Assembly: GCA_021162845.1 (NCBI GenBank)
Contig: JAGGXX010000061.1
Location: 1-64,000 of the forward strand
Source of the DNA: Thermoprotei archaeon
GTDB lineage: Archaea; Thermoproteota; Thermoprotei; QMSL01; B3-G16
Length of the DNA: 64,000 nt
Reading direction: 5' to 3'
This document shows, piece after piece, positions 1-64,000 of the stretch. Under the pieces are notes generated by a model. It saw only the letters and a program-made list of their open reading frames with translations, ran no database searches and was not told the DNA's origin. The first letter of the stretch is position 1. Every line of letters begins with the position of its first letter. The translations under genes were made by a program, and so were the position numbers.

Positions 1-71
1 CACTGGCTCTTAGGCCAGTGTTCTGGATAATAGTCAACACCGAACCATATTTCGGCCTCCGTCATAGTCAT
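1..71 (-). CDS. Beta-galactosidase, GH42 family (N-terminal fragment, runs off the window)
   Basis: Only the first 23 codons are present; the rest lies left of position 1. After an ATG at 71 (a second in-frame ATG is at 65) the peptide contains WFGVDYYPEHWPKSQ, the opening beta strand and 'YYPEHWP' signature of GH42 beta-galactosidases, which release terminal galactose from oligosaccharides. A GAGGT ribosome-binding sequence (86-90, read on the minus strand) and a box A-like TTTATA (about 121-126) precede it. The perfect hairpin at 1-20 is coding sequence. It is divergent from the sugar kinase at 370, which fits a sugar-use region. The fragment is short but the motif is distinctive. Confidence 0.7.
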   Translation of the reverse strand, partial: MTMTEAEIWFGVDYYPEHWPKSQ

Positions 72-369
72 CCCTAAGACATATTACCTCTAATTAATTT
101 CACCCTTTCTCGCATGAAGGTATAAAGTCAAAAGAGGAGGCTTACTATACTTTGTCTCTTAACTAAAAACCGTTCATCCATACCGAATCCAGTCACTTAA
201 GATGAAGGCGTATATCAAGTTCAGAGGAAGAGGATCTAATAGTACTTCCTACGACTGAAGGGCTTTCAAACAATGCCAGTACTGATTCCGTAAGAATATT
301 ATATATTAATTTCATTTTATGAATCAATAATTCTCAGAGTTAAAACATCAAGATCCTAGGTGAAGTCTT

Positions 370-1884
370 GTGTATCTTATAGGGATTGATGTAGGTACTG
401 GAGCATGTAAGACCTTGCTATTCGATCTTGAAGGTAAAGCACTGGCATCAGCATCTATGGAGTATCCTGTTCGTCATCCCAAGCCTACATGGGCCGAGCA
501 GGATCCAGAGGACTGGTGGAGAGCTGTGGTACATACCCTTAGGGAAGTCATTAAAACCTCAGGCGTTGATCCAAAGGATATAGCGGGCATTAGCGTGGAC
601 TCGCAGAGGGAGGCCGTCATACCGATAGATAAGGAAGGCAGGGTGCTTTATCAGGCGATCATATGGCTCGACAAGCGCGCCTCGCCTCAAGCTAAGGTCA
701 TACACAACAGGATTCCCAACGAGGACGTGCTTCGGATAACAGGGGTTAAAATAGACCAGATATTCTCAGCAGCCAAAATACTATGGATAAAGGAGAATAT
801 GCCGAAGGTCTTCGAGAGAACTGAGTGCTTCCTCTGCGTAAAGGACTTCATAATCTTCAGGCTTACGGGAGAGAAAGTCACCGATTACTCCATGGCATCG
901 AGGACCATGCTATTCGATATACATAGGAAAAAATGGAGCTCAAGGATCTGTGAGGTCTTAGATATACCAATCGAGAAGCTCCCACCTGCCTTCGAATCGA
1001 GCGCTGTCGTAGGCGAGATCACCCCTGAGGCCGCCAAGCTCACAGGCCTTAAAGGGGGAACACCAGTCGTTAATGGAGGCGGTGATAGACCATGCGAAGC
1101 GTTAGGTGCTGGCGTGATTGATCCAGGTGTAGTCAATGCCGGAACTGGGACAGCGACTGTGCTCACAACTCCGCTTACCAGCCCTAAAGTTGATCCCACA
1201 GGTAGGGTTGACTGCAATTTCCATGTAATCCCCAACACCTGGGAATACGAGGCGCTCATAAACACTACAGGCGCTTCCCTGAGATGGTTCAGGGATACCT
1301 TCGCTTTGAGGGAAAAGGAACTCGCTGAGAGATCTGGCGTTAACGTCTATGACATATTGGTTAAGGAGGCCGAGAAGGTCGATGTAGGGAGCGATGGCCT
1401 CTTCTTCTACCCGTATCTTTCCGGTGCCCTACTCCCCTTCCCTGATGATAGAGCTAAGGGCTCGTTCTATGGGATAACGCTAGCACACACTAAGGCGCAC
1501 TTCATAAGAGCCATACTCGAAGGCGTGGCCTTCCAGTACCTAGGCACTATGGACATATTAGGTGAACTAGGCGTAACAGTGGCTTACCTGCACTTAGTAG
1601 GTGGTGAGGCGAAGAGCGATCTCTGGAATCAAATAAAAGCAGATGTCACGGGGAGGGAGATAAGGGTGCCTCTAGTCAAGGACGCTGCCCCGCTCGGGGC
1701 CGCCTTATTGGCGGGAATAGGGACAGGACAGTACCGCGATGCTAAGGACGCTGTCGAAAAAGCGGTTAAGATAGAAAAGGTGTTCAAGCCAGATGAGAAG
1801 AGGCACGCTAAGTACTTGAAGGTCTATAAGAAATACGTTAACGTATACAAGGTCATCATGCGCACCTATGATTTGGTGACGTGA
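370..1884 (+). CDS. xylB: FGGY-family carbohydrate kinase, probable xylulokinase
   Basis: At 504 residues it has the usual length of FGGY sugar kinases. The N-terminal ATPase fold opens with GIDVGTGACKTLLFD (phosphate-1 loop). Residues around 235-265 carry GGGDRPCEALGAG and NAGTGTATV, the FGGY signature and adenosine-site region, and the C-terminal half has LVGGEAKSDLWNQI and DAAPLGAALLAG. The expected reaction is ATP-dependent phosphorylation of D-xylulose to xylulose 5-phosphate in the cytoplasm. It starts with GTG; GGTG at 359-362 is a plausible ribosome-binding site. A xylose-isomerase-like barrel lies at 8853, beyond the his operon, so a split xylose pathway is an inference. Another ketose or polyol substrate is possible. 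Confidence 0.8.
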   Translation: MYLIGIDVGTGACKTLLFDLEGKALASASMEYPVRHPKPTWAEQDPEDWWRAVVHTLREVIKTSGVDPKDIAGISVDSQREAVIPIDKEGRVLYQAIIWLDKRASPQAKVIHNRIPNEDVLRITGVKIDQIFSAAKILWIKENMPKVFERTECFLCVKDFIIFRLTGEKVTDYSMASRTMLFDIHRKKWSSRICEVLDIPIEKLPPAFESSAVVGEITPEAAKLTGLKGGTPVVNGGGDRPCEALGAGVIDPGVVNAGTGTATVLTTPLTSPKVDPTGRVDCNFHVIPNTWEYEALINTTGASLRWFRDTFALREKELAERSGVNVYDILVKEAEKVDVGSDGLFFYPYLSGALLPFPDDRAKGSFYGITLAHTKAHFIRAILEGVAFQYLGTMDILGELGVTVAYLHLVGGEAKSDLWNQIKADVTGREIRVPLVKDAAPLGAALLAGIGTGQYRDAKDAVEKAVKIEKVFKPDEKRHAKYLKVYKKYVNVYKVIMRTYDLVT

Positions 1885-1932
1885 AAGATTTCCAACATAG
1901 CGTTTTGCTTATACTAATGCATAATGGAAAAA

Positions 1933-1940
1933 CATATAAG
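1933..1940 (+). promoter_or_regulatory. Box A (TATA) of the his operon
   Basis: CATATAAG lies about 26 bases before 1963-1966, so transcription should begin only about 10 bases before the ATG at 1975. This bears on the hisC start because it leaves little room for a more upstream initiation site. Confidence 0.45.
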
Positions 1941-2066
1941 GCATCTTTTCCTTAGCTTTTAGTCGGTGTAGGCGATGCCCTACCAACACGGTTAGTTAGG
2001 CCTGAGATAGCCTCCCTGAAGCCATACGAATTTCGTAAAAAGCCCAAGGATGCCATAAGCCTTGAC

Positions 2067-3035
2067 ATGAATGAATGTCCTTATCCTCCTTCTCCTAAAG
2101 TTATAAAAGCGGTGTCGAATGAAATCCAAAATGCGAACCGTTATCCAGATCCCGAAATGGAGGAAGAGCTTAAGAGAAAGATAGCAAACTACGTGGATGT
2201 CAGTGTGGAGAATATAGTCGTATCAAATGGCTCCGATAACCTGATATACATGTTGATGGATGTCTTCATCGACAAGGACGATGTGGTTTTAATACTAAGG
2301 CCCTCTTTTGAGGTCTATAGAGTAGTTGTAACTAAGAACGGAGGTGTAGTTAAGCCTCTTAGGCTTAAGGAACCGCACTTCGCTATTAAGCTCAACGAAT
2401 TAATGGAAGCGGCTAAAGGTACAAAAATGCTGGTCATAATAAACCCTAACAATCCCACGGGCAACCTACTCCTGACTAAAGAGGAAGCCGAAGAACTAGT
2501 CGCGAACTACGAAGGCATCGTGGTGGTTGATGAAGCGTACTATGAGTTCTGTGGCATCACGTTATCCGATATGGTCAAGAAGTATCCTAATATCGTGATT
2601 CTCAGGACCTTCAGCAAGGCCTTCGCTTTAGCTGGCTTAAGGATAGGTTATGCCATCGCCCATCGCGATATGATTAAGTTGCTTAAGAAAGTCAGGGAGC
2701 CGTTTCCATTATCCCGTCTCTCCATAGTGGCCGCTGTAGCGGCCTTAAATGACCTAGATTATGTGAGGAGGGTGGTCTCTCTCATCAAATCCGAACGTGA
2801 CCGCCTTTATGCGGAGCTCGAATCCATGGAGGGCATAAGGCCTTATCCATCTATGACGAACTTCATACTCTTTAAGTCCCCGGTAGCTGATCTGGCAACT
2901 AGGCTGGCTGAACGTAAGATCTACATAAGGGACTTCTCCGCCGCTATAGGCAAGTACTACTATCGCGTCAGCATAGGCAAGCCTGAGGAGAACGACTTAT
3001 TCCTCAAGAACCTAAGGGAGGTCGTTAAGCCTTGA
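2067..3035 (+). CDS. hisC: Histidinol-phosphate aminotransferase (5' end problematic)
   Basis: This is a fold-type I PLP aminotransferase that converts imidazole-acetol phosphate plus glutamate to histidinol phosphate. Visible are the NPNNPTG loop, VVDEAYYEF, and the PLP lysine in RTFSKAFALAGLRIGY. From the first ATG at 2067 the protein (322 aa) lacks the usual N-terminus, yet the same frame is open upstream from 1956 and encodes RPEIASLKPYEFRKKP, which is typical HisC sequence. No ATG, GTG or TTG is in frame there. One extra C in the CCC run at 1978-1980 would put the well-placed ATG at 1975 in frame. The true gene probably starts near 1975. It is first in the operon, and its stop overlaps the TTG start of hisG. 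Confidence 0.9.
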   Translation: MNECPYPPSPKVIKAVSNEIQNANRYPDPEMEEELKRKIANYVDVSVENIVVSNGSDNLIYMLMDVFIDKDDVVLILRPSFEVYRVVVTKNGGVVKPLRLKEPHFAIKLNELMEAAKGTKMLVIINPNNPTGNLLLTKEEAEELVANYEGIVVVDEAYYEFCGITLSDMVKKYPNIVILRTFSKAFALAGLRIGYAIAHRDMIKLLKKVREPFPLSRLSIVAAVAALNDLDYVRRVVSLIKSERDRLYAELESMEGIRPYPSMTNFILFKSPVADLATRLAERKIYIRDFSAAIGKYYYRVSIGKPEENDLFLKNLREVVKP

Positions 3036-3898
3036 TAAGGATAGCCATACCGAGTAAAGGACGCCTTAGGGAGCCGACGCTAAGGCTCCTTGAAGCGGCA
3101 GGGATCAAGGTAGCAACAACCCCAAGCTCCGAGAGGATCCTAATGTCATCCACGAACTACTCGCACATCCAGGTGATCTACATAAGGACTGAGGACATAC
3201 CCAATGTGGTCTCAGAGGGCGCCGCCGATCTCGGCATAACAGGACATGATTATGTAATCGAGAGCGAGGCTGACGTGGTAGAGCTATTGGATCTAAGATT
3301 TGGGAGGGCAAGGATAGTTTTCGCCGTCCATGACTCGATGGGCTTCTCATCGCCACGTGAAATACCGGATGGCATGAGGATCGCTACGAAGTACGTCAAT
3401 ATAGCTAGGGCGTATTTTAAACGCATAGGCAGGAGGGTTAGGATCGTAAGGGTAAGCGGCGCTACGGAGGTAATGCCCTTAATCGGCGTTGCCGAGGGCG
3501 TAGTGGACGTAACGTCGACGGGCACCACTATGGGGGCTCATGGCATGAAAGTCCTAGATATCATAATGAGCACTTCCGCTCGCCTAATAGCCTCCAAAGA
3601 GGCCCTGGCCTCTAAAAGGGAGCTCGTGGAAAGCATAATGATGTCGATCAAGGGAGTCCTAAATGCCGAGGGTAAGAAATTGCTCATGATGAACGTACCT
3701 GAAACTAACCTTAAGGAAGTCCTCAAGGTCCTCCCAGCTATGGCAGGGCCCACAGTAGCTAAAGTTGAATCAAAGGAACCGATGTGGGAGGTATATAGTG
3801 TAGTGAGCGAAAATGAGCTCTTAAGGATAATCTTCGAGGTAAAGGCTAGAGGAGCTAGGGACATACTCGTCCTCTCCATAGAGAGGGCCATTCCCTAG
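3032..3898 (+). CDS. hisG: ATP phosphoribosyltransferase, long form with regulatory domain
   Basis: Catalyses the first step of histidine synthesis: ATP plus PRPP gives N1-phosphoribosyl-ATP. At 288 residues it is the long HisG. A periplasmic-binding-like catalytic part opens with IRIAIPSKGRL and contains GAADLGITGHDYV and the PRPP-site loop VVDVTSTGTTMGAHGM. It is followed by the roughly 75-residue ACT-like C-terminal regulatory domain, ending VFEVKARGARDILV-like. The long form normally needs no HisZ, and none is seen. It begins with TTG inside the hisC stop (4-base overlap). Feedback inhibition by histidine is expected from the family. Confidence 0.95.
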   Translation: MIRIAIPSKGRLREPTLRLLEAAGIKVATTPSSERILMSSTNYSHIQVIYIRTEDIPNVVSEGAADLGITGHDYVIESEADVVELLDLRFGRARIVFAVHDSMGFSSPREIPDGMRIATKYVNIARAYFKRIGRRVRIVRVSGATEVMPLIGVAEGVVDVTSTGTTMGAHGMKVLDIIMSTSARLIASKEALASKRELVESIMMSIKGVLNAEGKKLLMMNVPETNLKEVLKVLPAMAGPTVAKVESKEPMWEVYSVVSENELLRIIFEVKARGARDILVLSIERAIP

Positions 3899-3908
3899 GT
3901 GATGCCAT

Positions 3909-4634
3909 ATGGAGCTAATACCCTCCATTGATATAAGTAACGGCGTATGCGTCAAACTCGTTAGAGGACGCCCAGGCACTGGCATCTTAGTCGGTAGGGA
4001 CCCTGTTCTAATAGCTAAGAGATGGGAGGAAATGGGCGCTAGAAGGCTTCACGTAGTAGACCTAGATGGCGCTAAACACGGTGCCCTACGAAACCTGAAT
4101 GTAATAATGGACATACTGAGAGTCACATCATGTCACGTAGGGGTAGGCGGTGGTATAAGGACTGTAAGAGACGCTATTAAGATACTAAAGTTGGGCGCCA
4201 GGTGGGCAGTAGTAGGCACGAGGGCCATAATCGATCCACCTTTCCTCCAACACCTCATGGACGCAGTAGGTTCGGACAGGATACTGCTTTCCCTCGATAT
4301 ATCTAAGGGGAAATTGATGATAAGAGGATGGGAAAAGGAGGTCGCTAGTGATCCCATGGATCTAATAGACAGGGCTAACGAAAGCCGAGTAGCAGGCGTA
4401 ATAGTCACTTCAATCGACAAGGAGGGCACCCTGAGTGGAGCTAACCTGGGCCTAGTGAGCCGGGTACTGGAGAGAGCCGACGTACCGGTATACTATGCTG
4501 GGGGTGTTTCCTCAATGGAGGACTTAGACATTCTATCCAACTTAGGGGTGTCAGGCGTCATAGTGGGCATGGCATTGTATACCGGGGCAATAGACTTTAA
4601 GGAGGCCCTTAGGCGATATGACAAGAGCAGCTGA
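3909..4634 (+). CDS. hisA: ProFAR isomerase (phosphoribosylformimino-AICAR-P isomerase)
   Basis: A (beta/alpha)8 barrel of 241 residues performing the Amadori rearrangement of ProFAR to PRFAR. It shows the half-barrel repeat typical of HisA/HisF: IPSIDISNGVCVKLVRG at the start with the catalytic Asp, VGGGIRTVRDA as first phosphate loop, and YAGGVSSMEDL plus GVIVGMALYTG near the end. An internal TSIDKEGTLSG matches the second catalytic Asp region. It starts with ATG ten bases after hisG and overlaps hisB by 17 bases, indicating coupled translation. Confidence 0.95.
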   Translation: MELIPSIDISNGVCVKLVRGRPGTGILVGRDPVLIAKRWEEMGARRLHVVDLDGAKHGALRNLNVIMDILRVTSCHVGVGGGIRTVRDAIKILKLGARWAVVGTRAIIDPPFLQHLMDAVGSDRILLSLDISKGKLMIRGWEKEVASDPMDLIDRANESRVAGVIVTSIDKEGTLSGANLGLVSRVLERADVPVYYAGGVSSMEDLDILSNLGVSGVIVGMALYTGAIDFKEALRRYDKSS

Positions 4635-5202
4635 AGCTAAGCGGGTGACCAAGGAGACCGAGGTTACAATAAGGCTAAGGATCGAGGGAGATGGAATCAT
4701 GAAGGGAGGTACTGGCATAGCTTTCTTCGATCATCTGCTTGCTTCCATGATTAAGCATTCCGGTTTCGATCTAGAGCTTAACGTAAGGGAATTAGTACAC
4801 GTTGATGACCATCATGTAGTAGAGGATGTCGCCCTTGTGTTAGGATGTGCTCTGAGGAAGGCCCTAGGCGATAAGAAAGGCATCATGCGCTTTGGCCATG
4901 CTATAATACCAATGGATGATTCTTTATCCATGGTGGCTATCGACCTATCCGGTCGGCCCTACTTAGTCTTCAACGCCGATTTTTCAAGAAACGACATAGG
5001 GGGAATGGCACTTGAGAACATACGTCACTTCTTCCGTAGCCTAGCGACATCCTCATGCTCTACTATACACGCATTAGTGCTACATGGCGTGAATGATCAC
5101 CATAAAGCGGAGTCCCTCTTTAAGGCCCTTGGAGTAGCCTTAAGAGAGGCTGTCTCCCTGAGCGGCAAAGGTAACATACCAAGCCTCAAGGGGGTTCTCT
5201 AG
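4618..5202 (+). CDS. hisB: Imidazoleglycerol-phosphate dehydratase, monofunctional
   Basis: Dehydrates IGP to imidazole-acetol phosphate. The 194-residue protein is the single-domain archaeal type, without the HAD phosphatase half found in enterobacterial HisB. The Mn-binding signatures are clear: FFDHLLASMIKHSGFDL, DDHHVVEDVALVLG, and near the end HALVLHGVNDHHKAES. It starts at ATG 4618 inside hisA and stops one base before hisF. Because the phosphatase half is absent, histidinol phosphate must be dephosphorylated by a separate enzyme. Confidence 0.95.
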   Translation: MTRAAEAKRVTKETEVTIRLRIEGDGIMKGGTGIAFFDHLLASMIKHSGFDLELNVRELVHVDDHHVVEDVALVLGCALRKALGDKKGIMRFGHAIIPMDDSLSMVAIDLSGRPYLVFNADFSRNDIGGMALENIRHFFRSLATSSCSTIHALVLHGVNDHHKAESLFKALGVALREAVSLSGKGNIPSLKGVL

Positions 5203-5991
5203 ATGGTATTAGCTAAGAGGATAATTCCCTGCCTAGACGTCAAGGACGGTAAGGTAGTGAAGGGTATTTCCTTTAAGAACTTACGCCTGGCAGGGGATCC
5301 CGCAGAGCTAGCTTCGCTATACGAAAGACAAGGAGCAGATGAAATAGTATTCCTCGATATTACTGCATCAATTGAAGGAAGGAAAGCCATGATAGATGTC
5401 ATTAAGAGGACGGCTGATGTCCTCTCCATACCACTCACGGTAGGTGGCGGTATAAGGAGTTTAAGCGACATAGAGGAATTGCTCTCCTCAGGAGCTGATA
5501 AGGTCTCCATAAATACGGCTGCGGTGCTTAATCCATCGCTGATCAGGGAGGCCAGTGAGATCTTTGGTAGTCAATGCATCGTGGTAGCCATAGATGCCAA
5601 GAGGAAACAGGCCTACGAGTGGGAGGTCTACATATACGGAGGGACACGACCCACGGGATTGAATGCAGTGAAATGGGCCATGAAGGTAGAGGAGCTAGGG
5701 GCAGGGGAACTGCTCGTCACCAGCATAGATGCTGATGGAACGAAAAGGGGATACGATCTAGACCTTCTCAGGAGGATAGCGATGAGCGTTAACATACCTC
5801 TCATAGCTTCTGGAGGAGCGGGATCGCCCCACCATATATATCAAGCCCTAACGATAGGCGGTGCGGATGCGGCATTGGCCGCATCAATATTCCATTACGG
5901 CGAGTACACGATAGGCTCAATAAAGAAGTACCTTGTCGAGAGAGGTATCCCCATCAGGCTAACGGGGGAGGACGTAGTTGATAGGGCCTAA
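5203..5991 (+). CDS. hisF: Imidazole glycerol phosphate synthase, cyclase subunit
   Basis: A 262-residue barrel subunit that condenses ammonia, delivered by HisH, with PRFAR to give IGP and AICAR. It begins with [19 protein letters not shown], carrying the catalytic Asp of the first half-barrel. [15 protein letters not shown] and [12 protein letters not shown] are the two phosphate loops, and [15 protein letters not shown] carries the second catalytic Asp. The start ATG abuts the hisB stop and the end overlaps hisD by 14 bases. HisH is encoded three genes downstream in the same operon. Confidence 0.96.
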
Positions 5992-7261
5992 GAGGATCTC
6001 CGAGCTATCAAAGAAAGAGAGAGTTAAATTACTTCAAGGTAGGAAGATGAGATTATCCGCTATAATGGACTACGTAAAGGATATCGTGGAGGATGTAAGA
6101 CGGCGCGGTGATGAGGCCTTAAGGGAATACACGCTTCGCTTCGATGGAATAGCGCTAGAGGATCTTCAAGTCAGCAGGGACTTATTTGAAAGGGCATATG
6201 ATGTAGTGTCCAGTGATATAATTAAGGCGCTTGAGACCTCAGCCGATAACATAGCCGAGCATCATAGTATCCAAATGCCTAAATCCTGTGTATGCTCTAT
6301 CAACGGGCCGATTTTGACTGCGATCTTATGGCATCCCCTCAGGAGAGTGGGCATCTATGTACCAGGGGGCAGAGCGAAATACCCATCCACCTTACTAATG
6401 GCCGGTGTCCCCGCCCGTATGGCTGGTGTAAGGGAGGTTTATGTAGCTACTCCTCCGCGTCCTGTAGGATCTTTCCCCGTAGACCCCGTGATACTCGTAG
6501 CGGCTGATATAGCCAAAGTGACCTCCGTCTTCACGATAGGAGGACCCCAAGCTATAGCAGCGTTTGCCTTCGGTACGGAGACTATACCGAAGGTCGATAA
6601 AATCGTGGGACCAGGAAACATATACGTTAATGCAGCTAAAGCCTTAGTCTCGCAAGATGTGGCGATAGACATGATAGCTGGGCCTAGCGAGATACTGATA
6701 ATAGCCGATGATTCCGCCACGCCTACGATGATAGCACTAGACATGATGGCTCAAGGAGAGCATGATCCAAATGCTACCTGCGTTCTCATAAGCCTCGATG
6801 AAAGATTAGCAAGAGCTGTCAAACGTGAACTCGAAGTGCATGCCGAGGGCACTGCAAGGAGGAGCTTAGAGGATAACGGTGCTATATTGATCGCTGACGA
6901 TCTAGACGAAGCCATAAGCTTCTCCAATGCATTCGCCCCAGAACACCTAGAGCTCTGCCTCAAGGATCCTTGGTCCATTCTGAGATTTATCGAAAACGCC
7001 GGCTCGATATCATTAGGTGAGAGGACGCCAGTGGCCCTAGGCGATTACATAACGGGATGTAACCACATACTTCCGACGAGCGGTCTGAGTAGGGTTAGGG
7101 GCGCGCTTGGCGTATATGACTTCCTGAAACCTATATCTGTGCAGATGACGCTAGGAGGAGAGGAGCTTAGAGATTTCCTCAGAATGGCCATTACGCTCGC
7201 TGAAGTGGAAGGCCTGAAGCTTCATGCCGAAAGTCTAAAGAGGCGGGTACATTGTCCCTGA
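5978..7261 (+). CDS. hisD: Histidinol dehydrogenase
   Basis: Performs the last two oxidations, L-histidinol to L-histidine, with NAD and a bound Zn. The 427-residue length is normal. Motifs seen: [45 protein letters not shown] (NAD region), [22 protein letters not shown] (Zn and catalytic His/Glu), FAPEHLEL, and [15 protein letters not shown]. The start is TTG, 14 bases inside hisF. It overlaps hisE by 10 bases. Confidence 0.95.
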
Positions 7262-7557
7262 ACATATTGGATGTACTTTATAACGTCATAAGGGATAGGC
7301 GCTTAAACCCGATCCCCAATTCCTACACGGTTCAGCTATTTAAAGGGGGAATAGACCTGATAACCCGCAAGATAGGGGAAGAAGCCGTAGAAGTCATCAT
7401 TGCCGGGAAGAACGGCGATAAAACGAATGTAGTTAACGAAGTAGCCGACTTAGTATATCATCTGATGGTCCTCTTGGCCTATATGGACATACCATTAGAG
7501 GAGGTGTTGAGGGAACTTGAGCGCAGGAGAAAGGAGGGTAAGGGTGGCCATAGTTAA
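7252..7557 (+). CDS. hisE: Phosphoribosyl-ATP pyrophosphatase
   Basis: A 101-residue all-alpha MazG-type enzyme hydrolysing PR-ATP to PR-AMP and pyrophosphate, the second pathway step. Diagnostic features are SYTVQLFKGGIDLITRKIGEE and VVNEVADLVYHLMVLL (metal-binding Glu/Asp helices). It starts with TTG overlapping the hisD end. Its partner activity HisI is encoded separately two genes later, as is usual in archaea; bacteria often fuse the two. Confidence 0.93.
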   Translation: MSLNILDVLYNVIRDRRLNPIPNSYTVQLFKGGIDLITRKIGEEAVEVIIAGKNGDKTNVVNEVADLVYHLMVLLAYMDIPLEEVLRELERRRKEGKGGHS

Positions 7558-8161
7558 CTATGGAGTGGGAAACCTGAGGAGCATATATAGGGCCTTGGAG
7601 ATAGCCGGGGCATCACCGGTGATAACTAGGGAGATAGTCGCATTGGAGCGTGCGGACGCGATAGTCCTCCCTGGGGTAGGTGCCTATGTAGCGGCCATGC
7701 GTTTCATAAACTCCATCAGAGATAAGTTCATAAACATACTGCTTGAGAAACCAGTCCTGGGCATATGCCTGGGGATGCAACTGCTCTTTGAAGGAAGCGA
7801 GGAGGGCGGATTCGTAAGGGGATTAGGCCTGCTTAAGGGATACGTCACTCGTCTTCCCGCCAATGTTAAGCTTCCTCATATGGGCTGGAATCACGTGCGC
7901 ATAATCAAGGAGCACAGCCACCTAATCTCCGGGCTTCCAAAGAAGACTTTCATGTACTTCGCCCATTCTTACGCACCTCCTGTCAACGATTCCTATACCG
8001 TAGCCATAACTGAGTATGGCCGTCCATTCCCGTCCATAATTGAAAGCGGAAACCTTTTTGGCATGCAGTTTCACCCCGAGAAAAGCGGACGTCATGGTAG
8101 GATTCTTTTAGCTAATTTCGTCAGGCTCGTGAGGGAGGAGCATGCTAAAAATACCCTATGA
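7544..8161 (+). CDS. hisH: Imidazole glycerol phosphate synthase, glutamine amidotransferase subunit
   Basis: A class I glutaminase that supplies ammonia to HisF. Sequence: RVAIVNYGVGNLRSIYRAL, VLPGVGAY (oxyanion region), LGICLGMQLLFEGSEEG with the nucleophilic Cys, and FGMQFHPEKSGRHG with the catalytic His/Glu. I prefer GTG 7544, giving MAIVNYGVGN, because GGAGG lies at 7533-7537 with ideal spacing. A TTG at 7517 would add nine residues. It overlaps hisE by 14 bases and hisI by 20 bases. Confidence 0.94.
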   Translation: MAIVNYGVGNLRSIYRALEIAGASPVITREIVALERADAIVLPGVGAYVAAMRFINSIRDKFINILLEKPVLGICLGMQLLFEGSEEGGFVRGLGLLKGYVTRLPANVKLPHMGWNHVRIIKEHSHLISGLPKKTFMYFAHSYAPPVNDSYTVAITEYGRPFPSIIESGNLFGMQFHPEKSGRHGRILLANFVRLVREEHAKNTL

Positions 8162-8531
8162 GGTAGCGGAACACGTAGCCCATATGCTCAATTATAGACA
8201 TAGGGATGGCACTGTAGTAGCCGTAGCCCAAGATCATGTAACCGGCGAGGTGCTTATGGTAGCCTTCATGAATAAAGAGGCTTTAGTGAAGACCTTAACC
8301 ACAGGTTTAGCACATTATTGGAGCCTCTCGAGGAGGAAATTGTGGAGGAAAGGAGAGACATCGGGTAATAAGCAGATCGTACACGACATACTGATAGATT
8401 GTGATAGGGATGCTGTACTCCTTAAGGTGGAGCAGATAGGGATTGCGTGTCATGAGGGCTTCCGCTCCTGCTTTCACTACTCGATAGGGTCCAACGGGAA
8501 GCTAGTTCTCAGGGAAGGGGATAAGCGCTAG
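8142..8531 (+). CDS. hisI: Phosphoribosyl-AMP cyclohydrolase
   Basis: Opens the adenine ring of PR-AMP to form ProFAR (third pathway step). The 129-residue protein has VAQDHVTGEVLMVAFMNKEAL, the HYWSLSRRKLWRKGETSGN core, ILIDCDRDAVLLKVEQIG, and ACHEGFRSCFH with the Zn-binding Cys residues. It is the last gene of the his operon. Its stop overlaps the 3' end of a convergent small membrane-protein gene by four bases. Confidence 0.94.
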   Translation: MLKIPYEVAEHVAHMLNYRHRDGTVVAVAQDHVTGEVLMVAFMNKEALVKTLTTGLAHYWSLSRRKLWRKGETSGNKQIVHDILIDCDRDAVLLKVEQIGIACHEGFRSCFHYSIGSNGKLVLREGDKR

Positions 8532-8737
8532 GTTCTCTTATGGAAGTAGAGTATGAATGATATGAGGGTCGCTATCCCCAATCCCACTATGGAGACTATC
8601 ACCCCTATCAGGGGGCCCGGATACTTCAGCCTTTGAAAGAGAGGCACTATGTATACGAGCATATAAGCCAAGTATATCAGGAAGAGTATGAGATTAATTA
8701 TAGGTATCATACGCTGGGATAATGAGACCATCGCCAA
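8528..8737 (-). CDS. Small two-helix membrane protein, unknown
   Basis: I do not recognise this 69-residue protein. Two strongly hydrophobic stretches (about residues 13-32 and 42-64) are separated by a short polar turn containing FQRLKYPGP, and the C-terminus is basic (FHKRT). This suggests a helical hairpin in the membrane. The listed start is TTG; an ATG at 8731 would remove two residues. Box A-like AT-rich sequence (CTTTTAAG, read on the minus strand at 8769-8776) lies upstream. It converges on hisI with a four-base overlap. A function cannot be inferred from context. Confidence 0.55.
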   Translation of the reverse strand: MAMVSLSQRMIPIINLILFLIYLAYMLVYIVPLFQRLKYPGPLIGVIVSIVGLGIATLISFILYFHKRT

Positions 8738-8808
8738 CTCACTGCTATTCCTTTATAGCTTTAATCATCTTAAAAGTTACCGCCTTCCTCACCTGCTGAG
8801 CATGATAG

Positions 8809-8817
8809 CTTTATAAT
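8809..8817 (+). promoter_or_regulatory. Box A upstream of the xylose-isomerase-like gene
   Basis: CTTTATAAT is positioned so that transcription would start near 8838, about 15 bases before the ATG at 8853. GGTG at 8842-8845 can serve as ribosome-binding site. Confidence 0.45.
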
Positions 8818-8852
8818 CCTAAAGCCAGAAAGATTAGAACTGGTGTGGCTTT

Positions 8853-9974
8853 ATGAGAATAACTAAGGAAAACCTGGCCAAACTCGAGGAGTATTACGCG
8901 GGTTATCTTGAGGGTAGGAAACTTGATGAATTCCTCGAGGATTTCGACATAAAGTTCGCATGTGGACATTGGGCGGCTGGCGACTTCCTCGACCGGTTCG
9001 CTACGGAAGGATATTGGCCTGAACTGGATAGCAGCATAGAGGCGCAGATGAAACGCGTGGCTAAAGCCGGGGTAAAGGGCATAGAATTCCATGAAGTATT
9101 GTTCATAGATGAGAACCTTAAGGTAGTGGAGGATCGTATAACTAAAGTTAAGGAGCTACTAGAGAAGTTAGGCCTGACTCCCACCACGATGAACGTGAAC
9201 ATGTTCACTGATCCGAGATGGAAGCTAGGTAGCGTGACGAATCCCAAGAAGGAAGTGCGTGAAAAGGCCCTGGAGGTGTTGCTTCAGGCAGCCGATATAG
9301 CCAAGGCGGTAGGATGTCAGACGCTTAGCTTCTGGCCCGGTCAGGATGGTTGGGACTACAACTTCGAGGTCAACTATGGTAAGCAGTTCGAGTGGTTCCT
9401 AGATGCCTGCAAGACGGTATCCAAAAGGTGCAAAGAATTAGGCCTAAGGTTCGGCATCGAGGCTAAGCTTAAGGAGCCCAAAGAGGGCAATATGGTCGTC
9501 CCGACGACACACCTAGCTGGCTGGATAGCACATATAGTAAATGAAGAGTTAGGCGACAAAGTTATGGGCGTTACGATAGATTATGGCCATGAGCAAATGT
9601 ACGCCGTCGAACCCGCTTTCACGGTATATGTCCTCAACAGGATGGGCGTGCCGATAACCAACTTTCACGTCAATACGGCTAAACTCCATAGTAACGACGA
9701 GGATAGGGTCTTTGGGACAGGGGACGTATGGCGCTTCGTCGACTACTTGTATGCCGCCATAGATATAGGCTATGATGGTTGGTTCTCAGAGGATCAGTTC
9801 ACCTACCGCATGGATCCAGTAAAGGGCATAGCCCTCTCAAAGGAGCTCTTTGGAAACCTAATGAAAAAGGCCTTAGCAATCTATGCTCATAGGGATAAGC
9901 TTGAGGAAGCCAGAGCGCTAGGAGATCAAGCAGAGGTTCTCAATGTAGTCAAAAAATACATATTGACATTTTAG
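8853..9974 (+). CDS. Xylose-isomerase-like TIM-barrel sugar isomerase
   Basis: A 373-residue TIM barrel of the xylose isomerase / AP-endonuclease-2 superfamily. Metal-ligand strands are visible: GIEFHEV, LRFGIEAKLKEPK (Glu on a middle strand), VTIDYGHEQM (Asp, His), and GYDGWFSEDQF. SFWPGQDGWDYNF resembles the substrate-loop region of xylose and rhamnose isomerases. The likely reaction is aldose-ketose isomerisation. With xylulokinase at 370 this could make a xylose route, but L-rhamnose, L-fucose or another sugar cannot be excluded. It is monocistronic, followed by T-rich tracts and a convergent Lrp-like regulator. Confidence 0.75.
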   Translation: MRITKENLAKLEEYYAGYLEGRKLDEFLEDFDIKFACGHWAAGDFLDRFATEGYWPELDSSIEAQMKRVAKAGVKGIEFHEVLFIDENLKVVEDRITKVKELLEKLGLTPTTMNVNMFTDPRWKLGSVTNPKKEVREKALEVLLQAADIAKAVGCQTLSFWPGQDGWDYNFEVNYGKQFEWFLDACKTVSKRCKELGLRFGIEAKLKEPKEGNMVVPTTHLAGWIAHIVNEELGDKVMGVTIDYGHEQMYAVEPAFTVYVLNRMGVPITNFHVNTAKLHSNDEDRVFGTGDVWRFVDYLYAAIDIGYDGWFSEDQFTYRMDPVKGIALSKELFGNLMKKALAIYAHRDKLEEARALGDQAEVLNVVKKYILTF

Positions 9975-9995
9975 TTTTTCTCCTTAGGTTTTTCC
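9974..9995 (+). terminator. T-rich transcription termination tract
   Basis: Two runs of five T within about 20 bases directly follow the stop of the isomerase gene. Archaeal RNA polymerase commonly terminates at such U-rich tracts. No stem is needed or seen. Confidence 0.35.
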
Positions 9996-9996
9996 T

Positions 9997-10464
9997 CTAT
10001 GAGCTGTACGATTTCCTCCTCTTTAAGGCCCGCTCTACGGGGTGTGTGGGTCTGTACTTAAGGTCATCGCGCACCATGTAAGTTATAACATCGCATCCCC
10101 TTCTCCTGAGCCACCTAATGAGCTTACGCAATTCCCCGATGTCGTGTACCATAGTCCCCATTAACAATTCCCCGTCCATCAGGAGATAGGCTTGATCGAT
10201 TCGCCCATCCCTTAATATCAACCTTTTTATTTCGGCCTCCTTGAATCCCATCGTTATACGCAGAATGGCCCGCAAGCTAAGTCCGACCTTATAGGGGTTC
10301 ACATCCACTGTAAACCTCCTAATCACCTTACCCTCCATCAAGTTCCTCATCTTATTATAGACGCCTTGTCTGCTTATACCATACGCCCTACTGAGGGCCG
10401 CTATGCTGATCCTGCTATTGTTGAGCAATTTAAGCAATATCCCCGCTTCAACTGATCCAAGCAT
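9997..10464 (-). CDS. Lrp/AsnC-family transcriptional regulator
   Basis: The 155-residue protein has an N-terminal helix-turn-helix (about residues 15-60: SRISIAALSRAYGISRQG then VYNKMRNLMEGKVIRRFTV), followed by a beta-alpha RAM-like domain (about 70-135) that normally forms ligand-responsive dimers or octamers. A basic tail, ERALKRRKS, ends it. It converges with the isomerase gene and is divergent from the unknown gene at 10689. The AT-rich intergenic stretch with a palindrome at 10524-10542 is a plausible autoregulatory site. The ligand is unknown. Confidence 0.82.
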   Translation of the reverse strand: MLGSVEAGILLKLLNNSRISIAALSRAYGISRQGVYNKMRNLMEGKVIRRFTVDVNPYKVGLSLRAILRITMGFKEAEIKRLILRDGRIDQAYLLMDGELLMGTMVHDIGELRKLIRWLRRRGCDVITYMVRDDLKYRPTHPVERALKRRKSYSS

Positions 10465-10523
10465 ACGTATATAGCTATTGCTATGACTTATTAAATAAAG
10501 ATTTAAGTTGTTTAATTATAAAA

Positions 10524-10542
10524 TATCTATTTTTATTAGATA
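10524..10542. promoter_or_regulatory. AT-rich palindrome upstream of the Lrp-like gene
   Basis: TATCTA, seven bases, then TAGATA form an interrupted palindrome in the 224-base divergent region between the Lrp-like gene and the gene at 10689. Lrp-family proteins often bind such AT-rich inverted sites near their own promoters. Assignment as an operator is inference. Confidence 0.3.
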
Positions 10543-10688
10543 AATACTACGGCTTATAATCACTTCATCGAATGAAAGTCGCATACTTCATGCGCGTTTC
10601 CCATCTTTTCTATCTTTCATAAGATTTCCCTGTGTTCCGTTTAGCAAGGCTTTATCCCTATGCGGGTGGCTATCCTTATTGAGTCGCC

Positions 10689-11528
10689 GTGTTCGTAACG
10701 GAGGATTATCTGGTGAAGCTACTCTTAGGCTTATTAGATGGTAGCCTGAAGGATGTAGACACTCCAGAGTTGAAGAGAATAGCCGAGAGGCTAAACCGTG
10801 TCGTAGATCCCGGCGAGAGAATTGCCATCTTGATGAGAGAAGGTATTCTCACCATAGGTCCAAGGAATGTGCTCATACTGGGATACCCCATAACAGATAA
10901 GAACGTCCTGAGGCTTTTATACGATGAGGTATCGCGGTATCTCCCTCCGGATAAAAGGCGGATTCTAGCGAAACTCTCCTTTTCGCTGACAAGGCTATAC
11001 AGGGAGGGGAACAGAGAGGATTTCCTCTCATCCTTAGCTAACCTAGTCAGGGCTCTTTATGAGGATGATCCAAATGATTACATCAGGGAAATGGAGGAAC
11101 TAGCTTCCCTAATGGTCGTTGACCGACGTCTTGCATTGATGACGATTAGGCTAATCGAAGGCTTAGGCCGCCAACGAAACGCCCATATGGTCTACGTGTT
11201 CCTGATGCTAGCCTGCATCATGAGAGCTCTCAGAAGCCCCATCTACAGGTTGCTCCTCAGGAGGATCGGCATCAGCTCATATTGGGATGAGATAAAACTA
11301 TATCACCCCTACATAATACTCAGGAGGAGAAAGGAGCTCTATCTTATCGAGGTGAGGGTTGATAAGAGGGAAGCCGTAATCCTAATCTTACCAAGAGGCA
11401 TAGACTATTACGCTGGATACTGCTTGGTCAGGCGTACTTTATGGACTAAGGATATACCCGATGCATTCGAAGCCGTCCTGGCATCAGCCGAAAGACGAGC
11501 TGAGTTCCTTCTTAACGTTAACAGCTAA
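10689..11528 (+). CDS. Hypothetical protein, helical N-terminus with basic beta-rich C-terminus
   Basis: I do not recognise this 279-residue protein. The first roughly 190 residues look all-helical (VTEDYLVKLLLGLLDGSL and AERLNRVVDPGERIAILMREG), suggesting a winged-helix or HEAT-like part. The last 90 are strand-rich and basic (YIILRRRKELYLIEVRVDKRE). No signal peptide or membrane span is seen. It starts with GTG and stands alone, divergent from the Lrp-like regulator and 67 bases before a HAD phosphatase in the same direction. Codon use matches its neighbours. Confidence 0.6.
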   Translation: MFVTEDYLVKLLLGLLDGSLKDVDTPELKRIAERLNRVVDPGERIAILMREGILTIGPRNVLILGYPITDKNVLRLLYDEVSRYLPPDKRRILAKLSFSLTRLYREGNREDFLSSLANLVRALYEDDPNDYIREMEELASLMVVDRRLALMTIRLIEGLGRQRNAHMVYVFLMLACIMRALRSPIYRLLLRRIGISSYWDEIKLYHPYIILRRRKELYLIEVRVDKREAVILILPRGIDYYAGYCLVRRTLWTKDIPDAFEAVLASAERRAEFLLNVNS

Positions 11529-11595
11529 ATCGTAATTAAGAGACTATCGAAATATACAAGCCCTCTTCCACATAGAGGTAGAGCTGGGGATTTAC

Positions 11596-12252
11596 ATGAT
11601 GAGGGTAAAGGCCGTAATCTTCGATATGGATGGGACGCTTATCGATACGAGTGAAGCTCACATCAAGGCCTGGCTGGAAGCGTCAAGATCTATAGGCATC
11701 AGAGGACTGAAAGCGGATGACGTAAGATGTCATCTAGGTAAGACCTCACTTGCCATAGCTAAGGGGCTTTTACGTCATGTCGGAGTATCTGAAGATCTAG
11801 CGGAGAGGTTCGCCGAGCTAAAGGACAAGCTTTTCCTCAAAAAATACGTATACATGGTCCTGCCCTTCCCCCATTCCGCGATCACGCTCTCATCGCTTAA
11901 GGCACAGGGGACCAAGGTAGCTGTGGTATCCTCAAACCCCTCTCGGCTCATAAAGGAAGTACTGAGGTCCACAGGCCTATTGAAATATGTAGACGTGATA
12001 GTCGGCCAGGATGAAGTTCGGGAGGGTAAACCATCTCCTGAGCCGATACTCAAGGCCTTATCAAAGCTAGGTGTCGGGAAAGGAGAAGCATTGGTCGTAG
12101 GTGACAGTAGATATGATATGATAGCCGCCAAGAGGGCCGGTGTAAGGGCGTATGGTGTATTAACCGGCGTAGATACTGCCGATGAGTTACTCAAGGCGGG
12201 CGCCCAGAAGGTATTACCTACGCTCAGGGATCTATTAAATGACATCGTATAA
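11596..12252 (+). CDS. HAD-superfamily phosphatase (phosphoglycolate phosphatase-like)
   Basis: The 218-residue protein carries all four HAD motifs: I, VIFDMDGTLIDT; II, VAVVSSNP; III, the Lys in EGKPSPEP; IV, VVGDSRYDMIAA. The alpha-helical cap between motifs I and II makes it subfamily IA, like phosphoglycolate phosphatase or beta-phosphoglucomutase. It likely dephosphorylates a small metabolite. It is one of two HAD enzymes in the window that could supply the missing histidinol-phosphatase step. An ATG start follows GGGG-rich sequence. The substrate is unknown. Confidence 0.82.
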   Translation: MMRVKAVIFDMDGTLIDTSEAHIKAWLEASRSIGIRGLKADDVRCHLGKTSLAIAKGLLRHVGVSEDLAERFAELKDKLFLKKYVYMVLPFPHSAITLSSLKAQGTKVAVVSSNPSRLIKEVLRSTGLLKYVDVIVGQDEVREGKPSPEPILKALSKLGVGKGEALVVGDSRYDMIAAKRAGVRAYGVLTGVDTADELLKAGAQKVLPTLRDLLNDIV

Positions 12253-12327
12253 AGCATAGCTTCAATAGGCTTCACGGAAATATCCCTATGGTCGATGATC
12301 TCGTTTTCCACACGGTAATTAGCTGAC

Positions 12328-12669
12328 CTAAGGCTCCATTCTCTCGACATCCAGCCACACTAACGTTATCGGATTATCCTTACTAGCTATGACATGGTGC
12401 TCCTCCCCTGGCTCGATGAGGATTATTTCGCCTCCTCTAAACGAGTATTCCCTTCCATTTACCATCATAGTAGCCTCTCCATCCAGGCCTATGAAGATCT
12501 CAGGCTGTTCATGCACGTGCTTTTCCCCTTTATGGCTTATCTCTCCTGGCCTGTAGACATGAACTCCTCCCTGAACAATCCTATACCCCTCAAGGGAGAG
12601 CGAGGGTAGGAGGCTATCCTCCTTCGCCTTCTTCAAGCTGTAAATCGAGAATTTCTTCACTTTAAACAC
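12328..12669 (-). CDS. Cupin-domain protein
   Basis: At 113 residues this is a single small cupin barrel. Motif 1 is GEKHVHEQPEIFIGLDGEATM (two His and a Glu for metal binding), and motif 2 is GEIILIEPGEEHHVIA. Such proteins bind a divalent metal and act as dioxygenases, isomerases or sensors; the reaction here cannot be told. The start is GTG with GGAGGG just upstream. It converges with the HAD gene. Confidence 0.8.
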   Translation of the reverse strand: MFKVKKFSIYSLKKAKEDSLLPSLSLEGYRIVQGGVHVYRPGEISHKGEKHVHEQPEIFIGLDGEATMMVNGREYSFRGGEIILIEPGEEHHVIASKDNPITLVWLDVERMEP

Positions 12670-12969
12670 CCTCCTTGATCATGCTATGGTGTGTTTGGCT
12701 ATTATCGCTTACCGTTCTTTTTCACTCTGCATCTCTTTAGTGCGAAGGCTTTATCACAGCTCGCTTCGCTCCTAATGATAGGCGTTGTCCGATGAGGGGT
12801 TCGGCCGGACAGGAAAATGACGCGACTTATGAAGCTTGTATAATAGCACTAAGAAGGCTATTATAAATTTCATGATACGGTTCCACAGCCCCTTCTCCAT
12901 GAATAAACTTTTTTATTCTGAGGGTGGGCTAATCAGAAGTGGTTAACGGCGATTAAAAGGTGCCTTCCC
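12670..12969. other. Intergenic region between the cupin gene and the redox cluster
   Basis: No convincing gene is seen. Around 12900-12920 a short stem, GAATAA with TTATTC, encloses a run of T that could serve as box A for the ferredoxin gene, placing initiation near 12942. GGTG at 12959-12962 precedes the ATG at 12970. A 24-codon open frame beginning at 12791 has no supporting signal. Confidence 0.4.
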
Positions 12970-13452
12970 ATGGAGTCTATAGAACATGGGGAACAATTGG
13001 TCTTAATTCATGACCCGGACAGGTGTACAGGTTGCATGACCTGCATGATGGCCTGCGCCTATAAACACTACCATACTCTCGATCTTGATAAGGCATTTAG
13101 GTTGATCCTGGAGATGAATGAAGGCTTCTTTGTCGCTTCATATTGCGTCCACTGCGACTATCCGGCATGTGTCGCTGCATGTCCTACGGGGGCCATGCAT
13201 AAGGATGAGAGGAGTGGCTGGGTCCTGAACAATCCCCTTCTCTGTATCGGTTGCGGTAACTGCGTCTACGCCTGTCCTGTATCTAACCCTCGAATAGATC
13301 CCTTCCTTAAGATCAGCGTCAAGTGCGATTTCTGCGGTGGGGACCCTTGGTGTGCGAAGTTCTGCCCGAGCGGTGCTACCCGGGTCGTAACACGTGAGGA
13401 GGCTAGGGACTTCTTTAAGAAGGTACTACCCAAGTTGGGGGTTAGGCTTTGA
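12970..13452 (+). CDS. Polyferredoxin electron-transfer protein (HycB/CooF-like)
   Basis: The 160-residue protein contains four cysteine clusters for up to four [4Fe-4S] centres: CTGCMTCMMAC near residue 20, CVHCDYPACVAACP near 60, CIGCGNCVYACP near 95, and CDFCGGDPWCAKFCP near 120. This layout is typical of CooF/HycB/HydN ferredoxin subunits that wire oxidoreductases to hydrogenases. It is soluble, with no signal. It overlaps the next gene by four bases and forms an apparent operon with an HdrC-tail-like protein and HdrB, just upstream of a group 4 hydrogenase large subunit. Confidence 0.85.
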   Translation: MESIEHGEQLVLIHDPDRCTGCMTCMMACAYKHYHTLDLDKAFRLILEMNEGFFVASYCVHCDYPACVAACPTGAMHKDERSGWVLNNPLLCIGCGNCVYACPVSNPRIDPFLKISVKCDFCGGDPWCAKFCPSGATRVVTREEARDFFKKVLPKLGVRL

Positions 13453-13715
13453 ACGAAATCCATCCCTTAAGGAAGAGGTTTAGGAGCCTACCCAGTTCCT
13501 TTAAGGGTCTACTGCGTAGTGAATTGCGCATAGGCCATATATACGAACTTACGGACCTAACGGTTAGCGATAGGGAAGATCTAGGCTTGCCCTCTAAGCC
13601 TCCTACCGCCTATTCTGATCCCAATGCCTTAGAAGCCCTTAAGCGGATAGCTAAGGCGACCAACCTGAAGAAAGATACGGGCTTTGATGTCGATAAGCTG
13701 GATTTCGAGTGGTGA
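13449..13715 (+). CDS. HdrC C-terminal-domain-like protein lacking Fe-S cysteines
   Basis: The 88-residue protein has no cysteine. DREDLGLPSKPPTAYSDP followed by a helix and TGFD resembles, from memory, the C-terminal helical part of heterodisulfide reductase subunit C ('GLP.PPT...DP..L..I...TGF'). The N-terminal two-cluster ferredoxin domain of HdrC is absent, and the preceding gene supplies separate clusters. It starts with TTG overlapping the ferredoxin gene and ends overlapping hdrB, so a split HdrC translated together with its Fe-S partner is plausible. The family match needs a profile search. Confidence 0.55.
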   Translation: MNEIHPLRKRFRSLPSSFKGLLRSELRIGHIYELTDLTVSDREDLGLPSKPPTAYSDPNALEALKRIAKATNLKKDTGFDVDKLDFEW

Positions 13716-14581
13716 TGATCATTAACGCAAGGTACATAGCCTTTTGGGGTTGTACCATACCGGCCTTACAGCCTTACGTTGAGAAAGCAGCCAGACTAGT
13801 GTTCGGAGAGCTAGGGATTACACTAGCTGAGCCAGAGGGCATGACGTGTTGCCCCGATCCAGACATCACGCATATGGCCAGTCATGAGTATTGGCTGATA
13901 ACGGCAGCTAGGAACCTCGCTCTTGCCGAGAGGAGAGGTCTTGACCTCATGACCCCATGCAATGGATGCTTCTTCACCTTTACTGAGGCCATAAGCGAGC
14001 TGAAGAGGAACGGTAAAAAGGCGAATGCGGTTTTGAGCGAGAACTTTAACATGACGTTTAAGGGCAAGGTACGCGTCTATCATGCACTTGAAGTCCTTTA
14101 TGATGTAGTGGGCCCTGAAAACATCAAGGCCAAGTTCACGAGAAGTCTAAATGGCTTAAGGGTAACTATACATCCCGGCTGTAAGCTCCTCAAGTATGAG
14201 GAGAAGCGATTGGACGTTAAGCTATACGAGCTTACTAAGCTAACAGGATCCACGATATTGACCTACGGCCTAGAGCGCTTATGCTGTGGGGTTCCCCTGA
14301 TGTACTTAGATGCTGATAAGGCCATAGAGCTTAGGACAAAGCCTAAACTAGATAGAATGAAGGAGGTCAATCCCGACGCCATAGTAGTGATATGCCCCGC
14401 GTGCCATAATCAGCTCGAAAAAGGTCAATTAATGATATCAGAGGATGAGGAATACGACATACCAGTCATTAGTCTCCTGGAGCTCTTAGCCCTATGCATG
14501 GGCTTTTCACCTGACGACATAGGTATGTACTTACATAGGATCCCTGCAGATGATGCCCTAGAGAAACTAGGACTTATATAG
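13709..14581 (+). CDS. hdrB: Heterodisulfide reductase subunit B-like protein
   Basis: The 290-residue protein has both cysteine-rich CCG domains. Domain one uses C15, C47-C48, C84 and C87; domain two uses C158, C192-C193, C229 and C232. In HdrB these bind two noncubane [4Fe-4S] clusters that cleave a disulfide. The substrate in non-methanogens is not CoM-S-S-CoB and may be another thiol carrier. Possible starts are tandem GTG codons (13709, 13712) or ATG 13715, all inside the previous gene's end. No HdrA flavoprotein is found in the window. Confidence 0.85.
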   Translation: MVMIINARYIAFWGCTIPALQPYVEKAARLVFGELGITLAEPEGMTCCPDPDITHMASHEYWLITAARNLALAERRGLDLMTPCNGCFFTFTEAISELKRNGKKANAVLSENFNMTFKGKVRVYHALEVLYDVVGPENIKAKFTRSLNGLRVTIHPGCKLLKYEEKRLDVKLYELTKLTGSTILTYGLERLCCGVPLMYLDADKAIELRTKPKLDRMKEVNPDAIVVICPACHNQLEKGQLMISEDEEYDIPVISLLELLALCMGFSPDDIGMYLHRIPADDALEKLGLI

Positions 14582-14660
14582 GTGGACTGGGCCTCAGATG
14601 GTGTTGTGTCATGATGTGGACGCTCAGGCCTAGTAAATCCGCATTCCTTAGGATGAGATC

Positions 14661-16298
14661 ATGAGCTTAAGAGAGGCAGTTATTAAGGAACTCTTAAATG
14701 TCATGCGCGAGGATCTAAAGGAGATCTGCGAATCTAAAGCCTATAGGAACACGACATTAGTTATCCTTAACCCATCGAAGGTGTGCGATTTAACTAGGAT
14801 CATGAAGGAGAAGTTCGATGCCCGTCTTTCTCATGAGTTCGCACTGGAGGACGAGTTAGGATTCAGGGTATATTACGTCTACGATCTTTCCTTCATGGAG
14901 AGGCATCTCCACTTAATAGCCATGACTAGGATATCGCGCGGAGAAACTATCCCCTCAATAGCCCCCGTAACTGAGGAGGCTTTATGGGCGGAGAGGGAGT
15001 ATGCCGAGTTGTTAGGCATCAGCTACGTGAACCATCCCGACGGCGAGAAGCTCAGGCATCAGTTCCTACCGCATGAATGGCCTGATGTCCCGGAGAAAGG
15101 AAGCTGGGTTACGACGCCTAGGCCGTACGGAGCCTATTCCATATTACCGTTCGGTCCTTATCACCCTGCCCTTCTCGAAGCCACTTACTTCCGGGTATTA
15201 GCTGAGGGGGAAATGGTCCTCGATATAGATATCAAGACGGGCTTCAATCATCGGGGTATAATGAAGTTGGCTGAGAAGCGGGATTATCACAAAGCGTTAC
15301 ACCTGTGTACACGTGTCTGCGGCATATGTAATGCGGCCCATGCCCAGACGTATGTTAACGCTGTTGAAAACCTCTTAGGCATTGAGGTCCCTGAACGTGC
15401 CAAGTACATAAGGGTACTTGCCGATGAGCTAAACAGAATTCACAGTCATTTGCTTTACTTTGGCGTAGAATCATATCTAGCTGGCTTCGAGACGCTATTC
15501 ATGCTCTCCTTCAGGTATAGGGAGGAGGTCATGGATGCCATAGAGCTGCTCTCCGGTAACAGGGTTCTCATGGACATACATGACATAGGGGGCGTTAGAA
15601 GGGATGTATCAGACGAGGCTTTAACGAAAATCAGGGGTAGACTGAGAAGCCTAAGGGAGGCCGTTGAGAAGTTCATAGGTATGCTACAAGAGCACAGAGT
15701 ACTTAGGGCGAGAATGGAGGACATAGGAGTCCTAAGAGCGGTCGATGCTAAGAGAGCGGGTGCAGTAGGTCCTACAGCAAGGGGGAGCGGGTGGAGGATT
15801 GATGTAAGGCACGATAGTCCGTGCGAGGTATACGATGAGGTCTCCTGGGAGGTGATTACCGATGAGGGCAAGGACGTCTTATCACGGACTATGGTTCGCC
15901 TCAGGGAAGTATTGGTTTCAATAGGGATATGCGAACAATGTCTCGAAGCCCTACAGCGCGTTAAGGGTCCAGTAAAGCTTGAAGATATGCCCAGCCCAGA
16001 GGCCGGAGCAGAGGGCATGGGTCTATATGAGGCACCCCGAGGCGAACTATTCTACTACGTAGTAAGTGATGGCTCTCCAAATCCCTATGCCGTTCGAATC
16101 AGAACGCCTTCCTACAGGAACATGTACGTCCTAAAGTATATGGTGCCCGGCTACGAGCTAGCCGATGTGCCCGTCATAATAGGTAGCATAGATCCATGTC
16201 TCGCATGCACCGATAGGATACAGGTGATTGATGTCAAGCGAGGGGAGATCCGGTACTACTCCATTAGGGAGCTAAAGCGTCATAATAGAATCACGTAG
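14661..16298 (+). CDS. Group 4 membrane-bound [NiFe] hydrogenase large subunit with fused NuoC-like domain
   Basis: The 545-residue protein combines a 30-kDa NuoC-like N-terminal domain (about residues 1-120) with a NuoD/HycE catalytic domain, as in HycE/HyfG. Both Ni-binding CxxC pairs are present, RVCGIC (C220, C223) and DPCLACTDR (C513, C516), so it should be a true hydrogenase and not a complex I quinone module. A 26-residue tail after the TDR indicates maturation by an endopeptidase not encoded here. It acts at the cytoplasmic face of the membrane. Its 3' end overlaps the convergent membrane-subunit gene by 19 bases. Confidence 0.9.
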   Translation: MSLREAVIKELLNVMREDLKEICESKAYRNTTLVILNPSKVCDLTRIMKEKFDARLSHEFALEDELGFRVYYVYDLSFMERHLHLIAMTRISRGETIPSIAPVTEEALWAEREYAELLGISYVNHPDGEKLRHQFLPHEWPDVPEKGSWVTTPRPYGAYSILPFGPYHPALLEATYFRVLAEGEMVLDIDIKTGFNHRGIMKLAEKRDYHKALHLCTRVCGICNAAHAQTYVNAVENLLGIEVPERAKYIRVLADELNRIHSHLLYFGVESYLAGFETLFMLSFRYREEVMDAIELLSGNRVLMDIHDIGGVRRDVSDEALTKIRGRLRSLREAVEKFIGMLQEHRVLRARMEDIGVLRAVDAKRAGAVGPTARGSGWRIDVRHDSPCEVYDEVSWEVITDEGKDVLSRTMVRLREVLVSIGICEQCLEALQRVKGPVKLEDMPSPEAGAEGMGLYEAPRGELFYYVVSDGSPNPYAVRIRTPSYRNMYVLKYMVPGYELADVPVIIGSIDPCLACTDRIQVIDVKRGEIRYYSIRELKRHNRIT

Positions 16299-17248
16299 AT
16301 GCTAGACCACGCCAACGAGAGAATTGATATGACGAGCGTTAACTTCGTGTAAAAGCTGACCGCTTGATCTATCCTATACCTAGGCATAAGCGCTGAGATG
16401 AGGGTTAACAGAAAGACGACAATTGCGGCTAAAGCGAAAAAGAATAATGCTCCTAGTACATTGGAGGAAGGCCATCCTCCTGCTAAGAATAAATCGACGA
16501 AGAGCCCTGAGAGCTGGAAGAGCAAGAGCACCTTAGTGACCTCGATTAACGCGAGCATCTTACCACTATACTCCGTAAAGGGACCGGAGACTATCTCTAC
16601 ATCAGCTTCGGGGATATCGAAGGGCTTAAGATGAAGCTTCCCCAAAATGGCTAACATGAACGCAACGCCTGCAAGAGGGTTCACTAGGAGGTAAGGTACG
16701 CCCTGTTTAGCTACGATTCCGCGTATGGTAAGGTCACTAGCCAGTATAGCGACGGATATTATCGCTGAGATGAGCGGTATCTCATATGCTAAGAAGAGCT
16801 CCGCCTCACGCCTAGCTCCGATTAAGGCCCATGGAGATCCGCTAGAAGCCGCACCTACCACCCAGAAGACCGGTACGAACGCTAAGATCATGAATACTAT
16901 TATGGCACTCAGTGGGGTCCAACTAAGCGGGCTGTTAAGCCCCGGGATGACCAAGAACCACGTACTTACAATGGAAAGCAATAGCGCTATGATAGGTGAT
17001 AAGATGAACCAGGTCTTAATGGACGATTCTTGGATCAAAGTCTGCTTATGCCATAGTTTAATTATGTCGTAAAGCGGTTGCCAGAACCTGCTTACCCCTA
17101 ATCCTCTGCGTAGATCCCGCGGCATTATGAGATAAGGCCCCCTCCTATGTTGCATCCGTGCCAATAACTTCCTGAGCTCATATGAATAGGCCAGCCCTGC
17201 TATAAGGGAGATACAGGGAAACACGAACAAGTATATCGCGCTAATCAT
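16280..17248 (-). CDS. Hydrogenase membrane anchor subunit (NuoH/HyfC/EchB-like)
   Basis: The 322-residue protein has about eight membrane helices. Diagnostic cytoplasmic loops are RMQHRRGPYL near residue 33, the QPLYDIIKLWHKQ loop, and GKLHLKPFDIPEADVEIVSGP with FTEYSGKMLALIE near residues 205-235. These are the NuoH/HyfC signatures that contact the large and small subunits and carry the charged channel near the quinone-like cavity. It starts with ATG. It lies opposite to, and overlaps the end of, the large-subunit gene, an unusual layout for subunits of one complex. Confidence 0.9.
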   Translation of the reverse strand: MISAIYLFVFPCISLIAGLAYSYELRKLLARMQHRRGPYLIMPRDLRRGLGVSRFWQPLYDIIKLWHKQTLIQESSIKTWFILSPIIALLLSIVSTWFLVIPGLNSPLSWTPLSAIIVFMILAFVPVFWVVGAASSGSPWALIGARREAELFLAYEIPLISAIISVAILASDLTIRGIVAKQGVPYLLVNPLAGVAFMLAILGKLHLKPFDIPEADVEIVSGPFTEYSGKMLALIEVTKVLLLFQLSGLFVDLFLAGGWPSSNVLGALFFFALAAIVVFLLTLISALMPRYRIDQAVSFYTKLTLVISILSLAWSSIYVILL

Positions 17249-17404
17249 AGGGATTTACACCTCACGGGAGGATCCTAAGTACTTGTTGAAAGAGTGCACC
17301 ATCTTGAAGTCCACATGAGCTCATAGGTAATGCTGGCCGAAATCTCTCCTTTCCCCTCAACATCCTCGGAATCACATCTCCTGACATGTTATCCCCCATT
17401 CCCC

Positions 17405-18919
17405 TTATTTACATTCCTCAATGCTTCTCGCAAGCTCATAAGCCAGTTCCTCAAGGACTCTGGTTCCGCCTACTGACCCGTAGGCGTAGAGCACCCCGAT
17501 CACTATGAGGAGTAGAGCTAGAAGTGGGCCTGGGAATAGCATGGTCTTAGGCACGCTTGATAAACTAGCCAGCTCCGATTTGGGGTTCGTAAGGAATGCC
17601 CTGTACCAAGAAATGGAGATCGCGGTCAGAGTAATGAGCGCAGTAGCTATCACCATGACCCTTAAGTACATCGGTACATATGAGTTGAGGGATAACTCCC
17701 TTAAGGTGCCATAGCCAGCGAACCCGGGCACTAATCCTAGCGATAGACAACTTATCCAAAACGTTGCGTTCCCAATGGAATAGGTTCTCCAGGCACCGCC
17801 CATGTAGTTAAGATCTTCTGCATGGGAAATCCTTATCACGACGCCTGTATCAAAGAAGAGCTGTGCTTTGGCTAACCCGTGGTTGATCATGTGCATCAGC
17901 GCTCCTCCTAGGAGGATCACGGCGCTATCAGCATTTGACTTTGAGAGGTAGAGCGCCAGGAATATCGCGATGTAGCCTATTTCCGAGATCGTCGAAAAAG
18001 CCCAAACGCGCTTTATGCCACATATGTGCACTGGACCTACGTGAAACCTACTATACCTGCTACCCCCTGTGGCCTCTATCAATGCTTCAAGGGCGCCTAT
18101 CAACAGGCTCAAGGTCCCTAATGCGATGAGCGTGTTGATTAGCAGTGAGCTGACTTCCGTAAGTACACTATACATCCTCAGGAGGACGAATGCCGCTGAT
18201 TGAACTAAGGCGGCGCTTAATAAGGCCGATACAGGCACGGGTGCCTCGCTATGTGCAGATGGAAGCCATAGGAGCCCGAAGGGAACGAGACCTGCTTTAA
18301 TGGAAAAGCCTAATGTGTAGATCAGTAACACGAGCTCTTTCACGTCCACTGGGAGCTCACTTATGGCTGCGATGCTCAAGTTCCCCACATAGTAGTACTG
18401 CACCGCTAAGCCTGTCAATATTAGCATTGCAGCCAGGACATTGAGCGCGAGGAACCTAGTGGCAGCGCGTAAATTGCTGCGCCTCCTATTGAACGTTATC
18501 AATACACCCCCTACGGCCGTCCCGAGCTCAAACGTCAAATATATCAGCGAGATATCCGAGGCTAACACTATGTAGATCATGGATAGGATGAAGATCAGTA
18601 ATAACGAGCTATAGAGATCATAACGTGGCTCATGATCCATGTACCCGAAGCTATAGATGACCGCCAATAACCCCAAGAAGACCAACAGGGCGGACATCAG
18701 GCTTGTAGCTGAATTGAGGACATAGCTGTAAGCTTCGAATTCGCTTCCAGAGATAAGGCACAAGGAGAGGACGTAAAGTAGTAGGCATAGGGAAATGACC
18801 ATCGTTATAGCTGATATGGCGTTCGCGAATCTCCGAGCTTTATTAGCTAACGTCAGGGATACCAATGCCGAGCTAGAGATGAGCACTAATGGCATGAGCA
18901 CGAAGATGGCCCCGCTCAT
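17405..18919 (-). CDS. Antiporter-like membrane subunit (NuoL/M/N, HyfB/MrpD type)
   Basis: The 504-residue protein has about 14 membrane helices. TFELGTAVGGVLITFNRRR (helix 5 with the conserved Glu region) and a helix with SIKAGLVPFGLLWLPSAHSE (Lys and the 'P..HSEAP' signature, followed by APVPVSALLSA) mark the proton_antipo_M domain. GALMHMINHGLAKAQLFF is the helix 10-12 region. It would pump H+ or Na+ when coupled to H2 chemistry. Its start overlaps the 111-residue membrane gene by four bases. Only one such subunit is visible, as in small Ech/CooM-type complexes. Confidence 0.9.
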   Translation of the reverse strand: MSGAIFVLMPLVLISSSALVSLTLANKARRFANAISAITMVISLCLLLYVLSLCLISGSEFEAYSYVLNSATSLMSALLVFLGLLAVIYSFGYMDHEPRYDLYSSLLLIFILSMIYIVLASDISLIYLTFELGTAVGGVLITFNRRRSNLRAATRFLALNVLAAMLILTGLAVQYYYVGNLSIAAISELPVDVKELVLLIYTLGFSIKAGLVPFGLLWLPSAHSEAPVPVSALLSAALVQSAAFVLLRMYSVLTEVSSLLINTLIALGTLSLLIGALEALIEATGGSRYSRFHVGPVHICGIKRVWAFSTISEIGYIAIFLALYLSKSNADSAVILLGGALMHMINHGLAKAQLFFDTGVVIRISHAEDLNYMGGAWRTYSIGNATFWISCLSLGLVPGFAGYGTLRELSLNSYVPMYLRVMVIATALITLTAISISWYRAFLTNPKSELASLSSVPKTMLFPGPLLALLLIVIGVLYAYGSVGGTRVLEELAYELARSIEECK

Positions 18920-19251
18920 CCCTTAAACACCGTCCTATCGCGATAGAGCTCCCATCTCTCATCGAAATTCCCGAGGTATGGAATCCCAGTCGAGTAGAGT
19001 TCTTCGCTGGAGATATACGGTGGTCTTGAAGCTCCACCCGTAAATACGTCTTCGGGCTTAACCCTTCTTGGGGACATGGAAATTAACGAGATGTACAGTA
19101 CAGTGAAGATGAGGCATGCCGTAGTAAGCTCTATGAAGAGCCACATAAGGGGGAAACGTAACTTCAATGGTAAGGCTGTGGAAAACGTACCCCCAAGCAT
19201 ACTGGCTATCATTAAGATCAACGCTAGCCATAAGTACTCTCGCCTTCGCAT
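18916..19251 (-). CDS. Small membrane protein of the hydrogenase cluster, unknown
   Basis: I do not recognise the family of this 111-residue protein. Two hydrophobic helices (about residues 7-27 and 33-57) are followed by a polar tail, with DVFTGGASRPPY and STGIPYLGNFDERW, predicted to lie on one side of the membrane. Translational overlap with the antiporter subunit and conserved strand suggest an accessory subunit of the same complex, perhaps a NuoA- or HyfE-like spacer. It starts with ATG. The divergent gene at 19376 encodes the ferredoxin subunit. Confidence 0.65.
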   Translation of the reverse strand: MRRREYLWLALILMIASMLGGTFSTALPLKLRFPLMWLFIELTTACLIFTVLYISLISMSPRRVKPEDVFTGGASRPPYISSEELYSTGIPYLGNFDERWELYRDRTVFKG

Positions 19252-19375
19252 AAGATCCCCCAGCGCTACGGAGATTATCCTTCCACTATTTCGATATTTA
19301 TGTTTTCTTCATGAGCGCTGATAAGCAAAGCTTTTTACCTCACGATAGCATTTCTTTATGCCGAGCTGATACCCC

Positions 19376-19963
19376 ATGAGCAGAGCCTTGATGAAAGAGC
19401 TGATTAAAGGCCTTTTAAAGCCCTTCACTATAGGTTATCCCTCAGTTGCTCCAAGAAAATACGCTCAGATCGTTGAAGGCCTTCGTGGTAAGCATGAAGT
19501 TCAGGAGGATAAATGCATAGGATGTGGAGCTTGTGCGAGGAGGTGCTCAACCGGTGCTCTTAAACTCACGGATCATGAGTTTAAGAGGACGTTAAGCGTA
19601 AGCCTGAAGGAGTGCATATTCTGCTATAGGTGCGTTGAGGTATGTCCTGAGGATGCGTTATCCCTAAGTACGGATTTTGAGCTAGCCCGTACGAGAGATG
19701 AAGAACGGGATCTAGAGATCAAATGGATGAACGAATTGTCGAAGTGCCTAAACTGCGGAAAGCCTATAACGACCTCCAAACAGATCGAAAGGGTGCGTGA
19801 ACGCGTAATTGAGAATATAGCCCCTCAGGCTAAGGGAGTTATCGCCGAGGATCTGAAGGTCTTCTTGAATTACTGTCCCGCATGCAGAAAGGAGCTAGCG
19901 TATAAGCTGGGCTTCCATCCGGCCAAGTACTACCTCGTTTTAAGCACACGGAACGTTACTTAG
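19376..19963 (+). CDS. Hydrogenase ferredoxin subunit (NuoI/HycF/HyfH-like) with extra cysteine domain
   Basis: The 195-residue protein has two classic [4Fe-4S] motifs, CIGCGACARRCS near residue 47 and CIFCYRCVEVCP near 80, typical of NuoI-like subunits bridging electron input and small subunit. PFTIGYPSVAPRKY at the N-terminus is a common HycF/MbhN feature. Unusually, the C-terminus adds a separate pair of CxxC knuckles (CLNCGKP and CPACRKE), suggesting a zinc-ribbon or rubredoxin-like domain. It starts with ATG and lies 17 bases upstream of the small-subunit gene. Confidence 0.87.
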   Translation: MSRALMKELIKGLLKPFTIGYPSVAPRKYAQIVEGLRGKHEVQEDKCIGCGACARRCSTGALKLTDHEFKRTLSVSLKECIFCYRCVEVCPEDALSLSTDFELARTRDEERDLEIKWMNELSKCLNCGKPITTSKQIERVRERVIENIAPQAKGVIAEDLKVFLNYCPACRKELAYKLGFHPAKYYLVLSTRNVT

Positions 19964-19980
19964 GGGGAGGTGCGGTATCC

Positions 19981-20445
19981 ATGATGAGAAGAAGAGCCTT
20001 CAGGTATTCCCCCTGGATATTCCACCTTCATTGCGGTGGATGTAATGGCTGCGATATAGAACTCTTGGCGACGTTAACCCCTAGATATGATGTAGAGCGA
20101 TTGGGCATAAAGCTCGTGTCATCACCGAGACATGCTGATATACTGGTCGTGACAGGTCCCATGCCCAAGCACATAATCCCTTTCGCTAAGAGGGTTTATG
20201 AGCAAGTACCTGAACCGAAGGTCGTAGTAGCCGTAGGCTCATGCGCGTGTAGCGGTGGCGTGTTCGCGGGCATTGATGTAAATGAGGAGAATTACGCTCT
20301 GGTCGGACCCATCGATAAAGTATTTCCCGTTGACGTTTACGTACCAGGATGTCCACCCAAGCCCGAGGCCATAATACAAGGCATAGCCAAGGCGATACAA
20401 GTACTGTCAACGAAGGCTGTTTCGTCAAAAAGTTTAAGGCGATAG
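19981..20445 (+). CDS. [NiFe] hydrogenase small subunit (NuoB/EchC/HycG-like)
   Basis: The 154-residue protein carries the proximal [4Fe-4S] cluster: C21 and C24 in CGGCNGCD, C88 or C90 in GSCACSG, and C124 in VPGCPPKPE. VVTGPMPKHI is the conserved subunit-interface loop. It lacks the larger C-terminal cluster domain of uptake hydrogenase small subunits, as expected for group 4 enzymes. It pairs with the large subunit at 14661 despite being 4 kb away. Its 3' end nearly abuts a convergent CCG-domain gene. Confidence 0.92.
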   Translation: MMRRRAFRYSPWIFHLHCGGCNGCDIELLATLTPRYDVERLGIKLVSSPRHADILVVTGPMPKHIIPFAKRVYEQVPEPKVVVAVGSCACSGGVFAGIDVNEENYALVGPIDKVFPVDVYVPGCPPKPEAIIQGIAKAIQVLSTKAVSSKSLRR

Positions 20446-20455
20446 TAAGATTTCT

Positions 20456-21238
20456 TCAAGGTATCGCTAAGCTTTCAGCCACCAGCTGGCTTATATCGAT
20501 AACCTTAATCGGTATGTCGTACCTCTCCGAGGCATATCTGAAGTTGACATAACATTGAGGGCAAGCGCTTACGATGGCATCAACCCCCAGCCTTCTCGCC
20601 TCCCTAAGTCGCTCACTCGCAATGGCCATGGAGACCTCCGGGTGTAGTCCCCATATTCCTCCTCCGCCACCACAGCAAAGGGAATCCTCCATTCGCTCCT
20701 CGAACTCTACGAGCTCTATGCCCGGCAGCCGCCTCAAAATAAACCTAGGTTCCTCGAAGACCCCCATTCTACGTCCCAATTCACATGGATCATGATAGGC
20801 TACCTTCCTATAGCCCTTCACACTCTCTCCCTGTAGCACAAGCTTTCCTTCCTTAATGGCTTCGGCTATTATCTCGGTTAGGTGCTTTACCTTAGGGAGC
20901 TTAACCCCGAAGATGTCCCGATAATCCCTAGCGAAGGTTCTATAACAAGCTGGACAAGGGGTAACTATCAATGAGGCATTGGTGTTCAAGATCAGCTCGA
21001 CTACCCTCTTGACGTACCCTCCTAGTTCCTTAACGTAACCGTAGCATAGGGCCCCTCTTCCACAGCATAACTCCTCATCCCTCAAGCACGTTACTTCACC
21101 TGGAAAAAGTGAGTGAAGTATCTTAAACGTGGCCTCCGCTATCCCTGGTGCCCTTAACCTAGTGGTGCACCCTAGCCAACATAGTACAGGTCTCTTCATC
21201 TGCTTAGTCCTCCTGAGTACTACTTCCTGCTCTTCCAC
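20456..21238 (-). CDS. CCG-domain (HdrB/D-like) iron-sulfur protein
   Basis: The 260-residue protein has two cysteine-rich domains. The first uses C20/C24, C58-C59 and C95/C98, with extra C51 and C65. The second uses C152, C188-C189, C226 and C229 in DSLCCGGGGG and SACPQCY. It resembles the C-terminal part of HdrD, GlpC or LutA, which handle disulfides or thiolates through noncubane clusters. It starts with GTG and overlaps the 3' end of the lipoyl-carrier gene by 19 bases on the same strand, so the two are co-translated. A redox partnership with the lipoyl protein is an inference. Confidence 0.85.
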   Translation of the reverse strand: MEEQEVVLRRTKQMKRPVLCWLGCTTRLRAPGIAEATFKILHSLFPGEVTCLRDEELCCGRGALCYGYVKELGGYVKRVVELILNTNASLIVTPCPACYRTFARDYRDIFGVKLPKVKHLTEIIAEAIKEGKLVLQGESVKGYRKVAYHDPCELGRRMGVFEEPRFILRRLPGIELVEFEERMEDSLCCGGGGGIWGLHPEVSMAIASERLREARRLGVDAIVSACPQCYVNFRYASERYDIPIKVIDISQLVAESLAIP

Positions 21239-21651
21239 TTCTCCACTTCTTCCTTATACCACTTAACGGCCTCTTCCCCAGTTAACAGCTTCTTCATATC
21301 CTCCTCCAGGTTAAGGGGCTTGAGAATCGCCATCCATCCTTTTTCGTAGGGATCTTTGCTCAGGATCCTGGGTCTCCTCCTCACCTCTTTATTTACCTCA
21401 ATCACCTCCCCCGTTATGGGGGATTCTATTGGGCCTACCCACTTCGCGCTTTCTAAGGTTCCTAGTCCTTCCCCTTGCTTGACTTTACTCCCCTTCGGCC
21501 TTAGCCTTATCATTATTATCCTGCCGGCCATCTCGATCCCTAGATGCGTCATGCCGACTATCGCTTTATCCCCTTCAAGCTTAACCCAAGTATGTCCATG
21601 AGGCCAATAGTACCTGTCCTCCATCAGCAAATAGCCGTCCACCTCGACCAT
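21220..21651 (-). CDS. GcvH-like lipoyl carrier protein
   Basis: A 143-residue protein of the GcvH/lipoate-binding family. HGHTWVKLEGDKAIVGMT, then TLESAKWVGPIESPITGEV place the predicted lipoylated lysine at K70; the C-terminus is helical with KGWMAILKP. No glycine-cleavage P or T protein is nearby; the partner in the operon is a CCG iron-sulfur protein. That resembles the LbpA proteins of sulfur-oxidising Hdr-like systems, where lipoyl-bound intermediates are oxidised. A box A-like CTTATATG (minus strand, about 21695-21702) precedes it. An orphan glycine-cleavage role is the alternative. Confidence 0.83.
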   Translation of the reverse strand: MVEVDGYLLMEDRYYWPHGHTWVKLEGDKAIVGMTHLGIEMAGRIIMIRLRPKGSKVKQGEGLGTLESAKWVGPIESPITGEVIEVNKEVRRRPRILSKDPYEKGWMAILKPLNLEEDMKKLLTGEEAVKWYKEEVEKWKSRK

Positions 21652-21899
21652 ATGCTAACACCCCTTTTCTATCGTTCTATTCGTCCTCTCATATAAGTTA
21701 TTAAGCTTATCCTCATCTTAGCCTTTAAAAACGGGGAAATTAATGAGAATGAGGTGATAAGATGGTTGGGGGGTTTAATGGATGATCAGCGAGAGTTACA
21801 TATCTTCATTAACTCCGATTTGGTACCCCTCATCATCTGAGGAATTAACATGCGATTATCATATATTAAGATCTCTTTTAATGATGAGAGGAGATCCTG

Positions 21900-22556
21900 A
21901 TGGAAGATCGCTGGATAGTATTCTTCGATGTCGATGGCACGTTACTAGAACAGCCTAAATCCAGTTGGCGTCTGATACACGAGATCCTAGGTACGGAGGC
22001 TAAAGCCGACGAGTACGCTGAATTGTATAGGCTCGGGCGTATAACTTATGAGGAGTGGGCTAGGCTCGACGCTAGCTTATGGCGTGGCCAGGATTATGCG
22101 GAATTGAGGAAAATGGTGCTCCATAGGCTGAAGTTGCGTGAGGGTGCCAGGGAGCTATTCACTCTGCTTAAGGGTCTTAATGCCGTCACGGTCCTTATAA
22201 GTGCTGGTCTCTCTTTAGTGGTCGAGCCCGTAGCCAAGGAGCTGGGGGCTGATGTCGCGTTATCCAATAAGCTAATCGTTAAGGAGGGCAGGCTAACAGG
22301 TGAGGTCGAAGTCCTCGTAGACTTTCATGGTAAAGGAGAGATAGCAAAGGGCATCATAAAGAGGTTAGGGCTTTCCCAGGAGAGGACGATCGCTGTAGGC
22401 GATGACCTTAACGATATATCCATATTCGCCGTAGTAGCGCATCCCATAGCTTATAATCCCTCTGCCCCGGAGGTCGCTAAGAAAGCGAGATACGTGATAT
22501 ACTCGAGGACTTTGTACCCACTGAAAGCCCTCTTATCAACATTAATCCTTTCCTAG
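21900..22556 (+). CDS. HAD-superfamily phosphatase, SerB-like (subfamily IB)
   Basis: The 218-residue protein has HAD motifs I (VFFDVDGTLLEQ), II (VTVLISAGLS), III (Lys in HGKGEIAKG) and IV (AVGDDLNDISIF). The cap and motif spacing resemble phosphoserine phosphatase, but the substrate-binding residues cannot be judged. It probably hydrolyses a small phosphomonoester. Either this or the HAD protein at 11596 may act as histidinol-phosphatase. ATG start with GAGGAG upstream at 21888-21893. The next gene starts 20 bases after its stop. Confidence 0.8.
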   Translation: MEDRWIVFFDVDGTLLEQPKSSWRLIHEILGTEAKADEYAELYRLGRITYEEWARLDASLWRGQDYAELRKMVLHRLKLREGARELFTLLKGLNAVTVLISAGLSLVVEPVAKELGADVALSNKLIVKEGRLTGEVEVLVDFHGKGEIAKGIIKRLGLSQERTIAVGDDLNDISIFAVVAHPIAYNPSAPEVAKKARYVIYSRTLYPLKALLSTLILS

Positions 22557-22575
22557 GAAGACCTAAGGTTAGTGG

Positions 22576-25500
22576 ATGAGGGATAATTTAATAATTCGCA
22601 TCTCAGATACGTTATTTACTGACGCCTTTGAGGTGAGTGATATTAAGGTACATAAATTGTCTGTTTTGCTCTTGTTGCTCGTCATGCTCTCGTTATGGAC
22701 TACGGCCTCCTCAGAGGCCATTGGCACCATCAGAGGTTATATATACGACGCGAAAACAGGCCTACCACTAAAGAATGCTTATGTGCTCATATTAGATTAT
22801 ATTAACTTCAAGACATACATCGTGAGGACCAATGAGAAGGGGTATTATGAACGCGCACTTCCCTATGGGAAATACTGCATATTCGTGGTTCATGATGCTC
22901 CTGAGACCCCGGGCATCGATTATGTACCCTCATATGATCCCCATGCCTCTTTTGATAACCCTCTAACGTTAGGCTATGAGCGGCCTGAGTACGTGAGCAA
23001 CTTATCCTTAGTGCCAGGCGCTTCCTTAAGCCTGAAGGGCATGATGGAGTACGTGGGAGGCACATATACGGGCTACTACGCTGTATACCTTCTTGATGGT
23101 TCGATGCGAAGGCTCCGTTTGCGGGATTACTATCCTAACCTGAAGGGAAGGCCCATCGTCACATATGGCAACTCCATAATAGACTTCATGTACCTAAGGG
23201 ACGCTCTCCCGGAGGTATTCCGTGAAGACTCTATGGTTGTAGTGCCCGCGGATATAGGGGTATACCCGCTTTTCTCCGCTATAGTGTTCGATAGCAGGAA
23301 GAACGGTCTAGAAAGGTTTAACTTCACGATAGACTTGAACGGCTCCCCGTTCCTCCTAGGCAAAGGAGATCATCTGACCGTGAACTATACGAAAAAGGCT
23401 TTGTATCAGCTTATAACCCTGGAACGCTCCGATTTCGCTTTTGCAGAAAGTCGCCTTGAGGAAGCTGAAAGCTTAGGCTTCTATGTGGCTTCCGAAAGGG
23501 ATGACTTAAGAATGTCCTTAAATAAGCTCTCCCAGGCTGAAGCTCTCATAGAGCAAGGAGAATATATCAAGGCCTTGTTGATGCTAGGAGAGGTCTACAT
23601 CACGTGTAGGCATGTCCTAATGAAGAGACTAAATTACATGTACGTGGTCGCAAAAGTCAGCGCATATATTCTCCCTAGCTTTTTGGCCTTCTTTGCTATG
23701 GCCTTAGCGTTCTTCCTTTATGAGACCCCAAGGAAGAAGGCTTTATCGTTCATAGTACTCTATGTGGTCTCAATGGCTGGTTTCTGTCTGGCGTATCCAG
23801 GCTTCCACCTCGTGATGAGCTTAGGCGAGACTAGGAATTTCATCCTCGTATCCTTAGCCTCTGGGCTATGCATACTCTTCCTGGTCTTCCTACTTCCCAA
23901 GGTGTTCAAGGAGCCTGAGCTTCCAAGTGAGTTTAATAGGTTGTCCATCCTTGTCATCACCTTCTCCTTAGCCAAGCGCTATGCTAAATTAAGACGTCTA
24001 AGGCTTATCTTAACTCTATTCAGCATAGCCCTACTAATATGGGCGTTCACGACCCTTACCTCAATATCAACGGTATACGGGCTCTCCATAGATTCATATA
24101 GGCACGAGGGAGCAGCGAACGTGCGTGCTCTCATATTCAGGAGGATCATAGACGACATGCCTTATCAATTACCTTATCCCGATTACCTCTGGGCACAGAG
24201 GCTGGAGAGCGCGACGCTCGTTTCCCCTATAGCCTGGAGCGACGTAGATGCATCCGCTCAGTTCAAATTGAGATCGCGCTATGGGGAGGTAACGTTACGG
24301 GGCGTCATGGGTATCATCCCGTCATCCGAAGATAAGTTAGTTAACTTCAGGAGGGCCATCGTAGAGGGATCGATGCCCTCTGATGAGGAGAGAGGTTACA
24401 TCATGATATCGAGGGGCATTGCTGAGAGGATCAAGGTAAATATAAAGGACAAAGTACTTCTCGTGGTTCAGACAGGTACTATAAGGGTCGTGGTAGGTGA
24501 ATTCACGGTCAAGGCAATATTAGATGACAACTATCTATCTGCACTTAAAGACCTCGATGGCTATTCCTACTTACCTTGCATTAAACAAGGTGGCTCGCTA
24601 TCCCCCTTGGAGCCAGGAGACGTAGTATTCATGAGCTTCAATGACGCAATCCATCTTCCTCCCAAAGATGAGAAAGGCTTTTCGAAATACGTACACATAT
24701 ACCGCGTGCTAATCCAAGTCGATGAGAGTAGGATTAGTTACGAGGAATTGGCGAGGTCCATTGTCTACCTAAGGGGCTATCAGGCGTGGACCATTAATGA
24801 AGGGCTTATCAACCACTATTACTTTGGGGCCAAGCTCGAGATACGTGGTTATCAGGATCTATTAGCCCCGCTCCTCATAGTCATCATGAACGTAGGCATA
24901 GTGATGTATAGCGCCGTAAGGGAGAGGGAGAGAGATGTCCTCATATTCACGGCTGTGGGCTTTAACCCCACGCACTTAGCGCTTCTATTCATAGCGGAAT
25001 CCATTGTGATGGGTCTTGTAGGAGGAGGGTTAGGCTACTTGAGTGGCTTAGCTACATTCAAGTTCTTTTCATTCCTGGGTACGCAATACCAGATCAACAT
25101 AAGGGAGAAGTTGGAGTGGTACTGGAGCGTGATAGGTCTATTGTTGGCATTAGCAGTCTCCGTGGCCTCGTCGCTAAGGGCTGCCTTCAGGGCCATGTAC
25201 TTAGTGATACCGTCTCTTAAGCGTAAGATAAGGTTGGAGAGCGAGGCGGAGAGGAAGGAGATAATGACTAAGATAATGAGGGCTCATAGCGAGAAGAGAT
25301 ACGATATACCCCTTAGAATCCATGAACATGAGATCATATTCTTCGAGAATTTCTTCATCGATAGCTTAAGCGAGCTGACCTCTGGCCTCATGGAACGCGT
25401 GGAGAGGATAAGCTCACCACCTATGAAGGAGGAGGAGGGTAGGCGAGTTAAGAGCATAACGTTCAACTTCAAGGCTAGTAGGGAGGGAAGGCTGGAAGAA

Positions 25501-25680
25501 GTAGCGGTGGAGCTTAGGCTGATTAAGGAACGTAATAGAGACTACTTCGTGCCTCAGCTCTACACAAAGCCACTGATCCCCGAGACTTCGGTCGAAACGC
25601 TTGACAGGATAGCTGAGATAACGAAGGACATTTGCATGAGATGGTCCAGGGAGAAAAGCAGGATAATAAGCTCGATATAA
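22576..25680 (+). CDS. Large FtsX-like permease with N-terminal carboxypeptidase-regulatory-like domain
   Basis: This 1034-residue membrane protein starts with a hydrophobic helix (about residues 26-47). A beta-sandwich of the carboxypeptidase regulatory type follows (GTIRGYIYDAKTGLPLKNAY, about 49-110), then a long external region. A multi-helix block lies near 360-440, and a MacB-like periplasmic domain near 480-750. C-terminal helices contain the FtsX signature (YSAVRERERDVLIFTAVGF and GGGLGYLSGLATFKFF, about 770-870). A cytoplasmic tail of about 170 residues ends it. It is probably a mechanotransmitting permease. No ABC ATPase gene is adjacent, so its energy source and cargo are unknown. 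Confidence 0.75.
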   Translation: MRDNLIIRISDTLFTDAFEVSDIKVHKLSVLLLLLVMLSLWTTASSEAIGTIRGYIYDAKTGLPLKNAYVLILDYINFKTYIVRTNEKGYYERALPYGKYCIFVVHDAPETPGIDYVPSYDPHASFDNPLTLGYERPEYVSNLSLVPGASLSLKGMMEYVGGTYTGYYAVYLLDGSMRRLRLRDYYPNLKGRPIVTYGNSIIDFMYLRDALPEVFREDSMVVVPADIGVYPLFSAIVFDSRKNGLERFNFTIDLNGSPFLLGKGDHLTVNYTKKALYQLITLERSDFAFAESRLEEAESLGFYVASERDDLRMSLNKLSQAEALIEQGEYIKALLMLGEVYITCRHVLMKRLNYMYVVAKVSAYILPSFLAFFAMALAFFLYETPRKKALSFIVLYVVSMAGFCLAYPGFHLVMSLGETRNFILVSLASGLCILFLVFLLPKVFKEPELPSEFNRLSILVITFSLAKRYAKLRRLRLILTLFSIALLIWAFTTLTSISTVYGLSIDSYRHEGAANVRALIFRRIIDDMPYQLPYPDYLWAQRLESATLVSPIAWSDVDASAQFKLRSRYGEVTLRGVMGIIPSSEDKLVNFRRAIVEGSMPSDEERGYIMISRGIAERIKVNIKDKVLLVVQTGTIRVVVGEFTVKAILDDNYLSALKDLDGYSYLPCIKQGGSLSPLEPGDVVFMSFNDAIHLPPKDEKGFSKYVHIYRVLIQVDESRISYEELARSIVYLRGYQAWTINEGLINHYYFGAKLEIRGYQDLLAPLLIVIMNVGIVMYSAVRERERDVLIFTAVGFNPTHLALLFIAESIVMGLVGGGLGYLSGLATFKFFSFLGTQYQINIREKLEWYWSVIGLLLALAVSVASSLRAAFRAMYLVIPSLKRKIRLESEAERKEIMTKIMRAHSEKRYDIPLRIHEHEIIFFENFFIDSLSELTSGLMERVERISSPPMKEEEGRRVKSITFNFKASREGRLEEVAVELRLIKERNRDYFVPQLYTKPLIPETSVETLDRIAEITKDICMRWSREKSRIISSI

Positions 25681-25894
25681 GGGTATAGCCGGGAGCTGAC
25701 ACCCCTTTTCATCGGTACCCTCTTGGGTCTCTCGAGGGGCTCTAAGAATAATCAATTATAAGCGCCTTAAATTTTTATCTCCCTTCGTAAAGCTCAGGCC
25801 CTCATGAAGACCGAAGAAGGGAGGAACGTTATCACATGGTGTTACGAATCAAAATTTAATTGCTTATAACGGTTAAACATTAACCGGGCGCCGA

Positions 25895-27862
25895 ATGGGT
25901 AAGTTGAACGAGCTACTAAGGAGGATCGGACGACACAAAGCAAGGGGAATGCCGTTAGTCAGAACCTCTGATGGCCACTTAGTTCTATGGAATAAGCGTT
26001 ACATAGTGAGACAGCTCTTGAGGGAGACCAAGCTAGCGAAAGAATTCTTCGGTATCAAAGCCATCTCGAGGCCTGAAGCCGAGGAGATAGCATCTATAGT
26101 TGAGGAGAGGATTAGGAAATTAGACCTCAAATTCGTAAGCGCGCCCCTCATACGTGAGATAGTTAATAACGTCCTCTTGGAGCTCTCTGAGAGAAATCCC
26201 GCCTTCGTCATCTATAGGAACTTGTGCACCCGTTGTGGTATCCCCGTTTACGATGCCTATACGCTACTTCATCTTCCTAGACTAAGCGGGCATCGCGTCA
26301 ATAGCCCTGATGCGATCTATAGGCAGCTCGCGTATAGCTCATCTCGCGAAATGGCCTTGCTCCTGATGCCCCCTCATCTGGCAGATGCTCATTTAAAGGG
26401 CGACATTCACATACATCAACTGGAGCACTTCCTGGCGAGGCCGTTGGGCATAGCCCTAGATATCCGTTATCTCTTCCTCCATGGCCTGATGCTTACGTCC
26501 AGGATAAGGCCTTTCAGACCAGCTAGGCGTCCTGAAGACGCAATATTGCAGGTGGCTAAGGCAATAACTTACGGGAGCACGCATGTCGCCTTAAGCGAGG
26601 TCATATTGCCCATTACGATATTCCTAGCGCCCTTTTTCAAGGGGGTTAGCCCCAGGGGAATTAGGCGATACATGCGTTTGTTCATACTTGAAGTCATGCA
26701 TGCCTACATCACTCGTGGGGATCCCTCTCTGAGGATCTCCCTGCAGATTTCACCATATGTACCCGCTCCATGGTCGAGCAAACATGTGGTTTATAAAGGT
26801 GTTATTCAGGATGAGCTATACGAAGATTACGAGGAAGAAGCTCGCACCGTCTTCTTAGCTATGTTGCACTCGCACATCAATATCTATGACCTACGTCCCC
26901 TTAGCCTATACCTAACGCTCCTAGTACATGATGATTCAGTTAGAGAATACATGAAGCTCAAGGAATCAATACTAAGGCTCCTCTCCACCGAAGGCGAGAT
27001 ACATGTTGAAAGATTTCCAGCTAATGTTGTGGGTTGTCATCACGCCTATGACTATCCGGCAATTTACATGGAAAATGAGCTTCATAAAGTGGCTGACCTG
27101 GAGAATAATTTTGCTAATTTCGGATTAAATCAAGTGGTCTCAGTTAACCTTCCCAGGCTAGCTTATAAAGCCAAAGGAAGCGATGAGAAGCTAATGGAGC
27201 TCATGAGGAGGGCGATAGAGGTGGCCTTTGAGGTCTTCACGGTCAAGCAAAGGTGGCTTAAGAAGGCCATAGCCAATAAATTGCTTCCTCTGTTAAGACA
27301 GAAGATTAAGGGAAGGCCTCTCTGGGATCTGAATCGCTTTAATTACGTAGTGGGCTTGGTAGGGCTAAGGGATATGATCTTATATCACACAGGGCTCCAT
27401 CCAAGCGTTGACCACTCCTCAAGAAAGCTCCTCATGAATCTCTTATCGGAAACCAGGGACTTCATACAGGAGCTCAGCGAGCGTCAGCAGATGAGCATCT
27501 CCCTTGTAGAGACGAAGGACGAGGGCATATGTAGAAGATTAGCCATAGCCGATATGCTTAGCCCCACTTATAGATATTGCGCTAAGAAGGTCGTCTCCGG
27601 AGATGTGGATAGGGTCGCTCGTCTGCTAAAGAGGGGGTCTAGGGATTTACCCATTACCTATTCGAATAGGAAGTTACTGATGATAAGATCTTCCCTTAAA
27701 ACATCGCTCGAATTGGAGAATGACATAGCTTCATATCTCGACGGCCATACCGTCTGTGTAGTCGTAAGAGACCCCAATGAGCTATCTTACCTCTTTAAGT
27801 ACCTAGCCTCTGATAACAAGATAACACATTTAACCTTGATAAAGGGGTTCACAGGAAGGTGA
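25895..27862 (+). CDS. NrdD-like protein lacking the glycyl-radical C-terminus
   Basis: The 655-residue protein resembles anaerobic ribonucleoside-triphosphate reductase. It has an N-terminal ATP-cone (about 20-95), CTRCG at 111-114, and PPHLADAHLKGDIHIHQLE at about 159-177, where NrdD normally has 'GDIHIHDL'. ITYSNRKLL near 610 matches the 'YTNS.HLP' segment. It stops after the strand-rich LDGHTVCVVV region, so the zinc ribbon and the RxxGY glycyl-radical loop, normally in the last 60-80 residues, are missing. It is therefore unlikely to be a class III reductase. No NrdG activase is nearby. It overlaps the next gene by four bases. Confidence 0.75.
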   Translation: MGKLNELLRRIGRHKARGMPLVRTSDGHLVLWNKRYIVRQLLRETKLAKEFFGIKAISRPEAEEIASIVEERIRKLDLKFVSAPLIREIVNNVLLELSERNPAFVIYRNLCTRCGIPVYDAYTLLHLPRLSGHRVNSPDAIYRQLAYSSSREMALLLMPPHLADAHLKGDIHIHQLEHFLARPLGIALDIRYLFLHGLMLTSRIRPFRPARRPEDAILQVAKAITYGSTHVALSEVILPITIFLAPFFKGVSPRGIRRYMRLFILEVMHAYITRGDPSLRISLQISPYVPAPWSSKHVVYKGVIQDELYEDYEEEARTVFLAMLHSHINIYDLRPLSLYLTLLVHDDSVREYMKLKESILRLLSTEGEIHVERFPANVVGCHHAYDYPAIYMENELHKVADLENNFANFGLNQVVSVNLPRLAYKAKGSDEKLMELMRRAIEVAFEVFTVKQRWLKKAIANKLLPLLRQKIKGRPLWDLNRFNYVVGLVGLRDMILYHTGLHPSVDHSSRKLLMNLLSETRDFIQELSERQQMSISLVETKDEGICRRLAIADMLSPTYRYCAKKVVSGDVDRVARLLKRGSRDLPITYSNRKLLMIRSSLKTSLELENDIASYLDGHTVCVVVRDPNELSYLFKYLASDNKITHLTLIKGFTGR

Positions 27863-28695
27863 GCCTCTTGCTATGGCTTAAGTACTTCATAGCATTGTCA
27901 TTGTTATCCATCTCACTCGCGTTCATATGTTCAACGAACGAGCAACACGCAGTACTTAGGGTTTATGAGGATGGAGTCGTTGAGGTAAACATAACGATTT
28001 CTCCATCTCTCTTCATGCCCATCGTAAACATAACCTTACTTGGTGAGCCTTATTACCTAACAGTTACTGATGAGAATGGCACATTTCTGACGTATGAGCT
28101 GAGGGGACGCAATCTAACGGTATACTCCTTGGGGGCACGGACTATCTTCATAACATATCTAACCTCATCGATAACCTCGAAATATGGCGAGATCTGGACC
28201 TTGAATGCCTCATTTCCCTTTAACTTCACAGTGATCCTGCCATCCAACGCCATAATACTTAGCATAAATGAGATACCGATTAGCATAACATCTAAGGATA
28301 ACACGACCCTTCTGACCTTCCAAGGAGGAGACATCAGTATAAGTTACACGCTCCCCCTTCCCTCCCCTCGGGAAGGGAAAGGTGAGACGAATGTATCAAA
28401 TCCTCCGATGAGATGGGAGCTACCATTGTACCTTACTTCCATCCTACTATCCGCGCTAGCGATCCTGCTAATAAAGAGGACGAGGAAACGTAGGTTACCT
28501 ATGACCCTGAGCGAAGAGGAGCGCATGATAATAGACGCCCTGAGGAGAAGAGGAGGATGTGCATATCAGTATGAGATAGCACGGGAACTTAATATCCCTA
28601 AGACCACCCTCTGGAGGCATGTGAGGAGGCTCTCAGAGCTAGGTGTTCTTGAGGTGCAGAAGCATGGTAGGCAGAATTACCTAAGGCTTAAATAG
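27859..28695 (+). CDS. Membrane-anchored winged-helix regulator with extracytoplasmic domain
   Basis: The 278-residue protein has an N-terminal signal-anchor (about 3-24), an Asn-Thr/Ser-rich beta domain (about 30-170, several NxT/S sequons), a second membrane helix (about 192-211) followed by the basic stop KRTRKRR, and a C-terminal winged helix (about 218-278: GGCAYQYEIARELNIPKTTL then WRHVRRLSELGVLEV). This topology suggests one-component signalling from the cell surface to DNA. Its GTG start overlaps the NrdD-like gene, and a secreted Lon-like protease follows 32 bases later. Confidence 0.8.
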   Translation: MSLLLWLKYFIALSLLSISLAFICSTNEQHAVLRVYEDGVVEVNITISPSLFMPIVNITLLGEPYYLTVTDENGTFLTYELRGRNLTVYSLGARTIFITYLTSSITSKYGEIWTLNASFPFNFTVILPSNAIILSINEIPISITSKDNTTLLTFQGGDISISYTLPLPSPREGKGETNVSNPPMRWELPLYLTSILLSALAILLIKRTRKRRLPMTLSEEERMIIDALRRRGGCAYQYEIARELNIPKTTLWRHVRRLSELGVLEVQKHGRQNYLRLK

Positions 28696-28727
28696 GTTCG
28701 TCCTGCCATATTCATGGTGAAGACCTT

Positions 28728-30737
28728 ATGAACAAGGCCCTTCTTCTGTCATTGCTCTTAGTAATCTCAAGCTTCACCTTAATCCCCTTTCCTTCTTCAT
28801 CTAAGGCAAGTAGCGTTGTAATCAAGGTATTCGCTCCTGCGGTCTCCAGAACTGAGAAAGGGCTCGTTGGCGTTATAACAGAAATAGACATAAGGCTTGA
28901 GGCTCCAGGCCAAGGTGATGTGTTCTTCTCGGTTAACACTTTAACAGAAATAGACATGCAGGCATCGGCGAGGGTAGCCGCCCTAGTCGCCTCAGAGATA
29001 TCCGGTAAAAAATTCACATCGTATAATTACTACGTGAAGGTGATTTCTGAAGCTCCGATAATAGGGGGCCCTTCGGCTGGGGCTTTGATGACAGTAGGCA
29101 TGGTAGCTGCAATGAATAACTGGTCTCTTAACCCGAAGGTCATGATGACTGGCATGATAAACCCAGATGGGACGATAGGGCCTGTAGGTGGAATATTTGA
29201 GAAGGCAGAAGCAGCCCATGAGTTCGGGATAAGGCTCTTCTTAATACCTTGTGGACAATCAATAGTGCAGCGTGTACACATGGTTTACGAGAAAGTAGGT
29301 CCCATTGTGATAGAAAGACAACGTGTGGAGAGCATAAACATCACCGAATATGCGTTGAAGAACTGGAACATGACGATCAGGGAGGTAGCCGATATTCGCG
29401 AGGCTGTTTACTACTTCACCGGACATAAGCTTCCCCTTCCCTCTCCCATGGCTAACCTAACAACTCCTCCCTTCATTCAAGAAGTGCTCCGTGAAATGTA
29501 CATGAATCTTCTCTCCTCCGTGCAGTCCCTTTGCGAGGAAGTAAAGGGGATGAGAATCCAAGACGCTTACATTAAAGGTCTGATAGGAAAATTGCTTGAG
29601 GAATCCGAGTCCAAGCTTAACCTAGCCAGGGAATACGCTGAGGAGAGGTCATATTACGTAGCGGCGTCCTTAGCCTTTCAATCCGTGTATACCGTTCAAT
29701 ACGCGGCTTATCTAGGTAAATATGCCTCCTCAGGGGAGCTCGTGCTAGACGATATAATCTCAAGGGTGAACGCATCCATAACTTCCGCGAAGGAGCTCGT
29801 GGCCCGCGTTACCCCCAGATCTCTAGTAAGCTTGGAGCTACTCATAGGAGCGAAGCTCAGGCTCGAGAGCGCACTTGATGAGTTCAATAAGGTTGTCAGC
29901 TCTAGGGGAAGGTGGAGCATTGAGGACACGTTATGGGGTCTAGCCTATGCTAAGTGGAGAGCCGAGACCGCGAGATCTTGGGCTAGCTTAGCAAGCCGAC
30001 TTCCCCAAGGCGATATCATAGACTTCAATGTACTTATTATGATCGCTAAGGACTACTTGTATGAGGCCCAAACGATAACAATCTATGCTAGCCAGATAAC
30101 GAGCGAGGTGGGTACGAGCAATGAGCTGATAAGTGAGGCTACGGCATCAGTAGCGCGCTCGAAAAGGGCTCTATCGGAGAAGGATCCAGTGCTGTCTCTT
30201 GCAGAAGCCCTTAATGCTATAGTTTACTCGTGTACGGCCATGAACTTACTCTCAGCCGTTAATCAGAAAGTTATAAGGAAGCAGGTTGAGATCTCGAAGA
30301 AACTCGCCCTAGCATATCTTACGGAATCATTAAGTTACAACGTCACGCCTATACTTGCCTTCTGCTATCTAGAGTTCGCTAACTTCAGCTATGAATGCGG
30401 GGATCTCGCCCAAGCCTTACTTGAGTACAAGGACTCCATAGCCTATGCGCGAATAATCTGTCTAATATATAGGACTGTGCACGAGATCCCACCTCCTACT
30501 ACAGGCGAAGCCCTCTCTAACACCAATGAGGGTCAGACTCCCACGCCAAGCAGCAAGAATAGGAACGTAGGACGGGATGAGCTATTAGGCTTCATATTAA
30601 GCATATTAAACAATCCACGGGTGATCTTGGCCTTCATAACGGGCCTCACGATAGGTATCATAATAGGCGTGCTAAGGCGTAAAGGGGCTCAGAAGAGCTC
30701 ATTAACTGGATATTATCCATATAGTTATATCAGGTAA
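28728..30737 (+). CDS. Secreted, membrane-tethered Lon-like (S16) serine protease
   Basis: The 669-residue protein has a signal peptide (about 1-28), then an S16 proteolytic domain (about 30-225). IIGGPSAGALMTVGMVAA holds the nucleophile S116, and GPVGGIFEKAEAAHEFG supplies the lysine K159, completing the Ser-Lys dyad. There is no AAA+ ATPase domain. A long helical region (about 260-590) is followed by a polar linker and a C-terminal membrane helix (about 633-650) with basic residues. This matches the archaeal Lon-like group known as COG1750. It would act outside the cell. ATG start. Confidence 0.82.
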   Translation: MNKALLLSLLLVISSFTLIPFPSSSKASSVVIKVFAPAVSRTEKGLVGVITEIDIRLEAPGQGDVFFSVNTLTEIDMQASARVAALVASEISGKKFTSYNYYVKVISEAPIIGGPSAGALMTVGMVAAMNNWSLNPKVMMTGMINPDGTIGPVGGIFEKAEAAHEFGIRLFLIPCGQSIVQRVHMVYEKVGPIVIERQRVESINITEYALKNWNMTIREVADIREAVYYFTGHKLPLPSPMANLTTPPFIQEVLREMYMNLLSSVQSLCEEVKGMRIQDAYIKGLIGKLLEESESKLNLAREYAEERSYYVAASLAFQSVYTVQYAAYLGKYASSGELVLDDIISRVNASITSAKELVARVTPRSLVSLELLIGAKLRLESALDEFNKVVSSRGRWSIEDTLWGLAYAKWRAETARSWASLASRLPQGDIIDFNVLIMIAKDYLYEAQTITIYASQITSEVGTSNELISEATASVARSKRALSEKDPVLSLAEALNAIVYSCTAMNLLSAVNQKVIRKQVEISKKLALAYLTESLSYNVTPILAFCYLEFANFSYECGDLAQALLEYKDSIAYARIICLIYRTVHEIPPPTTGEALSNTNEGQTPTPSSKNRNVGRDELLGFILSILNNPRVILAFITGLTIGIIIGVLRRKGAQKSSLTGYYPYSYIR

Positions 30738-30791
30738 AAGCATGTAAGGTAACTTGACGAGTTAATCATCATGAGGCTTATGAGGAAGAAG

Positions 30792-30882
30792 TGGAGCCGG
30801 GGGCGGGATTCGAACCCGCGATTACCCGGTATCTGCCATAGAGGCTGCAGCCGGGCGCCTTAGGCCGCTCGGCCACCCCGGC
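30792..30882 (-). tRNA. tRNA-Cys (GCA) with a 14-nt intron
   Basis: Read on the minus strand: acceptor stem GCCGGGG/CCCCGGC, D stem GCC/GGC, anticodon stem CCCGG/CCGGG, variable loop TAATC, T arm GCGGG-TTCGAAT-CCCGC. U73, typical of tRNA-Cys, is followed by an encoded CCA (30792-30794). The gap between the anticodon-stem halves is 21 bases. Removing 14 (30831-30844) leaves loop CTGCAGA with anticodon GCA. CTGC in the exon can pair with GCAG in the intron, giving a bulge-helix-bulge splice site after position 37. Box A is at 30909-30918. Confidence 0.95.
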
Positions 30883-30908
30883 TCCACTCTTAACTAGCTA
30901 AGAACGAG

Positions 30909-30918
30909 TACTTAAACG
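30909..30918 (-). promoter_or_regulatory. Box A of the tRNA-Cys gene
   Basis: CGTTTAAGTA (minus strand) lies about 30 bases upstream of the mature 5' end of the tRNA, the usual archaeal TATA distance plus a short leader. Confidence 0.45.
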
Positions 30919-30994
30919 TTCTTCTCCAAACGACCTATATACCAAGCGCGATATTTTTATGATGAGCTTAAGTCTTACTTACGGGTACTGAGAC

Positions 30995-32068
30995 TTGAGC
31001 AGAAATCTCGTCTTCAGCGTATATGGTTATGGCTTTAGCATACCGGTCGCCATTCTAAACGAGCCGCTACTTGGTCGCCTCTATAGGGATCTCCTATTTG
31101 AGGCTAGACGGGGCTTAACAGAGGAGGCGCTCGCTAAGATCCTCTCTCCTGCAGTCGTGAATGATATCATATCCGTTTATACTCATCTCGGCATACTGAT
31201 TAAGGATGGAAATAAGCTCTGGACGACAATACCTCTATTTAGTAATGAGGAGAAAAAGCCCCTTATGAGGGAGGCGGATAGGATAGCACAAAGCATGACC
31301 AAGTACATCAGTCGGCACCTTAGGGAGATCATAAATCAATATAGGCGCACCTCTCTCCCGAGGCAGGGCTTAGAGTGGAGGGATGTAAGCTTCACGCTAA
31401 TCGGAGGCATGTTACTGGATCAATACCTATTTAGGACCATTCATGAAAGGAACGTGGTCCCCCCTCCACCCCTTAGGCCAGATGGAGGAAAATGGTATCT
31501 TTGGTGCTTAGAAGATGGTACCGGTTCTCCTTATGAATACTGGGTGAGCATGATCTCCTCACCAATAGGGGGCTGTGCATGCATCTGGATAAGGGGGATG
31601 AGGAGGTCATATGTACACATATACGGTGAGGCCCTGAGGTTAGCGATGTTACTCGCTGAAGGCGTGAAAACACGTGATGAGCTGGTGTATAGATCCGCAC
31701 TACCCGCCGACTTCGTTCATGACACTTTAAATAAATGGCTCGAGAGAGGCCTCCTAGAGGCTAAGGATGATGAATTTAGGCATAAATTCCCGATCCTACT
31801 CAAACCCGATGTCAGTGTGCTCTCCAGCGCCTTTCGTAGGATGTGCGGTGAGCTTGTTGAAAATATACTGAGGAGGAACATAAGCGTCCTACTCAAGTTG
31901 AAACATCGCCTAGGCTATGAACATATCGACGATGCCGCCTTTTTGGTGATGATGTTTCACGCCATAAAGCAATTCACCGTGTCGCGCTTAACAGAGCTAG
32001 GTATACTTCCTGAGCCACCTAAGCCCATACCAACATGGTGGGGATTTTGGGTATGGTGCCTCTTCTAA
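30995..32068 (+). CDS. Hypothetical protein with possible winged-helix segments
   Basis: I do not recognise this 357-residue protein. Residues about 30-85 (ARRGLTEEALAKILSPAVV then a short wing) and about 215-262 (LAEGVKTRDELVYRSALPAD followed by WLERGLLEAKDD) look like two winged-helix units separated by a helical/strand region containing PPPPLRPDGGKWYLWCLEDG. The C-terminus is rich in Trp (PTWWGFWVWCLF). No signal peptide is seen. It starts with TTG. A DNA-binding or regulatory role is only a guess. It sits alone downstream of the tRNA. Confidence 0.55.
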   Translation: MSRNLVFSVYGYGFSIPVAILNEPLLGRLYRDLLFEARRGLTEEALAKILSPAVVNDIISVYTHLGILIKDGNKLWTTIPLFSNEEKKPLMREADRIAQSMTKYISRHLREIINQYRRTSLPRQGLEWRDVSFTLIGGMLLDQYLFRTIHERNVVPPPPLRPDGGKWYLWCLEDGTGSPYEYWVSMISSPIGGCACIWIRGMRRSYVHIYGEALRLAMLLAEGVKTRDELVYRSALPADFVHDTLNKWLERGLLEAKDDEFRHKFPILLKPDVSVLSSAFRRMCGELVENILRRNISVLLKLKHRLGYEHIDDAAFLVMMFHAIKQFTVSRLTELGILPEPPKPIPTWWGFWVWCLF

Positions 32069-32161
32069 GGTCGAGTTCTAAACATAATCGCATGGGGTCT
32101 TATGCTTAAATTCAACTTCTTCCTCCAAAAGATATGTAACTTTAAGAAGGTAGGAGGTATT

Positions 32162-32227
32162 ATGGAGCTCTTTGATACCGTATCACTCCATGATAGAGGC
32201 AAGGCACAGGGATCCTTATTGGGATGA
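32162..32227 (+). CDS. Possible 21-codon small ORF with strong ribosome-binding site
   Basis: An ATG at 32162 is preceded by GGAGGT at 32153-32158, one of the best ribosome-binding sites in the window, and opens a 21-codon frame ending at TGA. The peptide (MELFDTVSLHDRGKAQGSLL) has no recognised family. It lies 81 bases before the first coiled-coil gene and could be a leader peptide. The rest of this 240-base gap shows nothing else. Confidence 0.22.
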   Translation: MELFDTVSLHDRGKAQGSLLG

Positions 32228-32308
32228 CGGCTAAGGCTTGGGGCGTGGGCTTATATTAACCATCTTCAAGGATATTATTCAGGTAGGAACGGTGATGGTG
32301 AATTCATA

Positions 32309-32890
32309 ATGTCACAAGAAGACGCTCTTGCCACTAAAGACTTAACAGCCCTAGCAGAGCTTCTTAAATCGATCTACTCTGGCCTTTCGGCTATAAGACT
32401 TGTCATGGAAGCCGTGAACAACAATATCTCCAAGCTAAGTGAAGAGATCTCGTCGCTGAACGAGAGGCTTAGGGCCGTGGAGGAGGGGCTTAAGTCCACT
32501 AGGGAGCAAATGGAACGCGAAAGAGCCCTCTTAGAGGCCGAGCTTAGGGGATTAGAGGAACGGATATCCCTCCTTACGGCTCAGAGCGATAAGCGACTTA
32601 AGGACATAAGTAAGGAGTTCCACATGACATCTCTTTCCCTGAGGGAGTCCGTGCTCTCTCTAAGGGAGATGAGATCCTCGTTAAGATTGGGTTTAGATAG
32701 GCTTCTTTATGAGCTACGCAATTGCCGAGCAATGGACGGGGAGCTCTCGGTTAAGTTCAAAAGGCAGGAGGAGCTTCTACTAGCGGAGTTCAATACGCTA
32801 AGGCTTACGTTAGCTCATCTCTCCGCTCGGATAAGCAAGCTTGAAGAAAGTATTGAAAACTTAAAATCTAAAAGTCCAAGAATAGCTTGA
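32309..32890 (+). CDS. Coiled-coil protein, unknown
   Basis: The 193-residue protein is almost entirely heptad-patterned helix: NNNISKLSEEISSLNERLRA, then VEEGLKSTREQMERERALLE, and a last stretch LAHLSARISKLEESIENL. It has no signal peptide, Walker motif or cysteine cluster (one Cys). It overlaps the next coiled-coil gene by four bases, so the two are probably made in fixed ratio and may form a filament or scaffold. Function unknown. Confidence 0.7.
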   Translation: MSQEDALATKDLTALAELLKSIYSGLSAIRLVMEAVNNNISKLSEEISSLNERLRAVEEGLKSTREQMERERALLEAELRGLEERISLLTAQSDKRLKDISKEFHMTSLSLRESVLSLREMRSSLRLGLDRLLYELRNCRAMDGELSVKFKRQEELLLAEFNTLRLTLAHLSARISKLEESIENLKSKSPRIA

Positions 32891-34530
32891 GGAGATTCCT
32901 CATGCCGCTTGGTGGCAGGAAGGTAGAAAACCTGATTGAGGAGCTTAGGACAGTCCTGATAAGTAGTATTCAGGCGAATAGTGAGCTCATCAAGAGGCTT
33001 TCATCAGATCTTAACGTAGCATTAGAAGGCTTGAGGAGCGAGATCACGCGTTTAGCTGAGGAGAATAGAGGTCTAGTTAATGATATGTTAAAGCTCATTG
33101 AGGCTGAGAGGAGAGCTGTGGATATAAGGATCAGTGAGCTCACGGCACTCTCACAGGGCTTAGAGGATAGGCGGAAGAAGCTAGAAGCCCAGGAAGCTAA
33201 GCTGATGGAAATAACAGATACCATGATAAGTACCCTTAAGGAGATCTCCGATAGATACGAGGCCCTTGCTAATGACATAGGAAATAAATTTAGTGCACAG
33301 CAGAAGGAGATAGTACGTAATGTCGAGGAGCTTCGAAAGATAATAGGCGAGATACAAGACTTCAAGACCGCCGACATGAGGATACTTGAGGGAATAAGCG
33401 AGGAGGTGAAACGGTTAGCTCAGGTCATAGACAATTTCATTAAAGTCAAGGATGAAATAGCTGAGACTGAAGCTCTACTTAAGCTGAAAAAGGAGGAATT
33501 AAGTCGCGTCGAATCGGAGATCGAGGAAAAGAGGAAGACGCTTCAAGAGGAATTATCAAAAGTAGCTGATGAGAGGAGAGCCCTTGAAGAGGCTAAGGCT
33601 TCCTATGAGGCTAAGCTTGAAGAATTAGCCAACTTAGAGGCTGAGCTTAATGAACGTGTAAAGACTATAGAAGCTAGGGAGGCGGATCTATCGAAGATTA
33701 TGGATGAGGTACAGGGGTTAGTGAAGGAGCTTCTCTCTGAGAAGCGGAAATTGGATGAACTTAAGGAGAACCTAAGGGAAAGAGAGGAACAATTAAAGAA
33801 GGAAGAGCTCGAACTTGAGCTCAAGGCGAAAGAACTTGAAGAGCTCAAGCTTAAGCTTGAAGCCAGGGAGAAGGGATTAGAGAAGGAAGCGGAAAACCTT
33901 AAGGAGCGTGAGGAAGCTATCAAAAGGCTTCAGGAATCCCTTAGTAAAAAGGAACGGGAATTACATGAACTTGAGGCTAAGCTCAGGGCTCACTGGGAAG
34001 AGCTAAGGAGGAAAACGGAGGAGTTAAACAAGTTCGAAAGGGAGCTCCATGAGCTTGAGACTAAATTGAGAAAGAAGGAGCTAGCATTGGATGGTTGGCG
34101 CAAGGAGATAGAGGATAGAGATAGGTTCGTGAGTGAGAAGGAGAAAAGTCTCAGGGAAAGAATCATGAAGTTCAATGAGGAGCAGGAGCGATTTAAGGAG
34201 GAAGTCGAAAGCACCCAAGCTAGGTTGAAGGATTGGGAAGATAGGCTTAGGGCATGGGAGGATAATCTCCTTAAGAAGGAAAAGGAGCTAGTGGGCTATG
34301 AGAGAGCGCTGGTCACGCGCGAAAGCGCATTAGCTGAGCTTAGAGAAAAGCTGGATGCTGAACAGAGAAGACTTAAGGAGGAAAGGGAGGCATTAAGAAC
34401 GAGATTAAAGGAGGTAGAAGCCCTTAAACACGAGGTAACTAGACTAAGGGTGGAAAACGAGCACTTAAGGGAAGTGATACGTTCAAGGGAAGAGGAGCTA
34501 GAGAAGCTTAAATCCTTATTAAGAGGCTAA
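32887..34530 (+). CDS. Long coiled-coil protein without ATPase domain
   Basis: The 547-residue protein is highly charged, with continuous heptads from about residue 60 to the end (many LKEELEKLE-type repeats). Short breaks occur near 150 and 450. It resembles the rods of SMC/Rad50 or myosin-like proteins but has no Walker A, signature or hook motif, so it is not an SMC ATPase. Low-complexity Glu/Lys/Leu makes homology searches unreliable. It starts with TTG within the previous stop; an ATG at 32902 is an alternative. Structural role in cell architecture is a guess. Confidence 0.72.
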   Translation: MRRFLMPLGGRKVENLIEELRTVLISSIQANSELIKRLSSDLNVALEGLRSEITRLAEENRGLVNDMLKLIEAERRAVDIRISELTALSQGLEDRRKKLEAQEAKLMEITDTMISTLKEISDRYEALANDIGNKFSAQQKEIVRNVEELRKIIGEIQDFKTADMRILEGISEEVKRLAQVIDNFIKVKDEIAETEALLKLKKEELSRVESEIEEKRKTLQEELSKVADERRALEEAKASYEAKLEELANLEAELNERVKTIEAREADLSKIMDEVQGLVKELLSEKRKLDELKENLREREEQLKKEELELELKAKELEELKLKLEAREKGLEKEAENLKEREEAIKRLQESLSKKERELHELEAKLRAHWEELRRKTEELNKFERELHELETKLRKKELALDGWRKEIEDRDRFVSEKEKSLRERIMKFNEEQERFKEEVESTQARLKDWEDRLRAWEDNLLKKEKELVGYERALVTRESALAELREKLDAEQRRLKEEREALRTRLKEVEALKHEVTRLRVENEHLREVIRSREEELEKLKSLLRG

Positions 34531-34584
34531 GGGAATCCCGGGAGGAGCTCATAAAGCGTATCCACTACCTTACCTACATCAATT

Positions 34585-35469
34585 ATGAAAGGGCAGGCTA
34601 CGTTCATGTCTAAAGTGGAGGTGCCCATAACAGACAACCACATGCACCTAAACCCCCGAAGAGGATTAGGGCTCAGGCCTATAGAGGATTTCATAAGATT
34701 CGGCGGAAGGAACATAGTGCTAGTAAACCTCCTCTGCAGGCATTATGGCCTCTCATATCTAACGCCGCAAAGCATGAAGAGGGTCCTTGAAATTCACTTA
34801 AAACTGATAGAGAACCTAAGGCAGCGCTTTCCTTCCCTCAACATATACGCCGTAGTGGGCCCTCATCCCGCTGAACTAACGGAGCTATTGAGGGCTGGTT
34901 TTTCGCTTTCTTCAGCTAGGCGATTTATGATCAAGGCCATAGACATAGCAGGACTCGTGATACAGCAGGGCATGGCCATAGCGCTAGGGGAAGTAGGTAG
35001 GCCTCATTATCCCGTTCCTAAAGATGTATGGGATGCGTCTAATGAAATACTAGCGTACGCGTTCATGAAGGCATCTCGCCTAGGGAAACCAGTTCAGATA
35101 CATATGGAGACGCCTGATATCGAATCACTGAATGAAATCGCTGATATGGCTGAAAGAGGGGGCCTTCCTGTTAATAAAGTGATAATTCATCATTCACCCC
35201 CATTGATTAGGGCGATGAAGGAAGTAGGTGTAATACCGTCCATAACTGCTAAGGAACAGTTGATGCTCAAGGCCCTGAAAGAGGGTACTCGGTTCCTCTT
35301 GGAAAGCGATTATCTTGATGATCCAAGACGGCCCGGAGCAGTGGTAAGCCCGCGCGTAATTCCCCGTAAGGTAAATAACTTGATAGAACGGGGGCTTATG
35401 AGTCTCGAACAGGCTTGGCACGTCAACGTCCATCTTCCGGAGAAAATATATGGTGTTAAGTTCCACTAA
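34585..35469 (+). CDS. TatD-related metal-dependent hydrolase
   Basis: The 294-residue amidohydrolase-fold protein has TDNHMHLNPRRG (metal His pair, strand 1), VVGPHPAEL, MAIALGEVGRPHY (Glu), VQIHMETPD (His), KVIIHHSPP (His) and LLESDYLDDP (Asp). This order matches TatD-like hydrolases (archaeal COG1099 group), some of which are deoxyribonucleases. Start ATG 34585, or ATG 34606 giving MSKVEVPITDNH. It follows the coiled-coil genes after 54 bases on the same strand and converges with the gene at 35476. Confidence 0.82.
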   Translation: MKGQATFMSKVEVPITDNHMHLNPRRGLGLRPIEDFIRFGGRNIVLVNLLCRHYGLSYLTPQSMKRVLEIHLKLIENLRQRFPSLNIYAVVGPHPAELTELLRAGFSLSSARRFMIKAIDIAGLVIQQGMAIALGEVGRPHYPVPKDVWDASNEILAYAFMKASRLGKPVQIHMETPDIESLNEIADMAERGGLPVNKVIIHHSPPLIRAMKEVGVIPSITAKEQLMLKALKEGTRFLLESDYLDDPRRPGAVVSPRVIPRKVNNLIERGLMSLEQAWHVNVHLPEKIYGVKFH

Positions 35470-35475
35470 TTAGTC

Positions 35476-36273
35476 TCACTTCATGATGCTACTCCTCATA
35501 ATTAGGTTCCTCAATTGCCGCACGCTCCTTATTAGGCCTTGTAAGTCACGTACCTGCAATATGAGCGGACCCTCGTACCTAAACTTCTTAAGTAAGCGTA
35601 AGCAGCTTAAAACCATGAGATTACCCCGACCTAAGGGAAGGTGTAGGTCTCTTTCACCATCATTATCGTGTATGTGTATCACTTTCATAATATCATGCAG
35701 TTCATTTACATAATCCAGTAAGCTTCCCATAGTATTGGCGTGTCCCAGATCAAGGGCCACGTTAAGCTCACTCCTAAGGCTTACATGCCTTATCTCCTCG
35801 ATGGTGCTCCCTATGTTCGATCCGTCGTCCTTTGGGCTGTTTTCTACAAGGAGATCCACGTTGGAGTCATTAGCTCTTTGGGCCATGGTCCTAAGGGCTC
35901 TAATTAGGTTATCCAGGGCCTTGCGTCTCAAGCGCCTGGGATAATCTGGAGGGAACATGCCCATATGGCTAACTAGGTAATCCGCTTCTAGGTAATCGGA
36001 AACCCTAATGCACCATGATAGCACACGCCTAGCACTACTACTTATGAAGGGATTGAGGCTGGCTAGGTTAACGTCCGCGTATGGAGCATGGACTCCTAAG
36101 ATAAAGTCGTAAGAGCTCAATAGATCCTTGAACCTCATAAGCATACTCTTCCTTATTAACTTCGGGTCGTCAGCTCTCACCTCTATCGCTGTCACGCCTA
36201 CCTTATTGGCGAGCTCCACTAGCATCCGCCATGAGGCACTAAAGGAGGGTGAAAATGCCACGCCCAGCCTCAT
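35476..36273 (-). CDS. AP-endonuclease-2-like TIM-barrel protein (sugar isomerase/epimerase type)
   Basis: The 265-residue barrel has metal-site strands in order: AIEVRADDP, LGVHAPYADVNLASLNP, YLVSHMGMFPPDYP, VDLLVENSPKDDGSN (Glu), NVALDLGHANTMGS (Asp, His), KVIHIHDNDGERDLHLPLG (His pair) and PLILQVRD. This is the endonuclease IV/xylose-isomerase superfamily. Lack of the full EndoIV DNA-binding loops favours sugar or small-molecule isomerase activity. It starts with ATG and converges with the TatD-like gene. Exact substrate unknown. Confidence 0.75.
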   Translation of the reverse strand: MRLGVAFSPSFSASWRMLVELANKVGVTAIEVRADDPKLIRKSMLMRFKDLLSSYDFILGVHAPYADVNLASLNPFISSSARRVLSWCIRVSDYLEADYLVSHMGMFPPDYPRRLRRKALDNLIRALRTMAQRANDSNVDLLVENSPKDDGSNIGSTIEEIRHVSLRSELNVALDLGHANTMGSLLDYVNELHDIMKVIHIHDNDGERDLHLPLGRGNLMVLSCLRLLKKFRYEGPLILQVRDLQGLIRSVRQLRNLIMRSSIMK

Positions 36274-36309
36274 TATCGCACCCTATTTTTCTTACTCTTG
36301 AACGAGAAG

Positions 36310-36318
36310 ATTTTATAG
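36310..36318 (+). promoter_or_regulatory. Box A of the candidate ncRNA
   Basis: An ATTTTATAG-type element is centred about 26 bases before 36341, the inferred first base of the structured RNA. A second AT-rich element (TTATAAAT, 36333-36340) lies immediately before the RNA. Confidence 0.4.
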
Positions 36319-36340
36319 CCTTTGTTCTCAGGTTATAAAT

Positions 36341-36412
36341 CGATGAAGGCGCACCCCTGAGGCGGGGTTTGCTGAAGAGATGATGACCCATTGCAGATGG
36401 GGGTGCGCCTTC
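36341..36412 (+). ncRNA. Candidate structured RNA with kink-loop (H/ACA-like guide)
   Basis: A perfect 13-bp stem joins 36345-36357 (GAAGGCGCACCCC) to 36400-36412. Inside it, GGGT/ACCC forms an upper stem capped by CTGA-AGAGA-TGATGA (36372-36386), the sheared G-A arrangement of a box C'/D'-type K-loop that binds L7Ae. Between stems, unpaired TGAGGC and ATTGCAGAT form an internal loop like a pseudouridylation pocket. A canonical ACA box is not seen (TACTTG follows). A box A lies 26 bases upstream. There is no open frame of note. A C/D guide fits less well because the stem hides the guide. Confidence 0.5.
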
Positions 36413-36591
36413 TACTTGAAATTCACTTCATGGAGAAACCTTAGGAATAGAAGAATCGAAGTTTCAGGTCAATCGATACCCCCTCACGGGTAGAAGCCTC
36501 AGTATCTTAACGCACTTCAGCATATAGGATATTATCCGATACGGCCTTTCGGCAATGATTATAACGTGGCTTACTGGGAGTTATACACGCT

Positions 36592-38823
36592 ATGAAGTAC
36601 TTGTTCCTGTTCTTAGCCCTCCTATTAGCACTTTCCTCAATACCTCTTGGGCTTCGTGCTTGGGAGGCAGGAAGGGAACTCTTAGTATGGATCGACGTCA
36701 GTATATTCGCTCACAGGACCACTTACAGGGAGATACACACACGTGGATTTATGTTGATAAACGCATCAACCTTATCTTCTTTGGTAAGCCGCTCATCCTG
36801 GATCGTGATGAACATAAGAATAACAGGTAACATAACAGTTAGGGTCTTATCTCAAGCTCAGGTTAAAGTGCTCGATAATGATAGCTTAGTAATCATAACG
36901 AGACCTCCAATACCGCTCTTGGCATCCCAGGGTGATGGATCGCTCACCATAGAGATGAATCTTTACCTCTTGATGAAGGAGATGAAATGTAGGGTAATCG
37001 AAGGGAGGGGGGAAGCGTTTGCTATATTTCAAGTAGACGAGGAGATTACACCTCCTGAAGGATGGCAAGATCTGCTCATGGTGATAGGCTTTCCTTCGCC
37101 GACGAATCTTGTAATAATGGGCTTAGATCCCGGAGGGTCCTTTAAGCATGAGGATGATGCTCTTGTGAAGTATGCCTTAGGCTCGATGATGCTCTTTAGG
37201 GCTAGGAGACTATTTAAGGGGCGGTATAAGATCTCGATGAAACGGCTTAACGTCTATATACCGAGATCTTATGGGCTAAACATAACCGCATCAGATCTCA
37301 GCAAGGGAAATCTAATTATGGTTCCAACTGAAAGATACCTTAACGTCTCTTCAGTAAGAGGATCAATATTGATAGCGAATGTAACTTATGTGCCCCACGA
37401 CGCGTCTTTGGATCTGAACGGTAGCGGTGCTATCTTATGGGATGAAATCATCGATTCCAGCATAAGGTTAAGGCACGTTGAAATAATTAGCACATCATCT
37501 CTAATCATGAAAGCCATTGACAGACCTATCTATGCTGACATCAAGCTCCTCTACCTCTTCCCTTCAAATATAGGCTCCTCTAATCAACCCCTCTCGGTAA
37601 TACGCTATCCTAGGTTTGACGTAATAAGAGGAAGTGGTGAGGTTCTATACGCCTCGCCCTTCTTGTTAGTCGTGAGAAACTTCAAGGCAGAGGACTTCAT
37701 TAGCTACAAGAGCAGGATCTCCTTACAGCCTGTGAATGCCGAGGGCTCACCTATTAATGAGGCTACAGTAAAGGTGGAGGTCTTCAATGTATCCGCGTTA
37801 GGGAGGAGTTCGTGGAAGGACTACGTATTTTCCCGTTCGCCATTGTGCCTCCTAAGCCTAGGTCCAGATAACATCATGGACGTTACGGTCATAGTCGGGG
37901 GATCCGAAGTCCTCAGGGCTACCCTTGTGAACCCACCGACTTTGGTCGCGTTACCCTGCTCAATTTATGATTTGAGGATAAGCACTATAGACTGGCAAAA
38001 CCAGCCACTGCATAACACGACGTTAGAATTGCTGTCAATCCGAAGCAGGACATATGCCTATAAGGGCCATAGCCTGCTCACCCATTATGTAGAGGGGATA
38101 CCCCGCGGGCGATATGAGGTTAAAGTCTATTGGAGGGGCAAGCTCGTCTACCACGATGTCATCTTAGTGGAAGGATCAAGTGATCTCGTGCTGAAGTGTA
38201 ACGTCTATCGCTTAGGCGTTAAGGTCTTTACGCATGAGCTCAAGGAGTTATCAGGCGCATACGTCCTCCTTAATGACTCGAGAGGCTTATTCACGTTTGC
38301 TCATAGGACGAATTCCAGTGGGATCGCCGTTTTCCGACAGGTACCCCTAGGCGAGTACGATATCTCAGTTAGGTGGAGAGGAATTGAAGTTTATAGAGGA
38401 CATATGAATCTCAACGCCTCATTACGCCTCCTCCCGCTTACAGTCAACGTCTCGACCTTAGAGGTCGTGATAACGGATGCCCACGGCAATCCGTTAGAGG
38501 GAGCTAATGTAACCGTCTCATTCGGTAATTTCTCCATGAGCAGAATAAGCGATGTAACAGGCCTAACTGAGTTCCATGATGTGCCATTTGGTAGTTATAC
38601 CATAAGGATATCCATAGGTTCCTTAAGTACTACCGCCCAGGTACGCGTAAACGAGCCCCTTAAGGTAAAAGTACCCCTTCCCATAATATTCCGCTTAGGG
38701 AACTTCTTCATCACTACTAATGATATTAAGCTACTAGCCATATCTCTTGCATCGTTAGCAACGGCGTTAGTTGCCTATATCGTCTACAGGGTGAAGCGCG
38801 GGAGAACTATAGTGATAAGCTAG
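36592..38823 (+). CDS. Surface-anchored protein with repeated Ig-like (carboxypeptidase-regulatory) domains
   Basis: The 743-residue protein has a signal peptide (about 1-23, ending LGLRA), a large beta-rich ectodomain with many NxS/T sequons, then repeated beta sandwiches in the last third (DAHGNPLEGANVTVSFG, TGLTEFHDVPFGSYTIRI, and a related block near 560-610). A membrane helix (about 710-733) is followed by the basic tail YRVKRGRT. It should be a glycosylated cell-surface protein. It has no enzymatic motif. It stands alone, downstream of the candidate ncRNA, with ATG start. Confidence 0.75.
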   Translation: MKYLFLFLALLLALSSIPLGLRAWEAGRELLVWIDVSIFAHRTTYREIHTRGFMLINASTLSSLVSRSSWIVMNIRITGNITVRVLSQAQVKVLDNDSLVIITRPPIPLLASQGDGSLTIEMNLYLLMKEMKCRVIEGRGEAFAIFQVDEEITPPEGWQDLLMVIGFPSPTNLVIMGLDPGGSFKHEDDALVKYALGSMMLFRARRLFKGRYKISMKRLNVYIPRSYGLNITASDLSKGNLIMVPTERYLNVSSVRGSILIANVTYVPHDASLDLNGSGAILWDEIIDSSIRLRHVEIISTSSLIMKAIDRPIYADIKLLYLFPSNIGSSNQPLSVIRYPRFDVIRGSGEVLYASPFLLVVRNFKAEDFISYKSRISLQPVNAEGSPINEATVKVEVFNVSALGRSSWKDYVFSRSPLCLLSLGPDNIMDVTVIVGGSEVLRATLVNPPTLVALPCSIYDLRISTIDWQNQPLHNTTLELLSIRSRTYAYKGHSLLTHYVEGIPRGRYEVKVYWRGKLVYHDVILVEGSSDLVLKCNVYRLGVKVFTHELKELSGAYVLLNDSRGLFTFAHRTNSSGIAVFRQVPLGEYDISVRWRGIEVYRGHMNLNASLRLLPLTVNVSTLEVVITDAHGNPLEGANVTVSFGNFSMSRISDVTGLTEFHDVPFGSYTIRISIGSLSTTAQVRVNEPLKVKVPLPIIFRLGNFFITTNDIKLLAISLASLATALVAYIVYRVKRGRTIVIS

Positions 38824-38952
38824 CGGGGTCAGGGGACATCCATTGATTGAAAAATGTTGTTCTGCTCTCATACCTTACGCAGAAGAAATATATACACATG
38901 AGGTATCCTTTCAGTCAGGTGGCTACTCCTGGTATCCAATAACCCTACTGAG

Positions 38953-39459
38953 TTGAAAGAGGTAATACTCTCAAAGGCGAGACAGCTGGCCAATCTACCC
39001 AAAGATGCGGAATACGCCATAGTGATCTTTGAAGACGGCTATGTAACCCCTATCATAACACAGGGATATTTTGCGGGTACGATGGTGCCATTTAAGACCC
39101 CCGATCACGGTTATGCTCGAGCCGTGATACACACACACCCCTTACCTCGTCTCTCCCCCTCCGTAGCCGATCTAAGACTTCTGTTCATATTGTCAATGTA
39201 CGGAGCACCAGCTTATCTAGCCACCGTATACAGGGATGAGAGAAAGGTCATAGTTACGCTCTATATAGCTAGAAGGAAGATCGCGCCTTTAGAAGCTGAA
39301 GTTGCATTGAGAAAGGCATATACTTATGAGCTAGCTCACGCGTATTTGGGCTTCAAGGAGGGCCTCTCGGAGAAACAACTCCGGGAGCAACACAGATCCC
39401 TACAGAGAATTGGGGTAAGCGTGGAGAGGTATTCCTTCAATCTAAATGAAGGAGCCTAA
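38953..39459 (+). CDS. JAMM/MPN+ metalloprotease-like protein
   Basis: The 168-residue protein contains a complete JAMM zinc motif: VIHTHPLPRLSPSVADLR, that is H60-x-H62, seven residues, S70, two residues, D73. E27 in IFEDGYV is the candidate upstream catalytic Glu. In archaea, stand-alone JAMM proteins remove ubiquitin-like SAMP modifiers or cut sulfur-carrier precursors. No ubiquitin-like or E1 gene is visible nearby. The TTG start is supported by lack of any canonical start between it and a stop at 38899. Box A-like TATATA lies near 38888. Confidence 0.78.
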   Translation: MKEVILSKARQLANLPKDAEYAIVIFEDGYVTPIITQGYFAGTMVPFKTPDHGYARAVIHTHPLPRLSPSVADLRLLFILSMYGAPAYLATVYRDERKVIVTLYIARRKIAPLEAEVALRKAYTYELAHAYLGFKEGLSEKQLREQHRSLQRIGVSVERYSFNLNEGA

Positions 39460-39540
39460 CATGCCTATAAGAGATGCTCGACGGGAAATGAGGGATGCAT
39501 TCTCTTCAAAACTTGACTAGAGAAGATTAAAGGTCATAGT

Positions 39541-40323
39541 TCACACACTTATTATCATCCGTAACGCTACGAACGCTATGAGCACAGCAAATAGACGCGA
39601 GATAATGCGCCCCCTCAACCTAACGGAGATCCTAGTACCTAAATGAGAGCCGAGCATAACGAATGGGGCTAGAGCTAGCCCAGTCATGTACTCTACGTTA
39701 CCCATAGCGAAATGCGATGACGAGCCGACTAGGGCCGTTATTGTGATCATGAAGGCTGAAGTAGCTACGGCGTTATGCATAGGCAGGCCCAATATAAGGC
39801 TCATTATCGGCACTTTCACAACGCCACCACCTATCCCTAGCAACCCGCTTAAGAAACCAGCTATGAATCCCAGGCCTATTAGTATCACCAGGAACGTGGG
39901 ATCCCTGAAGTTATAGGCCGCCTCTACACTATTTCCTCCTTGTGATCCCTTAAGGGGTTGCTTGCCTTTACCACGCCACATCCTATACGCCGTATAAAGG
40001 AGTACTATTGAAAAGCACATCTTAAGCCAATAGGAGGGCATTACGCTAGACGTGCGTGCACCCACATAGGCTCCGATGGTGCTACCGCATTCGAAGATCA
40101 ATGCCAGCTTCCATAGAATAAGCTTCTTCCTCGAATAGGAGAGCGCGGCGGAAGACGAAAGAAAAAGGATTACAAAGAGGCTTGTGCCTACGGCTTTATG
40201 CATATCAAGGCCTAAGAGCATGTGGAGAGTGGGCACTAAGAACACGCCACCGCCTATTCCCAATATGGCGGCTACTACGCCTATGAGCAGCCCTAAAGCC
40301 ATGGTTTCGATTAACGGTACCAT
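39541..40323 (-). CDS. TauE/SafE-family sulfite exporter-like permease
   Basis: The 260-residue protein has about seven or eight membrane helices and the two homologous glycine-rich signatures GVVAAILGIGGGVFLVP (N-terminal half) and GFLSGLLGIGGGVVKVP (C-terminal half), each followed by an 'H.AV.TS.F' segment (HKAVGTSLF, HNAVATSAF). Members export sulfite, sulfoacetate or other organic anions. The substrate is unknown here. It starts with ATG, and lies downstream on the same strand of the gamma-glutamyltranspeptidase gene, separated by about 90 bases. A link to thiol or sulfur compounds is possible. Confidence 0.88.
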   Translation of the reverse strand: MVPLIETMALGLLIGVVAAILGIGGGVFLVPTLHMLLGLDMHKAVGTSLFVILFLSSSAALSYSRKKLILWKLALIFECGSTIGAYVGARTSSVMPSYWLKMCFSIVLLYTAYRMWRGKGKQPLKGSQGGNSVEAAYNFRDPTFLVILIGLGFIAGFLSGLLGIGGGVVKVPIMSLILGLPMHNAVATSAFMITITALVGSSSHFAMGNVEYMTGLALAPFVMLGSHLGTRISVRLRGRIISRLFAVLIAFVALRMIISV

Positions 40324-40416
40324 GTCCTTCCCCTAGGATACGGAAAATATGAAACATCGCCTTCCCTTTTAAGCTTTCACCTTAGCGGAGCTCCCTTAAG
40401 TTAAGGATCTCAGCCT

Positions 40417-41934
40417 TCACATCAATGGCGCGGCTAGGCCTCCACCACGTGGGTCAGCAACGAAGTAGAAGATCCCCTGCCTGTCCTTCCTCATTGCATG
40501 CACTATTCCCGTACCAGGTCTCCGTAAGTCGATTACCTCCACCCATGAGGGTAGGTCACGAATGGAGAGCTCTTCCTCTACTACGGCCCTCATTCCACTC
40601 CTCTCCCATGATATCAGTATATACCTGGGGGCCTCAACAGCCCTAGCAAGGGGCATGTCGTAGCTCGCTATGTTTAAGAAGACCTCTGCGTGTATCTGCG
40701 GTCTGTAGTCCCCACCAGCACATCCGATCATGAAATCACCCTTCTTCTCATGCCTAGCTAATAGTACGGAAAGGGTGTGTAAGGGCCTCTTAAGGGGAGC
40801 TGGGCTATTGGGTACCCCTATTTCCTTAGCGAATCCCGCTCCTCTATTTTGAAACGGTATCTCATGGGCTACTATCCCGGAGCCGAAGCCGTAGAAGACG
40901 CTTTGAATGAAGCCTACGAAGTTCCCGTGTCTATCAGCTACGACGAAGAAGGTTGTATCTCCTCCGCTTAACGTCCTCCCTGAACTCCTCCTCCCTAACT
41001 TTCTACTCAGGTAGTCAGGAGATAATAGCTCATCAATCGGGGCCTTACAATACTTGGGATCAGCTACATGCCTATCTCTATCCTCATACACCATAGCGGC
41101 TATATCGAAGTAATTCCTTATCCTAATGGAGTCCTCAAACGGAAGCTCGTCTATCCCGCTTACCTCTATCGCCTTTATCAACTGGAGCGTTGAGAGACCC
41201 TGCGTATTAGGAGGTAGCTCGTAGAGCTCATAGTCCTTATAGGACGACCTAATGGGCTCTACCCTCTCACCCTTATGATCTGCGAAATCCTCGTAAGCGA
41301 TAGGTGCTCCATTACGCCTTAGCTCCTCAACTATATCTTCCGTGATCTCACTTCTATAGAAGGCATCCGCTCCCCTCCTAGCTATCATGCTATAGACCTT
41401 CGCTAATCTCGGAAAGCGAACCATTATGCCCTCGTGTAATCTGCCGAAAACCCTATTCCATGATTCATATGCCTGTAAGGCTGGCCTGTTATACTCTATG
41501 GATCTAGCCAGCGGCTCTTGAACGTAATGGCCGTTCCTAGCTAACGCTATTGCTTTCCCAAGCAGGAAGCTTAGATCCTTAGAGCCATAGTTTTCCCAGA
41601 GCCATTCCCATAGGTCTACCAAGCCGGGTACCGTGATGGTTAGGGGCCCTCTAATAGGCTTCTCGGCCAGATATTCCTCTGTGGGGAAGTCCCTCGGTGA
41701 TCTCCCTGAGCCGTTGTAAGCGACTATGTCCCCGCCGCTATCAATGGCTAGCAAAAAGCCGTCTCCCCCGATACTGCTAGTGCTGGGTAGTAGAACTGTT
41801 AATACGCTACTTATGGTGATGGCGGCATCAAAGGCGTTTCCCCCTTCTTCTAAGATCTTGAGCCCAGCCATCGTTGCTAAATGTATCTGAGAGGAAGCAC
41901 CTCCTAAAGCTGAGCACGCGGCAAATGCAAGCAT
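40417..41934 (-). CDS. Gamma-glutamyltranspeptidase-like N-terminal nucleophile hydrolase
   Basis: The 505-residue protein has the family layout: N-terminal GGNAFDAAITISSVLTVLLP and GSIGGDGFLLA-like motif (SSIGGDGFLLAID), then the processing site SGGDTTFFVVADRHGNFV where the first Thr of TTF becomes the nucleophile of the small subunit, and later FQNRGAGF. The normal substrates are gamma-glutamyl thiols; in archaea lacking glutathione a gamma-Glu-Cys or acylase-type substrate is possible. There is no signal peptide, so it is likely cytoplasmic. It starts with ATG after GAGGTG. Confidence 0.87.
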   Translation of the reverse strand: MLAFAACSALGGASSQIHLATMAGLKILEEGGNAFDAAITISSVLTVLLPSTSSIGGDGFLLAIDSGGDIVAYNGSGRSPRDFPTEEYLAEKPIRGPLTITVPGLVDLWEWLWENYGSKDLSFLLGKAIALARNGHYVQEPLARSIEYNRPALQAYESWNRVFGRLHEGIMVRFPRLAKVYSMIARRGADAFYRSEITEDIVEELRRNGAPIAYEDFADHKGERVEPIRSSYKDYELYELPPNTQGLSTLQLIKAIEVSGIDELPFEDSIRIRNYFDIAAMVYEDRDRHVADPKYCKAPIDELLSPDYLSRKLGRRSSGRTLSGGDTTFFVVADRHGNFVGFIQSVFYGFGSGIVAHEIPFQNRGAGFAKEIGVPNSPAPLKRPLHTLSVLLARHEKKGDFMIGCAGGDYRPQIHAEVFLNIASYDMPLARAVEAPRYILISWERSGMRAVVEEELSIRDLPSWVEVIDLRRPGTGIVHAMRKDRQGIFYFVADPRGGGLAAPLM

Positions 41935-42077
41935 CTTAGGTCACACCTCGTTATGATCCATTATAATCGATGATCGCTCGATTTAAGCATTTTTTCATGT
42001 GTTTGCAGTTTAGGATATATGTTAGATAAACGTAAAAATTTCTATCGTCATCAAGGAAAATTATCATGAAGCAAAAA

Positions 42078-42087
42078 GTTTATAAAT
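42078..42087 (+). promoter_or_regulatory. Box A upstream of a structured leader
   Basis: GTTTATAAAT is a strong TATA-like element; initiation would fall near 42108 and the transcript would include the hairpin region at 42143-42199, just left of the insertion element. Confidence 0.4.
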
Positions 42088-42142
42088 ATCATGGCAAATA
42101 CTGCCCTAGTTTTAGGACCATGAAGGAAGGTTGTAGTGAGTA

Positions 42143-42199
42143 AGTCCACTTAAGGATATCTAAGGAGCACATCCTTAGTCCTTAGATAGGGATGGACTA
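42143..42199 (+). promoter_or_regulatory. Extended hairpin with mutually exclusive stems
   Basis: AGTCCA (from 42143) pairs with TGGACT ending near 42199. Within it TATCTAAGGA (42157-42166) pairs with TCCTTAGATA (42179-42188). The same CTAAGGA can instead pair with the nearer TCCTTAG (42172-42178), giving two alternative folds. It lies outside the inferred left end of the IS element, in what would be the leader of the interrupted gene. A switch or attenuator is an inference. Confidence 0.4.
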
Positions 42200-42228
42200 T
42201 TCGCTTATTTGAATATCTGAGGTGTTTT

Positions 42229-44206
42229 GGGAAATATGGTAACTTTTAAATACTTTGAAAACTGTATTTATCATGAGGAGAGATGGAGCGGTTTTATAAG
42301 GTTTCTGAAGTTGCTAGGATGCTTAATGTTTCTGCTGTAGCTGTTAGGAAGTGGATTAAATCTGGTAAGTTGGGAGCTAGGAGGATTGGTAAGCTGTGGA
42401 TGATACCTGAAAGTGAGCTTAAGCGATTCCTTGGAGAGAAACCGAGAGAAATAAGAGCCGTTATCTACGCTAGAGTAAGTTCTCATAAACAGAAGAAGGA
42501 TGGTAATCTTGATAGGCAGATTGAGAGGTTGAGGAATTACTGTTCTGCTAAGGGATACAAAGTTGTTGACGTGATAACCGATGTTGCTAGTGGATTGAAG
42601 GAAGATAGGGATGGTTTACAGAAACTATTCAATCTAGTTGAGAAACATCAAGTAGATGTTGTAGTGGTTGAGTTCAGAGATAGGCTAACGAGATTCGGAT
42701 TTGACTATCTTAAGAGGTACTTTGAATCTCACGGAGTTAAAATAGAGGTAGTGGAAGAGACTGAGAAGGATTATATGGAGGAGCTTATTGAGGACTTCAT
42801 ATCCATTGTGGTTAGCTTTGCTGGTAGGATTTACGGTAAGCGTTCACAGAAGTTCAGGAAGATAAAAAAGGTCATAGAAGAGGTGATAAGCAACGACGAT
42901 TAAAACTATTGAGAAAACAATTAAACTTAAACTCATACCATTGACGAGGAGTGATAAGAGCCAACTACTCTCTCTTCTTAGTGATTATACGTCAATGATA
43001 CGGGAAACATTAGATACTATTATTGAGAATGATATACGTAGTAGAAAGAAAGCACATGAGCTATGCTATGGATCTCTAAGAAACAAGTATCCTCATCTTC
43101 ACAATAAGTTTGTTCAGGAAGCATATAAGAGAGCTTTGGGTATGTATCGTAGCTACAGGAAACTACTGAATAAGTGGAAGCGATTACCAGAGAAGAAAAG
43201 AAAGAGAATATCACCTCCATCACCACCTAAAGTGGATGGGAATAGAATCATAGAGCTACATATAGATACTTACAAACTTGAAAGGAAACATGGATTCATA
43301 GCACTAACGATATCCAAGGGAAATGGTGTCTATCTCAAATTCTTCGTAATGGAATATGAGTATGCTAGTAGGGAGCTTAAGGGAACTAAACTAGGTAATT
43401 CTAAGGTACTGGTTGATGGAGATAGCATCTTTCTGCTATTAACAATACGTAGGAATGTTGAAGTGAGAGAACATAGGAATAAACTCATTGTAGATATAAA
43501 TGAAGATAGTATTGACTGCCTGCTAGTGAACTATGAGATTGGAGAAGCAACATTATTCTCAATAAGGCATGATATTAGGAAGATACGTACTAATTATAGA
43601 AGGATTAGAAAGAGTATTCAGGTGAAAGTAAATAATCCTAGAATACGAGATAAGCTTCTTGCTAAGTATGGTTTTCGTGAGAGGAGGCGTGTAGAAGATA
43701 GATTAAAGAAAATAACGACATTATTAGCAGAAATTGCAAGAGAATATAATGCTGACTTGGTTAGGGAGAGCCTTAAGGACTTAAGACTTAGTGGTAAGAA
43801 GAGGAGTAAGCAGTTAAACTATAGGTTATCAACATTTCCTTACCGTAAGTTCATAACGTACATTGACTATAAATTCTATGAGCGAGAATTAAACGTAGTG
43901 GAAGCCGATGCAAAGAAAACATCTATCACCTGCCCGATATGTGGTTACGTAGATAGGAGGAATAGGGTGAGTAAAGAAATGTTCAAATGTAGAAGATGTG
44001 GATTCTCTTTTAATGTTCAATATGTTGCTTGTTTTAATCTTTTCTCCCGCTCCAATGACGGTAAAATAACCATCAGGAGCGGGAGGATTTATTTAATCTC
44101 CCGTAAGACCGCCCAAGTGGTGGCGGTCAATGTAGCTCCCAATGAACCATCGAATCAGATGAGATGGTTGAGGGAGAAGCCCGTGCAATTAGTTACCAAA
44201 ATACCC
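42229..44206 (+). mobile_element. IS607-type insertion sequence (tnpA serine recombinase + tnpB)
   Basis: The ends are inferred from imperfect terminal inverted repeats: left GGGAAATATGGTAACT (42229-42244) and right AGTTACCAAAATACCC (44191-44206) agree at 13 of 16 positions. Inside are an IS607-like serine recombinase and a TnpB, both on the plus strand. A box A (ACTTTTAAAT, 42243-42252) precedes tnpA. Codon use is more AT-rich than in the flanks, which suggests recent arrival. Three hairpins at the right end fit an omegaRNA region. No target duplication is evident, as expected for IS607. Confidence 0.8.
42283..42903 (+). CDS. tnpA: IS607-family serine recombinase (TnpA)
   Basis: The 206-residue protein has an N-terminal MerR-like helix-turn-helix (about 5-50: YKVSEVARMLNVSAVAVRKW), then a resolvase catalytic domain (about 58-190). 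VIYARVSSHKQKKDGNLDRQ contains the nucleophilic Ser and Arg residues, and EFRDRLTRFG holds the second catalytic Arg pair. This domain order, DNA binding first, is specific to IS607 transposases. It catalyses excision and integration through a circular intermediate. ATG start. It ends 37 bases before the next annotated start, but the TnpB frame is open right through this gap. Confidence 0.93.
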   Translation: MERFYKVSEVARMLNVSAVAVRKWIKSGKLGARRIGKLWMIPESELKRFLGEKPREIRAVIYARVSSHKQKKDGNLDRQIERLRNYCSAKGYKVVDVITDVASGLKEDRDGLQKLFNLVEKHQVDVVVVEFRDRLTRFGFDYLKRYFESHGVKIEVVEETEKDYMEELIEDFISIVVSFAGRIYGKRSQKFRKIKKVIEEVISNDD

Positions 44207-44224
44207 TTAGTTTCCAAAATATAA
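42941..44224 (+). CDS. tnpB: TnpB (IS605 OrfB-like) RNA-guided nuclease relative, probably catalytically impaired
   Basis: From TTG 42941 the protein is 427 residues. The RuvC-like sites are D185 (VDINEDS) and E276 (LVRESLKDL). A zinc ribbon (C331, C334, C350, C353) precedes FNVQYVACFNLF, where active relatives have 'DRDxNAAxN'. Both acidic positions are replaced (N358, Q360). Upstream of TTG the frame is open to 42890 and encodes KTIKLKLIP, the normal TnpB N-terminus, but only ATT codons could start it. The last six codons lie beyond the inferred IS right end. It may be decayed or repurposed. Confidence 0.88.
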   Translation: MTRSDKSQLLSLLSDYTSMIRETLDTIIENDIRSRKKAHELCYGSLRNKYPHLHNKFVQEAYKRALGMYRSYRKLLNKWKRLPEKKRKRISPPSPPKVDGNRIIELHIDTYKLERKHGFIALTISKGNGVYLKFFVMEYEYASRELKGTKLGNSKVLVDGDSIFLLLTIRRNVEVREHRNKLIVDINEDSIDCLLVNYEIGEATLFSIRHDIRKIRTNYRRIRKSIQVKVNNPRIRDKLLAKYGFRERRRVEDRLKKITTLLAEIAREYNADLVRESLKDLRLSGKKRSKQLNYRLSTFPYRKFITYIDYKFYERELNVVEADAKKTSITCPICGYVDRRNRVSKEMFKCRRCGFSFNVQYVACFNLFSRSNDGKITIRSGRIYLISRKTAQVVAVNVAPNEPSNQMRWLREKPVQLVTKIPLVSKI

Positions 44225-44233
44225 AGCACGGGC
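44044..44233 (+). ncRNA. Right-end hairpin cluster, candidate TnpB omegaRNA
   Basis: Three stems occur: 44044-44053 with 44076-44085 (10 bp, CTCCCGCTCC), 44107-44113 with 44122-44128 (7 bp, GACCGCC), and 44179-44186 with 44226-44233 (8 bp, GCCCGTGC). The first two overlap the 3' end of tnpB, where omegaRNAs of IS605/IS607 elements are encoded. The third spans the inferred IS/host junction, so it may be fortuitous. Transcription is not shown. Confidence 0.4.
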
Positions 44234-44454
44234 AACCACGCATATTAGTACGCGTAAAAGGAGATGCCTCACGTGCCCTTCAATTACTTAGGGGGGAGTT
44301 GTCACGTTATGGCCCTCATGCCTTAATCCGCGTTGATAAGGGCGTGATCACAGTGGAGTTTCAGAAGGACGTAGAACCGACTCTGAAAGAGATAAGAGAG
44401 GGGCACTTTGTGGCCTGCCACTTCGCAGAAGAGCTAGCTAGAAAACCCGGTTAG
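44164..44454 (+). pseudogene. Hypothetical small protein gene, 5' end displaced by the IS element
   Basis: The frame from ATG 44164 gives 96 residues, but the first 14-15 codons lie in the IS right end. The chromosomal part, KHGQPRILVRVKGDASRALQ onward, looks like a compact alpha/beta domain ending EELARKPG; I do not recognise it. Joining the flanks across 42229-44206 keeps this frame open back to 42213 and offers GTG 42222 as start (MFFSFQNIKHG). The gene was probably intact before insertion, and now depends on a start inside tnpB or is dead. Confidence 0.45.
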
Positions 44455-44573
44455 CCCTTTTAATTTAAGAATTTTGAATTATTTACTTAAGCTAATGTCA
44501 ATCCCTGATGACCTATCAATCTGCTATTAAGGTTTTTAATAACCTTAAGATCATTTAATTCTGGTTGATAATC

Positions 44574-45338
44574 ATGAAACTGGGTTTAGTCACGTATAAC
44601 TTAGCTAAGAACTGGGATCTGAAGACCATCATGAAGTATTGTAGTGAGGCGAAATTTGAGGCTGTAGAGCTAAGGACGGGTCATGCTCATGGCGTAGAGC
44701 CTACGCTTAGTAAGGAGGAGAGGCGAAGAGTACGTGAGTTATTCGAATCCTTTACCGTCAAGTTGCTCAGCTTCGGCACCACATGCGAATATCACTCGCC
44801 GGATCCTAACGAGGTAAGGCGAAACATAGACCTTACTAAGCGCTTTATAGAGCTGGCAGCCGACACTGGGGCGTTAGGCGTGAAGGTCAGGCCTAATAGG
44901 CTCATGGAGGATTACGGCATACCGAGGGAGAAGACGATAAGGCAGATAGGCATAGCACTACGGGAATGCGGGGAGTATGCTGATGATCATGGCGTGGAAG
45001 TATGGCTCGAGGTACATGGTAAGGGCACGTGCGACCTTAATGTAATTAAATCTATAATGGAAGTGACGGACCATGATAGCGTAGGGGTATGCTGGAACTC
45101 GAACCCAACCGATGTGATTAGGGGATCTATAAAAGAGACCTTCAGCCTCGTTAAGCGCTGGATAAAATCTGTTCACATACATGAGCTCTACGATGAAAGC
45201 TATCCCTATCGAGAGCTTTTCTCGCTTCTTAAGGCCATGGGGTATAAGCGCTACTGCTTAGCTGAGATTCCCGAGAGCAAGGAGCCCCTACGCCTCATGA
45301 AGTATTATAGAGCGCTGTGGTTAGAGCTTACACGTTAA
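44574..45338 (+). CDS. Sugar phosphate isomerase/epimerase-like TIM barrel
   Basis: The AP-endonuclease-2-type barrel of about 254 residues has KLGLVTYNLAKNWDL (strand 1), FEAVELRTGHAHGVEP (Glu, His), GVKVRPNRL, VEVWLEVHGKGTCD (Glu, His), VGVCWNSNPTD (where Asp is usual; here Asn), IKSVHIHELYDESYPY (His) and YCLAEIPES (Glu). The metal set is mostly kept. It is probably a sugar or polyol isomerase/epimerase. I prefer ATG 44574 over TTG 44565 because GGTTG lies just upstream. It stands alone, downstream of the IS-interrupted gene. Confidence 0.75.
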   Translation: MKLGLVTYNLAKNWDLKTIMKYCSEAKFEAVELRTGHAHGVEPTLSKEERRRVRELFESFTVKLLSFGTTCEYHSPDPNEVRRNIDLTKRFIELAADTGALGVKVRPNRLMEDYGIPREKTIRQIGIALRECGEYADDHGVEVWLEVHGKGTCDLNVIKSIMEVTDHDSVGVCWNSNPTDVIRGSIKETFSLVKRWIKSVHIHELYDESYPYRELFSLLKAMGYKRYCLAEIPESKEPLRLMKYYRALWLELTR

Positions 45339-45411
45339 TATGATATCCCTTGAGGACGGAAAAGGGCTAAGTTATTAGGGATGATCCGGGCATACTGTAT
45401 GATGATGTATC

Positions 45412-46143
45412 ATGTTGATAGTGGGTGTAGTAGGTAGCCCGCGTAAGAATGGCCTAACCAGCAGGTTAATAACCAGCGCCTTGGAGGGGGCAAGGGAAGC
45501 TGGGGCTTCTACCAAGATCATTTACTTAATAGACTTCGATATTCAGCCCTGGACTCCAGACCGCCCTAAAGCTCCCGAGGAGTTGAATGAGATAATGAGG
45601 AAAGCTGATGGATTCATCATAGGCGCCCCCGTCTATTACCTGGACGTAAATGGGCTGACTAAGGATTTCATGGATACAGTAGACATGGGCGATTCCAACG
45701 GAAAGCCGGGGCTTGGGATAGCCGTGGCTGGCGGTACCGGTAAAGGCTTAGTTCTAACCATCAAGAGCATATATCATTTCTTCTTCTGCAAAGGCATAAG
45801 AGGACTAGAGCCGTTACCCGTCTCAAGGTTTAACTATGAGGAGGCCATAAAGAAGGCCCATGAACTTGGGGGTGAAGTAGCTAGACAGGCTCGTGAAAGA
45901 AAGCCCTTCAGAAGCCTAGAGGAGAGGATATCGTACTTCCATAGCCTTAAGTATATGAACATGGACATGGTCGATGAGATCCTACTCCTGGCAGGCCAGT
46001 TACTTAGAACTTCGCCAAAGGTCGATTTGAAGGAGGAAGCTAACGCAAGCTACGAAAAAGCGTTAAGGCTTATCAGGTCAGGGCGGAAAGAAGAGGCTGT
46101 CAAGTACGCCGTTGAGGCTTATAATCTTCTATATTATCGATGA
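45412..46143 (+). CDS. NADPH-dependent FMN reductase-like flavoprotein
   Basis: The 243-residue protein has a flavodoxin fold: GVVGSPRKNGLTSRLI is the FMN phosphate loop, ADGFIIGAPVYYLDVNGLTK is the second flavin loop, and AVAGGTGKGL follows. Beyond the roughly 160-residue core a helical C-terminus (DLKEEANASYEKALRLIRSG) looks like a single TPR-like hairpin. Such proteins reduce FMN, quinones or Fe-S proteins. No redox partner is adjacent. ATG start. Confidence 0.82.
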   Translation: MLIVGVVGSPRKNGLTSRLITSALEGAREAGASTKIIYLIDFDIQPWTPDRPKAPEELNEIMRKADGFIIGAPVYYLDVNGLTKDFMDTVDMGDSNGKPGLGIAVAGGTGKGLVLTIKSIYHFFFCKGIRGLEPLPVSRFNYEEAIKKAHELGGEVARQARERKPFRSLEERISYFHSLKYMNMDMVDEILLLAGQLLRTSPKVDLKEEANASYEKALRLIRSGRKEEAVKYAVEAYNLLYYR

Positions 46144-46226
46144 CCCCTCAGATTACCTTGTACTCGTAATCTTTTTAGAAGTTTAAGGATGGAAAAATAC
46201 CAAGCGTTTTCCTAGGCGAAGGGAAG

Positions 46227-46850
46227 CTAGGGCCCCTTCCCGCTCAGCCTCCGATAGATGAGTACCGAGGCCATTATGAAGACGCAATTAGCTAACCATG
46301 TAAGCAACCCGCCTATAAAGGGGATTAGGGATAGAATGATATCGATTATCACTATCGCTATTACGAATAGTAAGACCTCGCCTAGATTTCCCGTTACGAA
46401 GCTGAAGGACCTGCTTATAGCCTCACCCACTCCGACCTCATCGACTATGGCGATCGTTATCAGGAATAAAGCAACGGGTACCAATATTATGGTCATCGCA
46501 AATATCGCGCTTATGATGGCTAAGCCTATTAAGGTGCCCATGGTTTTTAGCACCCTATCCAGGCTCTTCTCTAAATCCGCTTTAGCGCCCTGAAATACGT
46601 CATTTGCCATATCAGCCTCCATGGCCACTGCTATGAAGCCCACTAAGGCCGTCACGAATCCTCCAATCATCATTAACCCATAGTACTGCATCATTAAAAG
46701 GGGATGCATAAAGGCATGGAACCTCGTACCCATGATCGCTAATTTGAGCAGAAGGTCTAAGATCGCTGGTACTAGGGAGGGAACAATTATTATGGGGTTC
46801 TCCGATAGCACCTCAAGGCTCCTAGAGAGAGCCTCTAAGGAGACAGGCAT
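46227..46850 (-). CDS. Polytopic membrane protein, unknown (DUF4013-like)
   Basis: The 207-residue protein has about five membrane helices: near 20-38, 50-75, 105-130, 131-150 and 155-195. The internal soluble segment ANDVFQGAKADLEKSLDRVL and the motif VGEAISRSFSFVTGN resemble, from memory, DUF4013-type archaeal integral membrane proteins. It has no catalytic motif. It starts with ATG and is monocistronic, converging with the flavoprotein gene. Confidence 0.65.
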   Translation of the reverse strand: MPVSLEALSRSLEVLSENPIIIVPSLVPAILDLLLKLAIMGTRFHAFMHPLLMMQYYGLMMIGGFVTALVGFIAVAMEADMANDVFQGAKADLEKSLDRVLKTMGTLIGLAIISAIFAMTIILVPVALFLITIAIVDEVGVGEAISRSFSFVTGNLGEVLLFVIAIVIIDIILSLIPFIGGLLTWLANCVFIMASVLIYRRLSGKGP

Positions 46851-47036
46851 AACTTGACATCTCGCTTTTATTAGGAAAGTAAATGTTTTAAAGTTTTCAC
46901 AGAGAAAATAATGATGTATGAGATGTTACCAGTCATGACTTAAAGTTCCTGAATTGCATAAGAAATAGACATATTCTCCTTAAAATATCAGTAATTATTA
47001 CCAACGCTATCAGAGCATTTTTAGTGAATTCTTAGG

Positions 47037-47348
47037 TCAGTCCTTCAGAGGCCTATGTCTCACCTGTTCAAATAAGCTTGCGTACTCTGGATGTCGTGTA
47101 AGCCAATGCTTAATGAAGCCACAGGAATATTCTAATCTCCTGAACCCTTTATTCTTGGCGTACTCTATAGCCTTCCTCGTGAGCCTAGATGCTATTCCCC
47201 TGCCTCTATATGGCGCTAGCGTAAACGTGGATATTATATGGAAGGTATCCCCTTCCGTTTTGTACATTAAGCTTGCGGCATTCCTTCCATTAACCTTAGC
47301 GTAGAAGATCCCATCCTCATGAACGATCTCTATCTCCTCACCTGCCAT
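47037..47348 (-). CDS. Small GNAT-family N-acetyltransferase
   Basis: The 103-residue protein is a minimal GNAT domain of the YjdJ/GCN5-related short type: FHIISTFTLAPYRGRGIASR contains the acetyl-CoA pyrophosphate loop (R-G-R-G-I-A), followed by KAIEYAKNKGFRRLEYSCGF and HPEYASLF. Such short GNATs may acetylate small amines or protein termini. It starts with ATG. The 257 bases between it and nrdJ hold the nrdJ promoter and nothing else seen. Confidence 0.8.
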   Translation of the reverse strand: MAGEEIEIVHEDGIFYAKVNGRNAASLMYKTEGDTFHIISTFTLAPYRGRGIASRLTRKAIEYAKNKGFRRLEYSCGFIKHWLTRHPEYASLFEQVRHRPLKD

Positions 47349-47605
47349 ATAGACCCCGGGAGCTCCTTCGTCTCCCCTAAGCTACGATATCACTTCGTTA
47401 TATAACGGTTACTATATGCCTTACGCTGCTTACCCTTAGGAATGCCTTCGCTGTCCTCACGGCTTGCTACAGATTTATGCGCTCTAATGAAATATGCTTG
47501 TTATGAGCATGGAACAATTTAGGAAAACTTATTAAGGGCTACGGAGGCTTCCAATCAGGGGTTATCACGAGCTGTCCTTCTAAAGTCATTAAGAGAGATG
47601 GACGT

Positions 47606-49912
47606 GTGGTAGACTTTGATCCGAACAGGATATTAAACGCGATATTGCGGGCTCTTCAAGCTTGTAATAAAGGGGATGAAGCCCTAGCTAAGGAGCTTAC
47701 TGATGAGGTGATAGAACGTCTAAGAGAGAGGTTCAAGGACAAGATACCCCATGTAGAAGAAATACAGGACATCGTGGAAGAGACCCTTGTAAGAAGAGGC
47801 CTTTACGAAGTGGCTAAGGCCTACATACTCTATAGAAGGGAACGTGGTGTGCTTAGGGAAGTAAAGGAAGTGTTCGGGGTGAAAGACGATCTTAAGCTTA
47901 CGCTAAACGCCATAACAGTACTTAGGGCTAGGTATCTCTTAAAGGACGAGAGCGGTAATGTAATCGAGACGCCCAAACAGATGTTCATGAGGGTCGCTAG
48001 GTACATAGGTCTCGTTGACGCTTTTTACTGGGATGACGTTTATGATAAAGAGGGGAATCAGCCTAAGAGGCAGGTCGACGAGTATAAATACAGGCCAATT
48101 AAGGCGAACCTTAACTCACATGAACTGGAGATGCTGAAGAGGCTCTACGATAGACTAGGTGGGAAAGGTAGGATGAAGGTCTCCTTTCAGAGATTACTCG
48201 AGCTCATAGAGGAACGATGGGATGATTTATACGAAGATACCATAAAGGTCTTTTACGAGGTGATGATTAACAGATATTTCATACCTAATTCGCCTACGCT
48301 TATGAACGCTGGTGCCCCCTTAGGGCAACTCTCCGCGTGTTTCGTGATACCCATAGAGGATTCCATAGAGAGCATATTCGACGCGCTGAAGTCCATGGCT
48401 CTCATCCACAAATCGGGCGGTGGGACGGGCTTTGATTTCTCCAAGTTGAGGCCGAGAGGCGATATAGTAAGGTCTACTAAGGGCGTGGCTTCAGGACCTG
48501 TGAGCTTCATGAGGATATTCGACGTGGCTACAGACGTCATAAAACAGGGTGGTAAGCGGAGAGGCGCTAACATGGGAGTCCTAAGAGTTGATCATCCTGA
48601 CGTCCTAGAGTTCATAGAGGCCAAGTCCAAGGAAGGAGGTTTAACTAATTTCAATATATCAGTAGCCGTAACCGATGAGTTCATGAATGCCCTGAAGGAG
48701 GGCAAGGACTTTCCGCTGATCAATCCTCGTACTGGTGATGTGGTGTCCATGAAGAAAGCCAGGCATATTTTTGAGCTGATCGTATTGAACGCCTGGAAGA
48801 CCGGAGATCCAGGTCTCATATTCATCGATAGGGTGAACAAACATAATCCTACTCCTAATCTAGGCAGAATAGAGGCCACGAATCCCTGTGGAGAAGTGCC
48901 ATTATTGGCATACGAGTCATGTAATTTAGGATCTATAAACTTATCACTAATGGTTAAGAGGGATCCGGATGGCCGTTGGACCGTTGACTGGGAAAAACTG
49001 GCGGAGACCGTCCGAATAGCAACCCACTTCTTAGATAACGTCATAGATGCCAATAACTTTCCGCTTAAAGAGATCGAAGAGGCCACCTTAAGGACGAGGA
49101 AGATAGGCTTAGGCGTCATGGGCTGGGCTGAACTGCTCTTCAAATTAGGAATACCCTACGACTCCGAGGAGGCCATAGGGCTTGCCAGGAAGATAATGGA
49201 ATATATAAATTACATTAGCAAGCTGGAGTCAATAGAGCTAGCTAAGGTAAGGGGTAGTTTTCCGGCCTTTAAGGGATCCATATATGACGATGAACACGTC
49301 CGCATGCCCTTTGAAGCTGATGACGAGGAAAAGCACTATAGCTTAGATTGGGACATCGTCAGGAAGGCTGTAAAGGCGCATGGCATTAGGAACGCCACCA
49401 CCACTGCCATAGCCCCTACAGGCACCATAAGCATAATAGCTGGCACATCTAGTAGCATAGAGCCAGTCTTCGCCCTAGCCTTTCTGAGGAACGTATTAGG
49501 AGGTGTTAGGATGATCGAAGTCAACAAAGTCCTCGAGGAGACCTTGAAGGAAAGGGGACTTCACAGTAAGGACCTCATGAAGAGCATATTGAGAAAAGGT
49601 ACCCTTGCCGATATAGAGGGGATACCTGAGGACATTAAAAGGGTATTCGTGACAGCGCTTGATGTAGACGTTGAATGGCATGTTAGGATGCAAGCGGCTT
49701 TTCAGGAGTTCACAGATAACGCGGTATCCAAGACCGTTAACATGCGATACGAGGCATCTCCCGATGATGTAAGAAAGGCCTTCTTATTGGCTTATAAGCT
49801 ACACTGTAAGGGCATAACTATATACCGATACGGTAGTAAGGGAGAGCAAGTACTCTATATCGGAACGCGAGAGGAGCCTAGGACGGGCGTATGTCCCGTA
49901 TGTGAGGTGTGA
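47606..49912 (+). CDS. nrdJ: Adenosylcobalamin-dependent ribonucleotide reductase, class II (5' end uncertain)
   Basis: Reduces ribonucleotides to deoxyribonucleotides using a B12-derived thiyl radical. It has an N-terminal ATP cone, PNSPTLMNAGAPLGQLSACF (first redox Cys), ATNPCGEVPLLAYESCNLGS (catalytic NPCGE), APTGTISIIAGTSSSIEP (phosphate loop) and a short C-terminal CPVC pair. From GTG 47606 the protein is 768 residues, but the same frame upstream (47579-47605) encodes SKVIKRDGR, a standard ATP-cone start. It has no in-frame ATG, GTG or TTG back to a stop at 47504. It is followed after three bases by the cobalamin adenosyltransferase gene. Confidence 0.95.
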   Translation: MVDFDPNRILNAILRALQACNKGDEALAKELTDEVIERLRERFKDKIPHVEEIQDIVEETLVRRGLYEVAKAYILYRRERGVLREVKEVFGVKDDLKLTLNAITVLRARYLLKDESGNVIETPKQMFMRVARYIGLVDAFYWDDVYDKEGNQPKRQVDEYKYRPIKANLNSHELEMLKRLYDRLGGKGRMKVSFQRLLELIEERWDDLYEDTIKVFYEVMINRYFIPNSPTLMNAGAPLGQLSACFVIPIEDSIESIFDALKSMALIHKSGGGTGFDFSKLRPRGDIVRSTKGVASGPVSFMRIFDVATDVIKQGGKRRGANMGVLRVDHPDVLEFIEAKSKEGGLTNFNISVAVTDEFMNALKEGKDFPLINPRTGDVVSMKKARHIFELIVLNAWKTGDPGLIFIDRVNKHNPTPNLGRIEATNPCGEVPLLAYESCNLGSINLSLMVKRDPDGRWTVDWEKLAETVRIATHFLDNVIDANNFPLKEIEEATLRTRKIGLGVMGWAELLFKLGIPYDSEEAIGLARKIMEYINYISKLESIELAKVRGSFPAFKGSIYDDEHVRMPFEADDEEKHYSLDWDIVRKAVKAHGIRNATTTAIAPTGTISIIAGTSSSIEPVFALAFLRNVLGGVRMIEVNKVLEETLKERGLHSKDLMKSILRKGTLADIEGIPEDIKRVFVTALDVDVEWHVRMQAAFQEFTDNAVSKTVNMRYEASPDDVRKAFLLAYKLHCKGITIYRYGSKGEQVLYIGTREEPRTGVCPVCEV

Positions 49913-49915
49913 GGC

Positions 49916-50425
49916 TTGGGTAAGATATTCTTATATTACGGTACGGGCGCTGGTAAGACCACCAATGCCCTTGGCCTGGCTCTTCGTTGTGTGGGACATG
50001 GTCTCAAGGTGGTTATAATCCAATTCATGAAGGGGCGCAAGGACATAGGCGAGTATTTGGTTAAGAGCAGGTTGGAACCAGAATACGAGATATACCAATT
50101 CGGGAGGAAGGGCTGGGTGAACCTCAGGAATCCAAGCGAAGAGGACAAGGAACTCGCGAGAAAAGGACTTGAGAAGGCAAAAGAGGCCCTTAGTAGAAGG
50201 CCTCATCTCCTAGTCCTCGATGAGATATGCCTAGCCGCCTACATAGGGCTAGTGGACGTACAGGAAGTGCTGAGGTTGTTAGATGAGGTGCCCGAGGAGA
50301 CCGATGTAGTACTTACTGGCAGATACTGTCCGCCGGAGCTAGTGAATAGGGCTGATATAGTTAACATGATAGTCGAGGTAAAAGCCCCAAGACAGATCTA
50401 TACGCGTATAGGTATCACCCACTAG
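49916..50425 (+). CDS. cobA: Cob(I)alamin adenosyltransferase, CobA/BtuR type
   Basis: The 169-residue P-loop protein has YYGTGAGKTTNALGLALR (Walker A variant GTGAGKTT), VIIQFMKGRKDIGEY, and LLVLDEICLAAYIGLV (Walker B region), with LTGRYCPPELVNRADIV. It makes adenosylcobalamin, the cofactor of the reductase encoded three bases upstream, so enzyme and cofactor supply are in one operon. TTG start. The 3' end overlaps the convergent folate gene by 11 bases. Confidence 0.92.
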   Translation: MGKIFLYYGTGAGKTTNALGLALRCVGHGLKVVIIQFMKGRKDIGEYLVKSRLEPEYEIYQFGRKGWVNLRNPSEEDKELARKGLEKAKEALSRRPHLLVLDEICLAAYIGLVDVQEVLRLLDEVPEETDVVLTGRYCPPELVNRADIVNMIVEVKAPRQIYTRIGITH

Positions 50426-51176
50426 AACTGCGGGAAAACCTACCACTCTTACCCGTTTTTTCATTATAAAGCTCCCTTAGAATGGGTATCTCAGCGATCT
50501 TCTCTTCTGATAGCAAATCCCATAATATGCCAACTGGCCGCCCCCCTCTCCTGCAAACCCTTAAAGCCCTAGTCGGCGTCAGTATGTAGTCAACCGTAAG
50601 GTCATGGGGCTCCTTTGGTATCCTATCAATCACCTGCACGTCATGTACTGTCGTAACTATGGGCGTATCTTCGTCCATAAGATCATATTCCCTCAATATC
50701 CCATACTCGAGCTCAGCGTATCCGCCACCTTTACCTATCCTAGCCCCATCGTATGAGGAGACCGCTACAGAGCCCGTGATCATTAGGTCGATCTTAGGAA
50801 GACTGCTTATTTTAATGACATCGCCCCATCTGAACGCCCCCCTAATGGTTACCGCCTCATCATAACGCGAGGGCGGTATCCTTTTGGGATCCAGTAATAG
50901 GAAGCCTGATCTAAGTCTAGGAGAGGCCATTATAACCACCTTGCCCCATTCTAAGCACAACCTTCTGGCGCTTCTCTGCGGGCTATCGGGGTTTACCTTT
51001 ACGATATCGGCCGATATGAAGACGTTCAGGTTAAGGAGCCTATTAGCCGCTCGCTCTGCCCCGATGAAGTTCGGTATCCTTCCGTAAACTGGCCGAGGGA
51101 ACCTGGCTATATTCCGCTCCTCCATTAATCGCCAGATCTTCATTCGTATCCTCTTTTTCTCCTCCTTGATCTTCAA
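50415..51176 (-). CDS. 5-formyltetrahydrofolate cyclo-ligase-like protein
   Basis: The 253-residue protein shows the family's core RIPNFIGAERAANRLL, the substrate loop with LDPKRIPPSRYD, and KIDLMITGSVAVSS followed by ARIGKGGGYAELEYGILR, the GKGGGY signature for ATP/Mg binding. It converts 5-formyl-THF to 5,10-methenyl-THF with ATP, or acts on a related pterin. It is longer than bacterial YgfA, as in archaeal members. TTG start with a Lys-rich N-terminus. A polar C-terminal tail (TGKSGRFSRSSSG) is unusual. Confidence 0.85.
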   Translation of the reverse strand: MKIKEEKKRIRMKIWRLMEERNIARFPRPVYGRIPNFIGAERAANRLLNLNVFISADIVKVNPDSPQRSARRLCLEWGKVVIMASPRLRSGFLLLDPKRIPPSRYDEAVTIRGAFRWGDVIKISSLPKIDLMITGSVAVSSYDGARIGKGGGYAELEYGILREYDLMDEDTPIVTTVHDVQVIDRIPKEPHDLTVDYILTPTRALRVCRRGGRPVGILWDLLSEEKIAEIPILRELYNEKTGKSGRFSRSSSG

Positions 51177-51308
51177 GGGCCCCCACCTACCTAACGATAT
51201 GATTAAAGGACGTTAAAAAGAGCCGCCTATATGTTCGTCGTCACAATATCTATGATAGCACTCATCCTCGGCAAAATACAAAAATTTATCATATATTCTC
51301 CCATATTT

Positions 51309-51326
51309 TACCAGGCTGGACTGGTA
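51309..51326. promoter_or_regulatory. 18-bp palindrome abutting the GH1 promoter
   Basis: TACCAG, six bases, CTGGTA is a perfect interrupted palindrome ending two bases before box A (CTTTATAAG, 51329-51337). Its placement over the BRE suggests a repressor or activator site for sugar control. Box A predicts a start near 51360, a nearly leaderless mRNA. Confidence 0.4.
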
Positions 51327-51364
51327 TCCTTTATAAGTGCTTCTGGGGTGGAAGTATATCGTAG

Positions 51365-52834
51365 GTGAGCTATTTGTCACGTGTATCCTTTCCTAAGGAT
51401 TTCGTCTTCGGCTTCTCAGAGTCCGGCTTCCAATTCGAAATGGGTTTGCCGGGATCCGAGGATCCCAACGGTGACTGGTGGGCTTGGGTGCACGATACGG
51501 ACAACATACGTGCTGGTCTCGTGAGCGGCGATTTCCCTGAAGATGGACCTGGCTACTGGCATTTATACAGGATGGACCATGATATCGCTGAAAGACTGGG
51601 CATGGACGCTGCCAGATTAGGCATGGAGTGGTCTCGAATATTCTCCAAGCCCACCTTCGATGTAAAGGTCGATTACTCGCTTGAGAAGAGGTATATCACG
51701 CATATAAATATCAAGGAAGAGCACCTTAAGAAGCTCGATGAGATTGCCAATAAAGAAGCCGTAGAACATTATAGAGAGATCTTTCAGGATTGGAAAGCAA
51801 GGGGAAAGAAGCTGATAGTATGCCTTTATCACTGGCCTCTACCCCTTTGGATGCATGATCCTATTAAAGCCAGACGCTCAGCGCTTAGGGAAGGTCCCCT
51901 TGGTTGGCTTGATAAACGCTGTGTTATCGAGTTTGCGAAGTATGTTGCCTATGTTGCTTGGAAGTATAACGATTTGGTGGATGCATGGGCTACCATGAAC
52001 GAGCCGAACGTAGTGTATAGTCAGGGTTACATTAACGTTAAATCAGGCTTCCCACCGGGATTTCTAGATCTTGGAGCAGCGATGAAGACCATGATGAACA
52101 TGATAGAAGCCCATGCTAGAGCATATGATGCCATCAAGATATCCTCAAAGAAGCCCGTTGGGATAATCTATGCCGTAAGTTGCATAGAGCCCCTGAAATC
52201 GGAGGATGAAGACGTTGCTAGAAGGGCCAGAAGGGAGTCTACATATGCCTTCTTGGACGCTATAACGAGGGGGGTCATAGAACAGGGAAACATCATTAGG
52301 GACGATCTACGCGGTAGATTGGACTGGCTCGGGGTCAACTATTATACGCGGCTTGTAGTGACCTCCGATGCCAGACTTGGCTGGCGGGCTGTCCCAGGTT
52401 ATGGCTTTCTCTGTCAACCTGATTCACTATCTCTCACAGGAAGGCCAACCAGCGATTTTGGCTGGGAAGTATACCCAGAAGGGCTTCATAAGGTACTAAG
52501 CGACCTATATGCTAGGTATAAGCTTCCCCTAATGGTCACCGAGAATGGAATAGCCGATAAGAGCGATAGGTTGAGGCCTCGCTTTATAGTCAGTCACATA
52601 CACCAAACCTATTTAGCGCTAAAAGAGGGCGTGGACGTACGTGGCTACCTCCATTGGGCGTTGGTCGATAACTACGAATGGGCCTCGGGCTTTAACATGA
52701 AGTTCGGTTTATGTCAAGTGGACCTAAAGACTAAGAAGAGATACCTGAGGCCGAGCGCGCTCATCTTCAGGGAGATCGCTACGAGGAAGAGTATTCCAGA
52801 GGAGCTACAATACTTAACGGAACCCCCTTGTTAG
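51365..52834 (+). CDS. GH1 beta-glycosidase (LacS-like)
   Basis: The 489-residue protein has the length and motifs of archaeal GH1 enzymes. PKDFVFGFSESGFQFEMG opens it, ARLGMEWSRIFSKP is the substrate-contact region, WATMNEPNVVYSQGY carries the acid/base Glu, YYTRLV the nucleophile-assisting Tyr, LMVTENGIADKSDR the nucleophilic Glu, and HWALVDNYEWASGF the aglycone site. It hydrolyses beta-galactosides, beta-glucosides or beta-xylosides in the cytoplasm. There is no signal peptide. GTG start. A promoter palindrome suggests induction by sugar. Confidence 0.94.
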   Translation: MSYLSRVSFPKDFVFGFSESGFQFEMGLPGSEDPNGDWWAWVHDTDNIRAGLVSGDFPEDGPGYWHLYRMDHDIAERLGMDAARLGMEWSRIFSKPTFDVKVDYSLEKRYITHINIKEEHLKKLDEIANKEAVEHYREIFQDWKARGKKLIVCLYHWPLPLWMHDPIKARRSALREGPLGWLDKRCVIEFAKYVAYVAWKYNDLVDAWATMNEPNVVYSQGYINVKSGFPPGFLDLGAAMKTMMNMIEAHARAYDAIKISSKKPVGIIYAVSCIEPLKSEDEDVARRARRESTYAFLDAITRGVIEQGNIIRDDLRGRLDWLGVNYYTRLVVTSDARLGWRAVPGYGFLCQPDSLSLTGRPTSDFGWEVYPEGLHKVLSDLYARYKLPLMVTENGIADKSDRLRPRFIVSHIHQTYLALKEGVDVRGYLHWALVDNYEWASGFNMKFGLCQVDLKTKKRYLRPSALIFREIATRKSIPEELQYLTEPPC

Positions 52835-53089
52835 TCCTTTTCCCGATAATACTGTCTGATGATAACTGATCGAAGATGGGGTATCAGAGCAATATCTCCG
52901 TCTAAAGGGGGTTGACCGTAAATAATGCCATAAGGGCGGCAACGATGACATATAAGGGTGCTAATTATATGGCGGGTTCTGGTTCTCCATGCTTGACCAT
53001 ATGAGGGCGCTTCTCCTTCACGTAGGCTTAATAGTATAATTGAAGGTTAACGTTAATTCACACCTTAAGGGAAACTTACTCGTGAGGTC

Positions 53090-54319
53090 ATGAATAGGTC
53101 TGGATTGTGCCTAGCGTGCAGGGGTAGTAAGTTACTATGCGGTCTTTCGTATTGCCCAATTATAGTGAGGGCTATGATTAGCATTAGGGCGAAATCTATA
53201 CCACGAACTAAGCACATCTATGGCTCATCACCACCCTCTGTTTTCGTGGGTAGATACGGCTATCCAAAGGTATTTGCCGGCCCCTCTGCCCCTCCGCAGG
53301 TAGGTGATACACGTATCTATGATATGCCTGAGAGCTGGGTTAATCGCTCCCTTGAGGAGATCTTCAGCTACCGCTTTTCGCTGATAACCGGGAGGAGGAA
53401 GGTAGACGTACGCGATCCAAACGATAAGTTAGTCATGACATTACAGGAGATAGCCATGGCCTCCCGTCCAGCTGATGTCGAACTAGTCCTCAAGAAGGCC
53501 CCATCGCCTAGGATAACGTTCGACGGACATCTGCCCCCTCAAGGTCCTATAGCTCCGCTCGAGGACATAGTGCTAGGAGGCAATGTTCATGTAAATCCAC
53601 ATGTCGAGAAGGCCTACTATGATACTGATCTCAAGGCGTCCAATGCTGTGCTAATGCTCTACTCGAGGGGGGTTCCTGTCACAAGCATACAGAAGATCCT
53701 TAGCGTAGGAGGGCTCGGACTTAAACGGCTCCGAAGGCTTGTCCCGACCAGGTGGTCCATAACCGCAGTAGACGACATGATATCCAAGGAGCTCATAAGG
53801 AGGATACGCTCGCTCCCTATGATATCTGAATACTTGGTGTTCGTCAGGAGATATCTTAAGAATCTCTTCATAGCCATCTTAGCCCCAAGACCCTGGTCCT
53901 TTGAATGGATGGAGGGCTGGTTCCCTCAAACCACGTGGAACCCCTCAGGCCTACGCCCTGAGATAATGGGCGATTATGAAGGGTTCAGGGGCAGGAGAAC
54001 GTACCCCGAAATAGGCGGTTGCTATTATGCGTCTAGGCTGGCGGTGGCGGAGTACCTTACGAGAATTGGGAGGCAGGCCACTGCGGTGTTAATCCGGGAG
54101 ATATACCCCGGTTTCTATTTCCCAATAGGCGTTTGGTTCGTAAGGGAGAATATCAGAGAGCTCTTCAAATCTTCGCCGTTAAGGTTCGATGAGATACGTG
54201 AGGCGATGGACTATCTGTCGGGGATAACAAGGATAGACTTCGGGGGGTGGATTAAGGCCTCTGTTCTGCTCAGGAGGCTAATGGAAGAACAAGACTTACT
54301 AAGGTGGTGTCATGGTTAG
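53090..54319 (+). CDS. nreA: Archaeal DNA repair protein Nre
   Basis: The 409-residue protein matches the archaeal Nre family: an N-terminal zinc knuckle (CLAC at 7-10, LCG with C17, YCP with C22), then PPSVFVGRYGYPKVFAGP, PPQGPIAPLEDI, NPHVEKAYYDTDLKAS and EYLTRIGRQATAVLIREIYPG. Nre proteins have been linked to repair of mitomycin-type damage through interaction with PCNA. A clear PIP box is not obvious at this C-terminus (EQDLLRWCHG). ATG start. It overlaps the radical SAM gene by eight bases. Confidence 0.9.
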   Translation: MNRSGLCLACRGSKLLCGLSYCPIIVRAMISIRAKSIPRTKHIYGSSPPSVFVGRYGYPKVFAGPSAPPQVGDTRIYDMPESWVNRSLEEIFSYRFSLITGRRKVDVRDPNDKLVMTLQEIAMASRPADVELVLKKAPSPRITFDGHLPPQGPIAPLEDIVLGGNVHVNPHVEKAYYDTDLKASNAVLMLYSRGVPVTSIQKILSVGGLGLKRLRRLVPTRWSITAVDDMISKELIRRIRSLPMISEYLVFVRRYLKNLFIAILAPRPWSFEWMEGWFPQTTWNPSGLRPEIMGDYEGFRGRRTYPEIGGCYYASRLAVAEYLTRIGRQATAVLIREIYPGFYFPIGVWFVRENIRELFKSSPLRFDEIREAMDYLSGITRIDFGGWIKASVLLRRLMEEQDLLRWCHG

Positions 54320-55142
54320 GGTGATGTTCCTTAAAGTAAAGACAGCGTTGAGCAAAAGCAATCTGCCCGATCTAGACTATGCGCTCAACCCCTATGTTGG
54401 ATGCATACATTCGTGCATATACTGCTATGCCAGGGAATACACTAGGGAGAAGTTGATATCGGAGAACTGGGGGTCAATTGTAGCCGTTAAGGAAAACCTG
54501 ATCAAGGTTCTAGCCAGGGAAGTCCGACGCAAGCCTAAAGGGACGGTTGGCATCTCCACGATAACCGACCCATATCAGTCCCTAGAGGGGAGGTATCAGC
54601 TTACCAGACGCGCGCTCGAGCTCCTCCTTATGCACGGATTTAGGGTCAGCATACAAACTAAATCAGACCTAGTACTAAGGGATATGGATCTTCTTACTGC
54701 GTATGCGGAGTTCATAGATGTGGGTCTCACCATAACAACTTTAGACGATGAGGTCGGTAAGCTGATAGAACCACATGCTCCACCTCCTAGTAGAAGGGCT
54801 ATTGCGATTAAAAGGATGTCAGAGGAGGGGATAACGACATGGATCTTCTTAGGACCGATACTGCCGGGTATCAATGATAAGCGCGACGTCATAGAGGGAG
54901 TAGTGAAACTGGCGGCGGAAACGGGGAGCACCATATACTACGACAAGCTTAGGATAAAGAAATTCATGTACCGATCGGGTGATGATGTGTTAAGAAACGT
55001 AATTAGTAAAGCAAGGCGCGTCAACTGGCCCTCGCTTTATGAGGAAATAGAGAGGACCTGCGCTGATTACGGGGTTAAATGCCTGCCCTCATTCAATGAG
55101 GGGGAGGTAGTCAAACTCGATAGATTTCTCGGTTATACATGA
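54312..55142 (+). CDS. Radical SAM protein (spore photoproduct lyase-like family)
   Basis: The 276-residue protein has NPYVGCIHSCIYCYAREYT, giving CxxxCxxC for the [4Fe-4S]-SAM centre, then GISTITDPYQSLEGRYQLTR, IQTKSDLVLRD and DVGLTITTLDDEVGKLIEP, which are typical of the SplB-like/Rv2578c family. Natural substrates of most members are unknown; SplB itself repairs a thymine photoproduct. The eight-base overlap with Nre suggests joint action in DNA or nucleotide repair. Start GTG or ATG at 54312. Confidence 0.87.
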   Translation: MVRVMFLKVKTALSKSNLPDLDYALNPYVGCIHSCIYCYAREYTREKLISENWGSIVAVKENLIKVLAREVRRKPKGTVGISTITDPYQSLEGRYQLTRRALELLLMHGFRVSIQTKSDLVLRDMDLLTAYAEFIDVGLTITTLDDEVGKLIEPHAPPPSRRAIAIKRMSEEGITTWIFLGPILPGINDKRDVIEGVVKLAAETGSTIYYDKLRIKKFMYRSGDDVLRNVISKARRVNWPSLYEEIERTCADYGVKCLPSFNEGEVVKLDRFLGYT

Positions 55143-55149
55143 CGCGGAC

Positions 55150-56271
55150 CTACCATCTATCTGGTTGCCAGACGTAAGGTACTCCTCGAGGAAAGAGGGC
55201 GTCCATCAAAGGTAGTGCCTCGGTATCCGCCTTAACTTCATCGTATAGGAGATCTCCTATATCCCTATAGCCGAGTATTAACTGAGTTAGGGCCTCCTGT
55301 CTCATCTTAAGCTTATAATTCGCCTCTTCTTCGCTTACCTCTACGGAACATCCTCTCACTTTAAGGGTTATAGAGCCTATATCAGTTTCGAGGGCTACGC
55401 TCATATCATATTCGCCCCTAGCTCTCATGAGCCTTCGTTCCAACTCGGGCCTTAACCCCTCGAAGAGGGCTCGGAGATCTATTATCCTAGCCATGCCATG
55501 GGCTCTTCTAGGATAATGGCTCTTCATGACATAACCGTAACGCATAGTGAACCTTGTAAAGGGATGGTCGCAAGGCAGGTAGAAGGTGATACTGGCATAC
55601 CTCCCCTTTACTCCTTCCCTAGCTAGATAAGCGCTCATGGTCTCATAAACCTTATAGTCATGCTCACGAGCTCCTATTTCCGCTACGTTGAGCGTTTCTC
55701 CGAATTGCCATGGGTCATATGCGAAGTATCCGACCACCTCATCATCCCTTAATACCGTATAAGCTAGCGGCTTGTGATCCCACCTTAACCCCTTTGGGAA
55801 GCCCTTCCATCGAGATGGGTCCCTGACTATAGTCCCGCTTCTCTCCCTATTATTCTCATTATATATGTCGATCACCGATCTAAGGGTTTTCTGATCAGCT
55901 TCGTCCAGCCTCTCAATAGCATAATGCATCCGTGCACCTTCTAAGTCCCGGACCATGATGCTCAGGGTATGTTCCCCCATGAAGACAGCATAACCGAACT
56001 TATGATAGAAATTGGGTATGCCGAAGAGAGCGCTTAATGGGTATCTCCTTTCACTCATCCATTTTATGGCATGCCTTAAAACCTTACTAGCATAGCCCTT
56101 CATCCTGTGTTCCTTTTTAGTGTAAACGCCCGCTATTCCGCCCATGAGAACAGCTGATGAGCCTATACGCATGGGAAAATCCACAATGGTTAGCCAGCTT
56201 ACGGGCTCCTCGTTGACTATAAGCCGTACCTTGTGAACATATGCGCTTTCATGAACGACTTCTAAGCGCAT
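55150..56271 (-). CDS. Eis-like GNAT acetyltransferase with SCP2-type C-terminal domain (copy 1)
   Basis: The 373-residue protein has two tandem GNAT folds. The first holds MGGIAGVYTKKEHRMKGYAS (acetyl-CoA loop), with FGIPNFYHKFGYAVF. The C-terminal domain (about 285-373) resembles a sterol-carrier fold and ends LFPRGVPYVWQPDRW. This is the Eis/enhanced-intracellular-survival-like architecture: N-acetylation of an amine, substrate unknown. A related gene lies at 59679. It converges with the radical SAM gene and starts with ATG. Confidence 0.83.
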   Translation of the reverse strand: MRLEVVHESAYVHKVRLIVNEEPVSWLTIVDFPMRIGSSAVLMGGIAGVYTKKEHRMKGYASKVLRHAIKWMSERRYPLSALFGIPNFYHKFGYAVFMGEHTLSIMVRDLEGARMHYAIERLDEADQKTLRSVIDIYNENNRERSGTIVRDPSRWKGFPKGLRWDHKPLAYTVLRDDEVVGYFAYDPWQFGETLNVAEIGAREHDYKVYETMSAYLAREGVKGRYASITFYLPCDHPFTRFTMRYGYVMKSHYPRRAHGMARIIDLRALFEGLRPELERRLMRARGEYDMSVALETDIGSITLKVRGCSVEVSEEEANYKLKMRQEALTQLILGYRDIGDLLYDEVKADTEALPLMDALFPRGVPYVWQPDRW

Positions 56272-56348
56272 ATTCTCTTGGTTATGACTTAAGGTTAATA
56301 TCCCTTTACCTGGGCCCGTATAATGGTCCAGCAGAGCCTCGTAGTTCC

Positions 56349-56975
56349 CTACGCTATGGCTAGGGTTATGAATTCGATGCCGAAGTAAAATATCATCGCC
56401 CCTAAGATGAGGAGCAAGAGCCTATATATCCTTTCATGCCTTCCCCCAAGAGAGGCTACATGGGCTACGACTGAAAGCCATGCGTAATCCAACCAGACAT
56501 GGGCTATGTACATAAGGAACACCCCAAGATAACCGCCGCTATCATAGGCTTGCATGATAAGTGGAGCACCCGTGCCTATCCACCATACCACGAAGAACGG
56601 ATTAAAGAGGGAGAGGCTCACTCCTATCATGAAGGGAGATGCCCCTAAGCGCCCTACGGGTTCGTTTAAGCTTCCCCCGCGTAACCCATCCCTTATGGTC
56701 ATGTAGCCGAATAAGAGCAGGAAGATCCCGCCGAATAGCGCGATCCATCTCTGTAATTCGGGATTAGCGAGTATGTTTGAGATACCCAGCGCTATGATCG
56801 TGACCAATGGTACCTCGACCAACATGTGCCCCAGGCTAGCCCTTAGCCCCGCGCCCCATCCTCTTCGAGCTCCCCATGCCGCTACAGCGCTGGTCAGAGG
56901 GCCAGGGGCTAGGGCACCTGAGGCGCTGATTATTATGGTTTTGACCACTAGATCTAAGCCGATCATCGCCATCAC
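56349..56975 (-). CDS. LysE/RhtB-family amino-acid exporter
   Basis: The 208-residue protein has about six membrane helices. SGALAPGPLTSAVAAWGARR is the LysE-family N-terminal motif ('PGP' followed by R-rich turn), with GHMLVEVPLVTIIALG in helix 2 and SLFNPFFVVWWIGTG in helix 4. Members export basic amino acids, threonine or cysteine metabolites. Start GTG, or ATG one codon later. It lies downstream of the Gfo/Idh promoter region and divergent from that gene. Confidence 0.85.
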   Translation of the reverse strand: MMAMIGLDLVVKTIIISASGALAPGPLTSAVAAWGARRGWGAGLRASLGHMLVEVPLVTIIALGISNILANPELQRWIALFGGIFLLLFGYMTIRDGLRGGSLNEPVGRLGASPFMIGVSLSLFNPFFVVWWIGTGAPLIMQAYDSGGYLGVFLMYIAHVWLDYAWLSVVAHVASLGGRHERIYRLLLLILGAMIFYFGIEFITLAIA

Positions 56976-57326
56976 ATTTTAAGCCTTAATCCTTTTTAAG
57001 ATAGCCAATTGAACATGAGTGCTTAGGGATCCCTTAACGCTCGCTAGAAGATAACGCCTTAAGTTAATTTAATGGATGCCGTCCCATCTCGAACACATGG
57101 TTATGGTCCCATCATACCCATGCATCATAATTAGCTGCGTTTGGCGCCCAGGCGCCCCTCTCATTCGCTAAAAGATCCGGAGATACTATGTGGATACCCT
57201 AGCAGGGGGTTCGTTGATCGCCTTTAAACATTTCATGCTGAGTTATTGGATCATATAGGCAGCGCCAATCGACCCTCGCCGAAAGAGTCATAATCGTTAT
57301 TACGCATAATTAGGGAACGGGCGTTC
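56976..57326. other. Divergent intergenic region (351 bases)
   Basis: No convincing gene, tRNA or repeat is seen. A short double palindrome, GGCGCC-CA-GGCGCC, occurs at about 57150. Two promoters must lie here, for the LysE-type exporter (minus) and the oxidoreductase (plus), but only weak AT-rich box A candidates are visible. Confidence 0.4.
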
Positions 57327-58346
57327 ATGGGAGGAATAGGAGTAGCGTTAATTGGTTGCGGTGGAATAGGCAAGGTCCATGCGGAGGGCCTGAGGAGATC
57401 CCCTTATGCCGAGCTAAAGGTAGCTTGTGACCTAGTGGAGGCAAGGGCTAGGAGTTTTGTTGAGAAATTCGGCTTCGAGAGGTTTTCCTCAAATTACGAG
57501 GAGGTCCTTAAGGCGGACGATGTAGAGTTAGTGATAATCGCAGTGCCCCCCAAATATCATGCTAAAATGACGATAGAGGCCCTCGAAGCCGGGAAGCACG
57601 TTCTGTGTGAGAAGCCTATGGCTACGAATCTTAAGGATGCTAAAGAGATGTTAGCGAAGGCTAGGAAAGCTGGATTAAAGCTCTGTATTGATTATCAGAA
57701 TAGGTTTCTGCCCTCTCATGAAAGACTTAAGCAGATCGTGGATTCAGGCGATCTAGGGGATCTAATTCAGGTACGGGCTAGGGTGGCCTACCCGATAATG
57801 GAAGTATTGCCTCCTGATGCGCCCATGCGTACATGGTTATTCAACCCAGCTATAGCTGGTGGCGGCGTTCTAATGGATATAGGGACCCATTGGACTGACC
57901 TTGTTAGATGGCTTATTAGGAGAGAGTATGAGAGCGTCTATGCGTTATTAGGTCACTTCGACGTGAGGATACCCGAAGACGTGGAAGATACGGCTGTACT
58001 CCTATGCCGTATGGAAGGTGATTTGCAGGCCGTAGTGGATGTCAGCTGGGCAGTTAAGAAGAGCCTATGGCTCATCGAGGTTTACGGAAGTGAGGGAACA
58101 GCCATGGCGAACCTACCTGGAGGTCTCCTTGTCTATCATAAGGAGCAGGATGATTGGAGAAGCATCAAGGTCCCAGAGGGTGAGGAGCCTCATGCTAAGC
58201 TCATACGTTTGTTCCTCAAAAGCATCGTGGAAGATAGCGAGCCTCCGGTTACGGGAGAAGACGGGTATAAATCCTTGGAGGCTGTGATGGCGGCCTATCA
58301 ATCCGCGAAGTTAAAGAGGGAGATCTCCTTACCTTTAGATTTATAA
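57327..58346 (+). CDS. Gfo/Idh/MocA-family oxidoreductase
   Basis: The 339-residue protein has an N-terminal Rossmann domain (VALIGCGGIGKVHAEGL), the CEKPMATNLKDAKEML motif with the catalytic Lys, and a C-terminal alpha/beta domain containing GGGVLMDIGTHWTDLVRWL, where Asp and His complete the active site. It should oxidise or reduce a sugar, inositol or related polyol with NAD(P). ATG start. The nitroreductase gene follows 77 bases later. Confidence 0.88.
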   Translation: MGGIGVALIGCGGIGKVHAEGLRRSPYAELKVACDLVEARARSFVEKFGFERFSSNYEEVLKADDVELVIIAVPPKYHAKMTIEALEAGKHVLCEKPMATNLKDAKEMLAKARKAGLKLCIDYQNRFLPSHERLKQIVDSGDLGDLIQVRARVAYPIMEVLPPDAPMRTWLFNPAIAGGGVLMDIGTHWTDLVRWLIRREYESVYALLGHFDVRIPEDVEDTAVLLCRMEGDLQAVVDVSWAVKKSLWLIEVYGSEGTAMANLPGGLLVYHKEQDDWRSIKVPEGEEPHAKLIRLFLKSIVEDSEPPVTGEDGYKSLEAVMAAYQSAKLKREISLPLDL

Positions 58347-58423
58347 TTAGGGAAAGCTAATCCCGAGGTGTATGAAGCTTAATACGCAGGTCACCGAAGA
58401 TGACCCGATAGGAGGATCCTCTG

Positions 58424-58939
58424 GTGAGAGATATGGACGTGTTTGAGGCCATAAAGGGGAGAAGGAGCATACGTAGCTTCGCTCCAAGACCCGTTGAAGA
58501 GGAGAAGTTGCATAAAATACTGGAAGCGTGCCGTTGGGCTCCATCCGCTGTGAATAGACAGCCATGGGAGCTGATAGTTGTAAAAGACAGAGATCTTCTA
58601 AGGAAGCTAGCCGAGCTAGCCCCGTATGGTAGGTTTATAGCAGAGGCGCCACTTGCAATAGCAGTAGTGACCAACCCCAGCTCGAGATGGCATATAATTG
58701 ACGGTAGCCTCCTGACTCAAAACCTCATGTTAGCAGCTCATGCGCTGGGCTTGGGCACTTGTTGGATCGGAACCATGGATAGGGAGAGGGCCAAGGAGAT
58801 ATTAGGGATCCCTAAGGATAAGCACCTCTTAACGGTAATACCCGTGGGCTATCCTGCTGAGGCTGGTAGTAGTTGGAGAAAGCCGCTGAAGGACTTCGTT
58901 TACTTAAATCGTTACGGAGCACCGTACTTCAAGGGTTAA
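58424..58939 (+). CDS. Nitroreductase-family flavoprotein
   Basis: The 171-residue FMN protein contains IKGRRSIRSFAPRPVEEEKL and CRWAPSAVNRQPWELIVVKD (FMN phosphate and ring contacts), HALGLGTCWIGTMD near the end, and IPVGYPAEAG. Such enzymes reduce nitro groups, quinones or enones, or dehalogenate; the short archaeal forms have unknown physiology. Start GTG 58424 or ATG 58433, preceded by GGAGG. Confidence 0.87.
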   Translation: MRDMDVFEAIKGRRSIRSFAPRPVEEEKLHKILEACRWAPSAVNRQPWELIVVKDRDLLRKLAELAPYGRFIAEAPLAIAVVTNPSSRWHIIDGSLLTQNLMLAAHALGLGTCWIGTMDRERAKEILGIPKDKHLLTVIPVGYPAEAGSSWRKPLKDFVYLNRYGAPYFKG

Positions 58940-59081
58940 TGGATGGGGAGTTCCTAGCTTCATCTCCATGAATGCCGCTTCTTTTTCATGCTTGAGTATG
59001 TGCTATACTTTGTAGTCGATTTTAGTATTTAACAGACCTAGATTATACTGGCCGCTAAATGACGCATATGTGCGTCAGAAT

Positions 59082-59615
59082 TCACGAGCACATGTCCCCA
59101 GGAGGCCTAGATTTTTCATTTCGCAGGGAATCCCTCACCCTATACCTTCCCTTTTCCCGTTTTAATAATCCCATTGCCCAGAGCACGCGTAATGCGCTTG
59201 AAACGATCTTAGGAGAGATGTTTAAGCCCTGTGAGAGATGATGTACGGTAAACTCATCAGTGACCCCGGACAAATATGCCTTGATGAGCTTCAGCGTACT
59301 CTTAGTGACGTAGGAGCATCTTATTCTCTTGGGCCTAACTATGATGACCACATAGCCGTTCTTTAATTCCCAAACCACAATCTTACCAGCATGCCATATC
59401 CTCTGATGTGTGAGCCAGGAACTGACATCCAGTCTAAGACTATCCCCCTCCAGGATCCCCTCCTTCTTCAGTATCCAGAGCCCCCTCTTAGCGACCTTAG
59501 ACCTCACTCCCAGATGTCGACTAAGCTCCCTTGCTGAAGGTTCGATCCCGCTGTTTAAGGCTATGAGAAAGGGTAATAGCCAAGGTTCCCTATATATGCG
59601 ATTAAGCCACTTCAC
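59082..59615 (-). CDS. Double winged-helix DNA-binding protein
   Basis: The 177-residue protein has two helix-turn-helix units flanking a short strand region. Unit one is about 22-55 (PSARELSRHLGVRSKVAKRG), and unit two about 115-160 (TVHHLSQGLNISPKIVSSAL then WAMGLLKREKGRYRV). The middle (GYVVIIVRPKRIRC) could dimerise or bind ligand. It is probably an archaeal transcriptional regulator. GTG start. It is divergent from the second Eis-like gene with a 63-base spacer, which it may control. Confidence 0.7.
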   Translation of the reverse strand: MKWLNRIYREPWLLPFLIALNSGIEPSARELSRHLGVRSKVAKRGLWILKKEGILEGDSLRLDVSSWLTHQRIWHAGKIVVWELKNGYVVIIVRPKRIRCSYVTKSTLKLIKAYLSGVTDEFTVHHLSQGLNISPKIVSSALRVLWAMGLLKREKGRYRVRDSLRNEKSRPPGDMCS

Positions 59616-59678
59616 GTGGCTCCTCTCACTCGCCTTTCACCCTAATGCTTTTAATTTAGCTGAATCTTAGATCTTTCC

Positions 59679-60947
59679 ATGTGCGGTTCTACTATCAGAA
59701 CCTATGAGCCAGGGGATGAGGAAGGTATAGCTTCTCTCCTTAGGACATGCTTCGATACGTTTAGAAACTATGGGTTGGATGGCGAGCGATGGCTTGAATA
59801 CTTGAGGATCAACCCAGGGATGAAGCCCGAAGGAGCATACATATTGGAGGAGGAGGGTAGGATAGTCTCTCATGTGCAGGTCGTCGAGAAAGACCTGCGT
59901 ACCCCATTAGGCGTGGTTAAGGTTGCCGGAATAGCCAACGTGTCAACGCATCCGGATTTCAGGGGAAGGGGGTATGCGAGCACCTTGCTTAGAAGAGCGC
60001 TCAAGGACTATAAGGATAAGGGCTTTCCATTAAGCGGGCTCTTTACTGGCTTCGCTAGTGGTCCTCAGAGGATCTATAGGCGTCTGGGATTCACGGACGT
60101 CACACTCGATAGGTATCATCTCGCGCCTATGATGGATGCTGAGAAATTCGCTAGCTCAGTGAAATACATAAGCGTCTCGGAGTTCGTCGATCAAAACTTG
60201 AAGGCCATTGCATCTATTTATAAGGATGTAGGTGCCATGTTCAGCGGATGGCCTCCTAGGTCAGAGGTCGAGTGGCAGGAGAAGTTCGTAAAGCGACTCG
60301 CATATCACAGCTTCTTCTGCATCCCTAGATCAGAAGGGGACTTCATGGTAGCTAAGGAGGGGGATGATGTAGTGGGTTACGTGGTCGGAATGCGTCTCCC
60401 ACAGGAAAGGGAGACCTATAACGTACTTGAGATCGTCTGCGATAGATGTAGAGTAGATGTGCTGCAGGCTCTTTATAATTGGATCGTGAATAGGGCCAAG
60501 GATATAGGATGTAAGGCGATAAGGTCTATCTTACCCCCTCATGCTAATTACGAGAGGGTCTTTAAGGGCTTCGCTTCAATAGTTGGAAGAGGCGTCTTCA
60601 TGATAGCTCTCCTGAACCTAAAAGACCTTTTGGGGTCTACGGTGGGGAAACGTCAACTAGCCGAATATGCTCCCTCACTGAGGATGAAGTTAACTGTAGG
60701 GGAGCAGGAGATAAAGCTTAACATAAAGGGAAACGAGGTCGAGGTCGATGAGAATATCCCGCCCGATGCAGAGGTTCAAATGCCGCCTGAGACTTTCAAC
60801 AAGCTACTCTTTGGGATCATAGATGTCAAGGAGGCCCTACTCGATTCAGCGGTAAAGTCACTTTGCTCTCTCAATACCATAAGATCAGCCCTCAATGTCC
60901 TCTTCCCGACAACTCCCCCTCACATATGGCCTGCGGATCATTGGTGA
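59679..60947 (+). CDS. Eis-like GNAT acetyltransferase with SCP2-type C-terminal domain (copy 2)
   Basis: The 422-residue protein shares the architecture of the gene at 55150. GNAT 1 has VAGIANVSTHPDFRGRGYAS (acetyl-CoA loop) and GFASGPQRIYRRLGF; a second GNAT-like part has VVGYVVGMRLPQERETYNVL. The SCP2-like C-terminus ends LFPTTPPHIWPADHW, parallel to the first copy's ending. Divergence between copies suggests different substrates. ATG start; GGTT-rich leader is short. It is divergent from the double winged-helix gene. Confidence 0.83.
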   Translation: MCGSTIRTYEPGDEEGIASLLRTCFDTFRNYGLDGERWLEYLRINPGMKPEGAYILEEEGRIVSHVQVVEKDLRTPLGVVKVAGIANVSTHPDFRGRGYASTLLRRALKDYKDKGFPLSGLFTGFASGPQRIYRRLGFTDVTLDRYHLAPMMDAEKFASSVKYISVSEFVDQNLKAIASIYKDVGAMFSGWPPRSEVEWQEKFVKRLAYHSFFCIPRSEGDFMVAKEGDDVVGYVVGMRLPQERETYNVLEIVCDRCRVDVLQALYNWIVNRAKDIGCKAIRSILPPHANYERVFKGFASIVGRGVFMIALLNLKDLLGSTVGKRQLAEYAPSLRMKLTVGEQEIKLNIKGNEVEVDENIPPDAEVQMPPETFNKLLFGIIDVKEALLDSAVKSLCSLNTIRSALNVLFPTTPPHIWPADHW

Positions 60948-61016
60948 ACTCCCTCAAGAAGCCTACCCCCTATTTTTAGTGAATTCTCTTATAAGGGAGA
61001 GACTAGAACTCTTTCA

Positions 61017-62642
61017 TTGAAGAACATGAAGCTAATAGCCGTCAAGTGGCCTACTGCATCGGAAGTGAGGAAGCTCTCGCGAATAGCGGATCCGATCGGC
61101 TTTAAGCCCGGCGTAGGCCAGCTCTTTAAGGTTAACTTACTGAAATGTGCTGAACAGGAGATAAGTTATGTTGAGGACGTGCTACAGGGATACGGCCTTC
61201 GTTTAAGCCAAGAGGAAAGGAAACTGATACAATCGCTTAAGGGCTATGATGTTTTTATAACCTTAGTGGGATCTGACCTACTCATAGAGGCGAGAGATGA
61301 AAAGGTGCTCGAGCCGCTCGTAAAGAAGGGAGTTCTCAAGAGGGAGTCACGATACGGGACATTACGCGCGCTACCATCTGACCTATGGAGACTCTTAGGC
61401 GTGTTCAGGGATTTAGGCCTGCACGTCAAGCTCGGCTTTAAGCTTAAGCTCAATTTAGATCTACCAGTAAAGCCCTCGTTCAAGCTTAGGACCTACCAGC
61501 TTGAAGCTTATAGGAAGTGGAAAGAAAGCGGATGTAAAGGTGTCGTAGTACTCCCCGTGGCCACAGGGAAGACTTTCATAGGGCTTAAGGCCATAGAAGA
61601 CTTAAGGGTTAAGACCCTGATACTCGTACCGACCATAGACCTCCTAAAACAGTGGGCGAGATCGATAGCCGGTAACCTAGGCGTACCCATGGCATGCATA
61701 GGCCTATTTGGAGGTGGTAAGAGGGAGTTAAAGGACATTACCGTGATGACGTATGACTCAGCTAGGCTAAACGCTGAGCGGATATCCTCGGCCTTTGGCT
61801 TGATAATAGCCGACGAATGTCACCACGCGGTGAGCCCTGGCTATAGACTTATATTTAAGCTGAGCATCGCGCCCTATCGCTTAGGACTTACGGCGACGCC
61901 GTTTAGGAGCGATGCCCTTCATAAGCTCTATCCGCATGTAATCGGCGATATCGTATATGAAGCCCATGCCCAGGAACTGCAAGCGAAGGGTTATCTAGCT
62001 AGGCACAGGGAGATCAAGCTTTACGTTAAGCTAGATCTTAAGGAGTACGCCGAGTATAAGAAGCTCATGAAGGTCTATCTGAATTATTGCAAGAGAAAGG
62101 TACCCAACATATATGACCCCCGTGAACGCTTCAAGGCGGTGCTTAAATTGGCCGCTCGTGATCCTGGTGCTAGGGAGGCGCTCAGGGCTAGGCATAAGGC
62201 GAGGCAAATAGCCCTCAGCACGGAGCGAAAGCTCGCGCTCGTAGAAGAATTGCTTAAGAAGTACGCTGACGAGAAGGTCATAATTTTCTCCAGGTATACC
62301 GACGTCATACGTGAGCTCTCGAGGAGGTTCTTCATACCGAAGATACTCCATGATACGCCGAAAGCTGAAAGGGAGGAATTGCTCAAGTTATTTAAGAAGG
62401 GGGATATCACTAAGCTGGCAACGGCTATGGCCCTCGATGAAGGCGTGGACGTGCCAGATGCCAGCGTAGCTATAGTGATAAGCGGTACGGGGAGCAATCG
62501 CGAGTACATACAGAGGCTAGGCAGGATATTGAGGCCTAAGGCAAAGGAAGCCGTGTTAGTGGAGATAGTGACCAAAGGTACCATAGACTATCAGCTTGCC
62601 CGTAGGAGGAGGCGGAGAGAGATATTCGAGGAGAGAGCATGA
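61017..62642 (+). CDS. xpb: XPB/Rad25-type superfamily 2 DNA helicase
   Basis: The 541-residue protein has an N-terminal damage-recognition-like domain (about 1-150) and two RecA domains. GVVVLPVATGKTFIGLKA is motif I, LIIADECHHAVSPG motif II (DECH), LGLTATPFRSDA motif III, and VIIFSRYTDVI with YIQRLGRILRPK motifs IV and VI. XPB unwinds DNA at lesions and bubbles with 3'-5' polarity. Start TTG 61017 or ATG 61026; box A TTATAAG (about 60989) predicts a leaderless message. It overlaps bax1 by four bases, as in other archaea. Confidence 0.95.
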   Translation: MKNMKLIAVKWPTASEVRKLSRIADPIGFKPGVGQLFKVNLLKCAEQEISYVEDVLQGYGLRLSQEERKLIQSLKGYDVFITLVGSDLLIEARDEKVLEPLVKKGVLKRESRYGTLRALPSDLWRLLGVFRDLGLHVKLGFKLKLNLDLPVKPSFKLRTYQLEAYRKWKESGCKGVVVLPVATGKTFIGLKAIEDLRVKTLILVPTIDLLKQWARSIAGNLGVPMACIGLFGGGKRELKDITVMTYDSARLNAERISSAFGLIIADECHHAVSPGYRLIFKLSIAPYRLGLTATPFRSDALHKLYPHVIGDIVYEAHAQELQAKGYLARHREIKLYVKLDLKEYAEYKKLMKVYLNYCKRKVPNIYDPRERFKAVLKLAARDPGAREALRARHKARQIALSTERKLALVEELLKKYADEKVIIFSRYTDVIRELSRRFFIPKILHDTPKAEREELLKLFKKGDITKLATAMALDEGVDVPDASVAIVISGTGSNREYIQRLGRILRPKAKEAVLVEIVTKGTIDYQLARRRRRREIFEERA

Positions 62643-63868
62643 GCTTCGGCAGGAGGAACCTGAGGCTCAGATTCGTAAGAGGTTATGCGATACCCCTCTA
62701 CCTTTCAAGGGAGCACATCCCGCTCCTACGTGAGGTCATCCAGGTATACGAGGATAAGGTAGGGGAACCCCTCTATAAGCTCGATCAAGACCTCATTAGA
62801 TACATAATCGGTGATGATAGGCTAGCCAAGGGATTAGTACACGCTATGAGGTACTTCTATGGGCCCGAGGAGTTGGGCGAACTCAAATTATCGAGTAGGA
62901 AGAGAATCCAAGTCTTCCGCTTAGTCAATAAGCTTTACAAGGGCTTCGTGCCGAGTGACGAAAGGGATTCCTTCATAGAAAAGCTTCGGGATTTAGGCCT
63001 AAAGAGTCCAGAAGAGCTATGGGCCGATGAGATCGAGGAGAGACGGCTGTGTAAGATCAGGAGCTGTGATCCACTTGACTTACTCAAGGTGTATAACTAC
63101 GAGGTCATCGATACCATATTCACCAACTCCAGTAAGGCCGAAGTTATCTACGAGAAAGGGCCCTATAGCCTAGGCTTAGTCACTAAGGAGCTTCTCTCCA
63201 GGGCGAAACGTTTCGGGCTGATATACGACGTAAGGCTTGAACGTTCTCACCTCAAGGTGATCCTAGAGGGTCCCTTAAGGCTCTTTGGGAGGCCTACTAA
63301 ATACGGAAATAGGATATGTCACGCGATCTGTAAGGCCATACCCCTCCTCTATAAGTGCAAGAGATGGAGCGTTTACGCGTTTATGAGCACTGGGAGGAGG
63401 ACCTTAAGGGTACTCGTGCTCTCCCACGATGTCAAACCTGAGTTAAGCATGCCCTCAAAGGAGCCCCCACCGATATACGATAGCGCTGTGGAGGAAAGAA
63501 TAGCCCACTCCTTAAGAGCCCTAGGATTTGATATCGAAAGGGAGCCTGAGCCCATCGTACTTGGTAATACTGTGCTTATTCCGGACTTCATGATAAGTCG
63601 AGACGGATTTAAGGCTTACGTAGAGGTCGCTGGCTACTGGAGAAAGGAATATGCCATAAAGAAAGCCTATAAGGTAACGCAAGCCCTTAAGTTGGGGATC
63701 CCGCTCATCGTATTAGCCGAGGAGAAGCTAAAGGGTTACCTGCCTAAGGATTCACGGATAATATACTACTCGATGAGAGGTGCTAGGCCTCTGGTTCCTT
63801 ATGGGAAGCTGGTCATGGAATTCCGCAAAATGGCGAGTAAAGGTAAGAACTTCGTGAGTCCTCTTTAA
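62639..63868 (+). CDS. bax1: Bax1 nuclease, XPB partner
   Basis: The 409-residue protein has an N-terminal NTD-like helical part and the conserved DUF790-type body (SLGLVTKELLSRAKRFGLIY). A C-terminal PD-(D/E)xK-like nuclease core contains IPDFMISRDGFKAYVEVAGYW with acidic residues plus lysine nearby. Bax1 binds XPB and cuts DNA at the edge of a bubble, as an archaeal substitute for XPG. ATG start overlaps the helicase stop. Its last four bases overlap a convergent gene. Confidence 0.93.
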   Translation: MSFGRRNLRLRFVRGYAIPLYLSREHIPLLREVIQVYEDKVGEPLYKLDQDLIRYIIGDDRLAKGLVHAMRYFYGPEELGELKLSSRKRIQVFRLVNKLYKGFVPSDERDSFIEKLRDLGLKSPEELWADEIEERRLCKIRSCDPLDLLKVYNYEVIDTIFTNSSKAEVIYEKGPYSLGLVTKELLSRAKRFGLIYDVRLERSHLKVILEGPLRLFGRPTKYGNRICHAICKAIPLLYKCKRWSVYAFMSTGRRTLRVLVLSHDVKPELSMPSKEPPPIYDSAVEERIAHSLRALGFDIEREPEPIVLGNTVLIPDFMISRDGFKAYVEVAGYWRKEYAIKKAYKVTQALKLGIPLIVLAEEKLKGYLPKDSRIIYYSMRGARPLVPYGKLVMEFRKMASKGKNFVSPL

Positions 63869-64000
63869 CGAAATAGCCGGAGTAAATCCTCGTGATCCTT
63901 AATATCCCTCCACATTCTCAGAAACCTCACGGGTCCTATTTCCTCTAGGATCTTCGGTAAATGTATGTCTCTGTCGTCCACATAGACCACTTCGTGTGGT
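63865..64000 (-). CDS. HAD-like phosphatase C-terminal fragment (runs off the window)
   Basis: The last 44 codons plus TAA of a minus-strand gene are present. VVYVDDRDIHLPKILEEIGP looks like HAD motif IV (a 'YVDDR' Asp pair following a hydrophobic strand) and what follows, as in the MDP-1-like magnesium-dependent phosphatases. The C-terminus is RDIKDHEDLLRLFR. The catalytic motif I is outside the window, so the family call is tentative. It converges on bax1 with a four-base overlap. Confidence 0.5.
   Translation of the reverse strand, partial: PHEVVYVDDRDIHLPKILEEIGPVRFLRMWRDIKDHEDLLRLFR

Follow-up and report, generated by a model that had tools for sequence, protein, structure and literature searches.

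An HdrB-linked group 4 [NiFe] hydrogenase island with a lipoyl-carrier gene in a Thermoprotei archaeon

Introduction

Energy-converting hydrogenases of the Ech type consist of few core subunits, including one antiporter-like subunit and NuoH, and have no HdrB module. To our knowledge, no HdrB-linked group 4 hydrogenase has been characterised biochemically.

In Culexarchaeia, GcvH adjoins the HdrB-hydrogenase genes of the Ehe complex (Kohtz et al. 2022, PMC9723716). The same study suggested that Ehe has a lipoyl disulfide partner, and the idea of coupling H2 to a lipoyl group was essentially published there (PMC9723716). H2-dependent disulfide turnover with ion transport by Ehe is likewise a proposal only, and the disulfide of HdrB-linked hydrogenases in non-methanogens was named an open question (PMC9723716). 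Ehd (Methanomethylicia), Drh (Methanocellales) and Ehg (Nezhaarchaeia) are also HdrB-linked group 4 hydrogenases; their hosts are methanogenic or predicted to be so, and CoM-S-S-CoB is the proposed substrate (PMC9723716). In sulfur oxidisers a related protein, LbpA, is an essential Hdr-linked carrier and has two cysteines that are conserved in all but some archaeal LbpAs (PMC6067878).

Here we describe a redox island in the window, the whole 64,000-nucleotide stretch of Thermoprotei DNA that was analysed, and compare it with these systems.

Results

All of the genes reported in the initial annotation proved real, at the coordinates given there and with matches to their families, from polyferredoxin, HdrC tail and HdrB through the hydrogenase core to the CCG and GcvH-like genes, and the cluster cysteines, both Ni-binding CxxC pairs and K70 are present in the sequence.

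12970..13452, + strand: four-cluster [4Fe-4S] ferredoxin, DmsB/HycB type (16 Cys in four motifs, Fer4 matches)
13449..13715, + strand: HdrC C-terminal-tail protein (HdrC'), zero Cys (TIGR03290, E 2.8e-6)
13709..14581, + strand: HdrB, two CCG motifs (TIGR03288, E 3.9e-63)
14661..16298, + strand: group 4 [NiFe] hydrogenase large subunit, fused NuoC domain (L1 and L2 kept, tree)
16280..17248, - strand: NuoH/EchB-like membrane subunit (NADHdh, E 1.6e-62)
17405..18919, - strand: single Mrp/NuoL-M-N-type antiporter-like subunit (Proton_antipo_M, E 1.8e-28)
18916..19251, - strand: small two-helix membrane protein, 111 aa (two hydrophobic segments)
19376..19963, + strand: two-cluster ferredoxin subunit, EchF/NuoI/HycF type (family matches, motifs)
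19981..20445, + strand: hydrogenase small subunit, NuoB type (Oxidored_q6, E 5.5e-36)
20456..21238, - strand: LutA-like CCG iron-sulfur protein, two complete CCG motifs (CCG, E 8.1e-31)
21220..21651, - strand: GcvH-like lipoyl carrier, K-W-x-G subfamily (GCV_H, E 1.1e-35)

The genes lie in blocks on alternating strands (+, -, +, -). GC content is even along the region (0.45-0.50) and lends no support to the idea of a foreign island.

The island resembles Ehe in its same-clade group 4 [NiFe] catalytic subunit, HdrB/HdrC, one antiporter subunit and clustered GcvH, and as in Culexarchaeia no McrA was found. Unlike Ehe, it has no HdrA2B2C2 set and no SdhA/TfrA-like or CdhA-like genes, and it therefore holds an Ehe-clade hydrogenase without the full Ehe gene set. 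Its hydrogenase genes, moreover, are divided between both strands, and its carrier is of the K-W-x-G type and paired, on the opposite strand, with a LutA-like CCG protein. The host differs from those of Ehd, Drh and Ehg in that McrA was not found in its genome. A small core set with one antiporter-like subunit and NuoH is shared with Ech, which lacks the accompanying HdrB module. As in the sHdr-LbpA systems (PMC6067878, PMC10332631), a lipoyl carrier is genetically tied to HdrB-type proteins; in contrast to them, no hdrC1B1A-hdrC2B2 set is present, the genome has no detected HdrA or LipS2, the carrier lacks the LbpA cysteines, and a hydrogenase is present instead.

The group 4 hydrogenase core is complete, with one antiporter subunit. 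The large subunit retains its Ni ligands in L1 (C220/C223, CGIC) and L2 (C513/C516, DPCLAC), and a NuoC domain is fused to it at the N-terminus (Pfam Complex1_30kDa, E 4.9e-12); NuoC is therefore not missing from the core. The subunits named in the initial annotation were all confirmed, but this domain and the 111-aa membrane protein had been overlooked. Homologues of the latter occur in six related loci (L142-L147), whose NuoH/EchB-like orthologues are 44-48% identical to that of the island; the antiporter-like subunit has 12 hydrophobic segments. In the tree the large subunit groups with Culexarchaeal Ehe sequences (support 100/100), and HdrB-linked large subunits form one clade (87/92) except for one divergent Hermodarchaeal paralogue.

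HdrC is represented only by its C-terminal tail (TIGR03290 model positions 83-142), the ferredoxin part coming from the separate four-cluster protein. The same arrangement is found in L142-L147, where HdrC' orthologues of 92-101 aa hold the equivalent position and an orthologue of the four-cluster ferredoxin adjoins HdrC'-HdrB. The predicted structure of HdrC' is poor (pLDDT 59). HdrB has both C-x31/33-CC-x35-CxxC motifs complete, and all 10 motif cysteines are invariant in an alignment of 15 hydrogenase-linked HdrBs. These motifs probably form a noncubane [4Fe-4S] disulfide site, and the four-cluster ferredoxin would be the electron bridge between hydrogenase and HdrB.

The GcvH-like and CCG genes form a two-gene unit of their own, in which the start of the CCG gene overlaps the carrier gene; the carrier gene lies 775 bp from that of the hydrogenase small subunit. 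Lys70, the predicted lipoyl site of the carrier, lies within ESAKWVG and is invariant among 22 aligned carriers, and the protein has no cysteine. K-W-x-G carriers split from canonical carriers in the tree (99.8/100), and their clade holds both the window carrier and that of an sHdr-like locus (L242) with the gene order HdrC-HdrB-HdrA-HdrC-HdrB-carrier-LplA. A structure model of the CCG protein (pLDDT 85.8) matched LutA, EtfD and HdrB best in the PDB. It is a CCG-only protein like LutA of LutABC lactate oxidation, its best structural match, but the island holds no adjacent LutB, and the gene paired with that of the CCG protein encodes a lipoyl carrier.

Gene sets of ferredoxin-HdrC'-HdrB and hydrogenase recur in other archaea. 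None of the other sampled group 4 hydrogenase loci of the window's class (81 genomes) has HdrB beside it, and conservation of this synteny is visible only at phylum level. At three Culexarchaeia-type loci GcvH lies 0-22 bp from such genes, and in three more lineages, of which the window is one, it lies within about 800 bp; the adjacency is conserved in other archaea but involves few independent lineages. Culexarchaeal Ehe is accompanied by a carrier of the canonical subfamily and the window hydrogenase by a K-W-x-G one; the pairing therefore either arose repeatedly or is in part opportunistic.

A CCG/HdrB gene was found within 4 kb of K-W-x-G carriers at 14 of 22 sampled loci, as against 0 of 16 for canonical carriers (p = 3.4e-5). 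Within the fused-subunit HdrB clade, 5/7 loci have a lipoyl carrier no more than 3 kb away from the hydrogenase genes (L142 and L143 have none adjacent), compared with 0/15 HdrB-less group 4 loci (p = 8e-4), a weak comparison in that GcvH is rare in the control class. Pooling all HdrB-linked hydrogenases gave no significant difference (7/46 versus 0/15, p = 0.18). Apparent GcvH neighbours at L180, L184 and L226 were left out of the count, as they lack the lipoyl lysine motif.

Family searches of the 95%-complete assembly found neither GcvP and GcvT nor McrA, and a role in glycine cleavage and CoM-S-S-CoB from Mcr are therefore both improbable here. Nor did they find the lipoate synthases LipA and LipS2, and K70 lipoylation would thus need scavenged lipoate; the ligase LplA is present. 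The carrier gene is the sole GCV_H copy found genome-wide, and there is one HdrB at the E cut-off applied. HdrA was not detected in this assembly, the matches being only ferredoxin and short nucleotide-binding fragments. The initial annotation had noted its absence locally; this now holds genome-wide to the extent of the 95%-complete assembly, and the system would not be of the standard bifurcating type exemplified by MvhADG-HdrABC, which has this flavoprotein.

Discussion

We read the island as a new HdrB-linked ion-translocating hydrogenase of the Ehd/Ehe/Drh kind whose disulfide partner is most likely the lipoyl carrier rather than CoM-S-S-CoB, a reading to which we give an even chance. Electrons would pass reversibly from H2 through the NiFe site and the small subunit to the two-cluster ferredoxin subunit, and onward through the four-cluster ferredoxin and HdrB to the disulfide/dithiol of lipoyl-K70. 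In this wiring the Cys-free HdrC tail would be an adaptor, and NuoH with the antiporter subunit would link ion movement to the drop in potential. The LutA-like CCG protein would offer this carrier another docking site and relay two electrons between it and a further oxidoreductase, as GcvH-CCG-LutB and GcvH-CCG-GlcD gene sets elsewhere suggest. Assembly of the complex, K70 lipoylation, substrate, direction and ion are all inferred.

H2-lipoyl coupling, put forward in the initial annotation, is partly supported and was not refuted by two of that annotation's own checks: the adjacency is conserved, and neither GcvP nor GcvT was found in the genome. It nevertheless stays inferential, and the GcvH-CCG pair forms a unit of its own, transcribed from the other strand. 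This separate transcription invites the most serious alternative, which we consider fairly unlikely: that two unrelated neighbours are involved, the HdrB-hydrogenase acting on a soluble disulfide and GcvH-CCG serving LutAB/GlcD/AOR-type oxidation elsewhere in the cell. K-W-x-G carriers do pair with CCG/LutB/GlcD genes at L122, L125, L130 and L131, with no adjacent HdrB-linked group 4 hydrogenase, and the genome has a carrier-free LutA-LutB-AOR cluster on another contig (L067 on C20), where LutB accompanies a CCG paralogue. However, two further lineages have K-W carriers next to HdrB-linked hydrogenases, at 505 bp (L168) and 242 bp (L146).

It is less probable still that HdrB is only an electron conduit, with H2 linked to a low-potential carrier or a hydroxyacid dehydrogenase and no disulfide chemistry. 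LutA and EtfD share the fold, and their CCG subunits may be conduits; at L146, furthermore, the hydrogenase-HdrB run leads straight into GlcD- and GlcF-like genes. Against this, the sequence is HdrB-type, with both CCG motifs complete and with HdrB of heterodisulfide reductases (Hdr complexes) as its closest solved relatives. A standard H-protein role in glycine cleavage is nearly refuted for the carrier: it matches GCV_H with its lipoyl lysine conserved and narrowly passes PRK01202 (117.5 versus 117 bits), but it scores under the TIGR00527 equivalog cut-off, falls outside the canonical clade and is encoded in a 95%-complete genome in which GcvP and GcvT were not found.

The best reading has H2 coupled to a lipoyl dithiol/disulfide. 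Under a broader scheme, possible but on balance doubtful, anaerobic archaea that lack CoM/CoB would use K-W-x-G lipoyl proteins as a general currency of protein-bound dithiol/disulfide. These proteins would be loaded or unloaded by enzymes of the CCG family (LutAB, GlcD/F, AOR-linked, Hdr), and HdrB-linked ion-pumping hydrogenases would balance the lipoyl pool against H2.

The hydrogenase type is not unprecedented, as Ehe of Culexarchaeia precedes it. New are an Ehe-clade member in another archaeal class, in a genome where HdrA was not found; a carrier of a different subfamily, common to an sHdr-like locus and CCG/HdrB neighbourhoods; and a genome with one GcvH and LplA in which GcvP, GcvT, LipA, LipS2 and McrA were not found. 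Because glycine cleavage, Mcr and HdrA, the usual alternatives, were not found and the sole GcvH gene overlaps a CCG gene beside the hydrogenase, two small soluble proteins suffice for a direct test of the lipoyl hypothesis. Among archaeal GcvH-like proteins, the division into canonical and CCG-associated subfamilies offers a sequence marker for carriers that are probably redox proteins rather than parts of glycine cleavage. Among the Culexarchaeal genes, one of 558 aa considered as CdhA was rejected as such; its best match is TfrA/SdhA.

Gene content of the redox island

ORF calling and family searches bore out every gene that the initial annotation had assigned to the island (12970-21651), and all the ligand residues it named are there in the sequences. 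The genes lie in the following order:

Plus strand: four-cluster ferredoxin; HdrC', the cysteine-free C-terminal tail of HdrC; HdrB (13709-14581); hydrogenase large subunit (14661-16298)
Minus strand, next block: NuoH-like protein; antiporter-like protein; small two-helix membrane protein
Plus strand, next block: two-cluster ferredoxin; small subunit
Minus strand, last block: LutA-like CCG protein (20456-21238) and GcvH-like protein (21220-21651), overlapping by 19 bases

Since the large subunit contains a NuoC domain, the hydrogenase core set is complete. The two-helix membrane protein, which had not been listed before, is kept in relatives. Elsewhere in the window, an IS607-like element (42283-44224) consists of a serine resolvase gene and, after it, one for a TnpB-like protein (Cas12f1-like TNB domain), and a large coiled-coil-like protein and two others (32887-34530, 10689-11528 and 30995-32068) have no Pfam match.

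The hydrogenase is a further member of the Ehe kind

Group 4 hydrogenases are common in the window genome's class, and none of the loci sampled there had HdrB beside one. The ferredoxin-HdrC'-HdrB-hydrogenase set recurs many times across the wider phylum and in other archaea (Culexarchaeia, Bathyarchaeia, Hermodarchaeia, Hadarchaea and others). In a maximum-likelihood tree, all HdrB-linked large subunits, minus one divergent Hermodarchaeal paralogue, form a single clade (87/92), within which those of the window, Culexarchaeia, Hermodarchaea and two further lineages of the window's phylum (L142/L143 and L146) group at 100/100. A second group 4 hydrogenase of the window genome (L064, G000:C42, at about 5.7-15.6 kb of the locus) keeps its Ni ligands intact, is encoded in a gene set like that of complex I and resembles the Fpo-like Hfo hydrogenase (PMC7886697).

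The Culexarchaeal complex, named Ehe and grouped with Ehd and Drh, comprises a hydrogenase, HdrBC and an antiporter subunit; SdhA, CdhA, HdrA2B2C2 and GcvH are encoded nearby, and GcvH was suggested as a possible bearer of HdrB's substrate disulfide (Kohtz et al. 2022, PMC9723716). The general idea had thus already been put forward. The distance between GcvH and the ferredoxin gene is 0-22 bp in three Culexarchaeia-type loci (L144, L145, L147). The carrier of Culexarchaeal Ehe is canonical, whereas the window pairs an Ehe-clade hydrogenase with another kind of carrier.

The lipoyl carrier belongs to a CCG-associated subfamily

GcvH-like proteins across the phylum fall into two groups (split support 99.8/100). 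Canonical members carry ES-V-K-A-x-S-D at the lipoyl lysine, like solved glycine-cleavage H proteins; the others, including the window protein (K70), carry E-[ST]-x-K-W-x-G. Among loci retrieved by GcvH similarity alone, 14/22 K-W carriers have a CCG/HdrB-type gene at most 4 kb away, against 0/16 canonical ones (Fisher p = 3.4e-5, kinship lowering the true significance). Beside HdrB-linked hydrogenases, K-W carriers are also found in L168 (a Bathyarchaeota MAG) and L146, and one occurs in an sHdr-like locus (L242) ordered HdrC-HdrB-HdrA-HdrC-HdrB-carrier-LplA.

The window genome, which is 95% complete, encodes exactly one detected GcvH-like protein, and searches of it for GcvP, GcvT, LipA and LipS2 found none; no complete glycine-cleavage system, the competing use for this GcvH, was thus detected elsewhere, making such a role very unlikely. 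A lipoate-protein ligase is encoded on another contig, and the carrier could possibly be lipoylated from scavenged lipoate.

Canonical GcvH sits beside a roughly 448-aa FAD protein in L246, L248, L249, L251-L254 and L260, possibly another thiol/disulfide pairing; an apparent homologue of the FAD protein in L140 matches CoA-disulfide reductase.

Substrate and electron flow

McrA was found neither in the window genome nor in seven genomes with related clusters, and HdrA flavoprotein, whose absence was previously remarked for the island, was not found anywhere in the 95%-complete window genome. Thus, both Mcr-made CoM-S-S-CoB as substrate and flavin-based bifurcation by HdrA are unlikely. The lipoyl couple (about -0.29 V) lies roughly 0.1 V above H+/H2 under standard conditions, a drop that could pay for about one ion at most per H2 when electrons go from H2 to lipoyl, and the reaction would be reversible when H2 is low.

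The window CCG protein has two complete CCG motifs and a predicted structure matching LutA, EtfD and HdrB. Where K-W carriers adjoin relatives of this protein, LutB is also present in L122 and L131 and a GlcD-HdrC fusion in L125 and L130. In L146 a single run comprises the hydrogenase, HdrB, GlcD-like and GlcF-like genes, and a carrier and AOR lie close by, suggesting that the carrier may ferry electrons between hydroxyacid or aldehyde oxidation and the HdrB-hydrogenase. Oxidation would reduce the carrier, which would in turn feed the hydrogenase, or the flow would run in reverse.

Together our data show a genuine and coherent island, which encodes a variant of a class of complexes proposed only recently, on which we know of no experiments. 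Gene content and conservation lend partial support to the earlier claim of H2-lipoyl coupling; the coupling itself is still a hypothesis drawn from sequence. Of the new findings, two are strongest: genome-wide searches did not find the other components of glycine cleavage, and the carrier belongs to a subfamily associated with CCG genes.

The L146 stretch with AOR, carrier, complete hydrogenase, HdrB, GlcD-like and GlcF-like genes covers 2.6-15.3 kb. L134 and L135 have three GcvH-like genes interspersed with GlcD/GlcF-like genes, 2/3 without the lipoyl lysine motif (EHGRK and EHGMR in the alignment). A carrier-free cluster in the window genome (L067, G000:C20, 1161-5042) encodes, consecutively on one strand, a LutB-like protein, a LutA-like CCG protein about 42% identical to the window's and an aldehyde:ferredoxin oxidoreductase.
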